DNA of 45,868 bases. It comes from Phormidium sp. OSCR. Lineage in GTDB: Bacteria > Cyanobacteriota > Cyanobacteriia > Cyanobacteriales > Geitlerinemataceae. This document shows, piece by piece, positions 1 to 45,868 of this stretch (its first letter is position 1; each line of letters opens with the position of its first letter). Location: positions 1 through 45,868 of the forward strand of contig LJZT01000025.1 of NCBI GenBank assembly GCA_001314905.1, read 5' to 3'. The notes beneath the pieces are model-generated. The model ran no database searches, was not told the origin of the DNA, and saw only the letters and a program-made list of their open reading frames with translations. The translations under genes and the position numbers were made by a program.

Positions 1-68
1 AGTCCAATGCTTCACCCCCAACCCGGAAGACTCGTTCTCTACCTCAAACAAAACCCCTACAAGATAAG

Positions 69-96
69 CTCCTGGGAGGGGCCAGGGGTGGGTTAT
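69..96 (+). repeat. Dispersed GC-rich repeat, copy 1
   Basis: This GC-rich unit contains GGGAGGGG and AGGGGTGGGTTAT. Closely similar units occur at 2037-2064, 2087-2114 and 6468-6495, each followed at once by short C-rich tandem repeats. That shared layout suggests one dispersed family that carries its own tail. No coding role is seen. Confidence 0.8.
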
Positions 97-100
97 CCCC

Positions 101-163
101 GTTCCCCGTTCCCCGTTCCCCGTTCCCTGTTCCCCGTTCCCTGTTCCCTGTTCCCCGTTCCCT
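101..163 (+). repeat. Heptanucleotide array (GTTCCCC/GTTCCCT)n
   Basis: Nine consecutive 7-bp units of GTTCCCC or GTTCCCT end ten bases before the sdhA start codon. The array therefore occupies the place of the leader and Shine-Dalgarno region of sdhA. Similar heptads recur at 6500-6570, 8726-8753 and 9404-9424. Copy number is likely to vary by slippage (inference). Confidence 0.9.
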
Positions 164-172
164 CCCTCCCCC

Positions 173-1897
173 ATGCAACATGACGTTATCATCGTCGGCG
201 GTGGACTCGCCGGAAGCCGCGCCGCCGTCGAAATCGCCCGCACCGATTCTCAACTCAACATTGCCGTCGTCGCCAAAACTCACCCCATTCGATCGCACTC
301 CGTCGCCGCCCAGGGAGGAATCGCCGCCAGCCTCAAAAATGTCGATTCCCAAGACTCCTGGAAAGCCCACGCCTTTGACACAGTAAAGGGGTCAGACTAT
401 TTGGCCGACCAAGATGCCGTGGCCTTACTAACTCAAGAAGCCCCCAATGTGGTCATTGACCTAGAACATATGGGGGTTTTGTTTTCGCGCCTAGAGGATG
501 GACGCATCGCCCAGCGGGCCTTTGGCGGCCATACCCACAACCGCACCTGTTACGCCGCTGATAAAACCGGCCACGCCATCCTCCATGAACTGGTGAATAA
601 TCTGCGTCGCTATGGAGTGACAATTTACGATGAATGGTATGTGATGCGCCCCATTATCGAAGATGGGGAGGCTAAGGGATTGGTCATGTATCACCTCGAA
701 AGTGGGCGCATTGAGGTGGTTCGCGCTAAAGCGGTCATGTTTGCCACCGGCGGCTATGGCCGGGCCTTTAACACCACCTCCAATGATTATGCTTCAACGG
801 GGGATGGCTTAGGCATGGCAGCGGTGGCAGGCTTACCCCTAGAAGATATGGAGTTTGTGCAATTTCACCCGACGGGCCTCTATCCGGTTGGGGTGTTGAT
901 TTCTGAGGCGGTTCGCGGTGAGGGGGCTTATCTGCGCAATGCCCACGGCGATCGCTTCATGGAACAGTATGCCCCAAGCAAGATGGAACTGGCACCGCGC
1001 GATATTACCTCCCGGGCCATCGCCACGGAGATTCGCCAAGGGCGCGGCATTAAGCCTGATGGCAGTCCCGGCGGGTCTTACGTCCATTTGGATTTACGCC
1101 ATATGGGACGGGAAAAAATTATGAGTCGGGTTCCCTTCTGTTGGGAAGAAGCCCATCGCCTGGTGGGGGTCGATGCAGTCAATGAACCCATGCCCGTGCG
1201 CCCGACGGCCCATTATTCGATGGGCGGGATTCCCACCAATACGCGCGGTCAGGTGCGCCTCGGTCCTGAAAGCTTTGTTAGCGGCTTCTATGCCGCTGGA
1301 GAATGCGCCTGTGTCTCGGTTCATGGGGGGAACCGTTTGGGCAGTAATTCTTTGCTTGAATGCGTCGTTTACGGCAAGCTGACGGGGGCGGCGATCGCCG
1401 AAGATGTCCAGTCCCGCAAGTTGCCCGACTTGGACGAACAGGCGTATATTGAGGCGGCGAAACAGCGGTTACAGGGACTGTGCGATCGCCAAGGGGACTA
1501 TCGCATCAATGAAGTCCGTCAACGGCTTCAGGATACGATGAGTGAGTTTTGTGGCGTGTTCCGCAGTCAGGATCTCATGCAGCAAGGCCTCGATGAACTC
1601 GCGGCGATCGCCCAACAGGTGCAACAGGTTCGCCTCGACGATCGCGGAACCCTCTGGAACACCGAACTCATCGAAGCCATGGAACTCGAAAACCTCCTGA
1701 TTGTGGCTGAAACCATCCTCTATTCGGCGTTTAACCGCCAGGAAAGTCGCGGCGCTCATTTCCGCGAAGACTACCCCAGTCGCAATGATGAGAACTTCCT
1801 CCATCACACTCTCGCCTATCACTCAGCCGCTGGGGTGGAGATTGTCCCCATGTCGGTCGATCTCAGCCTCTTTGAACCCCAAGAACGGAAGTATTAA
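173..1897 (+). CDS. sdhA: Succinate dehydrogenase/fumarate reductase flavoprotein subunit
   Basis: This is the catalytic flavoprotein of succinate dehydrogenase, which oxidises succinate to fumarate and passes electrons to the quinone pool at the membrane. The 574-residue length is normal. The N-terminus has the dinucleotide-binding motif GGGLAGS (residues 9-15). His42 in [10 protein letters not shown] matches the histidine that carries covalent FAD in this family. The substrate-loop motifs [10 protein letters not shown] and [10 protein letters not shown] and the arginine-bearing APRDITSRA are present. The iron-sulphur and membrane partners are not adjacent, which is usual in cyanobacteria. 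The ATG at 173 has no visible Shine-Dalgarno sequence, because a heptad repeat array lies directly upstream. L-aspartate oxidase (NadB) is a relative, but the Sdh-type covalent-FAD histidine context and the C-terminal region favour SdhA. Confidence 0.93.
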
Positions 1898-1971
1898 TAG
1901 ACATGAGGCTTGACATGTCCTAGGTTTTCAATCGAGGAATCATGACGAATAACTTAAAATACCGAATTGTA

Positions 1972-2168
1972 TAGCAATCGAAGATTGCCTTAGGATACTC
2001 TGAGTTGGAAGAAAATCTCGTACCTCTTGCCATCCCCTCTTGGGAGGGGTTAGGGGTGGGTTATGCCTCTTGCCTCTTGCCATCCCCTCTTGGGAGGGGT
2101 TAGGGGTGGGTTATGCCTTTTGCCTTCTTGTCCCCTATTTTTTGTCCTATTCAGACCAACTTTTGCTA
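1972..2168. mobile_element. MITE-like element inserted at TA in the hicB gene
   Basis: The 197-bp segment begins TAGCAA and ends TTGCTA, which are perfect inverted termini, and it is flanked by TA on both sides (1970-1971 and 2169-2170). With the TA included, the termini read TATAGCAA/TTGCTATA. Beyond the first six bases the ends remain only loosely similar. TA target duplication is typical of IS630/Tc1/mariner-type transposition. The segment encodes no transposase and carries two 50-bp direct repeats, so it would depend on an enzyme supplied elsewhere (inference). Confidence 0.75.
2031..2130 (+). repeat. Two tandem 50-bp copies of the dispersed repeat inside the element
   Basis: Positions 2031-2080 and 2081-2130 are nearly identical 50-bp units. 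Each consists of CCCCTCTTGGGAGGGG, a GGGGTGGGTTAT core and a CCTCTTGCC-type heptad tail. They belong to the same family as 69-96 and 6465-6495. They either arrived inside the element or accumulated there later. Confidence 0.88.
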
Positions 2169-2427
2169 TAGTTCAGTGGTCCGATGAAGATAACTGTTTT
2201 CTAGTTGGCTTCCCTGACTTTCCAGGACAAGAATGGCGAACTCATGGAGATACTTATGAAGAGGCACTCAGCAATGGAACCGAAGCCTTAAAATCTCTCG
2301 TCATGGCATACCAATCGACGGGTGATCCCTTACCGCAACCCCAAACAATTCCCATGATCTCTTCATGAATATCTTGGCCTTATCCTTAACTTAACTACTG
2401 GCGATTCACAAGAGAATAACATCTCAA

Positions 2428-5322
2428 TCAAACATCCCCCAAGCGATCGCACAGCCAATAGGTCATCATCTCACCTCGTCCTTTCACCTCCAACAGCCCC
2501 CGAGGTTCCAAGATATAGCGTTCTTTTAACATCTCATAGGTTTTTTGAGTGACCTGGATTTTGCCCGCCTGTCCCTGGGATTCCATGCGGCTGGCTACAT
2601 TGACGGTGTCTCCCCATAAATCATAGGCGAACTTACGAATACCAATCACTCCAGCCACCACTGGGCCGGTGTTGATGCCAATTCGCAGTTGAAATGAGAG
2701 ATTGTTTTCCCGCTTAAATTCATCAATAGCCCATTGCATTTCTAAGGCCATTTCGGCGATCGCCCCGGCATGATCCTCCATCGGCATCGGTAGGCCTCCA
2801 GCCACCATATAGGCATCCCCAATGGTCTTGATTTTCTCTAAACGATAGGCTAAAGCCAACTGATCGAAGGTTGAAAAAATATCATTCAACATCGCCACTA
2901 ATTTCGACGGCGACATCTGGGCAGAGATGCTGGTAAAGTCCACCAAATCGGCAAACATAATCGTCGCTTCATCGAAGCGTTCAGCAATGGAGGTTTGGTC
3001 TTCTTTCAGTTGTTCTGCAATTTTGCGCGGTAGAACATTTAACAGTAAACTTTCGGATTTTTCTTGTTCTGCCCGCAAGGCTTCTTCTGCTAATTTGCGC
3101 TTCGTAATTTCTTGAACAGTCCCTTCATAATACAGGATGCGTCCCCGAGAATCTCTCACCGTTCGAGCATTTTCTGATGTCCAGATAATACTGCCATCTT
3201 TACAATAGACTTGTAGTTCAAACTCAGAAATTGACCCATTTTCTTCTAAAAGCGTGACGAATTGCAGACGGCGATCGCGATCAACATATAAATCTCGCGC
3301 AACATCCTGCACATGGTCTTGTAAATCCTCTAATGAATCATAACCATACATCTGAATTAAAGCAGGATTCGCGCTGAGATAGGCCCCGTTAGGTGTCGTT
3401 TGATAAATCCCTTCTGCCGCATTTTCAAAAATACTGCGATACTTTTCTTCGGCTTCTTGCAACGCATTTAAAACGCGGCGACGTTCCGTGATATTTCGGG
3501 CCACCCAAATCACACAGTTATCAGGTAAGGGAGACACAGTCGCCGCAAACCAAACCTCTGAAACTTTTTCCTGTTCGGGATCTTCGATGTCTAGGTTATA
3601 TTCTAAATTGACCGTTTGCCCAGTATTTAATGCCCGCTGAATATGACTAATAAAAATACTCGCTTGCGTTGGCGGTAAAACCTCATAGACACTCTTGCCA
3701 ATTCGGTCTTCTGTTGGACTATAAAGAATTTCAGAATTGGTCGAGACAATTTTAACATAGCGACCTTGAGCATCAAACACAGCAATGGTATCCGTCATCG
3801 CTTCAAATAAGGCCCGTAACTCCGCTTCAGACTTGCGTAAGGCGGCTTCAATGCGCTGACGTTCGCCAATTTCTAACATGAGTCGTTCATTGGATTGGCG
3901 CAGGGCAGCTGTACGTTCTTCTACTCGACTTTCGAGGTCTTCATTGGCTCGTTGTAAGGCTTCTTCGGCTCGTTTACGTTCGGTGATATCTTCAACGGTT
4001 CCTTCGTAATATAAAAGATTTTCACCCTTATCATCCCAAACTAAACGGGCATTTTCGGAAATCCAAACAACACTGCCATCTTGGCGATAAATTTGTTGCT
4101 CAAAGCCGACAACTCGACCCTGATGATGCAGGGTTTCTAAGAACTCTTGCCGTTGCTCAATGTTGACATAGAGGAGGCGATCGCCACAACTCAGATTATT
4201 GATCAAGCTTTGGGCTGACTCATAGCCATAAATACGAGCCAAAGCTGGATTAGCATTGAGATAAGTCCCATTGGGCGCAATTTGATAAATCCCCTCAACG
4301 GCATTTTCAAATAAATTGCGATATTTGGCTTCAGCTTCCTTCAGGGCTTGAATGGCTCGGTGGCGTTCTGTGACATCAATGCCCACCGTAAACGCCGCTC
4401 GTCCCTCATCGTACTTTTGCGCCGCAATGATATAACTATGAGTTTCCCCATAGACTTTAGCGGTAATTTCTTGACAATGTTCCGTGGCGTCACTGGCAAA
4501 AAAATCTTCGAGGAACCCTTCAAACAAATCACTGGTTTGTAAAAAGCCAATGCCTTGACCGACAAAGGCTTCTGGCGGCAGATTGTAGGTTTTGGCGAGA
4601 TGGCGGTTGACACCGAGATAGCGTAAGTCGCTACTAATCCAGGACACCATCCCCGGAACCGCCTCTAAAATCGCCTGGAGTTGGTCTTTAGCCGCTCGTA
4701 GGTCATTTTCAGCCTGACGACGTTCGCTGATGTCAATCCCCACCGTAAACGCCGCGCGATCGCCATCATATTTCTGGGCCACAATCAGGAAATCCCGCAG
4801 TTCCCCATGTACCCGCGTCGAGACTTCGCAAGCCGCATCATCGGCCTCACTCTCAAAAAAAGACTTCATAAAATCATGAAAGTCCGTACTGGCCCGCAAA
4901 AAGCCAATATCTTTACCGATGAAGTTCTCGGGTTCGGCCCCAAACATCTGGGCCAGTTGACGGTTAACCCCTAAATAGCGCAAATCTCGACTAATCCAAG
5001 ACACCACCCCCGGAACCGCATCGAGAACCGCCTCAAGTTGTTCTTTCGCCGATCGCAGCGCCTGTTCGGCCCGCGTATGCTTGACAATTTCAGCCACTAA
5101 CTGATCATTGGCTTCTACAAGAGCGGCGGTGCGTTCCTCAAGTTGCGATTGCAGGCTATGATCATCTAATCCTGACTCGTCTTGCTCCTGTTGGGCTGTT
5201 TCCTGTGTCGCTTCTAAGGATGCAAGACGTTCACGGAGGAGGGCTAACTCATGAATCAGTTGTTGCTTCGGTTTATCTTCGTCTCTCATGAAGTTGCGTC
5301 GTTGAACGGGTGAGGAAGTCAT
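2428..5322 (-). CDS. PAS-domain class III adenylate cyclase
   Basis: This soluble sensor enzyme probably makes cyclic AMP from ATP. It has 964 residues: an N-terminal coiled coil (about 15-95), five PAS domains (roughly 95-205, 205-325, 325-455, 495-620 and 620-745), a short coiled linker and a C-terminal class III cyclase domain (about 785-950). The metal aspartates are D792 (in FADLVDFT) and D836 (in IGDAY). The substrate-specifying pair is K832 (EKIKTIGD) and D901 (YDLWGD), the adenylate rather than guanylate pattern. N908 and R912 in NVASRM complete the site. PAS1 and PAS2 are near-duplicates, as are PAS3 and PAS5, which points to internal duplication. No membrane segment is seen. The PAS ligands cannot be read from sequence. 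The gene stands alone, divergent from hemJ. An internal ATG at codon 12 is an alternative start. Confidence 0.93.
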   Translation of the reverse strand: MTSSPVQRRNFMRDEDKPKQQLIHELALLRERLASLEATQETAQQEQDESGLDDHSLQSQLEERTAALVEANDQLVAEIVKHTRAEQALRSAKEQLEAVLDAVPGVVSWISRDLRYLGVNRQLAQMFGAEPENFIGKDIGFLRASTDFHDFMKSFFESEADDAACEVSTRVHGELRDFLIVAQKYDGDRAAFTVGIDISERRQAENDLRAAKDQLQAILEAVPGMVSWISSDLRYLGVNRHLAKTYNLPPEAFVGQGIGFLQTSDLFEGFLEDFFASDATEHCQEITAKVYGETHSYIIAAQKYDEGRAAFTVGIDVTERHRAIQALKEAEAKYRNLFENAVEGIYQIAPNGTYLNANPALARIYGYESAQSLINNLSCGDRLLYVNIEQRQEFLETLHHQGRVVGFEQQIYRQDGSVVWISENARLVWDDKGENLLYYEGTVEDITERKRAEEALQRANEDLESRVEERTAALRQSNERLMLEIGERQRIEAALRKSEAELRALFEAMTDTIAVFDAQGRYVKIVSTNSEILYSPTEDRIGKSVYEVLPPTQASIFISHIQRALNTGQTVNLEYNLDIEDPEQEKVSEVWFAATVSPLPDNCVIWVARNITERRRVLNALQEAEEKYRSIFENAAEGIYQTTPNGAYLSANPALIQMYGYDSLEDLQDHVQDVARDLYVDRDRRLQFVTLLEENGSISEFELQVYCKDGSIIWTSENARTVRDSRGRILYYEGTVQEITKRKLAEEALRAEQEKSESLLLNVLPRKIAEQLKEDQTSIAERFDEATIMFADLVDFTSISAQMSPSKLVAMLNDIFSTFDQLALAYRLEKIKTIGDAYMVAGGLPMPMEDHAGAIAEMALEMQWAIDEFKRENNLSFQLRIGINTGPVVAGVIGIRKFAYDLWGDTVNVASRMESQGQAGKIQVTQKTYEMLKERYILEPRGLLEVKGRGEMMTYWLCDRLGDV

Positions 5323-5769
5323 CGCTATACCTGATTTGCTGGTAGTTCGCCGGCCAGTCTGGGATTCAGTCTGCCGCTATGCACCCTACGATTTCGCCAA
5401 ACACTCATCATCTCGGCGATCCGCATCGGAATGGATTGACGAGCTTGCCCCCTGAGTTATGCTCTGAAGCTACTATTCTAGTCCACTCACCAAGAGGAGT
5501 TTCAACCGTGCCTAGACGCAAAGTCGCAGGTTTTTCTAGTTGTTTCAGCCGAGTTGCCCTAGTTTCCGGGGAATTCAGACGGCGGCAGCCTCATCTTTCG
5601 GTCAGGGTAGCGCCTTTCTTAAATCCCTAAGTTGCGATCGCCACCCCCGAGGTGTCTCACCACTACTCCCCATCTGTAGCGTTTCTTAACAAGCCCTAGC
5701 TCAAGCTCCCAGAAATTTTGTATCCTAACAAACGTGGTTTAAATGTTCGCCCCAGAGCGAATTGATTTC
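5323..5769. other. Intergenic region without a convincing gene
   Basis: About 450 bases separate the cyclase start (minus strand) from the chosen hemJ start. An 83-codon open frame at 5379-5630 has no recognisable motif, low-complexity composition and no ribosome site, so I do not call it. A possible -10 box (TATCCT) lies at 5721-5726, 44 bases before hemJ. One HIP1-like octamer lies near 5634. I see no tRNA, riboswitch or clear terminator. Confidence 0.5.
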
Positions 5770-6330
5770 ATGGCTTACTTGTGGTACAAAGCATTTCACC
5801 TGATCGGCATTGTCGTCTGGTTCGCTGGACTGTTTTATTTGGTACGTTTATTTATCTATGACGTTGAAGCTGACGCCGAACCTGAACCCGCTCGTTCCAT
5901 CCTCAAAAATCAATATCAGATTATGGAAAAGCGGCTCTACCATATTATCACAACGCCAGGAATGATTGTGACCGCCGCGATGGCGATCGGCATTATTAGC
6001 ACCAATCCTGAAATCATGAAGTCCACTTGGCTCCATATTAAGTTAGGCTTTGTGGCGCTGTTAATTGCCTATCACTTTTATTGTGGGTCTTTAATGAAGA
6101 AGTTAGCCAAGGGTGAATGCAACTGGACGAGCAAACAGCTTCGCGCCCTCAATGAAGCTCCCACCTTATTATTATTGGTGATTGTTATGTTGGCAGTCTT
6201 CAAAAACAACTTTCCCACCACTATTGCCCCCTGGCTCGTCTTCGGAGCCGTCATTCTCATGGCAGCCACCATTCAACTCTACGCTCGCAAACGTCGCCTC
6301 GACAAAGAACGTTTAGCAACCAACGAATAA
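5770..6330 (+). CDS. hemJ: Protoporphyrinogen IX oxidase HemJ
   Basis: HemJ oxidises protoporphyrinogen IX to protoporphyrin IX, the last common step of haem and chlorophyll synthesis. It is the usual enzyme for this step in cyanobacteria and sits in the membrane. The protein has about four membrane segments and the family's opening MAYLWYKAFHLIG..., with conserved histidines in KAFH and LYHI. The ATG at 5770 is chosen over the in-frame ATG at 5743. It matches the family N-terminus, and a TATCCT box at 5721-5726 would put the 5743 codon only about ten bases from the transcript start. The resulting 186 residues fit the family. The next gene downstream is convergent. Confidence 0.92.
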   Translation: MAYLWYKAFHLIGIVVWFAGLFYLVRLFIYDVEADAEPEPARSILKNQYQIMEKRLYHIITTPGMIVTAAMAIGIISTNPEIMKSTWLHIKLGFVALLIAYHFYCGSLMKKLAKGECNWTSKQLRALNEAPTLLLLVIVMLAVFKNNFPTTIAPWLVFGAVILMAATIQLYARKRRLDKERLATNE

Positions 6331-6353
6331 GCAATTTTCTAGTATCACCAAAC

Positions 6354-6394
6354 GAGAGAGAGGGCAAACCTTTGTGTTGTGGTTGCTCTCTCTC
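6354..6394 (+). terminator. Stem-loop after hemJ
   Basis: GAGAGAGA (6354-6361) pairs with TCTCTCTC (6387-6394), and GCAA-ACC pairs with GGTTGC inside it, leaving a loop of about ten bases. The hairpin begins 24 bases after the hemJ stop. There is no T tract, so termination is plausible but not certain. Confidence 0.45.
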
Positions 6395-6464
6395 ATCTGA
6401 TTGCGTGAAGTGGGGCCGAGTTATCCCTATTCCCCGTTCCCTGTTCCCTATTCCCTATTTTATT

Positions 6465-6575
6465 CCCCTCTTGGGAGGGGCCAGGGGTGGGTTATCCCTG
6501 TTCCCTGTTCCCTGTTCCCTGTTCCCTGTTCCCTGTTCCCTATTCCCTATTCCCTATTCCCTATTCCCCTCTTCC
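6465..6575 (+). repeat. Dispersed repeat copy 4 with heptad tail
   Basis: CCCCTCTTGGGAGGGG followed by a GGGGTGGGTTAT core (6465-6495) leads into about ten heptads of GTTCCCT, then ATTCCCT, up to about 6570. The array runs into the 3' end of the hydrolase gene and supplies its stop codon and last residues. Confidence 0.85.
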
Positions 6576-7462
6576 CCCAAAAACCGTTCAATCGCCTGTC
6601 GAGTCTTCTCAGCACATTCGAGATGCGGCACATGACCACAACTCGGAACCCAGACTAACTGACTGTTGACAAGCCCTTTGCGAAACCTCTCAGCATCCTT
6701 AGTCCCTAAAATACGATCCTCCTCACCCCAAATTATCAAACTGGGAAGATCTAATTGGCGAAGTTGCGACGCAAACGAAGGAAAACCACCACTTTTCGTA
6801 AACTTAATTAGAGCCTGTTTCCAGCCCGAACAATCGAGATGCAACGCCGCACAACAGCGAGCATCAGCAGAGTTAAACGACTTATCACAATAGGCAGAAT
6901 AACTAATTTGATTACGCACCCCCGGCCGACGCAAAAAATTAGCAGCCAGGCTATCAAAAGGGGGAAATAAGTATTTACCCAAAACCGGTCCATTGGCAAT
7001 TCCCGCACTGTCGAGCAGAACCAGCCGTTCAACAGCTTCAGGATAGGTGAGAGCAAAATCAAGAGCAGCTGCCCCTCCCATTGAAGCCCCCACTAAAATC
7101 AGCGGCCGCGCGATCGCCTGTCGCCAAAACCCATATAAATGAGCCTTAATCGCCGCCGGAGAAAACGAACTTTGGGGCAGTCGTTCCGTAAAACCAAACC
7201 CCAACAAATCCACAGCCCAGGTTTCCTGAGATTGCGCTAACAACGGTTGCAGGCGGCGAAATTCTAACACCGAACTGTCAAACCCATGTAACAGTAAAAT
7301 AGGAGTCCCTCCCACTCCTCGACAAGTATAAGTCGTGGCAATTGGCAACTCGCCCCCCTGAACTTGAACCTGCACCTCTAATCGTTGAATCGCCTCAGCC
7401 TGTTGAATCGAAGTCTCTTCACTCAGTTGGTGAACCGCAGCCGGTAAAAAATCGGGGAACAT
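6554..7462 (-). CDS. Alpha/beta-fold hydrolase
   Basis: This is a 302-residue serine hydrolase of the alpha/beta fold; the substrate is unknown. The oxyanion motif LLHGFDSS is near residue 77. The nucleophile elbow is GASMGG (serine near residue 145). The acid is probably the aspartate of WGEEDRIL near residue 248, and the base is the histidine of SCGHVPHLE near residue 279. There is no signal peptide or membrane segment. The last residues (GEEGNRE) and the TAG stop are encoded by the heptad repeat array, so the C-terminal tail has been remodelled by repeat sequence. The start at 7462 lies only 38 bases from the divergent anmK start. Close relatives in cyanobacteria are annotated only as alpha/beta hydrolases. 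Confidence 0.88.
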   Translation of the reverse strand: MFPDFLPAAVHQLSEETSIQQAEAIQRLEVQVQVQGGELPIATTYTCRGVGGTPILLLHGFDSSVLEFRRLQPLLAQSQETWAVDLLGFGFTERLPQSSFSPAAIKAHLYGFWRQAIARPLILVGASMGGAAALDFALTYPEAVERLVLLDSAGIANGPVLGKYLFPPFDSLAANFLRRPGVRNQISYSAYCDKSFNSADARCCAALHLDCSGWKQALIKFTKSGGFPSFASQLRQLDLPSLIIWGEEDRILGTKDAERFRKGLVNSQLVWVPSCGHVPHLECAEKTRQAIERFLGEEGNRE

Positions 7463-7500
7463 GGGAGATAGGCTAGAACCTGAATCGTCAATCGTGAACC

Positions 7501-8703
7501 ATGCCGCAGCACAGCCCAGATTTGATCATACCTGACCCCGAGACTCCCGTTCGCGTCATTGGTCTGATGAGTGGCACCTCCATTGATGGCGTCGATGCGG
7601 CCCTCGTCGAACTCAGCGGCGGGCGATCGCCCCTCAAAATCACCCTTCTCGCCGCCCAAACCTTCCCCTATGAGCAAATCGCACCCCCAACCCTGCGATC
7701 GCAAGTTCTCGCCGCCGCCAGCAACCAACCCCTGCCCCTGAGCGAACTGGCCCAACTCGATAATGCGATCGCCACCGCCTTCGCCACCGCCGCCCAACTC
7801 ATCCAACACAACCAACCCCCCGCCCAACTTATTGGCTCCCACGGACAAACCGTCTTCCACGCCCCACCCCCGAGTCCAAACCAGCTCGGCTACAGCCTCC
7901 AACTCGGCCGTGGTGCCGTCATTGCCCAGCAAACCCAACTCCCCACCGTCAGCAACTTTCGCGCCGCTGATATCGCCGCCGGAGGACAGGGTGCGCCCCT
8001 GGTTCCCCCCATCGATGTCTGTCTGTTTGCCCATCCCGAGCGCGATCGCTGCGTACAGAACCTCGGCGGAATTGGCAACGTGACCTATCTCCCCGCCGGC
8101 TGTGGCGACAGCTTTCAGGGCATCCTCGGCTGGGATACCGGCCCCGCCAATATCCTCATCGACTTAGCCATCGCTCAACTCACCGACGGGGCGCAACAGT
8201 ACGACCCTAACGGCCACTGGGCCGCTTCAGGAATCCCTAACTCAGAATTAGTGCAACAGTGGCTACGTCATCCCTTCTTCCAACAACCGCCCCCCAAATC
8301 CACCGGCCGCGAAGACTTTGGCCCCGAGTTCTTGCAGCACTGTCGTCAACAGGCCGCCCATCTGGCCCCAGATCTCAGTGATGCCGACTGGCTGGCCAGC
8401 CTGACTGACTTCACCGCCGCCGCGATCGCCGACAGTTACCAGCGCTTTCTCCCCCAACCTCCCCAAGATATAATCCTCTGCGGTGGCGGCAGTCGCAACC
8501 ATTATCTAAGATCCCGCCTACAAACCCATCTCCCCCAAACCTCCCTCTCCACCAGCGACGATTGGGGACTCAATGCCGATTTCAAGGAGGCGATCGCCTT
8601 CGCCATCCTCGCCTACTGGCGCATCCAAGGCTATCCCGGCAACCTCCCCAGCGTCACCGGGGCCAGCAAACCCGTTCCCCTCGGCGACATCCACCACCCC
8701 TAA
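7501..8703 (+). CDS. anmK: Anhydro-N-acetylmuramic acid kinase
   Basis: AnmK opens and phosphorylates 1,6-anhydro-N-acetylmuramic acid from cell-wall turnover to give MurNAc-6-phosphate for recycling. The 400-residue protein has the diagnostic phosphate-binding motif VIGLMSGTSIDGVDAAL near residues 19-35, then IGSHGQT, NLGGIGN, GWDTGPAN and ILCGGGSRN, all typical of the ASKHA-fold family. The ATG at 7501 gives a normal N-terminus. The divergent hydrolase starts 38 bases away, leaving little room for two separate promoters. Four CTTGCCT heptads follow the stop codon. No other peptidoglycan-recycling gene is adjacent. Confidence 0.94.
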   Translation: MPQHSPDLIIPDPETPVRVIGLMSGTSIDGVDAALVELSGGRSPLKITLLAAQTFPYEQIAPPTLRSQVLAAASNQPLPLSELAQLDNAIATAFATAAQLIQHNQPPAQLIGSHGQTVFHAPPPSPNQLGYSLQLGRGAVIAQQTQLPTVSNFRAADIAAGGQGAPLVPPIDVCLFAHPERDRCVQNLGGIGNVTYLPAGCGDSFQGILGWDTGPANILIDLAIAQLTDGAQQYDPNGHWAASGIPNSELVQQWLRHPFFQQPPPKSTGREDFGPEFLQHCRQQAAHLAPDLSDADWLASLTDFTAAAIADSYQRFLPQPPQDIILCGGGSRNHYLRSRLQTHLPQTSLSTSDDWGLNADFKEAIAFAILAYWRIQGYPGNLPSVTGASKPVPLGDIHHP

Positions 8704-8725
8704 CCTCAACTCCCCCCTATTCCCT

Positions 8726-8753
8726 CTTGCCTCTTGCCTCTTGCCTCTTGCCT
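8726..8753 (+). repeat. CTTGCCT heptad array
   Basis: Four perfect CTTGCCT units lie 23-50 bases after the anmK stop and continue into a C-rich stretch. They have the same sequence type as the heptad tails of the repeats at 2031-2130. Confidence 0.88.
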
Positions 8754-8838
8754 CCCCCCTCCCTCCCAACTGCTAAGATTCTCCTAGCGAGAAATTCTCT
8801 TAAACCTCTCGCCTGATGGCAATCCTTTGTTGTAAATT

Positions 8839-9288
8839 GTGGTAGCTCACTCGTTTCTACTCGAACAAGGCCGGTGGCGCCTAGAAGGCAACTGGCTTGA
8901 ACGCTCAAACCCACCCATTACGGTGACCGGGCGCACCATTGTCGCCTGGGGACAAGATAACTGGTATAGCATGGTCACTAAACTGACCTTCCCCAACCGA
9001 GAACGGCAAGAAATTACCTGCCAATATCGGGGTCGTCTTGATGCCGGTGAGCGTCAATATACCTTCGTGTTACAACACAGTGAATTAGGACGAGTCGAAG
9101 GTGAAGGTTGGATTACCCCAGCCGCCATCGTCCAACGCTATTGGACCCTAAACGACAAACAACGCCGTAGTGGCTTTGAAACCCTCAGTCGTCTCGACAA
9201 CGGCAAATACGCCCTCTCCGGTGGCATGATGGCTGGCCTACACCTCACCAGTGCGATGGATGCCACCTTGGTTCTGCAATACAGCTAA
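8839..9288 (+). CDS. Conserved hypothetical protein
   Basis: This is a 149-residue soluble protein that I do not recognise as a named family. It opens at GTG 8839 and contains a regular alternation suggestive of an all-beta, lipocalin-like barrel (GRWRLEGNWLER, TGRTIVAWGQDNWYSMVTKL, YTFVLQHSELGRVEGEGW). There is no signal peptide, cysteine pair or membrane segment. The codon use resembles its neighbours and the pattern is gene-like. The GTG start is uncertain because no strong ribosome site is visible and no in-frame ATG precedes the conserved part. It stands between anmK and cysH in the same direction but with wide gaps, so operon membership is doubtful. The fold suggestion is inference. Confidence 0.7.
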   Translation: MVAHSFLLEQGRWRLEGNWLERSNPPITVTGRTIVAWGQDNWYSMVTKLTFPNRERQEITCQYRGRLDAGERQYTFVLQHSELGRVEGEGWITPAAIVQRYWTLNDKQRRSGFETLSRLDNGKYALSGGMMAGLHLTSAMDATLVLQYS

Positions 9289-9327
9289 CTCTTGCCAGTT
9301 TGCCCTAAAGCTACGCCCCTCCATCTT

Positions 9328-9424
9328 TCCCCTCTTGAGAGGGCTGCCCAGAGGGCGGAGTAGGTTCTTCCCTCCCCAGAGGAGTTAATCTCCCTATTCC
9401 CCGTTCACTATTCACTATTCACTA
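9328..9424 (+). repeat. Degenerate repeat copy plus TTCACTA heptads
   Basis: A diverged copy of the GC-rich repeat (CCCCTCTTGAGAGGG followed by GGGCGGAGTAGG) is followed by three TTCACTA heptads at 9404-9424. The rest of the 287-base gap before cysH is AT-rich. It holds a possible extended -10 (TGTAAAAT near 9492) but no gene. Confidence 0.65.
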
Positions 9425-9575
9425 TCCACTGTTCCCTCCTTCACCAAGCGATCGCATTTCTCAAGCACCCCTCAAAAATTTCTAAAAACTACTGTAAAAT
9501 TAACCTGGCTTACTCTAGCTTCTCCTCAAACGAACCCATTTTCAACCAACCTAGCCGTCTTTACACACATATTGT

Positions 9576-10334
9576 ATGACTGTCATCAGCCCCGATAAAA
9601 CCGCTCTCGATCTCGATCGCGCCAATCAGCATCTAACCAACGCCAACGCCAGCCAAATTGTCGCCTGGGCCGTTGAAACCTTTGGCGATGGCCTCGTGAT
9701 GAGTAGCAGTTTTGGGATTCAAGCGGCGGTGATGTTGCACCTCGTCACTCAAGTCAAACCCGATATCCCTGTCATTTGGGTAGACACCGGGTATCTTCCC
9801 CGAGAAACCTATCTCTTTGCCGAAAGCCTACAGCAACGCCTCAACCTAAATCTCCACATCTACCAATCTCCCATGAGTCCCGCTCGTATGGAAGCCCTTT
9901 ACGGCAAACTCTGGGAACAAGAAGACGTAGCAGCCCTCAATCGCTACGATGCTATTCGCAAAGTTGAACCCATGCAGCGGGCCTTACGAGAACTCGGGGC
10001 TACGGCTTGGCTAGCCGGATTGCGGGCCAACCAAACCCAACATCGCAGTAACCTACGTCCCGTGGAACGACAAGGCGACTACTATAAAGTCTTCCCCATT
10101 CTCGATTGGTCAGCCAAAGATGTCTATGAGTATCTCATGGCTCACGACCTACCCTACCATCCCTATTTTGACCTCGGCTACACCACCGTCGGTGATTGGC
10201 ATTCAAGTCGTCCCGTAACCGCCGACGATGACCATGAACGGAATACCCGCTTTCGTGGCCTCAAGCAAGAATGCGGCTTACATCTTCCCGAAAGTGATGG
10301 CGAGTCTGAAAGTCTCGATTCGAGTTCACTGTAA
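9576..10334 (+). CDS. cysH: Phosphoadenylyl-sulfate reductase
   Basis: CysH reduces PAPS to sulfite and PAP with thioredoxin as electron donor, in assimilatory sulfate reduction. The 252-residue protein has the nucleotide-binding [10 protein letters not shown] loop (residues 44-53), [10 protein letters not shown], and the C-terminal active-site motif KQECGLH with catalytic Cys233. The cysteine pairs that hold the 4Fe-4S cluster of plant-type APS reductases are absent: YDAIRK stands where those enzymes have CC-x-x-RK. PAPS is therefore the expected substrate. The ABC exporter starts 14 bases after the stop, so co-transcription is possible. Confidence 0.94.
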
Positions 10335-10348
10335 TCCTTGCTCTCAAT

Positions 10349-12166
10349 ATGGCTTCTTTTCGAGATGTTGTCGGATATTTCCGCGCCTATCGTCGTTCGG
10401 CAATTCTCAGCATTCTCCTCTCCGGGGGCTTTGAAATTCTGGATTTAGCGGTTCCTTACGCTGTCGGACAAATCCTCAATGTTCTCTCAGGACAAACCCT
10501 CGATCAATTTTCTCAGTCCCTCGTTCAGACGACCGCCAATATCCTCAATTTGACCCCTAATCCTAATCTGGAGTTGGGGGTATTTGTTGGCATTATTTTT
10601 GTTGTTTCTGTATTACGCGCCCCTCTACAACCTTGGTTGAGTGGTTGGTTTCACTGGTTTATTTCCCTGCAAGCCCGTCAAGATAAGTCGAAGTCCGTTG
10701 TGGCGAAAGTGCTGGAGTTACCCCTAAATTTTTATGATGAAAATAACCCTGGACGCATCGCTGGACGAGTTGCCAAAGGGATTACCAATTACACCTGGAC
10801 GTACCCAGAAATTGCTGGGCAGTTTCTGCCTAAACTCATTCGTGTTTTTGGGGTTTTTATCATTATTGCCTTAATTGAACCCTGGGTCGCTCTTGTGTTT
10901 GGGCTATCTTTTGTCGGTATTCTGGGCTTTAGTTTACGCCATCTAACTGCAATTGTTAAAAAAGAAAATGCTCTCGATCGCTACCTGGAAAATATCGATA
11001 GTCGAACCTCAGAAATTATCACCAATATCAAAACCGTAAAATCGTTCGCGAACGAAGGACGAGAATATAAGCGCCAACAACAACGAATCGATCGCGCTCA
11101 CTATTTCACCATTCACCGCATCCACCGTCAATATGTCCTCCTCGACACTTGGCGACGTACCGTCATTCAAGTCTCTCTATTTGGCATCCTCGTGATGACT
11201 CTTTGGGCTACGGTAAACGGACAGATTTCCTTAGGGCATTTTATTACCACCTTCACGATATCGAGTTACGCCTACGCGGAACTGCGCCCCCTCAGTTTGA
11301 TTGCTGAAGTTTTTGCCCGCCGTTATAGTTCTATGCTGCGCTTTCATGAGTTACTCAATACTCCCTCGGGACAAGATGCAGCCCGTTTAGAGTTAGATTA
11401 CGCCCAAGCCCCCCCCTATCACTTTAAGGGACAAATTCAATTTAAACACGTGGTCTTTGGCTACAGCCGGGATTTGCCCATTTTGAAAAACCTGGATTTT
11501 GAGATTCAACCTCGGCAAACGGTGGCATTGGTGGGACGCTCTGGATCAGGAAAATCAACCTTAGTTAAGCTTCTTTTTCGCTATTTTCAGCCGGATTCTG
11601 GGCAGATTTATCTCGATGGTCAAGATATTCAGTCCTTAGATGTGGGACAGTATCGCCGCCGCTTGGCCATTGTTCATCAAGATGTGGATATCTTTAATGG
11701 GACTCTTTTAGATAACCTTAAATATGGAAATCCTCAAGCTAGCTGGGATCAGGTCAAATCCGCTTGTGCGATCGCCCGCGTCGATGAGTTTCTCCCAGAA
11801 CTTCCTCAAGGCTATGCAACCGTCGTCGGTGAGCGCGGTGTCCGACTCTCCGGGGGACAGCGCCAACGCATCGGTATTGCCCGCGCCTTAATTGTTGAAC
11901 CGGATATTCTCGTCTTTGATGAGGCCACATCTAGCCTGGATTACGAGTCAGAACGCTCGATTCAGCAAGCCATGCACTCGATTTTTGGCACGCGCACTAC
12001 CCTGATTATCGCTCACCGCCTCAGCACCATTCGCGATGCTGATAAAATTATTGTCCTCGATAATGGCGCGATCGCCGAAATTGGCTCCCACCAAGATCTC
12101 CTCTCACAAGGCGGACTCTATCGCCGACTTCACGATCTATCTGAAAGCGGAGACTTGCTCGACTAA
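10349..12166 (+). CDS. ABC transporter with fused membrane and ATPase domains
   Basis: This is an exporter-type half-transporter of 605 residues, expected to act as a dimer in a membrane. The N-terminal half (about 15-320) has six predicted membrane segments and the coupling region SRTSEIITNIKTVKSFANEGRE typical of the MsbA/ABCB group. The ATPase half has Walker A GRSGSGKST (about 395-403), signature LSGGQRQR (about 501-508), Walker B ILVFDEATSSLD and the switch histidine in IIAHRLS. The substrate cannot be told from sequence; lipid, peptide and drug exporters share this build. The 14-base gap after cysH suggests transcriptional linkage but not a shared function. Confidence 0.9.
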   Translation: MASFRDVVGYFRAYRRSAILSILLSGGFEILDLAVPYAVGQILNVLSGQTLDQFSQSLVQTTANILNLTPNPNLELGVFVGIIFVVSVLRAPLQPWLSGWFHWFISLQARQDKSKSVVAKVLELPLNFYDENNPGRIAGRVAKGITNYTWTYPEIAGQFLPKLIRVFGVFIIIALIEPWVALVFGLSFVGILGFSLRHLTAIVKKENALDRYLENIDSRTSEIITNIKTVKSFANEGREYKRQQQRIDRAHYFTIHRIHRQYVLLDTWRRTVIQVSLFGILVMTLWATVNGQISLGHFITTFTISSYAYAELRPLSLIAEVFARRYSSMLRFHELLNTPSGQDAARLELDYAQAPPYHFKGQIQFKHVVFGYSRDLPILKNLDFEIQPRQTVALVGRSGSGKSTLVKLLFRYFQPDSGQIYLDGQDIQSLDVGQYRRRLAIVHQDVDIFNGTLLDNLKYGNPQASWDQVKSACAIARVDEFLPELPQGYATVVGERGVRLSGGQRQRIGIARALIVEPDILVFDEATSSLDYESERSIQQAMHSIFGTRTTLIIAHRLSTIRDADKIIVLDNGAIAEIGSHQDLLSQGGLYRRLHDLSESGDLLD

Positions 12167-12206
12167 TCTTTCTCCTAGAAATTCTCAAACTTTTTCTCGA
12201 AAACCC

Positions 12207-12236
12207 TTGACAGTCTCTCAACAAACTGGCTATAAT
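12207..12236 (+). promoter_or_regulatory. Consensus sigma-70 promoter for the 12243-12366 unit
   Basis: TTGACA (12207-12212) and TATAAT (12231-12236) are both perfect boxes separated by 18 bases. Transcription would start near 12243. It is the best promoter match I found in the window, yet no reading frame follows within 200 bases. Confidence 0.78.
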
Positions 12237-12242
12237 CAAGAC

Positions 12243-12366
12243 AGAAATACAAATAAAGTCTTAGCCCGCCTCGGGTAGCACCAATTTTTCCGACGGTTAG
12301 GAGCAAGGCTTCGCGGCCCCGGTGCGGGCCGCGCAAAGCCAAACATCTAAGCTGCGCAATTTTTTT
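12243..12366 (+). ncRNA. Candidate small RNA or leader RNA, family unknown
   Basis: About 124 bases lie between a perfect promoter and a T7 tract (12360-12366). CCCG-CCT-CGGG forms a small stem near 12265. A very stable hairpin follows: GGCTT+CGCGGCCC (12307-12319) pairs with GGGCCGCG+AAGCC (12326-12340), thirteen pairs with a two-base bulge and a six-base loop. An alternative stem, GCGCA (12331-12335) with TGCGC (12353-12357), directly precedes AA and the T7 tract and competes with the first hairpin for 12331-12340. No plausible ORF is present. It could be an independent trans-acting RNA, or an attenuator leader for the oxidoreductase gene downstream, which also has its own TATAAT box at 12409-12414. 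I do not recognise a known RNA family. Confidence 0.55.
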
Positions 12367-12408
12367 AAGTCTCCAAAATCTCCCAAAAAATAGGTTGTCG
12401 ACAAAACC

Positions 12409-12414
12409 TATAAT
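12409..12414 (+). promoter_or_regulatory. Possible -10 box of the NDH-2-like gene
   Basis: A perfect TATAAT lies 40 bases before the chosen ATG, but no good -35 box stands 16-19 bases upstream (AAAAAT there). It may need an activator, or be fortuitous. Confidence 0.4.
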
Positions 12415-12454
12415 GGGGTCTTAAACAGAGTTGCCCTTTCTCCTCTTACGCTCA

Positions 12455-13621
12455 ATGAACCGTCCCGCCAACTCCCCCCTCAACCCACGCATCTGCATCT
12501 TGGGCGGTGGTTTCGCGGGACTCTATAGTGCCTTAGCCCTAGCCAAAATCTCCCTCTTGCAGCAATGGGAAATCGTCTTAATTGACCAACGCGATCGCTT
12601 TGAATTCAGTCCCCTCCTCTACGAACTGATCAGCGGCGAACTCGAAGCCTGGGAGATCGCCCCTCCCTACCTGCAACTGCTGCGAAATTGGCCCATCACC
12701 GTTTACTGCGATCGCATCGAAGCCATCAACTTAAACGCTCGCCAAGTCCAACTACGCGATCGCGGCCCCCTGAACTACACCTATCTCATCATCGCCCTCG
12801 GAGTTGAGAGTCGGCTTCCCCCTCACCCCGACGTCCTAACCTTCAGAAGTCTCGCCGACGTAGAAAAACTCAAGGCAGAACTCGAACGATTCAAGCATCA
12901 GTCGTCCCTAGACATCAGCATCATTGGTGCCGGAGCTAGTGGCATAGAATTGGCCTGTAAACTCTGCGATCGCCTCGGCCCTCGCCAGCAAATCCATCTC
13001 ATCCACCGTGGTAGCCAACTGCTACCCGAACTTAGCCCCCCAATCCGCAAAGCCGCCGAGAGGGCCATTAACCAACGTCGTATCCGACTTAGCCTAAACA
13101 CCAACGTCGAGAAGATTCAACATCAGGGAGACTTCCAGCTTCAACTGACACAACACGAACAATCCTTCCGAGAAACAAGCCATCTCGTGATTTGGACCGC
13201 CGGAACCCAGGCCAATCCCCTCATTTCCAGTCTCCCCGGCGGCGATCGCGGCCAACTTCGGGTCACCCCCGAGTTACAACTAACCCGCTACCCCGAAGTG
13301 TTCGTCCTCGGAGATGTCGCCGCCACACCCTTTCCTAACACCGCCCAAGTCGCCTATCAACAAGCACCCCACGTCGCCCAAAACCTCAAAGGCTATATCT
13401 TTCAACAACCACTCAAACCCTTTCACTATAAACACATCGGAGATATGCTCACCCTCGGCATCCACAACGGTGTCGTTCACAGCTTCGGTCTCACCCTTAC
13501 CGGAAGATTGGCTCATCTCATCCGCAGCTTAACCTATATCCAACGACTCCCCACCCTCAAACAAAGCTTGCGCGTCTTCGCTCATCGACTCAAACGGATC
13601 TTCCGTCCCTCATCCCGCTGA
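12455..13621 (+). CDS. NAD(P)/FAD-dependent oxidoreductase, NDH-2-like
   Basis: This two-dinucleotide flavoprotein resembles type II NADH dehydrogenases, which pass electrons from NAD(P)H to quinone without pumping protons. It has the FAD motif ILGGGFAGLYSALAL near residue 16, the second nucleotide-binding motif IIGAGASGIELA near residue 157, and the late motif EVFVLGDVAATPFP near residue 280. The ATG at 12455 is preferred to the upstream TTG at 12431 because it directly precedes the conserved N-terminus. It leaves 388 residues, normal for the family. The last 40 bases overlap the convergent protease gene. Carotenoid or ferredoxin reductase relatives share the fold, so the electron acceptor is inferred. 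Confidence 0.88.
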   Translation: MNRPANSPLNPRICILGGGFAGLYSALALAKISLLQQWEIVLIDQRDRFEFSPLLYELISGELEAWEIAPPYLQLLRNWPITVYCDRIEAINLNARQVQLRDRGPLNYTYLIIALGVESRLPPHPDVLTFRSLADVEKLKAELERFKHQSSLDISIIGAGASGIELACKLCDRLGPRQQIHLIHRGSQLLPELSPPIRKAAERAINQRRIRLSLNTNVEKIQHQGDFQLQLTQHEQSFRETSHLVIWTAGTQANPLISSLPGGDRGQLRVTPELQLTRYPEVFVLGDVAATPFPNTAQVAYQQAPHVAQNLKGYIFQQPLKPFHYKHIGDMLTLGIHNGVVHSFGLTLTGRLAHLIRSLTYIQRLPTLKQSLRVFAHRLKRIFRPSSR

Positions 13622-14358
13622 ATCGGACCAACCGGCCAACCCAGGCGCGTCGGCTGTTCATAGACATACCGCAACGTCCCTAGATCTCGGGGCGAAATCA
13701 TCGGCGGGCGACGGACTTGGGAATAATACATCACATCTGTCGGGCGATCGCTATGGCCCCAAATCCCCAAAGCATGACCCAACTCATGACGTAGAGCCGC
13801 CTGAGCCGCTTCAGTTCCCTGCGTCGGACTCAAGAGAATCTCAAAGCGATGGCCCAACTGCTGATCCCGCCAATAGAGGTCATAGCTGACTCGGGCCGCC
13901 GCCGCGCGAAAGTCATCCCTCACCCGTCTCGGTGGCGGACGACGCCGCCAAATCACAATATCCGCCCTTTCCGAGTCTTCAATCTGTTGCAGCCGTAGAT
14001 AGTCTCCCCACTGCTCAACCACAGACATCATCTGGGTTCGCCAAGTCTCAGAGGCCTTCTCATCGAGATAGACCGTCACAGGAAACTGTGACCAGACTAA
14101 TGCTCCCACCCCAGTCTCCTCTAACTGCTCCCCATAATGCTCCTCAGAAGTAATCTCTAGTAAGGACTCTGGCAGAGGATGAGCGTGATAGGGGAGATCA
14201 TCGAGGCCAATCTGATCGATGTCGCTGTCCTCCTTGGCCGTTAAAGGTGCAGCCAGGGCGATCACCAAAACAAGGGCGATCGCCGCAGCCATCCACCCTT
14301 GTCTAATCTTGCCTCGCATCCCGCGAGAGCGGCCAATCTTGCTATACCCAACCCGCAC
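13582..14358 (-). CDS. Matrixin-like zinc metalloprotease, exported
   Basis: This is a zinc protease of the metzincin group with 258 residues. The N-terminus has a basic stretch and a hydrophobic core (about residues 22-41, AAAIALVLVIALAAPLTA), consistent with a signal peptide and export to the periplasm or outside. The zinc site is HELGHALGIWGH (His191, Glu192, His195, His202) followed by TDVMYY, which supplies the Met-turn. The third histidine lies one residue further on than in the standard HExxHxxGxxH spacing. The start at 14358 overlaps the end of secG by 17 bases. A later ATG at 14319 keeps the signal peptide and is a fair alternative. The 3' end overlaps the NDH-2-like gene by 40 bases. 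Co-transcription with gpmI and secG is likely. Confidence 0.85.
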   Translation of the reverse strand: MRVGYSKIGRSRGMRGKIRQGWMAAAIALVLVIALAAPLTAKEDSDIDQIGLDDLPYHAHPLPESLLEITSEEHYGEQLEETGVGALVWSQFPVTVYLDEKASETWRTQMMSVVEQWGDYLRLQQIEDSERADIVIWRRRPPPRRVRDDFRAAAARVSYDLYWRDQQLGHRFEILLSPTQGTEAAQAALRHELGHALGIWGHSDRPTDVMYYSQVRRPPMISPRDLGTLRYVYEQPTRLGWPVGPIQRDEGRKIRLSR

Positions 14359-14569
14359 TTAAGACCACCGTACAGCCCATAAACAAGATAGTCAGCGTCC
14401 AGGTAATGCGATTTAGGGTCGTCTCAGCACTTTTAGCACTGGTAAACAGTTGAGCTTGGCCACCAATCCCGCCAATGCCATCGCCTTTGGGAGAGTGGAG
14501 GAGAACCACCACAATCAGGCTCACCGCCGAAATCACCCAAACCCATTGAACAATCGTTGCAGTCGTCAT
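14342..14569 (-). CDS. secG: Preprotein translocase subunit SecG
   Basis: SecG is the small stimulatory subunit of the SecYEG protein-export channel. The 75-residue protein has two membrane segments (about residues 5-25 and 52-72) and the family's cytoplasmic loop LLHSPKGDGIGGIGGQ. The ATG at 14569 is chosen. Upstream in-frame codons to 14683 would add a repeat-encoded CNLFCNLFCDLF stretch unlike any SecG. The gene follows gpmI on the same strand, an arrangement I recall in other cyanobacteria. The upstream 12-bp repeats replace an ordinary leader. Confidence 0.93.
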   Translation of the reverse strand: MTTATIVQWVWVISAVSLIVVVLLHSPKGDGIGGIGGQAQLFTSAKSAETTLNRITWTLTILFMGCTVVLSAGWV

Positions 14570-14574
14570 AAGCT

Positions 14575-14617
14575 CACAAAAAAGGTCACAAAAAAGGTTA
14601 CAAAAAAGGTTACAAAC
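14575..14617. repeat. 12-bp tandem repeat between gpmI and secG
   Basis: Three full units of CACAAAAAAGGT or TACAAAAAAGGT and one partial unit fill most of the gap between the gpmI stop and the secG start. Read on the coding strand they give repeated T6 runs without stems. Confidence 0.9.
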
Positions 14618-14639
14618 ATCGAGGACACCCAGAGTCAGA

Positions 14640-16235
14640 CTAGACGCGAACCGCGATCGGCGTGCGATTGGGATGGACATCATAACTGGCCGGAACCAGC
14701 ATCGAGCGTCCCGTCATCTCTGGAGGTTGCGGTAGACCGAGAATCTGGAGAATCGTTGGGGCAATATCTGCCAAACGACCATCATCCCGTAAAACAACCT
14801 CGCCGCCATAGCCTGGAACCTTGGCCCCTTCCCCTTCAATGAAAATAAAGGGAACCGGGTTTGTGGTGTGGGCCGTCCAGGGATTTCCCTTTTCGTCTTT
14901 CATATACTCAGCATTACCGTGATCAGCGGTAATCAGGGCCGTTCCTCCCACCTTGCTAATACTATCTAATAGACGGCCCAAACAGCGATCTACCGTCGTG
15001 ATGGCCTCGACTGAAGCATCCATCATTCCCGTATGCCCCACCATATCCGGGTTAGCATAGTTAATCACCACCAGAGAATACACCCGTTGCGCGATCGCCT
15101 CGACCGCCACATCCGTCACCTCTTCGGCCGACATCGCCGGAGCACGATCATAAGTCGCCACCATCGGCGAATTAATCAAATGGCGATCTTCCCCCTCAAA
15201 GGGTGTTTCCCGACCCCCATTGAAGAAATAGGTGACATGAGCATATTTTTCCGTTTCTGCGGTACGGAACTGTTTTAAACCATGATCAGCAATCACTTCC
15301 CCGAGAATGTTGGTCAAGTTTTGTGGCTCAAAGGCCACCAACACCGGGAAACTGGGATCATACTGAGTAAACGTAAGGAAATTGAGCGGCACATACTCAC
15401 GCTCAAACGCCTCAAAGCTTTCATCTACTAGGGCCTGAGTCAACTCCCGAGCGCGATCGGGTCGGAAATTATAGAAAATCACACCATCGTTGGCTTCGAT
15501 CGCCCCATCGGCCACACGCGTCGGCAGAATAAACTCATCCGTGACCTCCTCAGCATAAGCCGCTTCGATCACCTCTCCCACCGACTGATCCACCTGAGTG
15601 CTATTGTCCGTCATCACCCGATAGGCTTTCTCCACCCGATCCCAGCGGTGATCCCGGTCCATGGCGTAATAGCGGCCGCTGACGGTGACAATTTTTCCGA
15701 CTCCCACCTCATCGAGATGCCCTTGAATTTTGCGAATAAAGGCGCTTCCCGAGTGAGGATTTGTATCCCGACCATCGGTAATCGCGTGGATACAAACCTC
15801 GTCGAGATTTTCAGCCTTAGCAAGACTGATCAATCCTAATAAATGGTCAATATGGGAGTGAACCCCACCGTCAGAACATAACCCAATCAGGTGAAGCTTC
15901 CCCCCGGATTCTCGGATGGCTCGGCAAAGCTTTTGGATGGCGGGGTTTTGACGAATCGAACCATCTTCGATCGCATCAGAAATCCGTACCAGTTCCTGGG
16001 GAACGACTCGTCCCGATCCCAGGTTCAAATGTCCCACCTCAGAATTTCCCATTTGTCCGATGGGCAGCCCCACATCCTTTCCAGACGTGCGGATCGTGGT
16101 ACGGGGGTAGGCGTTCCACAGGCTGTCCATTACGGGCGTATCGGCTGCGGCAATGGAGTTATTGCTGTCTTCTTCTCGATATCCCCAGCCATCTAGAATC
16201 ACCAGCACCACCGGAGACACAGGTGCTTGACTCAT
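14640..16235 (-). CDS. gpmI: 2,3-bisphosphoglycerate-independent phosphoglycerate mutase
   Basis: GpmI interconverts 3- and 2-phosphoglycerate in glycolysis and gluconeogenesis through a phosphoserine intermediate and two metal ions, probably manganese. The 531-residue protein begins MSQAPVSPVVLVILDGWGYRE, with the first metal aspartate in DGWG. The nucleophile serine is in MGNSEVGHLN near residue 65. ITDGRDT, SGRYYAMDRD and the later metal motifs NYANPDMVGHTG and ITADHGNAE are all present. It is the first gene of the gpmI-secG-protease set. The start lies 160 bases downstream of the end of the SbcC-like gene on the same strand. Confidence 0.96.
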   Translation of the reverse strand: MSQAPVSPVVLVILDGWGYREEDSNNSIAAADTPVMDSLWNAYPRTTIRTSGKDVGLPIGQMGNSEVGHLNLGSGRVVPQELVRISDAIEDGSIRQNPAIQKLCRAIRESGGKLHLIGLCSDGGVHSHIDHLLGLISLAKAENLDEVCIHAITDGRDTNPHSGSAFIRKIQGHLDEVGVGKIVTVSGRYYAMDRDHRWDRVEKAYRVMTDNSTQVDQSVGEVIEAAYAEEVTDEFILPTRVADGAIEANDGVIFYNFRPDRARELTQALVDESFEAFEREYVPLNFLTFTQYDPSFPVLVAFEPQNLTNILGEVIADHGLKQFRTAETEKYAHVTYFFNGGRETPFEGEDRHLINSPMVATYDRAPAMSAEEVTDVAVEAIAQRVYSLVVINYANPDMVGHTGMMDASVEAITTVDRCLGRLLDSISKVGGTALITADHGNAEYMKDEKGNPWTAHTTNPVPFIFIEGEGAKVPGYGGEVVLRDDGRLADIAPTILQILGLPQPPEMTGRSMLVPASYDVHPNRTPIAVRV

Positions 16236-16395
16236 AATCTTGCTGCCCTTTTGCGATAAGAATTCAGTTTCATCATACCACTGACCCTTCCCTCATGGTG
16301 TACCCACGGGACAACTTTTTAGGAATTTTTGCTAAAAATCCGGGGAGATGGTAATGAACTCATGGGAATCGGAGTCAGTTTCCTCGAATCGCCGT

Positions 16396-19300
16396 CTAAT
16401 GAGACACACAAACCTGAGACCCGGAATCGGTTTTCACCACCTCCACATGGGTTTGAAAGGCCTCTTTGAGATGAGGCATATGAGTCACAGCCAGGATACA
16501 AGCAAAATCCGGGGCGATCGCCTCAATCGCCGAGACTAACCGTTCACAGCCGCGATCGTCTTGAGTGCCAAACCCCTCATCAATGATCAACAATTGCAAC
16601 GCCGCCCCTGATCGCTGAGCCAACAGTTTCGCCAAAGCCAAGCGAATCGCGAAATTAATGCGAAAGGCCTCCCCCCCAGAATAGGTTTCATAGGCGCGAG
16701 TTCCCCGCGCATCAGCAATATAAATCTCAAGGGTATCAATGAGCTTGCGATTTTTCTTACTGGCTTTCGAGGCCCGCTGCGTCACAAACTGCACATGAAG
16801 CTGATTGGCACTTAGCCGCGCCAAAAACTGATTGGCTTCGGCTTCGAGTTGAGGCAACACCGTCTCGATGGTAAGCGCCTGAATGCCATTCTTGCCAAAG
16901 GCCTGAGTCAACTCCTGATACACCCGATGCTGTCGTTGACTATTGGCCAACTGCTGCCGCTGTTGCTCTAATTGCTCCTGTTGTGCCTGACGATGCTGCT
17001 GTTGTTGTTGCAATCGTCCCAGCTTAGCTAACTGCTCATTGAGCTGCGATCGCCGCTGTTGCAACTGGGCCTGGATCTGGGCAATCTCCTCAGTACAATC
17101 GGGACAATCAAGCAACGAGGCTTCAGCGGCCTCGATCTGCTCTCGCCATTGCTGTAACTCTCGAGTCCGTTGCTCTAGGCGATCGCTCACCGCCTCTAAC
17201 TTCGCTTCAACCTCAGGAAGCCGCTGCTGAGCTTGCTGGAGATCTTGCCATCGCCATCGCCATTCCTCAGCCTCATCAAGCTGTTGCCGTAACTGACGAT
17301 GGCCCTGAACATCATAGTCAAGACGCTGTAGATAATGTTGCACATCTCGAAGCTGTTGGGCCGTTTCTGACTCACTCTCCAACTCCTGTAGAGCCTGCTC
17401 TGCCGCCTCCACCGCTCCCTGCAACTCGGGCCGTTGCTCCTGAAGACGCTGCATCTGTCGCCGGGATTGCTCGAGTTGTGCATTCTGTAAATCGGCCCAG
17501 CGGTAGCGTTCGACAGCTCCGCGAGCTAACGCCAACTCCCGCTCATCATAATTGAGCTTCGCCAACTGCTGTTCAATACTGGCCAACTCCTGAGCAATGC
17601 CCGCTGCATACTCCCCCCGAGCGATCGCCTCTGCCAACCCTTGACACTCGGCTCGCACCTGTTGCAACAGCTCCCATTCCTCCTGGGTAGCGCTCAGTTG
17701 CGCCTGTCGTTGTCCCCGTTCTTCTCGCAGTCGATCATAATCGGCCAGTTGCTGCTCAAGTTGACGATATTCCTGCCGCAACACTTGAATTTCCCGTTCA
17801 GAAATCGCGATCTGCTCCTGAATCAGCCAGCGTTGATGGTGCAACTCCTGATGTTGCTCCTCATGTTTGTCGGCGACTAACTGCCAATGATGCTCATCGA
17901 GGGGGCGATCGCACAACGGACAAGCCGCATCAGGAACCTGCAACAATGAGCGTTTTTGCTCCATCTCCTCTAAACGCCGCTGATACTCCTGTTGGCTGGC
18001 ATGAAGGCCATCCAAAAAACTGCGACGTTCGAGGCCTTTTTCCTTAACCCGTTGTTGATACACCTTGAGCTTTTCGAGGGCTGCGATCTCCTCGCTCACC
18101 TGAGTCAGGGCCTGTTCGAGTTCGGCCCGTTTCTCCTGACGCTGTTCGAGCTGCTGTTGTCGGTTCTGTTGCTGTTCTAGTCGGGCTTCGAGTTGCGCTC
18201 GGGCGCGATCGCGTTCGGCTTCTAACCGTTGCTGCCGTTGTCGGAGTGGCGCCGCTTCACTATGACAATGCTCTAACTCTCGTAACTCGGCCTTGGCTTG
18301 GGCCAGTTGCTCTAACCCAGCTCGAATCTCAGCTTCTCGTTCTAAACTTTGTTGGAACCCGGCCAGTTGGCGATCGCAGGCCTGAAGTTGGGCGAGATCC
18401 TGATGCTGTTGCTGTTGAGCGGCCAGTTTGAGGCGATCGAGTTCCTGACGCAGTTGTGTCTCTCGTTGGCTGGCATCTTGATAGTGACTAAAGGTTTCTG
18501 TGGCCGCTCGCTCTTGGGCCTGTAGGGCTTGATAGTCTTTATAGCCTTGCTCAATCTCCCTGGCCTGCTCCAACACCGCCTTCAGTTGCGATCGCTGCTC
18601 CCTCAGCTGCTGCTGCTCATGTTGTTCGCGCTCATAATCCCCCTCAAGACGCTCACCACTCGCCGCTGCCCAGTCTAACTGTTGCTGCCAACGCTGTCGC
18701 TGTGCTTGCTGCTGTTGGCGATCGTGCAACCGTTGTCTTGTCTGCTGTTGTTGCCCCTCGAGCCGTTCTACTTCGGCCTCGGTTGCCTTGAGTTGCGCCC
18801 CCAACTCAGCCGAGGCGGCCAACGTCTCTTCTAAGCGCTCAACAGACTCTTGCAACAGTTTACTTTCCGCCTTCGCCTGACTCGCAATCTCCTTGGCTTG
18901 AGCGGACAGTTGATCATAATGATCTAACTTCAGCAAATCCACCAAGACTTGTTTACGCTGAGCCGGCTTTTTCACCATAAACTCATCCGCCCGACCCTGA
19001 CGCAGATAAGCCGAACTGAGAAAGGTCTCATAATCGAGTTTAAGCTGCTCAATAATCTGTTGCTGCGTCGCTCGCAGTCCTTTACCCGTGATTGAGCGAA
19101 ACCCTTGCCCCGTCTCAATCTGAAACTCCAAGGAACTCGACTGTCCCCGACGGTGCGATCGCTTAATCCGAAAAATCTGCCCTTGACATTGAAAGACAAA
19201 ATCCACCCAGGCCTCCGTCTCGCCGATGCGGATAATATCATCCTCTGAGCTGGCCCGGGACTTGCCCCAAACCACCCAAGAAATCGCCTCTAGCAGCGAG

Positions 19301-19413
19301 GACTTTCCGGCCCCATTTTCTCCGCAAATACAAGCGGTATGCAATCCACTAAAATCCAAACTGGCCCAGTGGTAGCTAAAAAAGTTGTGAAGCGTCAGTT
19401 GCCGAGGAATCAT
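16396..19413 (-). CDS. sbcC: SbcC/Rad50-type SMC-like ATPase
   Basis: SbcC pairs with the SbcD nuclease to process DNA hairpins and double-strand ends. The ATPase halves are at the two termini: Walker A GENGAGKSS near residue 34, signature YSGGEAFRINFAIRLALAK near residue 910 and Walker B LLIIDEGFGTQD near residue 945. Between them lies a long glutamine-rich coiled coil. A CPLC zinc-hook motif sits at residues 497-500. A second CPDC pair occurs near residue 768, within the coiled coil. The ATG at 19413 is preferred to 19473 because the family begins with the strand that leads into NFFSYHWASLDF. About 1005 residues is a normal length. No sbcD gene is in the window. Rad50 naming would be equally fair. 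Confidence 0.88.
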   Translation of the reverse strand: MIPRQLTLHNFFSYHWASLDFSGLHTACICGENGAGKSSLLEAISWVVWGKSRASSEDDIIRIGETEAWVDFVFQCQGQIFRIKRSHRRGQSSSLEFQIETGQGFRSITGKGLRATQQQIIEQLKLDYETFLSSAYLRQGRADEFMVKKPAQRKQVLVDLLKLDHYDQLSAQAKEIASQAKAESKLLQESVERLEETLAASAELGAQLKATEAEVERLEGQQQQTRQRLHDRQQQQAQRQRWQQQLDWAAASGERLEGDYEREQHEQQQLREQRSQLKAVLEQAREIEQGYKDYQALQAQERAATETFSHYQDASQRETQLRQELDRLKLAAQQQQHQDLAQLQACDRQLAGFQQSLEREAEIRAGLEQLAQAKAELRELEHCHSEAAPLRQRQQRLEAERDRARAQLEARLEQQQNRQQQLEQRQEKRAELEQALTQVSEEIAALEKLKVYQQRVKEKGLERRSFLDGLHASQQEYQRRLEEMEQKRSLLQVPDAACPLCDRPLDEHHWQLVADKHEEQHQELHHQRWLIQEQIAISEREIQVLRQEYRQLEQQLADYDRLREERGQRQAQLSATQEEWELLQQVRAECQGLAEAIARGEYAAGIAQELASIEQQLAKLNYDERELALARGAVERYRWADLQNAQLEQSRRQMQRLQEQRPELQGAVEAAEQALQELESESETAQQLRDVQHYLQRLDYDVQGHRQLRQQLDEAEEWRWRWQDLQQAQQRLPEVEAKLEAVSDRLEQRTRELQQWREQIEAAEASLLDCPDCTEEIAQIQAQLQQRRSQLNEQLAKLGRLQQQQQHRQAQQEQLEQQRQQLANSQRQHRVYQELTQAFGKNGIQALTIETVLPQLEAEANQFLARLSANQLHVQFVTQRASKASKKNRKLIDTLEIYIADARGTRAYETYSGGEAFRINFAIRLALAKLLAQRSGAALQLLIIDEGFGTQDDRGCERLVSAIEAIAPDFACILAVTHMPHLKEAFQTHVEVVKTDSGSQVCVSH

Positions 19414-19653
19414 AAGGTAACAAACAGCCAATGTCCCGAGTCTCGTCTCTAGGAGTCTATCTCTCTTAGACAACTCGATGGAGGTCGAACGTTACGCGTT
19501 AAAGTCGCAACTCGATTTAAGTTAACCCCTATGGTAAAGCCCTCGGGTCAATCTTGGGAAGTTTAAGCGGTCATTAGCGCTTAGTTTGGCAACTTTTCTC
19601 CGTGACAGCACTCCGGTAGACTCAGAAATGAATCCTCGACGGGGCCACTCGGC

Positions 19654-19678
19654 TGAGGTTCGTGAAACACGAACCTCA
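19654..19678 (+). promoter_or_regulatory. Perfect 11-bp hairpin in the DUF815 leader
   Basis: TGAGGTTCGTG (19654-19664) and CACGAACCTCA (19668-19678) are perfect complements with an AAA loop, 35 bases before the ATG at 19713. No T run follows, so an operator or an RNA structure fits better than a terminator. The GTG at 19662, a possible upstream start, lies inside it. Confidence 0.65.
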
Positions 19679-19712
19679 CACTTACACTCAAAATTTGTTC
19701 CGGCATCGCTCT

Positions 19713-21008
19713 ATGAATCCTAATTCAGTTCGCTTTTTACAACATCAAGCCGCCTCACTGCTGCTCTATCAAGGTGTGTTGATGGGTGAAGCGGGGGAAG
19801 CCTTTGTTCAACTGCTCGAAACCCTCTATCGTCACGATAAACCCAGTGCTTGTGTCTATGCCTATGCTCGTTGGTTTCGGGCCTTGATGGCTCGGGGCCA
19901 GAGTTGGCAAGATTATCTCATTCAACGATTGCTCTACGATGACAATCCGTTTACTCGTCAGGCTCAATCCTATCCCTTTAGTGACCTCGATGCCACCTTG
20001 GTTCAGGCGGCCCAGGATGATTTGGCGGCGTTGCAACATCTGGCCACCTGTGGCGGCCCCACCTTGAGTCAATGGGTGCGTCAGGTGACTAAATCGGAGA
20101 CGTCTTTGGTGGCCATCGCCGATCGCATCGGCGAACATCCGCTGCAATTGGGAGAGGTTTGGACTGAGTCCCTGCCCCAGTTAGCGGCGTTTCATCAGCA
20201 TCATGGTGCCGGCACTCTGGCTCAATATCCGGTCTTGCGTTGGCGTCAGTCGCGCTTACAAGGGGTTGCGGTGCCTGATCCAGTCCGGTTACAGGATTTG
20301 GCAGGGTATGAGTCCCAAAAAGCCACTCTCGTCGAGAATACTCAGGTGCTACTCGATGGGAATCTGGCACTGCATGTCTTGTTATATGGAAGTCGCGGAA
20401 CGGGTAAATCGTCTCTGGTGAAAGCGTTGGTGAACGAGTTTGGCGATCGCGGCCTCCGCTTGCTTGAACTCCTCAAGTCTCAACTTCATGATCTGCCCGA
20501 CATTATTGAACAGTTACGAGACTTGCCGCAAAAATTTATTCTTTTTGTTGATGATTTATCCTTTGAAGACGATGATGAGGCCTTTAAAGCCTTAAAAGTG
20601 GTCTTAGAAGGGAGTGTCACCGCTCGGGCGCAAAATGTTGTGGTCTATGCCACGTCTAATCGTCGCCATCTGATTCCTGAGTTTTTTGACGATCGCCCCC
20701 GCCCCAGTGCTGCCGCAGAAATTCATTCCTGGGATACCGTTGAAGAAAAACTCTCCTTCAGCGATCGCTTTGGTTTAACCCTCACCTTTGATCCCACTGA
20801 TCAGACTCGTTATCTACACATCGTCCGTCATCTCGCCGGACAACGACAGCTCAATCTCCCCCTCGAAGCCTTGGAGGCCCAAGCTCTACAATGGGCCACC
20901 CGTCACAATGGACGTTCAGGACGAACCGCACGCCAGTTTATTGAATACCTAGGCTCTCAACGTCCACTGACCCCTCCCACCAAGACCGATGATCCCTGGA
21001 ACGCATAA
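19713..21008 (+). CDS. DUF815 family AAA ATPase
   Basis: This is a cytoplasmic ATPase of the DUF815 family; the biological role is unknown. The N-terminal half (about 1-205) is mostly helical with no known motif. The AAA core has Walker A LYGSRGTGKSSLVKAL (about 225-240), Walker B FILFVDDLSFEDDD near 277-290 and sensor 1 VVVYATSNRRHL near 310. The family motif SFSDRFGLTLTF follows near 350. The ATG at 19713 is chosen over the GTG at 19662, which sits inside a perfect hairpin and encodes an atypical tail. 431 residues is a usual length. The gene is divergent from the SbcC-like gene, and the histidine kinase follows after 154 bases. Confidence 0.88.
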   Translation: MNPNSVRFLQHQAASLLLYQGVLMGEAGEAFVQLLETLYRHDKPSACVYAYARWFRALMARGQSWQDYLIQRLLYDDNPFTRQAQSYPFSDLDATLVQAAQDDLAALQHLATCGGPTLSQWVRQVTKSETSLVAIADRIGEHPLQLGEVWTESLPQLAAFHQHHGAGTLAQYPVLRWRQSRLQGVAVPDPVRLQDLAGYESQKATLVENTQVLLDGNLALHVLLYGSRGTGKSSLVKALVNEFGDRGLRLLELLKSQLHDLPDIIEQLRDLPQKFILFVDDLSFEDDDEAFKALKVVLEGSVTARAQNVVVYATSNRRHLIPEFFDDRPRPSAAAEIHSWDTVEEKLSFSDRFGLTLTFDPTDQTRYLHIVRHLAGQRQLNLPLEALEAQALQWATRHNGRSGRTARQFIEYLGSQRPLTPPTKTDDPWNA

Positions 21009-21146
21009 TCCTCACGGGATCAGGAAAAAGTTTACATTAACTTAAGAATCTTATCAGATCGATTGATCGCCTCTAAACCTGGGCAAGATGTCACCAAAAA
21101 TGGCAACTTGAGTTAAGATGGAGCGTAATAAAAAAATAGTTTAACT

Positions 21147-21152
21147 TATAAT
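21147..21152 (+). promoter_or_regulatory. -10 box close to the histidine kinase start
   Basis: TATAAT ends ten bases before the ATG at 21163. If it is active, the transcript would begin about four bases before that ATG, so translation from 21163 would be nearly leaderless. A second in-frame ATG at 21247 would then have a leader of about 88 bases. Confidence 0.45.
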
Positions 21153-21162
21153 CTCTTTACAA

Positions 21163-23055
21163 ATGGATGAGTTTATCAACGTAGCGGGGATCGAATACCA
21201 GGGGAGATCTGACCATCGGCTTAAAGCTCCATCATCACCGTTGTCTATGTCACCCAAACTCTCCTCCCCCCGGATCAATCTCAATAAATTTTTTGAGTTA
21301 TCCCCAGATCTGTTGGGAGTGATTGGCGCCGACAGTCATTTTAAACATCTTTCTCCAGCTTGGGAATCAGTGCTCGGTCATAGTCACCAAGAGTTAAAGT
21401 CTCGCCCTTGGATTGATTGGATTCATCGTGACGATCTTCAGAAAACTCTCTCCCATATCCATAACTTAGTCATTGTCGGCAAAGAGCAGGTCATCTTTAA
21501 GAACCGCCTCCGTTGTCGGAATGGCAAATATCGCTGGCTGTCTTGGCAAGCCAATTATGATGCCCAGAACCATTTGATCTACACCCAAGTCTCCGACTTA
21601 GGAGAACGTCCCGGTTGTAGCATTAGCCCTAATCTATCAGTGCAAAAGTTTAATAGCCCGGAAGAACACTTCCGTCTTCTCGTTGATGGGGTTAAAGACC
21701 ATGCCATCTATATGTTAGACCGTCATGGACGAGTCATTAGCTGGAACTCAGGAGCAGAACGAATCAACGGCTGGGAAGCTCATGAGATTATCGGTCAATC
21801 GAGCAGCATCTTTTTTACGTCCGAAAGTCGTCAACGGCATCTCCCAGAGAAAGTGCTAACCGTCGCCGCCACCTCAGGCCGGGTCGAGTTCGAAAATTGG
21901 CGGATGCGTAAAGATGGCTCTAGTTTTTGGGCAAATGTGACCATCTCGGCTCTGCGGGATGAACAAGGACAACTCCTCGGCTATGCCACGATTACCCGAG
22001 ATGTCACCGATCGCAAACGGGAAGAAGAAGCCCTACAACAGGCCTATGACAACCTCGAAAAGCGCGTGACTGAACGCACAGCCGAGTTACAAGCAGCCAA
22101 TAGCCGTCTGCGGGAAGAAGTCCAGATTCGTCGCCAAACTGAAGAAGCCCTGCGCCAGTCTGAACAACGACTGACGCAACAAGCCGCTCAACTTGAACAG
22201 ACGTTGCGGGAGTTGCAGAACACCCAGGCGCAATTGATTCACACGGAAAAAATGTCCGGCTTGGGACAGTTAGTTGCTGGGGTGGCTCATGAGATTAATA
22301 ACCCGGTTGGGTTTATCCATGGCAATCTCGAACACGCTAGTCATTATGTTCAGGATTTATTACGGCTCATTCGCTGTTATCAAAAGCATTATCCGAATCC
22401 CAATCCAGAAATTGAAGCCGAGATTGAGGAGATTGACCTAGATTTCCTGATTGCAGATATGCCAAAACTCTTGGCTTCGATGAATCAAGGAACGGAGCGG
22501 ATTCAAGCCATTGTTCAGTCATTGCGTCATTTCTCGGGACTCAATGAGGCGAAATATAAAGAAGTCGATATTCATCAGGCCCTAAACAGTACCTTGCGGG
22601 TATTGGATCACCGCTTAAAAGGAGATGGACGGTATCACGAGATTGAGGTAATTCGTGAGTTTGACGCTGATTTAGTTAAGGTAGCCTGTTTCCCGGGCCA
22701 AGTGAATCAAGCCTTTGCCAATGTCATCAGTAACGCCATTGATGCCTTACGGGAGCGGGAAGATTCTCCCCAGGAGTTCGACTATCAGCCTCGCTTGACG
22801 GTGCAAACTCAACGACTCGACGATCGCGTACGGATTAGCTTCATCGATAATGGTCCGGGAATGCCCGAATCGGTGCGATCGCGTATCTTTGACCCCTTCT
22901 TTACCACCAAACCCGTGGGGAAAGGTACGGGATTGGGACTGTCCACCACCTATCAAATTATTGTGGAGAAGCATCAGGGAAGCCTGCTGTGTGAGTCACC
23001 CAATCAGCAAGGAACGGTGATGTCCTTGGAACTTCCCCTTAATCGATGCAGTTAA
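21163..23055 (+). CDS. PAS-domain sensor histidine kinase, soluble
   Basis: This is a cytoplasmic two-component sensor kinase of 630 residues. Two PAS domains lie at about 40-145 and 165-285, the second with a PAC motif ending [12 protein letters not shown] coiled coil (about 285-355) follows. The dimerisation domain has phospho-acceptor His376 in GVAHEINNP. The ATPase domain has N-box ISNAIDAL near 525, G1 DNGPGMPE and G2 GKGTGLGLS, followed by a normal C-terminus. There is no membrane segment, and no response regulator is nearby. The C-terminal half closely resembles the kinase at 31997-33673, so the two are paralogues. The ATG at 21247 is an alternative start that removes 28 residues lying before the PAS fold. 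Confidence 0.9.
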
Positions 23056-23060
23056 TGTCT

Positions 23061-23093
23061 CAGTCTCATTTTAGTCTCATTTCAGTCTCATTT
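23061..23093. repeat. 11-bp tandem repeat between convergent genes
   Basis: Three units of (C/T)AGTCTCATTT lie between the kinase stop and the symporter. The third unit contains the symporter stop codon (23088-23090). Confidence 0.9.
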
Positions 23094-24584
23094 ATAAATT
23101 GGCATCACTCCCCGTTGCAGGCGATCCCAGTAGCTCTGTAAATCGGCGGCCACTTCATTCGAGAGAATAAATCCTCCTAACATATTGGGAAACGCCATCG
23201 TCAGTAGCATCATATCGCTGAAATCCAAGACCGATTCCAGGTTGACAACAGTTCCAACAAAGACGCAAAACACAAAAAGAACGCGGTAGATTTGGGTTTG
23301 TTGGTCTCCAAACAAATACGTCCAGGCTCGCTCGCCATAGTAACTCCAGGAAATCATGGTCGAGAAAGCAAAGAGAAATACTGCTAGAGACAGCAGAATC
23401 GGAAACCAGCCAATCACGGTTGCAAAGGCGGCCGCAGTCAGATCCACGCCGGTGCGATCGAGATCTTGGTAAACTCCGGTAATCACCACCACTAAGGCCG
23501 TCATATTACAGACGACAACTGTGTCGATGAAGGGTTCGAGAAGAGCCACAATTCCTTCTCGTACCGGTTCCTCGGTGCGGGCCGCCGCATGGGCGATCGC
23601 CGCTGAACCAATGCCAGCCTCGTTGGAAAAGACGCCCCGCTGTATCCCTTGAATGAGAACGCCAATAAAGCCCCCTTCGACAGCTTTGGGGGTGAAGGCT
23701 TCGGAAATAATGGTGGCAAAGGCACTGGGAACTTCGGTGATATTCGTCAGAATAATCCACAGGGCCGCCAAAACGTAAATCAAACACATCGAAGGGACAA
23801 TGGCCGCGGCCACTGAACCAATGCGACGAATGCCGCCAATAATAACGAGGCCCACTAGAAACGCCAGAATCAGCCCATAGGCCCAGTCAGAGATCGGAAT
23901 AATCTCAGATACGGCGGAGAAGGACTGATTAGCCTGAAACATATTGCCCCCACCGAGGGAACCGCCAATGCAGAGAATGGAAAAGAGAACCGCTAACCCT
24001 TGCCCTAGGGGTCGTAAACCTCGTTGGGCCAACCCTCGGGACAGGTAATACATGGGACCGCCCGAGACACGACCATCGGCAGCTAGGGTTCGGTATTTTT
24101 GAGCCAGGGTACATTCGACAAATTTACTGGTCATGCCGAACAGCCCCGCCAGGGTCATCCAAAACACGGCACCGGGTCCCCCAGTCTCGACGGCAATGGC
24201 CACTCCGGCAATGTTGCCGAGGCCCACCGTGGCTGACAGGGCCGCTGAGAGAGCCTGAAAGTGGGTGAGTTCGCCTTCTTCGTCGGGATCATCATAATGA
24301 CCGGCCACTACATAAATGGCGTGTTTGAAGGCACGAAAGTTGATAAATTTCAGCCGTAGGGTGAAGAAAACTGCTCCGCCAATTAACCACAGGACAATCA
24401 GAGGAATGCCGCCAATGCTAAAGAAAAGCACCTCGGCCATGGACTCGACAAGACCGCTGAAGATGCTATCGATTAGAACTAGAATGTTCTGTGGCCCATT
24501 GCTGGCTCCTTGGGCGGCTTCCTGGGCGATCGCCGCTGTGGGGAATGCGAGTAAGACGATAAATAGTAACCAACGTTGTCTCAT
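23088..24584 (-). CDS. Sodium:alanine/glycine symporter (AGCS family)
   Basis: This is an integral membrane importer that couples alanine or glycine uptake to sodium. About ten membrane segments are visible. The family signatures ALSATVGLGNIAGVAIAVETGGPGA, near residue 120, and RGVFSNEAGIGSAAIAHAAART, near residue 320, are both intact. A signal-like segment (about 6-22) ending AIAQ precedes the first transport segments, as in some relatives. The ATG at 24584 is chosen because it gives a compact signal-like start. The ATG at 24608 would add eight residues. The gene is convergent with the histidine kinase and stands alone on its strand. Confidence 0.92.
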   Translation of the reverse strand: MRQRWLLFIVLLAFPTAAIAQEAAQGASNGPQNILVLIDSIFSGLVESMAEVLFFSIGGIPLIVLWLIGGAVFFTLRLKFINFRAFKHAIYVVAGHYDDPDEEGELTHFQALSAALSATVGLGNIAGVAIAVETGGPGAVFWMTLAGLFGMTSKFVECTLAQKYRTLAADGRVSGGPMYYLSRGLAQRGLRPLGQGLAVLFSILCIGGSLGGGNMFQANQSFSAVSEIIPISDWAYGLILAFLVGLVIIGGIRRIGSVAAAIVPSMCLIYVLAALWIILTNITEVPSAFATIISEAFTPKAVEGGFIGVLIQGIQRGVFSNEAGIGSAAIAHAAARTEEPVREGIVALLEPFIDTVVVCNMTALVVVITGVYQDLDRTGVDLTAAAFATVIGWFPILLSLAVFLFAFSTMISWSYYGERAWTYLFGDQQTQIYRVLFVFCVFVGTVVNLESVLDFSDMMLLTMAFPNMLGGFILSNEVAADLQSYWDRLQRGVMPIYK

Positions 24585-24778
24585 ATTGGGATGTTCCGCA
24601 TCTTGCAACTGAATCTGAATTGGAGTTCACTTTACCAAATCTTCTGGGAATTGGGAGTTTTATGGCTCTTAAGTGGGCGAGTGTGTTTCGCCTGATGCTG
24701 AGTCAGCCTGGAGGTCTAGGGTTACTTTATTATGGATTCAGTCAGTGATTTTCGGGGTAATTTTGGAGATAATTCTGG

Positions 24779-24885
24779 GGGAGATTCTGGGGGAGATTCT
24801 GGGGAGCGAGCGCCTCGGCGGTCTTCTTTCCATCGCGACACACAATCAGCAATCAGCAATCAGCAATCAGCAATCAGCAATCAGC
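24779..24885. repeat. 12-bp and 7-bp tandem repeats upstream of the symporter
   Basis: Two perfect GGGAGATTCTGG units (24779-24802), with a degenerate one before them, are followed by six perfect AATCAGC units (24844-24885). The second array ends two bases before the stop codon of the convergent glycosyltransferase gene. No gene is seen in this 300-base gap. Confidence 0.9.
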
Positions 24886-24887
24886 AA

Positions 24888-27011
24888 TTAATCTTCAGAC
24901 GGTATCATTTGAAACAGTCCCAGGATATCAGGTGTGTTCTCACGAATATCTAATAAACCGTCTTCTGCTGAAGACAAGGAGGGGCTGAGGCTGACACCAA
25001 TCTGATAGTCTCCTGGCGGTAAGGTTTCGGGTAAGGCTAAGAATTGCTGATCGCGAATGGTTTGACCAGCCTCTATCGGATCGTCCCCTAGAAATCCTTG
25101 AAGAATAGGGCGAGGAATCGCCATCAAGACGCGCTCCCCTTGTTGCAAACTCAGGGTAAAATGACTATGGGAGGGAATCGATTGCAGGATCTCCCAATAG
25201 AGCGTCAGTTCGAGAGAGTCTCCAGGTCGTAACGAGTCCGAGGCTAAGGTATAGCCTCGCAATTGTAGCTGATCATTGCCAATAAACTCGCTTGTGGATG
25301 TGAGGGTTTGCATCTCTTCGGGGCGAGCCATCGGTCCTAGGTAAATTGAGGCATAGTCAACCCCATTGAGTTGTAAACTATATAAGGGGTCTTGACGGGT
25401 AAAATAGTCAATAACCTTAGGGTCAGGAATGTTTCGCTGAATTTGATTGATATAAAACACTAAAAAGTTGGCATTCCGTAGCCAACGCTCGGTCCAAGAG
25501 CCTCCAAAGTGGCGAGAAACGGCCAACACCTCGCCCTGAACATAAGGGGCTAATGCAGATCGATAGGGACCCGCAACTACTAAGTCTTGCGGGTTAGGTT
25601 GACGATTGAGCCAAGCACCCACTCGGTCTAATCCTTCTCCATTCCCCATCATCAGGATGAATTTTGCAGTTTTCGCTCCTCCAATAAAGGGGTTATAGTA
25701 ACTAATATAGTAGGGAAAAAACGGATAGATCGTCATCACTTGAATAGCCAGGAGAATGATAACAAATGTACTAAAACTAAATTTAGATTTTTGGGGTAAT
25801 TTAGATAGGATTTGGGGATGGCGATCAGTTAGATATTGCTGAAGTCGTTTTAGGACAATGAAGCTGGCGATCGCTCCGTTCAGGGCCACGAAAGGGATAA
25901 TCGGTAAAATATAGCGATCGAGTTTGTTTCCTGGTAGTGAGACGACCCAGATAAATGAGAGAATTAAGATAAAATTGGCAACTAGGGATTTTTGATAGAT
26001 ACTCCGAGGTCGCCACGTGGGTAAACTAGCTAGTAAAAAGGAGATAAAACTACTCAGCAGGAGGGCTGGTGAGAAGCGATAGAGAATAACGATAGGATAA
26101 AATAAAGCGTTAATCCGATCATGCGATCGCCCTAGAAAGAAAAGATATCCTCGCTGAGTTTCTTCTCGTAAATCACTCACCAGACGGCTCATCGTCTCCA
26201 GAGGAGCTACCCACATAGCCGGCCAAATTAAAATAAAAGTGGCCACGAGATAAAGCGTCCAAATCCCGATATCTTTAGCTTGTTCGGCGATCCCTTTTTT
26301 GGGGAAGATTGGCTGGAAATAACTGAGTTCAGTTAAAACGGCGATCGCCATCAAGCCAGGAAATAATAGGAGGGTAGTGGTTTTGGTGGCGATCGCCATT
26401 CCCATCGTAATTCCCGAGATGCTTAAATAGAGTTTTCCTGACGCTAATCGCCAATGTAAAAATAAGGCTAAAACACTGACCAAAATAAATTCACATTGCA
26501 AGGAATCAGTAATTACTAAACGTTGATAGGCTAGAAAAAATGGCTCAATGGTTAAAATTGCCAGCCAAATAATTGCAATTTTGAGGTTAAACAACCGCAG
26601 CACTAACCACGATGAAAGAGTCATTAAGGCTGAAGTCACAACGGCTTGAATAACACGCGTCAGAACATAGAAGTCAATGGGGACAAAATTCTGCTCTCTC
26701 AAAACTCGAACACAGCTTCTCACTGATTCTGGTTCGAGGGTTAAATGAGGGGGAAACCAATGGTCAACGACACAGCCGAACAGAACCCCAAAACCATCAA
26801 GCCACATGGTGGGAACTCCAGGATGATGTTGAAAATAAGTATCCTGAAAATTCCCCAATAAGACTCGAACCCAAAATTCACTTCCTCGGAAGAACCAGTG
26901 ATTTTCATCCACATTGATGGGAACCTGGGCAAAAAATATTCGTGGCAAGAAGCAAATGAGGAATACTAACATTAAAAATAGGATAGGTTTAAAATATTTT
27001 GAGTTAGTCAT
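24888..27011 (-). CDS. Membrane glycosyltransferase, GT39/ArnT-like
   Basis: This is a large polytopic membrane protein of 707 residues, probably transferring a sugar from a lipid-phosphate carrier (GT-C fold). About eleven to twelve hydrophobic segments occupy the first 490 residues. The first outer loop has the GT39-type acidic pair Asp35-Glu36 in NVDENHWF, expected to be catalytic. A soluble C-terminal part (about 490-707) ends in a predicted beta-rich segment. The acceptor is unknown; protein, lipid or polysaccharide are possible. Base composition is visibly richer in A and T than in most neighbours. It lies 103 bases after the acyltransferase gene on the same strand, and both fit surface-glycan or lipid modification. 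Confidence 0.82.
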   Translation of the reverse strand: MTNSKYFKPILFLMLVFLICFLPRIFFAQVPINVDENHWFFRGSEFWVRVLLGNFQDTYFQHHPGVPTMWLDGFGVLFGCVVDHWFPPHLTLEPESVRSCVRVLREQNFVPIDFYVLTRVIQAVVTSALMTLSSWLVLRLFNLKIAIIWLAILTIEPFFLAYQRLVITDSLQCEFILVSVLALFLHWRLASGKLYLSISGITMGMAIATKTTTLLLFPGLMAIAVLTELSYFQPIFPKKGIAEQAKDIGIWTLYLVATFILIWPAMWVAPLETMSRLVSDLREETQRGYLFFLGRSHDRINALFYPIVILYRFSPALLLSSFISFLLASLPTWRPRSIYQKSLVANFILILSFIWVVSLPGNKLDRYILPIIPFVALNGAIASFIVLKRLQQYLTDRHPQILSKLPQKSKFSFSTFVIILLAIQVMTIYPFFPYYISYYNPFIGGAKTAKFILMMGNGEGLDRVGAWLNRQPNPQDLVVAGPYRSALAPYVQGEVLAVSRHFGGSWTERWLRNANFLVFYINQIQRNIPDPKVIDYFTRQDPLYSLQLNGVDYASIYLGPMARPEEMQTLTSTSEFIGNDQLQLRGYTLASDSLRPGDSLELTLYWEILQSIPSHSHFTLSLQQGERVLMAIPRPILQGFLGDDPIEAGQTIRDQQFLALPETLPPGDYQIGVSLSPSLSSAEDGLLDIRENTPDILGLFQMIPSED

Positions 27012-27114
27012 GGTCTCAAGTATAAGTTTTATTTAAGAGTTTAACAGTTTGTTTTTGTTTTTTATCTGATTTTTTTATTTAATTTTTTTGTCTGTATTTA
27101 TTTCCGATTTTGCG

Positions 27115-28317
27115 TTACGTTAAAAGCTTTCTCATGATTTTATTAGCCCGAGGTTTAAGAACATTGATATCAAAAATTGTAATATAGTGAGACGCAAGTA
27201 GTAACACAAGAGTGGCTACAGGAAATAGAAGTGTCCGAATTGCTGTTGATCCTAAGTTAAGGCTAAACAATCCCCCATATAGCAATCCATAGATTGGTCG
27301 ATGAAAGAGGTAGATCGCATAGGAGTTTTGAGACAACCCTGTAATCGGTGCAATGAGAGAATTATTCATCCCAAATTGCCGGGTGAGCCAAAAGACTAAC
27401 AGGATAATAAATAAAGCCCAGACCAGGCAATATCCATAGTATAAAATACTGTTTCTAGCTAATTTTAGGCTGTTGCCAAGGTTGATATTATCACGGCCGA
27501 CGACGGGAACATAGGCGATCGCAGCCAGTCCAAAAATTATAGTCATCCAACCAGATTTAGCTTTCACCCAGCTTAAATTGGCATCCAGGTGAGCCACCAA
27601 GACTCCCAATAAAAAGGTTGGATAGTGCAGGATAATGCGACTATCGACGAAGGTGAACGGTGACGCGTCTAACATGAGCTTTAGGGTAAATGCGATCGCC
27701 AAAACCAGCAAATTTAGCCCCAAATAGGTCTGGAAGCGAAATTTAGCAGTCCAACTAAACAAAAGATAATAGGGAATCAAGGCTCCGATGTACCAAAGAG
27801 TCATAATTTCGGCAACCTTGGGGACAAAAAAGAGTTGTGTCGCCGAAGCATGAGTTAACACCGTCGGAAGAATGGGACTAAAACTAACGCTATGAAAGAT
27901 ATTAAGATAGTGAACTTGGACGACAAAGACAAAAATAGCTAACCAATATAGAGGTAAAATTCGTATAAAACGTCTTTTTAAGAACTTCAGGCGATCAAAG
28001 TTCGTATCTTGTTTTTGGCGCGATCGTTGCATCAAAAATCCAGATAGACAGAAAAAGATGCCGAGACCCACAGTTCCCGGATGTTGAATAAACCAAGAGA
28101 TATGCGGTGACCAGCCTAAATACTGAGTCGAATGAGAATAGAGAACGAGGCTAATCCCAATGACTCGTAATACATCGAGTTCAAAAATGCTTTGTCTGGA
28201 GGCTTGATTTGCCATAGAACGCACAAAACGCCTGCGACGCTGTTTGGTGGACAGTATGGGGTAATTCAGTTCTCTCCCAAGATGCTCGGAATTTTTGGGA
28301 ATGTCAAGAGACTCCAC
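27115..28317 (-). CDS. Acyltransferase 3 family membrane protein
   Basis: This is a polytopic membrane O-acyltransferase that typically acetylates or acylates sugars on surface polymers or lipids. About ten membrane segments are visible. The family opening ELDVLRVIGISLVLYSHS holds the conserved histidine that stands in H-S here, and GIFFCLSGFLMQRSR and RRFIRILPLYW follow. The frame begins at 28317. An ATG at codon 35 (28215) starts just before the conserved region and may be the true start, giving 366 residues. The following gene on this strand is the GT39-like transferase. The gene is AT-rich and may belong to a horizontally acquired glycan module (inference). Confidence 0.85.
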   Translation of the reverse strand: MESLDIPKNSEHLGRELNYPILSTKQRRRRFVRSMANQASRQSIFELDVLRVIGISLVLYSHSTQYLGWSPHISWFIQHPGTVGLGIFFCLSGFLMQRSRQKQDTNFDRLKFLKRRFIRILPLYWLAIFVFVVQVHYLNIFHSVSFSPILPTVLTHASATQLFFVPKVAEIMTLWYIGALIPYYLLFSWTAKFRFQTYLGLNLLVLAIAFTLKLMLDASPFTFVDSRIILHYPTFLLGVLVAHLDANLSWVKAKSGWMTIIFGLAAIAYVPVVGRDNINLGNSLKLARNSILYYGYCLVWALFIILLVFWLTRQFGMNNSLIAPITGLSQNSYAIYLFHRPIYGLLYGGLFSLNLGSTAIRTLLFPVATLVLLLASHYITIFDINVLKPRANKIMRKLLT

Positions 28318-28377
28318 CTGAAATAAACCCTACTCTCCTCAACCTGCACAGCGGTGATGTATGACCATCAAGGCAAA

Positions 28378-28405
28378 CCCCCCTGTTTCCTAGGAAACAG
28401 GGGGG
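28378..28405. terminator. 28-bp perfect palindrome after the Fur-family gene
   Basis: CCCCCCTGTTTCC and its exact complement meet at TAGG-type symmetry to form a 28-base palindrome 25 bases past the regulator's stop. On the minus strand it is followed by TTTG, so it is a fair terminator. The core TTTCCTAGGAAA recurs in the terminator at 42616-42652. Confidence 0.65.
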
Positions 28406-28429
28406 AGCGAGTAAACTTGTTAACATCAC

Positions 28430-28930
28430 TTAACTTATGGTTTTAGGACAAATCCAATTGTCGGGAATCCCTGACGGCCAACCGCGTTTCATGGCTTCTA
28501 AGCAAACTCCATGAATCGTCAGTTGACAGTCTAAGAGATGGAATCCCTCTTTGTTCGTTGTTTTGACGCCAATTTTTAAGACTGAATCGCTCTTGAACTC
28601 GATGGTTTTATTGCATTTGACACAAACTAAATGATGGTGGTGATGGGGATAGGGTTGATTGATTTCATAATGCTTATGCCCTTCAGCCAGTTCCAACTCT
28701 CGTAATAGTCCCAGATGAGTCATCAGCTTTAGGGAGCGATAGACCGTTGAAAGACTGATTTTACGCTGTTCCTGACCGCTCTGGAGCTTGTGATGGAGTT
28801 CTTCAGCACTCAAATGTTCCCCTTTGGGCAATTGCTGAAAAATCTTGAGAATTTCTTCACGTTGAGGTGTCAACCGCAGTCCAAGTTGGTTGAGTTCCGC
28901 TTTAAAAGCTTCGCTATTATAAGCGTACAT
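28430..28930 (-). CDS. Fur-family metalloregulator, Zur/FurB-like
   Basis: This is a metal-dependent repressor of the Fur family with 166 residues. The N-terminal winged helix has LGLRLTPQREEIL and the recognition helix region SLSTVYRSLKLM. The dimerisation part carries YPHHHHHLVCVKCNKTIEF, which holds the metal histidines and the first CxxC of the structural zinc site. The strong resemblance to cyanobacterial FurB/Zur proteins is my recollection; PerR-type function is the alternative. The second structural pair is altered: the expected CxxC appears as CLEA, with a lone cysteine in the tail NWICP. The tail is longer than in typical FurB. A consensus promoter with an overlapping inverted repeat lies upstream. 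The start is fixed by AGGA five bases before the ATG. Confidence 0.86.
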   Translation of the reverse strand: MYAYNSEAFKAELNQLGLRLTPQREEILKIFQQLPKGEHLSAEELHHKLQSGQEQRKISLSTVYRSLKLMTHLGLLRELELAEGHKHYEINQPYPHHHHHLVCVKCNKTIEFKSDSVLKIGVKTTNKEGFHLLDCQLTIHGVCLEAMKRGWPSGIPDNWICPKTIS

Positions 28931-28965
28931 TGTTCCTAGATTTTAACTTATATTTCTTACCCTCC

Positions 28966-28994
28966 ATGATAGTTCTTCTAAGAGTTAATGTCAA
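28966..28994 (-). promoter_or_regulatory. Promoter of the Fur-family gene
   Basis: On the minus strand, TTGACA (28994-28989) and TATCAT (28971-28966) are separated by 17 bases. Transcription would start near 28959, leaving a leader of about 29 bases that ends in AGGAACA-ATG. Confidence 0.75.
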
Positions 28995-29012
28995 TAATTT
29001 GTGAATTATTGA
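28991..29012. promoter_or_regulatory. Perfect 9-4-9 inverted repeat over the -35 box
   Basis: TCAATAATT (28991-28999) and AATTATTGA (29004-29012) are exact complements separated by four bases. The repeat covers four bases of the -35 box of the regulator gene, the position expected of a repressor operator. Autoregulation is an inference. Confidence 0.65.
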
Positions 29013-29036
29013 GAATTTATGGCTATAAGCCTCTGT

Positions 29037-29051
29037 TGATTATCATTCCCA
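29037..29051. promoter_or_regulatory. Possible Zur/Fur-type box
   Basis: TGATTATCATTCCCA agrees at 11 of 14 fixed positions with TGATAATNATTATCA, the 7-1-7 Fur/Zur box as I remember it. It lies about 107 bases upstream of the regulator ATG and abuts the purF terminator. The right half is poor, so this is only a candidate. Confidence 0.35.
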
Positions 29052-29092
29052 AAAAAGACCCATCCTCGGATTAAAGTCAATCTGAGGATGGG
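29051..29092 (-). terminator. Rho-independent terminator of purF
   Basis: CCCATCCTC+GATT pairs with AATC+GAGGATGGG across a six-base loop, and on the minus strand the stem is followed by TCTTTTTT. It begins about 40 bases after the purF stop. Confidence 0.9.
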
Positions 29093-29132
29093 TTGGCAAG
29101 CTTGACTGAGTTGAATCAGGATCTAACCCTGG

Positions 29133-30596
29133 TTAAACTTCTAATTCTTCGAGCATCAGCTTAGAATGACGCAATTTAGCGGGAACGGGAATGGGATAGT
29201 CTCCCGTGAAACAGGCTGAACAGAATTGACTGGGGTCTTGCTGGGTCGCTGCTAACATTCCTTCCCAACTGAGGTAAGCCAAAGAATCAACGCCAATTTG
29301 GGCCGCGATTTCCTCTACGGACTTGGTCGCCGCAATCAGTTGTTTCTGATCATCGGTGTCAATGCCATAAAAACAGGGGTGAGTGACGGGGGGGGAGGAG
29401 ACGCGCATATGGACTTCCTTGGCACCGGCATCCCGTAAGGCTTTGACTAATTTACGGCTGGTGGTTCCCCGGACAATGGAGTCGTCAACAATAATCAAGC
29501 GTTGCCCATCGAGGACATCTTTGAGGGGATTTAACTTCATGCGGATACCTGACTCTCGCATATGTTGAGTCGGTTGAATGAAGGTACGCCCAACGTAGCG
29601 ATTTTTGATCAGCCCCTCAGCGTAGGAGATGTTCGAGGTTCGGGAATAGCCAATGGCGGCGGGAATCCCCGAGTCGGGCACGCCAATGACGAGATCGGCA
29701 TCGACGGGGGATTCTTCGGCTAGGACATTGCCAATCCGCATCCGATAGCTGTAAAGGCTTTCCTCGTTCATCATGCTGTCTGGACGAGCGAAGTAAATCA
29801 TCTCAAAGACACAGAGTTTTGGGGTAGGATTCTCTGTCCAACGCTCGGAACTGAGGCCATCCCCGTTGGCGAAGACCAGTTCACCAGGATTGACATTGCG
29901 TAGGTAGCTGGCCCCAATGATGTCGAGTCCACAGGTTTCTGAGGCAAAGACGTAGTAGTTGGGGTTGGTGTCTAGGCTACCGATGACGAGGGGACGAACG
30001 CCATGGGGATCACGGCTGGCAAAAATGCCGATGGGTGTGCCAATCACGAGGCTGAAGGCCCCTTGACATTGTTGGAGTGAGGTGGCGATCGCCTGATGCC
30101 AATCTTTGCCCCCATCGACTTCTGAGCCAATTAAAATGGCGATCGCCTCGGAGTCGCTCGTGGTGACACAATTACAATTGCGACGTTCGAGTTCTTCGCG
30201 CAGGTCACGAGTATTCACCAGGTTGCCGTTGTGGGCTAGGGTTAAGGTCCCAAGGCGCGTTTGTACTAGGGCCGGCTGGGCGTTCTGCACATGACTCGAT
30301 CCCGTGGTTGAATAGCGGTTATGACCAACGGCCATGATGCCAGGGAGTTTCTGGAGAATGGTCTCATTGAACACCCGTGAGACGAGGCCCATGTCTTTGT
30401 GACAGTGAACTTGGCGATCTTGATCAAAGGTCGCAATCCCTGCTGACTCCTGTCCACGATGTTGAAGGGCATAGAGTCCGAAGTAGGTGAGTTTGGCCAC
30501 ATCTTCATCGGGGGCATAAAGCCCAAAGACGCCACAGGCTTCTTCAGGTTTGTCGGATTGCAAGTCATCATGGAGGTGGGAAGGATTGGACATCAT
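29133..30596 (-). CDS. purF: Amidophosphoribosyltransferase
   Basis: PurF makes phosphoribosylamine from PRPP and glutamine, the first committed step of purine synthesis. With the start at 30596 the protein has 487 residues and a propeptide of 20 residues that ends at the nucleophile Cys21 of CGVFGLY, which must be exposed by processing. The glutaminase half has HNRYSTTG and LAHNGNL. The PRPP half has the loop IIVDDSIVRGTTSRKLV. Cysteines such as those in QFCSACFTGDYPIPV near the C-terminus fit the Bacillus-type enzyme with a 4Fe-4S cluster. The frame stays open to an ATG at 30677, but those 27 residues have no family counterpart. A clear terminator follows. Confidence 0.95.
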   Translation of the reverse strand: MMSNPSHLHDDLQSDKPEEACGVFGLYAPDEDVAKLTYFGLYALQHRGQESAGIATFDQDRQVHCHKDMGLVSRVFNETILQKLPGIMAVGHNRYSTTGSSHVQNAQPALVQTRLGTLTLAHNGNLVNTRDLREELERRNCNCVTTSDSEAIAILIGSEVDGGKDWHQAIATSLQQCQGAFSLVIGTPIGIFASRDPHGVRPLVIGSLDTNPNYYVFASETCGLDIIGASYLRNVNPGELVFANGDGLSSERWTENPTPKLCVFEMIYFARPDSMMNEESLYSYRMRIGNVLAEESPVDADLVIGVPDSGIPAAIGYSRTSNISYAEGLIKNRYVGRTFIQPTQHMRESGIRMKLNPLKDVLDGQRLIIVDDSIVRGTTSRKLVKALRDAGAKEVHMRVSSPPVTHPCFYGIDTDDQKQLIAATKSVEEIAAQIGVDSLAYLSWEGMLAATQQDPSQFCSACFTGDYPIPVPAKLRHSKLMLEELEV

Positions 30597-30699
30597 TGAT
30601 TGAGAACCGTTCCTAAGTATGGGGCTAGTTGAGGGAAATTGTTGACCCGGGTGCAACGGATTGAAGCACTCGGTCATGGCCGATTACCTACAATGTATC

Positions 30700-30721
30700 G
30701 TTTTGTCGGGCGGCAAAACGA
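30700..30721. promoter_or_regulatory. Inverted repeat upstream of purF
   Basis: CGTTTTG and CAAAACG flank an eight-base spacer, about 104 bases upstream of the chosen purF start. It may be an operator; no regulator is identified. The remaining 30597-30843 sequence shows no gene. Confidence 0.35.
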
Positions 30722-30843
30722 GGAAATTGGGGTACGTCTAAAATTAATCCTGTCTTAATTTAACCGCAATTTGGGCTTAATTGAAGGTCGAGTTGTTGTC
30801 TCTGGCATGGGAGATGACTCATTGAGCGAGTCCATCGTTCGTC

Positions 30844-30884
30844 AAAAAGGGGTGCGATCGCCCCCGAAGACGCGATCGCACCCC
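30844..30884 (-). terminator. HIP1-built terminator of psaK
   Basis: GGGGTGCGATCGC (30849-30861) and GCGATCGCACCCC (30872-30884) form a perfect 13-bp stem with a ten-base loop. On the minus strand the stem is followed by TTTTT. Each arm contains a HIP1 octamer. Confidence 0.88.
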
Positions 30885-30965
30885 AACCTATCCAAGATGA
30901 CATTGTTATCCGCTAACGTCTGTTCTCAGACGTATCGGAGACCAATATCAGACAATCGAGTTAAT

Positions 30966-31226
30966 TTAAAGGACACCTGCACTTTGTAAGCCTAAAATCG
31001 CCCCAACACCCAGAATATGCCCAAAACTGGTGGTGGCCAGGATGGCGGGAATGCCAAAGCCGCCAAAGAGATTCGGGGAGGGAGCTTGAGGGCCAACACT
31101 GGGATATTTAATGGAGTATTTCCCAATGGCAATGGCGAGAATGTTGCAGACCACCATGACAATGGCAATGCTGGGACTCCAAGCTGATGTGGTGGGAGTC
31201 AGAGCGAAGATAACGCTGTTGAGCAT
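30966..31226 (-). CDS. psaK: Photosystem I reaction centre subunit PsaK
   Basis: PsaK is a small peripheral subunit of photosystem I with two membrane helices; it helps bind antenna chlorophyll and dock other antenna proteins. The 86-residue protein has hydrophobic helices at about residues 16-37 and 58-82, joined by the loop KYPSVGPQAPSPNLFGGFG, typical of the family. The first residues may be a short cleaved leader, as reported for other PsaK proteins. The gene is monocistronic, with a strong HIP1-based terminator 82 bases downstream. No convincing -35/-10 pair was seen upstream. Confidence 0.93.
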   Translation of the reverse strand: MLNSVIFALTPTTSAWSPSIAIVMVVCNILAIAIGKYSIKYPSVGPQAPSPNLFGGFGIPAILATTSFGHILGVGAILGLQSAGVL

Positions 31227-31438
31227 AAGAATCTGATTTTTGATTAAACTGTGGTTTGAACGATGGATGACGGCGATCGCAGGGCAATTTCCCCCATCAA
31301 TGCCTCATCGCCTTTCCTTCCTACCAGATTTACCGATATACCGACAGATTTTGTTGCATGAATTAACATTCCCAGGGCCGTTTCTGGGGACTCGGGCCAG
31401 ACCAATTGAGCGATCGCGCTAAAGTCAACAGAGATACC

Positions 31439-31454
31439 CCCAAATTAATTTGGG
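31439..31454. promoter_or_regulatory. 16-bp palindrome upstream of the META gene
   Basis: CCCAAATTAATTTGGG is a perfect palindrome 12 bases before the ATG at 31467. It could be an operator or a leader hairpin covering the ribosome site. The preceding 200 bases up to psaK show no gene. Confidence 0.45.
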
Positions 31455-31466
31455 TCACGTTAACCC

Positions 31467-32000
31467 ATGCTGAACCCCATACTGATGCTACTTAACTCGA
31501 TCATCGCCGCCATCCTAGGCGCCATCGCCGTAATGCTGCCCCCGTCAACCGCCACGGCCCGTGCAACTACCCGCCAAACCAGAATCCAAACCCCATCCTC
31601 AGACGTACCTTTAGTGACTCAGAGAGTCCGTCAGGAGGATGATTCTCCTCTCGAATCCGTCTCTTGGCAACTCAGCCACTCGAACAGTAACCCCCTGAAC
31701 CCGCAACTCCCCGCCATTCAGCTTGAATTTGCACCAGATAGCGTCAGCGGTTCAGCCGGGTGTAACACCTATTTCAGCGACATTAACCATGGCCAAGGAC
31801 AACAGTTACAGTTTGGGGCAATTGCCAGTACCCGCCGCGCCTGTGAGCCAAGCCTGATGGATCGTGAGACTCAATATCTACAGGCCTTAGCAGGAGTGCA
31901 GAAATATAGCTTTGATCCGAACGGGAATCTCTGGCTTGCTTATCAAACAACCTCAGGCACGGGAACCCTAGAATTTTCTCCAATACATAACGCCCCATGA
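31467..32000 (+). CDS. META-domain (HslJ-like) exported protein
   Basis: This is a 177-residue exported protein. The N-terminus has a hydrophobic stretch (about residues 5-24) and an alanine-rich cleavage region ending near TATARA, which predicts secretion. A low-complexity linker follows. The C-terminal META domain (about 65-172) has the family signatures SVSWQL, SGSAGCNTYF and an AxxxSTRRAC segment. Relatives such as HslJ are envelope proteins of poorly known role. The gene shares ATGA with the start of the downstream histidine kinase, which implies translational coupling. It may be a periplasmic partner of that sensor (inference). Confidence 0.85.
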   Translation: MLNPILMLLNSIIAAILGAIAVMLPPSTATARATTRQTRIQTPSSDVPLVTQRVRQEDDSPLESVSWQLSHSNSNPLNPQLPAIQLEFAPDSVSGSAGCNTYFSDINHGQGQQLQFGAIASTRRACEPSLMDRETQYLQALAGVQKYSFDPNGNLWLAYQTTSGTGTLEFSPIHNAP

Positions 32001-33673
32001 AGGAAAGCCTTAAACAGTTTTTTAGATGCCTTAATTCTCGTCTATCTCATCAAATTGTTGGCAAAATATTTATTAGTATTGTAGCGATTGAGGTGGTGAT
32101 TCTGATCCCCTCTTATCTACGACGACAACGGGAACTATTAAGGCAGCTAGAAGCCACATCAGAAACTGCGATTGATACCCTCGTTCGGGTCGCTGAAGCT
32201 GGAAGAACGGAGAAGCAAGAGTTATTAGATAGTTTAGAGCTTTTTAGCCAGGACTCTTTAATTAAAGGCGTTTCCTTATACCAGATTGATGGAGATGGGG
32301 TAGGAACATTTGGGGAAGTTCCTGAACTAACCTTTGAGGATATATCCCAAATCACTCGCGGCATTCAACAACGCTCCTGGCAGGGCGATCGCTATGATGT
32401 CACTCGAGTTATCCAGAAAATGGATGTGCCTTATCTTCTCATTGTGCGGCATGATTCGAGTTCTGTTCAACGAGAACTGCTCCAGTTTACAGCTCGAATT
32501 GCGGGTTTAGTGTTATTGATTTCTATTGTAGTTACGGGGGCAACTTTTTTGATTATTCAGAAACAAGTGATTACACCCTTATTGCAACTACGGGATGATT
32601 TAACCTTGGCGGGAGACGCTTTGAGCGAAGGTCAGTCCCGACCTCAGTTTGTTTCATTTCATTCATTGAAAGCCGATAATCATGATGAGTTGGATGAGAC
32701 AATTATTAGCTTTTCAAAAATGTTTAATCGCGTTGATTCAGAAATTAAACGCCGCCAAATTGCTGAAATTGAACTTACAAATAAAGCGCTGAAACTAGAG
32801 CGAACTTTAGCTGATTTAAAAGATGCACAAATGCGCTTAATCCAGAGTGAAAAGATGAGTAGTTTAGGGCAGTTGGTTGCGGGAATTGCTCATGAAATTA
32901 ATAATCCTATTACCTTTATTCAAGGAAATTTGATGGCATTAAAAGACTACTTCAAAGATGTTATAGAAATTTTAGAGACCTATGACCATCTGGAAAATCC
33001 TCAAAATCCTAGAATTGAAGAATTAAAAGACAGCCTAGATTTTGCCTATACTCTCGACGATATACCCAAATCAATTCAATCGACTCAAGTGGGAGCAACT
33101 CGCATTGCAACGATTGTTGAATCCCTGCGAAATTTTGCCCGTCTGGATGAATCAGAACGAAAAATAGTCGATAGTCTTGAGGGACTAAAAAACACACTTA
33201 TGCTAATCGATTCTCGCCTAGATGCCGCCAAAATTAACCTCATTCAAGACTATGAAACGTTACCTAAACTTGACTGTTATCCCGGTTTGTTGAATCAGGC
33301 ATTTTTGGCAATCTTGAATAATGCAATTGATGCCTTGGAGCAGCATGGCGAGTGCGAAAACAGTGCTTTAGACGCGCCCGAGTCGGGGCGAAAACTGACG
33401 GTTACGGCCCGCTACGAGACCGCGATCGCCCAGATTAAGATTATCATTGCCGATAATGGCCCAGGAATGACCCCAGAGGTACAGCGCCAAATCTTCGATC
33501 CCTTTTTTACCACGAAGCCGGTGGGCCAGGGAACGGGGTTAGGGTTGGCGATCGCCTACCAAATCATTGTCCAAGATCATCATGGCGATTTACGATGTGA
33601 ATCAACCCCAAATCAAGGCACAGCCTTTACAATTTCTCTCCCCCAACAGCCAAACCCAAAAGGGCGACCATAA
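31997..33673 (+). CDS. Membrane sensor histidine kinase
   Basis: This is a two-component sensor kinase of 558 residues. The first membrane segment is at about 20-40 and the second at about 168-190, bracketing a periplasmic sensor region of about 125 residues. A HAMP-like linker (about 190-245) and a coiled coil follow. Phospho-acceptor His299 is in GIAHEINNP. The ATPase domain has N-box NNAIDAL, G1 DNGPGMTPE and G2 GQGTGLGLA. The start overlaps the META gene by four bases (ATGA). No response regulator is encoded nearby. The kinase half is a paralogue of the protein at 21163-23055. The gene is visibly more AT-rich than the flanking genes. Confidence 0.9.
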   Translation: MKESLKQFFRCLNSRLSHQIVGKIFISIVAIEVVILIPSYLRRQRELLRQLEATSETAIDTLVRVAEAGRTEKQELLDSLELFSQDSLIKGVSLYQIDGDGVGTFGEVPELTFEDISQITRGIQQRSWQGDRYDVTRVIQKMDVPYLLIVRHDSSSVQRELLQFTARIAGLVLLISIVVTGATFLIIQKQVITPLLQLRDDLTLAGDALSEGQSRPQFVSFHSLKADNHDELDETIISFSKMFNRVDSEIKRRQIAEIELTNKALKLERTLADLKDAQMRLIQSEKMSSLGQLVAGIAHEINNPITFIQGNLMALKDYFKDVIEILETYDHLENPQNPRIEELKDSLDFAYTLDDIPKSIQSTQVGATRIATIVESLRNFARLDESERKIVDSLEGLKNTLMLIDSRLDAAKINLIQDYETLPKLDCYPGLLNQAFLAILNNAIDALEQHGECENSALDAPESGRKLTVTARYETAIAQIKIIIADNGPGMTPEVQRQIFDPFFTTKPVGQGTGLGLAIAYQIIVQDHHGDLRCESTPNQGTAFTISLPQQPNPKGRP

Positions 33674-33686
33674 AAGTGCCATAAAG

Positions 33687-33731
33687 TACGCCCCTAGCGG
33701 GTTTCTGGGCGACCCTAAAGGTACGCCCCTA
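33687..33731. repeat. GTACGCCCCTA direct repeats
   Basis: Two 11-bp GTACGCCCCTA copies lie about 34 bases apart in the 72-base gap between the kinase and the dehydrogenase. They resemble the short GTAGGGGCG-type elements scattered through many cyanobacterial genomes (recollection). Confidence 0.6.
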
Positions 33732-33745
33732 CCTCTTAAATTTCT

Positions 33746-34522
33746 ATGTCATTTCTCTTCAGCAACGCTCAGCCGCTCCAAGCTGTGATTATCGGTGCCA
33801 ATCGTGGCATTGGCCTGGGATTTGTCCGTCATCTCCTGGCCGATTCACGAGTGGGAACCCTCTATGGAACCTATCGCCACCGCGATCGCGCCCAAGACTT
33901 ACTACAACTCGCACAATCCGGGGGCGATCGCCTCATTCCCGTGCAACTCGACGCCACCAACGACTCGCAACTGGCCCAATGGAGTCAAACCCTGACTCAG
34001 CAACGCCAATCTCTGCATTTACTCATTAACTGCGTGGGCATTCTCCATGACGCAGACCAGATACAGCCTGAAAAGAGTTTACGGCAAATCGATGGCGATC
34101 GCCTCCTACAATACTTCCGCATCAATAGCATTCCCAGCGTGCTCCTGGCCAAACATCTCATGCCCCTATTTCGCCATAACCAACCCAGCGTGTTCGCCAG
34201 CATCTCCGCCAAAGTCGGCAGTATTGGCGACAACTATCTCGGCGGCTGGTATGGCTATCGGGCCTCCAAAGCCGCCCTCAATATGCTCATGCACACCACG
34301 GCGATCGAATATAGCCGCCGCTGTCCTCAAACCTGCGTCGTCTGTCTGCATCCAGGAACCACCGACACCGACTTATCCCAACCCTTCCAACGCAACGTCC
34401 CCCCCAACAAACTCTTTCCCGTCGAGAAAACCGTCCATCAACTCATGCAGGTGATCGAAGATCTCAACCTCGATCACAGTGGTCAATTCTTCTCCTGGGA
34501 TGGAAGCCCACTTCCCTGGTAA
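33746..34522 (+). CDS. Short-chain dehydrogenase/reductase
   Basis: This is a 258-residue NAD(P)-dependent oxidoreductase of the classical SDR fold. The cofactor motif is GANRGIG (about 17-23), NCVG stands for the usual NNAG, and the catalytic serine is in ISAKVGS. The Tyr and Lys are in YGYRASKAAL. It resembles the C-factor/CsgA subgroup, which lacks an assigned substrate. A final segment GQFFSWDGSPLPW is common in that subgroup. The gene follows the sensor kinase after a gap that holds GTACGCCCCTA repeats, so it is probably a separate unit. There is no membrane segment or signal peptide. Confidence 0.9.
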   Translation: MSFLFSNAQPLQAVIIGANRGIGLGFVRHLLADSRVGTLYGTYRHRDRAQDLLQLAQSGGDRLIPVQLDATNDSQLAQWSQTLTQQRQSLHLLINCVGILHDADQIQPEKSLRQIDGDRLLQYFRINSIPSVLLAKHLMPLFRHNQPSVFASISAKVGSIGDNYLGGWYGYRASKAALNMLMHTTAIEYSRRCPQTCVVCLHPGTTDTDLSQPFQRNVPPNKLFPVEKTVHQLMQVIEDLNLDHSGQFFSWDGSPLPW

Positions 34523-34579
34523 CAGATGTCTCAAATGTCTGAGATGAACAAGAAATGATAGGCTAAACCCAGACTGTTA

Positions 34580-34816
34580 ATGGAGAAAACAACCGTGGCA
34601 AAACCGCCCGCAGCAACCGATAAAGGTTTTGGTCAACCCAGCCCGTCAGGTAAATCATCGACCCGTAACCCGTCCGCCTCAAGCGGGGGGAACTTCGGCT
34701 TTACCCCCAAAGCCGAAGTTTGGAACGGTCGCCTCGCCATGTTGGGCTTCCTAGCCGTCATCCTGACGGAACTGATTACCCACCAAGGGATTCTCGCCTT
34801 TTGGGGCTTACGCTAA
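34580..34816 (+). CDS. High-light-inducible protein (Hlip)
   Basis: This is a small one-helix chlorophyll-binding protein that protects nascent photosystems and chlorophyll intermediates under excess light. The 78-residue protein has a flexible, serine- and proline-rich N-terminal region (about 1-40). It then has [17 protein letters not shown], which carries the ExxNGRxAMxG chlorophyll-binding signature, and a single membrane helix. The C-terminus ends LAFWGLR. The TAA stop shares bases with the TAG stop of convergent queF. The N-terminal tail is longer than in the smallest HliA-type proteins. Confidence 0.93.
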
Positions 34817-35304
34817 GTCCCAGATTCGCCCTTAACATGGCGGATCTCAATTTCCGTATGAACATTCCCACGGGGGAGAAAATCAGCCCGAAGATTGACC
34901 TCTAAAGGGTCACAGGCCGCCACAAAATCATCCAAAATTTGATTGGCGGACTCCTCGTGGGAAATGTAGCGATCGCGGTAACTATTGATATAAAGTTTCA
35001 ACGCCTTCAACTCCACCACCGTCTCATCGGGAACATAAACCAGGTGAATGGTGGCAAAATCAGGATAGCCCGAAAACGGACATTTACAAGTAAACTCAGG
35101 TAAACTGATGCGAATCTCATAGCGCCGTCCTGGACGGGGATTGGGAAAGGTAATCAGTTCACCCTCCTGAATCTCCCGTTCACCATACTTCATCGAGGAC
35201 GCCTCAGGCGAATTCGTCGGGTTCGGCGGACATTGTGAATCGTGCATTCTCTGTGATGGTAAATTATCCGTAGTGGTCGCTGTTGGAGTTGACAGTTCCA
35301 GCAT
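34813..35304 (-). CDS. queF: NADPH-dependent 7-cyano-7-deazaguanine reductase
   Basis: QueF reduces preQ0 to preQ1 in queuosine synthesis. The 163-residue protein has the catalytic cysteine in [13 protein letters not shown] (the cysteine before the proline), the nearby aspartate, and the QueF motif [14 protein letters not shown]. It is the short, unimodular form. The first 37 residues are low-complexity and may be partly untranslated. [16 protein letters not shown] at codon 38 begins the conserved part, and a start there (35193) is possible. The gene overlaps the convergent Hlip gene by four bases and diverges from the coiled-coil gene at 35342. Confidence 0.94.
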
Positions 35305-35341
35305 TTAAACCGAATTTCTCCCTAAGAATAGCAAGCAACCC

Positions 35342-36031
35342 ATGCAACATCCAAACCCTCACGGTTCCGGTAATCCCAACGGACAATCTCCCTCAGTTCC
35401 CCTCACCGTTTATCGCGAACTCGCTGCTGAGTTGCAAGCCACCCAAGCGATGCTGGACTCACTCCACGCCCAAAATCAACAACTGAGCCAAGAAAACCAG
35501 AGTTTATCCTACCAAAACCAACAACTCTTGAGTGAAGTCCATAACGTCGTCCACTCCGTCTTCACACTGCGACAAGTAGCCGACTCCCTCGAACCCTCGA
35601 ACACTCCCGCTGAGATCTCGCCTCACAACAGCAGTAATCCCAGACGCAGCCAGGGCCTCCCCCAACTCGATCGCCCCGAAGCCAATCCCACCTCCAGCAA
35701 CCCATCTCAAGACTCGGATTCAGCCGGCAACTTACCACCTTTATATCCTCATCAAACCTCTAGTCCAACCCCTAGTCCAACCTCTAGTCCAACCCCCAAC
35801 CGAACAGCCCAAACTGCCTCAAATCGTCCCCGATTTTCCACCGTTGAATTTAACGCCATGAGCGATGAGTTCTCCACCAAAGGAGGACTCTGGCTGTTAG
35901 TGGCTATTTTTGCGATTGTTATCACCGCCTTCGGGGCTGGTTATTGGTTCATGCGTCCTATTTACGAGCGACTGCTGCAACAACAACCCCAACAACAACC
36001 TCAACAACAACAACAATACTTCCCGAACTGA
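35342..36031 (+). CDS. Coiled-coil single-pass membrane protein, unknown function
   Basis: I do not recognise a named family. The 229-residue protein has a glutamine- and asparagine-rich coiled coil (about 22-75). A proline/serine-rich linker follows and contains a 12-bp DNA repeat (35760-35795) that encodes SSPTPSPT-type sequence. Near the end are one membrane helix (about 182-204, LWLLVAIFAIVITAFGAGYWF) and a polyglutamine tail. The N-terminus is therefore probably cytoplasmic, with a short C-terminal tail across the membrane, but the topology is uncertain. Proteins of this layout occur in other cyanobacteria (recollection). The glutamine and proline repeats suggest length variation between strains. 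Confidence 0.72.
   Translation: MQHPNPHGSGNPNGQSPSVPLTVYRELAAELQATQAMLDSLHAQNQQLSQENQSLSYQNQQLLSEVHNVVHSVFTLRQVADSLEPSNTPAEISPHNSSNPRRSQGLPQLDRPEANPTSSNPSQDSDSAGNLPPLYPHQTSSPTPSPTSSPTPNRTAQTASNRPRFSTVEFNAMSDEFSTKGGLWLLVAIFAIVITAFGAGYWFMRPIYERLLQQQPQQQPQQQQQYFPN
35760..35795 (+). repeat. 12-bp in-frame repeat in the coiled-coil gene
   Basis: Three units of CTAGTCCAACC(C/T) encode a serine/proline/threonine-rich segment. The period is a multiple of three, so copy changes keep the frame. Confidence 0.88.
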
Positions 36032-36066
36032 TGCCATCGCCGCTTGAAAGCAGTGCGTTCGGGCAA

Positions 36067-36112
36067 TTGACATCCTCCCGGCGCTGAATCAAAGATTACA
36101 GCGCGGGATTCT
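36067..36112. mobile_element. Relic end of an IS200/IS605-type element
   Basis: TTGACATCCTCCCG and CGCGGGATTCTC flank a stem, CCCG(g)CGCTG with CAGCGCGGG, and a 12-base loop. The GACATCCTCCC...GGGATTCT layout matches the terminal hairpin found beside tnpB-type genes in many cyanobacteria (from memory). No tnpA or tnpB sequence is left nearby. Confidence 0.5.
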
Positions 36113-36134
36113 CACAGATAGTGATTCGTAAATA

Positions 36135-36160
36135 TAGGGGCAAAAATTGTTTTGCCCCTA
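36135..36160. repeat. Palindromic GGGGCAAAA element
   Basis: TAGGGGCAAAA and TTTTGCCCCTA form an 11-bp perfect stem around ATTG. Such short palindromes are dispersed in cyanobacterial genomes. The rest of the 36032-36313 gap holds C-rich heptads near 36190-36215 and the ndh terminator, but no gene. Confidence 0.65.
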
Positions 36161-36221
36161 CCCCCTACAATGACGGGATACACCCTACCTTTTTTGCCCC
36201 TTGCCCCTTGCCTTCTCCAAC

Positions 36222-36256
36222 AAAAAACCTCAGCCTCTTCAAGAGACTGAGGTTTT
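36222..36256 (-). terminator. Terminator of the ndhC-K-J operon
   Basis: CCTCAG and CTGAGG extend into AAAA/TTTT arms, with an inner CTCT/AGAG stem. On the minus strand the stem is followed by T6. It lies about 58 bases after the ndhJ stop. Confidence 0.88.
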
Positions 36257-36313
36257 CTCAACCCGTAAGGTCTTCAATTCAGATGATGATTCAGATGATG
36301 ATTCACATGGCCA

Positions 36314-36853
36314 TCAATACGCATCTTGAATCTCATAAAAATCAGGAGAAATATAATCTTTCCGAAGGGGAAAACCAACCCAATCTTCAGGCATTAACAA
36401 CCGCTTTAAATTGGGGTGACCTTCGTAATGAATCCCGAACATATCATAGGATTCCCGTTCTTGCCAGTCCGCTCCTTTCCAAATCCAATAGACTGACGCG
36501 ACTTTTGGCTCCTCTCGGGGCAGAAAGACCTTTAAACGCACCTCTTCGGGCTTGTGAGCATCATCACTAACTTTAATCAAGTGATAAAAACTGACCAACT
36601 CCTGACCGGGACCTGCATCATAGGCTCCTTGACATTGCAGATAATTAAATCCGTAGGCGTACAATGCCGTGGCAATGGGAATCAGAACCTCTGGGTTAAC
36701 CTGGATCAGTTCCACCCCTAGATTATCGGCTTCGAGGGCTTCATTAGCAAACCCATTCTCGGTCAACCAGTTGGAGACAGGACCCGCCGGAACGGGTTTA
36801 TCTTCAGTTTGTTCTTCGGTCTCATTACCGTTTTTGGGGGACTCTTCAGCCAC
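36314..36853 (-). CDS. ndhJ: NAD(P)H-quinone oxidoreductase subunit J
   Basis: NdhJ is a peripheral-arm subunit of the cyanobacterial NDH-1 complex, which serves respiration, cyclic electron flow and CO2 uptake. The protein contains the 30-kDa-subunit signature [20 protein letters not shown] near the C-terminus and ends DFYEIQDAY. The GTG at 36853 is chosen. It overlaps the ndhK stop by eight bases and leaves 179 residues, close to the family length. An upstream ATG at 36964 would read through ndhK sequence in another frame. It is the last gene of the ndhC-K-J operon. Confidence 0.93.
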
Positions 36854-37583
36854 GGTCAGCCTCCTCTTTCTCAGCAGCTTGTTGTTGTGCAGATTGTAAT
36901 GCGGGGGGAACCGGCATTCCCATCGCTTCGGTGAGTTGCTTGGGCGGATTATGCCGAGCCTCACTGCGCATATATTGCCCCGTTAGGATGGGGTCAACGG
37001 GTTTGAGTTCGTGAGAGATGGTGTGATACCGGTGGGTTTGTTGATGGTTGCCCCGTTCTGAGAGGGACTCGTTGGAGACCTTCTTCCGCAGTTTGACAAT
37101 CGCATCAATAATGGCCTCGGGACGGGGAGGACAACCGGGAATATAGACATCCACCGGAATCAACTTATCAACTCCACGAACCGCTGTGGGAGAGTCTACA
37201 CTAAACATCCCACCGGTGATGGTGCAAGCCCCCATGGCGATGACATATTTGGGGGCAGGCATCTGTTCATACAGACGAACCACAGCCGGGGCCATTTTCA
37301 TGGTGATGGTTCCGGCGGTAATCAGCAAGTCGGCTTGACGGGGGCTGTTCCGGGGAACTAAGCCAAAGCGGTCGAAGTCGAAACGAGAGCCAATCAGGGC
37401 CGCAAATTCAATAAAGCAACAGGCGGTCCCATACATCATGGGCCAGAGACTCGATAAACGAGCCCAGTTGTAGAGGTCGTCTACAGTTGTCAGAATCAAG
37501 TTTTCCGACAACTCTTGCGTCACTTGAGGACGCTCAACGGGATTAATGAGGGTGGGGGTAGAGAGATTATCACTCATGACCAT
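36846..37583 (-). CDS. ndhK: NAD(P)H-quinone oxidoreductase subunit K
   Basis: NdhK carries iron-sulphur cluster N2, the last cluster before quinone in NDH-1. The 245-residue protein has the adjacent cysteine pair in [10 protein letters not shown] (about 53-54) and further ligand cysteines in [10 protein letters not shown] and [10 protein letters not shown]. The start overlaps ndhC by ten bases, and an ATG two codons later (37577) is equally possible. The C-terminal extension after residue 175 is hydrophilic and variable, as in other cyanobacteria. The gene sits between ndhC and ndhJ with overlaps on both sides, so the three are surely co-expressed. Confidence 0.95.
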
Positions 37584-37936
37584 TCCAATGCTCCTTTGCG
37601 CCAGGCGTACACGAGGGCAATCACGAGGATGCTGATGAAAACCAACGCCTCGATGAATGCCAGTAGTCCTAGGGTGTGGAAGGCCACAGCCCAGGGGTAA
37701 AGAAAGACGGTCTCAACATCAAAGACCACGAAAACTAGGGCAAACATGTAGTAGCGGATGTTGAACTGAATCCAGGCCCCACCAATGGGTTCCATCCCTG
37801 ATTCGTAGGTGGTATTGGATTCAATACCCAGACTTTTGGGTCGTACTAGCTTCGAGACAGTCAGAGCCAGGATCGGCACTAAACTGCAAATGATGAGGAA
37901 GCCTAGGAAATATTCGTAACCAGTGAGAACAAACAC
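37574..37936 (-). CDS. ndhC: NAD(P)H-quinone oxidoreductase subunit 3
   Basis: NdhC is the small membrane subunit near the quinone site of NDH-1. The 120-residue protein has three membrane helices (about 7-27, 64-84 and 89-109). The conserved loop [17 protein letters not shown] carries a glycine-rich loop; the cysteine found in many homologues is replaced here by serine (YESG). [12 protein letters not shown] is the second signature. It is the first gene of the ndhC-K-J operon. Confidence 0.95.
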
Positions 37937-37988
37937 AGGGGCTAACGTCTTTACTTATATTTACATTAATGATAGTCGAGGGACTGGC

Positions 37989-38026
37989 AGATCTCAAATG
38001 AGATCTCGCTGAGATGCCATTTGAGA
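37989..38026. promoter_or_regulatory. Two competing inverted repeats between ndhC and yjbQ
   Basis: AGATCTCA-AA-TGAGATCT (37989-38006) and TCTCAAATG (37992-38000) with CATTTGAGA (38018-38026) are both perfect and mutually exclusive. They lie 53-90 bases upstream of ndhC on the minus strand and about 77 bases upstream of yjbQ on the plus strand. A regulatory site or leader switch is possible. Confidence 0.5.
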
Positions 38027-38102
38027 TTGAGAATGGGATTGAGTTTTCCCCCGAAGTCGCCACAATGGACATTAGGTATTGTTGTACAAAAGATTAGACC
38101 CG

Positions 38103-38519
38103 ATGATTTTTCAAGATGAGTTTGAACTACACACCTATAATCATGGCGATCTACAGGATATCACTGAGCAGGTGGAGCGGATCGTCAAAGCCTCGGGGAT
38201 TCGCACCGGAATTGCCCATATTTTCAATGTGGGTAGTACGGCCTCGATCGGTACAATCGAGTTTGAGCCGGGTCTGAAGCGGGATTTACCGGAACTCCTA
38301 GACCGCCTCATCCCTCCGAGCCGCGATTATGGCCATGAGCAAACTTGGCATGACGGCAATGGTCATTCTCATCTACAAGCTACCTGGTTGGGGCCAGAGC
38401 TGACGGTTCCGGTTCAACAGGGCTGTCTGAAGCTCGGCACCTGGCAGCAAATTTTTCACATTGAATGTGATATTAAGCCCCGTCAGCGTCAGATTGTGGT
38501 GACGCTTTATGGGGATTAG
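38103..38519 (+). CDS. YjbQ family protein
   Basis: This is a 138-residue protein of the YjbQ/UPF0047 family, annotated in databases as a secondary thiamine-phosphate synthase because E. coli YjbQ has that weak activity; the true role is uncertain. The family motifs TGIAHIFNVGSTASI and HSHLQATWLGPELTVPV are present, with the conserved histidines of EQTWHDGNGHSH. The ATG at 38103 is chosen over a TTG at 38079. The stop overlaps that of convergent thrC in four bases (TTAG). There is no membrane segment. Confidence 0.9.
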   Translation: MIFQDEFELHTYNHGDLQDITEQVERIVKASGIRTGIAHIFNVGSTASIGTIEFEPGLKRDLPELLDRLIPPSRDYGHEQTWHDGNGHSHLQATWLGPELTVPVQQGCLKLGTWQQIFHIECDIKPRQRQIVVTLYGD

Positions 38520-39691
38520 AAGCCCATGGCTCGGGCGACGATGTCTAGGTCGGGTTCGATGCCTTGCTGGAGCCGGCTATGGCTATGTTTGATGGCGGAG
38601 TCGGGGTCTTTTAAGCCGTTACCGGTCAAGACACAGACGATGGTGGCTCCGGTGGGGACGAGATCGCGCAGTTTCAGGAGTCCGGCGACGGAGGCGGCAC
38701 TAGCTGGCTCACAGAAGATGCCTTCTTGCCCCAGGAGACGATAGGCGTGGAGGATTTCCTCGTCGGAGACGGCGTTAAATTCTCCTTGGCTGGCGTTTTC
38801 GACGGTTAAGGCTTTTTGCCAGTTGGCGGGATTACCGATGCGGATGGCGGTGGCGACGGTATCGGGATTTTTGACGGGAGTGCCTTGGATGAGGGGGGCG
38901 GAACCGGCCGCCTGGAAGCCCATCATCTTCGGTAGGCGATCGCACTGGCCCAATTGCTGGTACTGACAGAATCCCATCCAGTAGGCGGTGATATTCCCGG
39001 CATTGCCCACGGGAATACAGAGCCAGTCGGGGGCGTTCCCCAGGGCATCGACGACTTCAAAGGCGGCGGTTTTTTGCCCTTCGAGGCGATAGGGGTTGAT
39101 AGAGTTGACGACGGTGACGGGGTAGGTGTCTCCCAGTTCACGGACGATTTCTAGGGCGCGATCGAAGTTGCCCTTAATCGAGAGAATTTCGGCGCCATAG
39201 ACGAGGGCCTGAGCCAGTTTGCCAAGGGCCACATAGCCATCGGGGATGATGACGAAGGCTCGTAAGCCGCCCCGTTTGGCGTAGGCGGCAGCGGCGGCGG
39301 AGGTGTTGCCGGTGCTGGCACAGATGACGGCTTTAGCACCTTCTTCTTTGGCTTTGGAGATGGCCAGGGTCATGCCCCGATCTTTGAAGCTACCGGTGGG
39401 GTTCAAGCCGTCGTATTTGACGAAAACTTCCACTTTTTTGCCAATTTCGGCGGCAATGGTGGGGACGGGAATGAGGGGGGTGTTCCCTTCATGGAGGGTA
39501 ATGACTGGGGTAGCCTCGCTCACCGGTAAGTGGGGACGGTAGGCATTGATCAAACCGCGCCAGCCTCGCTGCTGTGGAGCGGTTTCGGGTTGAGGGGCGT
39601 TGGCGGTCGAAAAACTCAGCGTCACAATGGTTGTTGGCAAATAAGGGGTGTTGACCGGGTCGTTGAGGCGATTTTGCCCTAGAGCGGCCAT
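38516..39691 (-). CDS. thrC: Threonine synthase
   Basis: ThrC converts O-phosphohomoserine to threonine with pyridoxal phosphate. The 391-residue protein has the PLP lysine in NPTGSFKDRG near residue 104, the phosphate loop GNAGN near 230 and ASTGNTSAAAAAYAKR. The C-terminal GNGLKDPD motif is also typical. It is the short bacterial/cyanobacterial form. The first 35 residues are variable, so the true start may be internal, but ATG 39691 is the first good codon. The neighbour on the other strand is convergent yjbQ, with no shared pathway. Confidence 0.94.
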   Translation of the reverse strand: MAALGQNRLNDPVNTPYLPTTIVTLSFSTANAPQPETAPQQRGWRGLINAYRPHLPVSEATPVITLHEGNTPLIPVPTIAAEIGKKVEVFVKYDGLNPTGSFKDRGMTLAISKAKEEGAKAVICASTGNTSAAAAAYAKRGGLRAFVIIPDGYVALGKLAQALVYGAEILSIKGNFDRALEIVRELGDTYPVTVVNSINPYRLEGQKTAAFEVVDALGNAPDWLCIPVGNAGNITAYWMGFCQYQQLGQCDRLPKMMGFQAAGSAPLIQGTPVKNPDTVATAIRIGNPANWQKALTVENASQGEFNAVSDEEILHAYRLLGQEGIFCEPASAASVAGLLKLRDLVPTGATIVCVLTGNGLKDPDSAIKHSHSRLQQGIEPDLDIVARAMGF

Positions 39692-39809
39692 GGTTGTGTC
39701 CCAATTGTACCAAAGTTGTTGCCGATGCTACTGCCCCTGTGGATGTAGGCTCTCATCGGTTAAGGGCCTGAGTTGTTGAGCTGGTTTTTTCACAAAATTG
39801 CAACATTTG

Positions 39810-39840
39810 TTGCAACATTTCGTAATCATTGCAGTAGAAT
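39810..39840 (+). promoter_or_regulatory. Possible promoter of the 58-residue gene
   Basis: TTGCAA (39810-39815) and TAGAAT (39835-39840) are separated by 19 bases. The -35 region lies in a direct repeat, TTGCAACATTT twice (39798-39820). The spacing is long, so confidence is limited. Confidence 0.4.
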
Positions 39841-39885
39841 GTTGCCCGAGCCTCTCTAGGTGCAAATTCTTAATTTCCTTTTAAT

Positions 39886-40062
39886 ATGACAACCGCATCC
39901 AAATCCTCTAGCCTCAAACCCCTATCTGAGTTGAAGTTATCGGTGTATCAGGCCGATCATCAGCTGAAATATCTGCATCTGCACGCCCAACTCGACACCC
40001 TGATGATTGAGATTCAGAATCGCCGCCAATCGGGGAGCGTGCCGCCACGGCCTAAACGCTAG
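39886..40062 (+). CDS. Small conserved hypothetical protein (58 residues)
   Basis: ATG at 39886 opens a 58-codon frame that ends TAG at 40062. The product begins MTTASKSSSLKPLSELK and continues SVYQADHQLKYLHLHAQLDTL, a clear amphipathic helix with heptad-like spacing, before a basic tail ending PPRPKR. Promoter-like boxes lie upstream and codon use fits the neighbours. Small proteins with the core YQADHQLKYLHL occur in other cyanobacteria, as far as I recall. No function is known. The helical, charged build suggests protein-protein contact (inference). No strong ribosome site is visible; the leader ends in an AT-rich TTTAAT. Confidence 0.65.
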   Translation: MTTASKSSSLKPLSELKLSVYQADHQLKYLHLHAQLDTLMIEIQNRRQSGSVPPRPKR

Positions 40063-40201
40063 AATCGAAGTCAGCAGAGACATCCTGAGGCGATCGCCTG
40101 AACTCATAACGACTGCACGGTGGATCTCGCTATCATGGATCTACGTCCGCGATCGCGATCGCGAAGCGTGCGGAAACCGCAATCGCCCTCTTGGATTTTC
40201 T

Positions 40202-40675
40202 ATGTCATCCCTGCCCCAACATCCCTCCCGAGGAGAGTGTCCCTGTCCGATTTGTCGTCGAGGTGACCTCTCCGCCTTAACCTTGATGGAGGCTATCGGT
40301 TGTAATAACTGCGGTCATCTGTTTGAAGTGCAACATCAGCCCCAGGGCGATCGCATTTCCCTACGGGCGATCGACCAATCCCCTTCTCCTACCTGGCGTT
40401 GGACGGGCCGAGGCTGGCAACCGATGGGCCGTGAAGATGTCGAAATTGGCCTCGAAACCTGGGTTGCTGCTGTCTGCTTTACTCTGATTCCGACGGCGAT
40501 CGTGGCCACGGCGGCCTATGTCTTTCCGCCTCTGCCGGGTAGCGGCTGGAGTACCTTTCCCCTTATTTGGACAGGATTAACCTTTCTCTGTCACGGCTCT
40601 TGCGTTGTCACCCTGCTGATGGAGTATTACCAAATCCCCCTCAGCTCCTATTTTCGGCTGCGACCCTTTCAATAA
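40202..40675 (+). CDS. Zinc-ribbon membrane protein, unknown function
   Basis: This is a 157-residue protein with no named family known to me. Two cysteine pairs, CPIC (about residues 14-17) and CNNC (about 34-37), form a probable N-terminal zinc ribbon in the cytoplasm. A tryptophan-rich segment (TWRWTGRGW) follows. Two membrane helices lie at about 90-112 and 122-145, ahead of a short tail YFRLRPFQ. The ATG at 40202 is chosen. An upstream ATG at 40007 would add 65 residues in another gene's frame and over HIP1 sequence. A 15-bp tandem repeat starts directly after the stop codon. Confidence 0.78.
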   Translation: MSSLPQHPSRGECPCPICRRGDLSALTLMEAIGCNNCGHLFEVQHQPQGDRISLRAIDQSPSPTWRWTGRGWQPMGREDVEIGLETWVAAVCFTLIPTAIVATAAYVFPPLPGSGWSTFPLIWTGLTFLCHGSCVVTLLMEYYQIPLSSYFRLRPFQ

Positions 40676-40735
40676 GGCCAAGATCAATACGGCCAGGATT
40701 AATACGGCCAAGATTAATACGGCCAAGATCAAGGC
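40676..40735. repeat. 15-bp tandem repeat after the zinc-ribbon gene
   Basis: Four units of GGCCA(A/G)GAT(T/C)AATAC start on the base after the stop codon. The fourth ends in AAGGC. They fill the gap to the convergent permease gene. Confidence 0.92.
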
Positions 40736-40754
40736 GGGCCTGACCACTAGGATT

Positions 40755-41645
40755 TTATTCCTTGACCCCCGTGGCGGCAATCCCTTGGACAAACTGACGC
40801 TGGCCGAGTAGAAACAGAAGAATGACCGGCAGCGAAGCAATCACTACCGCCGCCATGAGTACGGCCCAGTCACTGGTAAATTGCTCCTGAAACTCCGCCA
40901 GCGTTAACTGAACCGTTTTCAGTTCCGGGCGCGTGGTAAAGACTAACGGTTTAAACAGATCATTCCACTCGCCAATAAAGGCAAACAAAAACAAGGTCAC
41001 CCAAGCCGGGCGAGATAAGGGAATCATGATATGCCGCAGCACTTGCCAAGCCGAGGCTCCATCTAAGATCGCCGCTTGTTCGATCGCCACCGGAATCGTC
41101 AAAAAATACTGTCGCATCAGAAAAATACCAAACCCGCTGACCGCTGTGGGCAGAATCAAGGCCCCGTAGGTATCGAGGAGATGGCCCCACTTGAGAACCA
41201 AGAATATGGGAATCACCAGCAGTTGAAACGGAATGGCTAAGGTCGCTAAAATCAGCACCAGCACTGTATTGCGCCCACGAAACTCAAAGCGAGCTAGGCC
41301 ATAGCCAGCCAAGGCCGAGGTCACCGTCTGGATGGCCGTGACCGCCAAAGCCACGATGGTGGAGTTGGCAAAGGCCAGCCAAAACTGGCCGCGAATCCAG
41401 GCCGCTCGATAACTCTCAAACGTCCAAACCCCCCCCAACTCTAGGTTGGCCAGGGAGCCGGGGGGAGCAAAGGCCGCTCGCAGGACAATGCCGAGGGGAA
41501 AGAGCATCACGAGGGCGCCAATCATTAAAAAAATCAAGATTATGCCCTGCCATTGATTAGCTGTCGCAATCTTCGAGGCGATCGCCTTTGGGGTCAAAGC
41601 CTTAGCAGGCACTGGATAACGTCGATTGGGGAATTTGGGAGACAT
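40755..41645 (-). CDS. Carbohydrate-type ABC transporter permease (MalG-like)
   Basis: This is one inner-membrane subunit of a sugar-type ABC importer. The 296-residue protein has about six membrane helices and the EAA coupling loop EQAAILDGASAWQVLRHIMIPLSRPA near residue 205, which contacts the ATPase. The C-terminal run EWNDLFKPLVF and LLGQRQFVQGIAATGVKE are MalG/UgpE hallmarks. The binding protein, partner permease and ATPase are not adjacent, so the system is either dispersed or completed elsewhere. The substrate is unknown; trehalose, glucosylglycerol or glycerol-phosphate importers are common relatives. The gene is divergent from ado. Confidence 0.9.
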   Translation of the reverse strand: MSPKFPNRRYPVPAKALTPKAIASKIATANQWQGIILIFLMIGALVMLFPLGIVLRAAFAPPGSLANLELGGVWTFESYRAAWIRGQFWLAFANSTIVALAVTAIQTVTSALAGYGLARFEFRGRNTVLVLILATLAIPFQLLVIPIFLVLKWGHLLDTYGALILPTAVSGFGIFLMRQYFLTIPVAIEQAAILDGASAWQVLRHIMIPLSRPAWVTLFLFAFIGEWNDLFKPLVFTTRPELKTVQLTLAEFQEQFTSDWAVLMAAVVIASLPVILLFLLGQRQFVQGIAATGVKE

Positions 41646-41839
41646 AAACCTAAAAGCAGCGGTAGAATGATCGTAGTTAGAAGTTGAGAGGAATAAACCT
41701 GGTCAACTTCGGGTTAAACCTTGTAAAGTAATAGAAAGTTGTAACGACCTATTGAACAAGTTTAACCACCCAGGTTAAAAGCCAACGGTTCGGTGTAGTC
41801 TCACCGCTCCACAAAATAGGATGAGGAGATAGAAAACGT

Positions 41840-42538
41840 ATGCCGCAGTTAGAAGCGACCGCCACTCTGGATTACCAAAGCGAAGTCTACAAAGACGCTT
41901 ACAGTCGCATCAACGCCATTGTTATCGAGGGTGAACAAGAAGCCTTTGATAACTACATCCGCTTAGCTGAAATGATGCCCGAAAGTCAGGATGAACTCAA
42001 ATCTCTGGCGAAGATGGAGAAACGCCACAAAAAGGGATTCCAAGCCTGTGGGCGTAACTTGAGTGTCGTAGCTGACATGGAATTTGCCCAAGAGTTTTTC
42101 GCTAAACTCCATCGCAATTTTCAGGCCGCCAGCGATGCCAACGACATTGTGACCTGTTTGGTGATTCAATCTCTGATTATTGAGTGCTTCGCCATTTCCG
42201 CCTATAACATTTACATTCCCTACGCGGATCCCTTTGCTCGTAAAATCACCGAAGGGGTGGTCAAGGATGAGTATCTTCACCTGAATTTTGGGGAAGAATG
42301 GCTCAAGGGACATTTTGAAGAATGCAAAGAGCAAATTGATGCAGCCAATCGTGAGAATTTACCCATTGTGTGGGAAATGCTCAATGCTGTCGCCAAGGAT
42401 GCCAAAGTTCTCAACATGGAAAAAGAGGAGTTGATTGAAGACTTCATGATTGCTTACGGCGAAGCCCTGAGCAACATTGGCTTCAGCACTCGTGACATCA
42501 TGAAAATGTCCTCTTATGGCTTACGGGGCGCAGCTTAG
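41840..42538 (+). CDS. ado: Aldehyde deformylating oxygenase
   Basis: ADO converts fatty aldehydes to alkanes (mainly C15 and C17) plus formate, using oxygen and a di-iron centre. The 232-residue protein is ferritin-like. Candidate ligands are the glutamates and histidines in EQEAF, the EKRH pair near residue 73, the IIECFA glutamate near 128 and the EYLH pair near 157-160. A Shine-Dalgarno GGAG lies about 12 bases before the ATG. The partner aar follows on the same strand, but a terminator lies between, so the two may be expressed as separate units. Alkanes affect membrane flexibility and cell growth in cyanobacteria (known of the pathway). Confidence 0.96.
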
Positions 42539-42615
42539 ACAACTGGCCTAGGTTAAATCCTAGGTGAGTTCTCTGCCCCTGTTGCCTAGCGAACGAGGCG
42601 TAACAGTATTGTCGC

Positions 42616-42652
42616 AATCGCTCGTTTTTTCCTAGGAAAGCGAGCGATTTTT
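42616..42652 (+). terminator. Terminator between ado and aar
   Basis: AATCGCTCG (42616-42624) pairs with CGAGCGATT (42641-42649), and the stem runs into T5. A perfect inner palindrome TTTCCTAGGAAA (42628-42639) also occurs at 28386-28397. Confidence 0.85.
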
Positions 42653-42686
42653 GGTGTTTGAATCGGATTTAATTTGAGAAGGGGCG

Positions 42687-42706
42687 CTTTACATAGTATT
42701 GTAAAG
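42687..42706. promoter_or_regulatory. Perfect inverted repeat upstream of aar
   Basis: CTTTACA and TGTAAAG flank a six-base spacer (TAGTAT), ending 71 bases before the aar start. The dyad looks like a regulator site. The spacing does not fit the GTA-N8-TAC NtcA box. Confidence 0.5.
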
Positions 42707-42777
42707 GTTTATGAATGCCCTGTTGTTACCGGATACCATATCGCAGCCTGAAATAAGGGTTGCTTGAGATTCTGCCC

Positions 42778-43797
42778 ATGTTTGGTTTAATCGGTCACTT
42801 GACTAATTTAGAACACGCCCAGTCCGTTGCCCGGGACATGGGATATGACGGACTTGCAGATCAAGGACTTGACTTTTGGTGTGCTGCGCCGCCGCAAACT
42901 GTCGATCACATCACAGTTACGAGTATCACGGGGCAAACCATTGAAGGTCGCTACGTTGAGTCCTGTTTTCTGCCGGAGATGCTGGCGACGCGGCGTGTCA
43001 AAGCAGCCACCCGTAAGATTATTAACGCCATGGCCCATGCTCAAAAGATTGGCCTGGATATTACGGCCCTCGGCGGCTTCTCCTCCATTGTTTTTGAGAA
43101 TTTCAACCTCAATCAAATTGAGCGAATTCGCAATATCACCCTGGATTTCCAACGCTTTACGACGGGTAACACCCATACCGCCTATATTATTGCCCGTCAG
43201 GTTGAGCAGGCCAGCGCACAATTGGGAATTGAACTGTCTCAAGCAACCGTGGCGGTTTGTGGGGCAACGGGCGATATTGGGAGTGCCGTCTGTCGTTGGT
43301 TGAATGCTCGTAGTGATGTGGCGGATTTGTTGCTGATTGCCCGCGATCGCCAACGCTTGGATGACTTACAAGCGGAACTCGGGCGTGGTAAGGTGATGGG
43401 CTTAGAGGATGCGCTCCCTAAAGCCGATATTATTGTCTGGGTGGCCAGTATGCCTAAAGGACTGGTGATTGATTCGACGACCTTGAAAAAACCCTGTTTA
43501 CTGGTCGATGGCGGCTACCCCAAAAACCTAGACACGAAAGTGCAACATCCCGGTGTGGTGGTGCTCAAGGGTGGCATCGTCGAACACGCCCTGGATATCA
43601 ACTGGCGGATTATGAAATTGGTCAATATGGATGTCCCGGCCCGTCAGATGTTTGCCTGCTTTGCTGAATCGATGCTGCTGGAGTTCGAGAAGTGGTACAC
43701 CAATTTTTCCTGGGGACGGAACCAAATCACGGTTGAAAAAATGGAAAAAATTGGTGAAGTCTCCCTCAAACATGGGTTTAAACCCCTGTTGTCCTAG
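42778..43797 (+). CDS. aar: Long-chain acyl-ACP reductase
   Basis: AAR reduces fatty acyl-ACP to fatty aldehyde with NADPH, supplying ADO. The 339-residue protein has the nucleotide-binding motif [13 protein letters not shown] near residue 165. Cysteines that could form the acyl-enzyme include those in ESCFLPEML and [14 protein letters not shown]; the second resembles the catalytic position in homologues (recollection). The ATG at 42778 is chosen over a TTG at 42760 because the family begins [11 protein letters not shown]. The stop lies in the first unit of a 15-bp tandem repeat. accA follows 103 bases on, the standard ado-aar-accA order. Confidence 0.95.
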
Positions 43798-43831
43798 CTG
43801 ATGTTGTCCTAGATGATGTTGTCCTAGCTGA
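43787..43831 (+). repeat. 15-bp tandem repeat spanning the aar stop
   Basis: Three units of TGTTGTCCTAG(C/A)TGA follow one another. The first contains the aar TAG stop and the others carry TAG and TGA as well, so slippage would not lengthen the protein. Confidence 0.92.
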
Positions 43832-43900
43832 AGCCCTAGAGTCGCCGTCCCCCCTCTTCACTATTGCCCTGATTTTCCTCAGAGACCTTGACCTAAACCT

Positions 43901-44851
43901 ATGCTCTTAGATTTCGAGAAACCCCTCGTTGAGCTAGAAAAGCGCATCCAGCAAATTCGAGATATCGCCGAAGACACCGATGTGGATGTCTCCGATGAGA
44001 TTCGTCAACTCGAAGATCGCGCCACGGAGTTACGCCAGGAGATTTTTAGTAATCTCTCGCCGGCGCAACGGCTACAACTGGCTCGCCATCCCCGTCGCCC
44101 GAGTACCCTCGATTATATTCAGTCCATCGGCGATGAGTGGATTGAACTCCACGGCGATCGCGGTGGTTCAGATGATCCGGCTCTGGTGGGGGGAGTGTCC
44201 CGGCTCGGCGGTATCCCGGTGGTCATGTTGGGCCATCAAAAGGGACGGGATACGAAGGATAATGTGCTGCGTAATTTTGGCATGGCTTCCCCTGGAGGCT
44301 ATCGCAAGGCGTTACGCTTGATGGACCATGCCAATCGCTTTGGAATGCCCATTTTGACCTTTATTGATACGCCGGGAGCCTGGGCGGGAATTGAGGCGGA
44401 ACATCTCGGACAAGGAGAGGCGATCGCCGTCAACTTGCGAGAGATGTTTGGCTATGAGGTGCCGATTATCTGTACGGTGATTGGTGAAGGTGGCTCTGGG
44501 GGGGCTTTGGGCATTGGGGTTGGCGATCGCCTGCTCATGTTTGAACATGCGGTATACACTGTGGCAACTCCCGAGGCGTGCGCGGCCATTCTCTGGAAAG
44601 ATGCCGCCAAAAGTCCCCAAGCGGCAGAAGCCCTGAAAATTACCGCCCAAGATCTCAAGAATTTAGAGATTCTCGATCGCCTGCTTCCCGAACCCGTCGG
44701 CGGGGTTCATAATCAGCCGGTGCAGGCCACGGAAATCCTGAAAACGGCCTTACTCGAAGAACTCAATAGCCTCTTAGAGTTATCTCCCCAGGAACGGCAA
44801 CAACTGCGTTATGAGAAATTCCGCCGTATGGGAGTGTTTCTCGAAGGCTGA
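43901..44851 (+). CDS. accA: Acetyl-CoA carboxylase carboxyltransferase subunit alpha
   Basis: AccA is one of two carboxyltransferase subunits that pass CO2 from biotin to acetyl-CoA, making malonyl-CoA for fatty acids. The 316-residue protein has the N-terminal helix [14 protein letters not shown] and the catalytic-core motifs [11 protein letters not shown] and [35 protein letters not shown] is also characteristic. The start ATG at 43901 gives a normal N-terminus. Linkage to ado and aar places fatty acid supply next to alkane production. A HIP1-rich stem with a T6 run follows at 44942-44980. Confidence 0.95.
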
Positions 44852-44941
44852 ACCGTCATCTCGACTGCCAGAGTGGGCTTGATCTAGAGTGGGCTTCAAT
44901 ACTGACCGTTGGGTCTAAAACCCATGCGATCGCGATCGCAC

Positions 44942-44980
44942 TCAATCACGACGGCGATCGCTCATTTTTTGACCCAGTTG
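44942..44980 (+). terminator. HIP1-pair stem with T6, after accA
   Basis: GCGATCGC (44942-44949) and GCGATCGC (44964-44971) can pair across a 14-base loop, followed by TCA and T6. An overlapping HIP1 octamer at 44936-44943 precedes the first arm. It resembles the psaK terminator in using HIP1 for both arms. Confidence 0.6.
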
Positions 44981-45022
44981 CGTCATACTAGGTATGCCAG
45001 ATTGTAGCCATTTAAACGACCC

Positions 45023-45241
45023 ATGCTACCCAAGGTTCGACTGTTGCCGGGAGCAATCTCAGAAATATTGGTGTCTGTACGGGAAACAGGAGTCCTCACC
45101 CGCTCCGATTGTTATGGACTCATGGCAGCATCCCTCGATGAGTCGGTAACGGAACAAGACCGCCGTTCCATCAACCGTCTAATTCGCTCCGTGCGCCGGG
45201 GTAAAGTTCAAATTATCGACGATCTCACCCCTCGCCGTTAA
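45023..45241 (+). CDS. Small conserved hypothetical protein (72 residues)
   Basis: This is a helical, basic protein with no recognised domain: PGAISEILVSVRETGVLTRSDCYGLMAASLDESVTEQDR and an RSINRLIRSVRRGKVQIIDDL tail. The pattern of a helix, a turn at VLTRSDCYGL and a second helix is compatible with a small regulator, but no DNA-binding motif can be assigned. Similar short proteins occur in other cyanobacteria (recollection). Coding is supported by the even codon use and by the close spacing to pgsA, which begins 48 bases after the stop. Function unknown. Confidence 0.7.
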   Translation: MLPKVRLLPGAISEILVSVRETGVLTRSDCYGLMAASLDESVTEQDRRSINRLIRSVRRGKVQIIDDLTPRR

Positions 45242-45289
45242 CGCCAGCGGCGGGTGTTCGTCTCCCTGTCCCTCACGACTGACGCACCT

Positions 45290-45829
45290 ATGACCGCTGC
45301 GACTTGGATTACTGTCTCACGGCTGTTTGTAATTCCCGTATTTCTCTATGTTGTCGATGATCCGAGTGCGGGCGATCGCTGGTTCGCCCTAACCTTATTC
45401 CTCATCGCTGCTCTCACTGATTGGCTCGATGGCTACGTAGCCCGCCGCTTCAACCAGGTCACAGACTTAGGTAAGTTCCTCGATCCCCTCGTCGATAAAC
45501 TGCTAATTTTCGCTCCCCTGCTGGTTTTCATTGAATGGGGAACCCTGCCGGCTTGGGGGGTCTTTTTGGTGCTAACGCGAGAACTGACCATCGCCGGTTG
45601 GCGCGTCAATCAGCCCAACATCTCCGGGGCCAATCTCTGGGGAAAAGCCAAAACCGTCAGTCAAATCGTCGCCATTAGTCTGTTGTTGGCCCCTCTCCCG
45701 TCCCCCTGGCCCCGCGTGGGGGTGATGAGTTTTTGGGCCGCTGTCGCCCTAACCCTGATTTCTGGGGTAATTTATCTTAAATGTCAAAAGAAGACTCCCG
45801 TTAGAGCCGAAGGCTTAGCGGTGAGATGA
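45290..45829 (+). CDS. pgsA: CDP-diacylglycerol--glycerol-3-phosphate 3-phosphatidyltransferase
   Basis: PgsA makes phosphatidylglycerol phosphate, the precursor of phosphatidylglycerol, the only major phospholipid of cyanobacterial thylakoids. The 179-residue protein has about four to five membrane helices and the CDP-alcohol phosphotransferase motif DWLDGYVARRFNQVTDLGKF followed by LDPLVDK, with all four acidic residues present. The ATG at 45290 is chosen over the GTG at 45254 because the family begins near TWITVSRLFVIPVF. It lies just downstream of the small hypothetical gene and may be co-transcribed with it. Confidence 0.92.
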   Translation: MTAATWITVSRLFVIPVFLYVVDDPSAGDRWFALTLFLIAALTDWLDGYVARRFNQVTDLGKFLDPLVDKLLIFAPLLVFIEWGTLPAWGVFLVLTRELTIAGWRVNQPNISGANLWGKAKTVSQIVAISLLLAPLPSPWPRVGVMSFWAAVALTLISGVIYLKCQKKTPVRAEGLAVR

Positions 45830-45868
45830 ATTTTGACTAAAAATATGTGGTAGAATCGTGGAGCCAAC

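Follow-up and report, generated by a model that had tools for sequence, protein, structure and literature searches.

A putative multi-copy family of cyanobacterial small RNA genes that differ in their 5' hairpins and share a 3' hairpin and tail

The window analysed here is the whole 45,868-nucleotide stretch of contig LJZT01000025.1 from Phormidium sp. OSCR (GenBank assembly GCA_001314905.1). Between a gene for an ABC transporter and one for an NDH-2-like oxidoreductase, it carries a sigma-70-type promoter followed by a predicted small RNA (sRNA) gene (Table 1). The perfect promoter, the 13-pair hairpin (interrupted by a CA bulge), the alternative stem and the T7 tract were all found as an earlier note on this DNA had described them.

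Table 1. Features of the predicted small RNA locus and its flanking genes, in window positions
Feature	Position	Strand	Basis
ABC transporter (ABC_membrane + ABC_tran), upstream neighbour	10349-12166	+	Pfam
Sigma-70-type promoter, TTGACA-18-TATAAT	12207-12236	+	12/12 consensus match
-35 TTGACA, 18-nt spacer, -10 TATAAT	12207-12212, 12231-12236	+	Coordinates re-checked
Small RNA gene, about 124 nt	12243-12366	+	Orthologue conservation; start and end predicted, not mapped
5' hairpin, variable module, loop with GCACC (12278-12282)	12259-12302	+	RNAalifold, 4 orthologues
3' hairpin, constant module, 13 pairs, loop CGGTGC	12307-12340	+	23 distinct sequences
Alternative stem	12331-12335/12353-12357	+	Sequence
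Conserved tail CAAACATCTAAGCTGCGCAA, proposed contact site of a common partner	12340-12359	+	Recurrence of the exact core CAAACATCTARGCTGC
T7 tract, probable transcript 3' end	12360-12366	+	Sequence; T6-T9 among 7 orthologues
TATAAT, possible separate -10 of the NDH-2-like gene	12409-12414	+	Between T tract and ATG in 6/7 orthologues
NDH-2-like pyridine nucleotide-disulphide oxidoreductase, downstream neighbour	12455-13621	+	Pfam Pyr_redox_2

The promoter is the sole site in the window to match the consensus at 12/12 positions, and two sites score at least 11/12; 40 simulated windows (order-1 Markov) held on average 0.0 and 0.45 such sites, respectively. Translation of three frames of 12243-12366 yielded no convincing open reading frame (ORF), in line with what had been reported before; an 80-aa ORF (12036-12278) that starts within the ABC transporter gene reaches into the 5' end of the RNA. 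With a promoter of its own and no convincing ORF, the locus is organised as a trans-encoded sRNA gene would be. As for the stable hairpins initially described, the 13-pair stem is present, whereas the stability of the fold is ordinary (z -0.99, with 37/200 shuffles as good). Furthermore, no canonical terminator hairpin lies directly before the T tract, and a scan of 9000-16000 found 0 against a mean of 6.8 in shuffles. Since the fold energy is ordinary and canonical terminators number zero, folding energy is not the basis of the feature; what lifts it above chance is its conservation among orthologues and its recurrence together with promoters.

When 12190-12385 was compared with 99 relatives, at most 8 candidates being scored per genome, the whole unit was found at one site in 7/7 genus genomes, each of which also has the 3' half elsewhere. 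Across these seven orthologues, 12243-12367 shows a mean pairwise identity of 0.955, with 110/125 columns invariant. Identity is 0.817 within the promoter and 0.674 ahead of it, 0.603 in 12237-12242 and 0.454 in 12368-12454; conservation drops at the predicted start and at the T tract. The adjoining ends of the two coding sequences reach 0.887 and 0.838 (0.68 at third codon positions), against 0.955 for the RNA. Judged by this comparison, the predicted RNA of the window is under selection as an RNA.

The location before an NDH-2-like gene, as originally proposed, agrees with Pfam, and the RNA lies just upstream of this gene in the same orientation in 7/7 genus genomes. We place the start of the gene at ATG 12455 rather than TTG 12431, the ATG being found in 7/7 orthologues. 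In one genome (G006; locus L005, G006:C392) the separate TATAAT is missing and the ATG follows the T tract of the RNA by 18 nt, and read-through from the RNA may drive the NDH-2-like gene there. Among 59 genomes, the nearest homologue of the NDH-2-like protein outside the genus is 48% identical (G009), and 3.5 kb near its gene contain no tail-like site on the gene's strand.

In 23 distinct sequences, 97.7% of the cells of the 3' hairpin (12307-12340) are paired, as compared with at most 48.8% for slid versions. Four of its pairs have changed on both sides, a number reached in 8/500 shuffles, and its covariation of 0.278 is reached in 0/500 shuffles and exceeds that of slid versions (at most 0.145); the number of further pair types in these 23 sequences is not above that in shuffles. 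The alternative stem keeps 87.0% of cells paired (shuffles 87.2%, slid versions at most 40.4%), with zero doubly changed pairs and with 5/7 pairs broken in some of the same sequences. Covariation in relatives, which the earlier note had put forward as a check, is thus seen for the main hairpin but not for the alternative stem. Conserved, mutually exclusive stems, as implied by its suggestion of an attenuator layout in which the stems compete for 12331-12340, were not found. The equivalent 5' hairpin, predicted on the very alignments on which it was scored, has double-change pairs in 4/6 sets and none in the window group (4 orthologues) or the L254 group. We rejected a kissing contact between GCACC in the 5' loop and GGTGC in the 3' loop as a family feature, GCACC being found in 22/30 loci with a GGTGC loop and absent in 8.

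Earlier described as an orphan, the window RNA is instead one of many copies. Its 3' half (hairpin and tail CAAACATCTARGCTGCGCAA) was detected by blastn at 12 places in its own genome, the window included, and most of these copies carry some form of GCAAAGCCAAACATCTARGCWGCGCAATTTT. R2, a sequence-only profile model, gives 19 matches at E<=1 in this genome, at least 16 of the matches listed having E<=0.001, and 11-18 matches (E<=1) in each of the other six genus genomes; further, more diverged copies were recognised by reading. Among 50 distinct copies from eight genomes, the promoter scores 12/12 in 15, 11/12 in 31, 10 in 1 and 8-9 in 3, such that 46/50 copies have a promoter of at least 11/12 upstream and 47/50 one of at least 10/12, compared with 9/865 control windows at 10/12 or better. 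The distance from the end of the -10 element to AAACATC is 93-110 nt in the long classes and shorter in the short classes.

Several copies show additional features. Several paralogues, among them L015, L020, L026 and L023, have a palindrome, GATTNNNGTACNNNAATC, or a near form of it no more than about 40 nt past the T tract; the window copy is without it. Exact GATTNNNGTACNNNAATC occurs beside family RNAs in 2/2 cases in G001 and 2/3 in G005 (e.g. G005:C1:4436609-4436626), with 1 in G018 unplaced; at 1 mismatch it is found at about 1.7 to 3x its control in four genomes and at five times its control in G018. A subclass (L038, L113, L117, L211, L224 and L233) has a common GGCGGGAGGGG directly before the 3' hairpin, which could pair in part with the Yfr1 motif. 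Two ideas were discarded. Many copies read as ...NI-stop in one frame of the tail, but the conservation continues beyond the stop and, in the window copy, this frame lacks a start codon, which argues against a coding sequence; and the tail-like sites of the genome are not clustered, which argues against a CRISPR/tracrRNA relationship.

We examined the genomic positions of the copies using 55 loci from G000, G001, G002 and G005, of which 54 were clustered on their flanking sequences after masking of the RNA (L267, with its tail outside the search range, was left out; L225, probably a false hit, is counted within the 54). This gave ten clusters with one locus per genome, one mixed cluster of four, one pair and eight singletons. 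Among the links listed, 7/10 clusters match on both sides, and in 3/10 some or all links match on a single side only. In 9/10 clusters conservation is higher in the RNA than in either flank, the exception being the L261 cluster, where it is not more conserved than the downstream flank. Across the ten clusters, the 3' module is better conserved than the 5' module in eight, equally conserved in one and less conserved in one. By these flank comparisons the predicted family is a stable gene set, with ten loci at fixed positions in four genus genomes. Read by eye from ORF translations, 16 other copies (11 in the own genome, 5 in G018) have other neighbours than the window copy; 10/16 lie between convergent genes, and in 14/16 the next gene downstream is on the opposite strand.

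The exact core CAAACATCTARGCTGC occurs in 8/388 genomes of the order, namely 7/7 of the genus and G018, which belongs to another family, at 2-9 sites each; its reversed-pattern control gives 0 in those eight genomes. With one mismatch allowed, a tail site is present in 36/386 genomes of the phylum, a sample to which G018 does not belong, with 7-12 in four genus genomes and at most 2 in the others. A longer form of the tail, searched among 84,980 species genomes with records near the window possibly left out, matches 7 stretches, 3 in Phormidium willei BDU 130791 and 4 in Phormidium sp. SL48-SHIP, and nothing else; it has no match among viral contigs, and no plasmid match was found for the RNA.

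In G018, R2 gives 41 matches at E<=1 and 24 at E<=0.001, which fall into two types, type B being without TTGACA by eye. The promoters of six tested copies score 11, 11, 11, 11, 11 and 9 of 12, and the copies read are without a T run. At L193, L194, L195, L196, L201 and L205 the two types are convergent, their tails, separated by about 25-30 nt, forming an inverted repeat; at a distance of about 450-465 bp the unit is found again at L193 and L194. By eye, two copies 1.25 kb apart at L008 (G018:C149) flank a RelE-like toxin ORF and its possible partner.

Applied to 99 genomes, R2 finds something at E<=1 in 57 of them, mostly by chance outside the genus and G018; in the best match beyond these (G039, E 0.0027) the module is absent by eye. 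A second model, R1, has matches at E<=0.01 in 23/195 genomes of the order, 8 being the genus and G018 and 15 being further genomes, the best of which belong to genus g17 (E 2.7e-7, 1.8e-6 and 2.9e-6). A check by eye took in 12 of these 15 (G026, G087 and G194 were left out): the matches of g17 (G024, G091, G162, G051), G108, G040 and G019 resemble family members and are probably diverged ones, those in G106, G116, G127 and G166 were rejected, and the match in G023 was placed with neither. In G108 there are two short copies (E 0.0087), closely preceded, by eye, by TTGACA-18-TATAAT and TTGACA-18-TAGAAT; a stem test on the further R1 matches failed to discriminate, and the promoter search run with it did not extend to these close promoters. 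L312 (G019:C155), a probable member, has UCGAAACAAG in its hairpin, which resembles the Yfr2 loop. The restriction to the genus suggested by the exact tail (8/388) is made unlikely by the probable R1 members beyond it; the exact tail is narrow, and the putative family probably wider.

As the earlier note had it, no known family was recognised: Rfam gives no fitting one. RF01701 (Cyano-1) has no match in the window copy, either at gathering or at E<=10, and none in the other family loci scanned (8 with the gathering cutoff, 11 with E<=2, 10 with E<=1; L038 in two of these sets). Matches to Mu-gpT-DE, PreQ1-III, sraA, CbSR14, NPPA-AS1_3 and rli117 were under the gathering score and treated as chance, and a tRNA at L068 is a neighbour of the family RNA. 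Each of the 7 genus genomes, and G018 as well, has a single Cyano-1 locus apart from the family RNAs; those of the genus score 39.3-41.4 bits, the gathering score being 41 (in the own genome C108:1675-1742, 40.2 bits). The Cyano-1 loci in G000, G001 and G018 have both the 5' GUGUGAGGAG and the central loop CGAAAC, in agreement with its identity with Yfr2, which we take as given; neither is seen on reading the window RNA. Cyano-1/Yfr2 thus differs from the family described here in its motifs and its separate single locus, with no Cyano-1 match in the scanned family loci. Additional Yfr2 candidates sought by loop pattern were dismissed, as matches with 1-2 mismatches were near control level and none of six loci read and seven scanned with Rfam fitted. 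When co-folded with a Yfr2 homologue, 9/10 members did no better than shuffles (at least 12/60 as good for each), and for L265 0/60 shuffles were as good, a raw value from one of ten tests.

Several known cyanobacterial sRNAs bear comparison with the family. NsiR1 of Nostoc is tandemly repeated, whereas the copies here are dispersed, which sets it apart by description. The Yfr2 study describes short RNAs with a strong promoter, a hairpin and short conserved single-stranded motifs, present in several copies in some genomes and without conserved neighbours; in copy number, length, promoter strength, hairpin and variable neighbours they are like the family here (PMC2662882). Likewise, Yfr1 and Yfr10 have one short conserved motif in common in RNAs of otherwise different structure, whereas the family here shares a 3' hairpin and a tail (PMC6778093). 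A search of the open-licence literature found no description of this sRNA family, and the string AAACATCTAAGCTGC gave no paper there.

The best reading of these comparisons is a new family of sRNA genes that would combine variable 5' hairpins with a constant 3' hairpin and tail, and we consider it likely that the window holds a strongly promoted, stand-alone sRNA gene belonging to such a multi-copy, trans-acting cyanobacterial family. The original suggestion of a new small RNA gains support from the promoter, the limits of conservation, the covarying hairpin, the lack of an Rfam match and the many paralogues. The family RNAs would be made and accumulate, and the constant tail would let them act in trans on a common partner, either by base pairing to an mRNA or other RNA or by binding one protein, and the 5' hairpins might tune the specificity, dose or stability of each copy. 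Over 54 loci, AAACATCTA is unpaired 72% on average (>0.6 in 35/54), compared with 42% for the following seven bases. We slightly prefer base pairing to protein binding, as AAACATCTA tends to stay unpaired and AUG occurs in its complement. Allowing at most 3 mismatches, the 17-nt tail has 36 sites in its own genome, 17 of which we read as family copies, leaving 19 against 11 sites in the control. No long complementary target emerged, none of the 14 of these 19 sites read by eye resembling a gene start, and thus either short-seed pairing or binding of a shared protein may be at work.

The second of these overlaps with the idea of a protein decoy or ribonucleoprotein (RNP), in which the tail and 3' hairpin bind one RNA-binding protein that the copies titrate or for which they are cargo. 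The conservation of the tail in G018 and across paralogues with unlike 5' parts, the high copy number and the failure to find a long complementary target are all consistent with this, but no cognate protein was identified and, by eye, no protein gene recurs beside the 16 copies examined; we regard it as possible, if unlikely. A modular RNP seems improbable; here the constant 3' hairpin and tail would be the handle for one dedicated protein, which at least ten variable 5' hairpins would address, guide-like, to many targets, and some lineages would have a few tens of copies. Dispersed repeats or mobile-element remnants that happen to carry a promoter might account for the many near-identical 3' halves, the placement of ten of 16 copies between convergent genes, the palindrome after several copies and the convergent inverted pairs of the two G018 types, but they are highly improbable given that ten loci are syntenic in four genomes and that conservation is confined to the RNA, with changes that preserve structure. 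Finally, the redox-responsive leader proposed earlier, in which competing stems would set read-through into the NDH-2-like gene, is barely tenable: like attenuators and leaders, the window copy has hairpins and then a T run upstream of a gene, with which it is co-oriented in all seven genus genomes and which it closely adjoins in G006, and the alternative stem stays paired above its slid versions, but that stem is broken in some members and lacks a covarying pair, the gene has its own TATAAT in six of the seven genomes, and the paralogues differ in their neighbours by eye, most preceding a gene on the opposite strand.

Returning to a family of trans-acting sRNAs, the presence of one tail on RNAs that differ in their 5' parts indicates a common partner, which could be directly fished out, and the syntenic set would make every copy testable by deletion. 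If the RNAs are made, more than 10 loci per genome, and at least two dozen in G018, would be given to one undescribed RNA family, where Cyano-1/Yfr2 has one locus.
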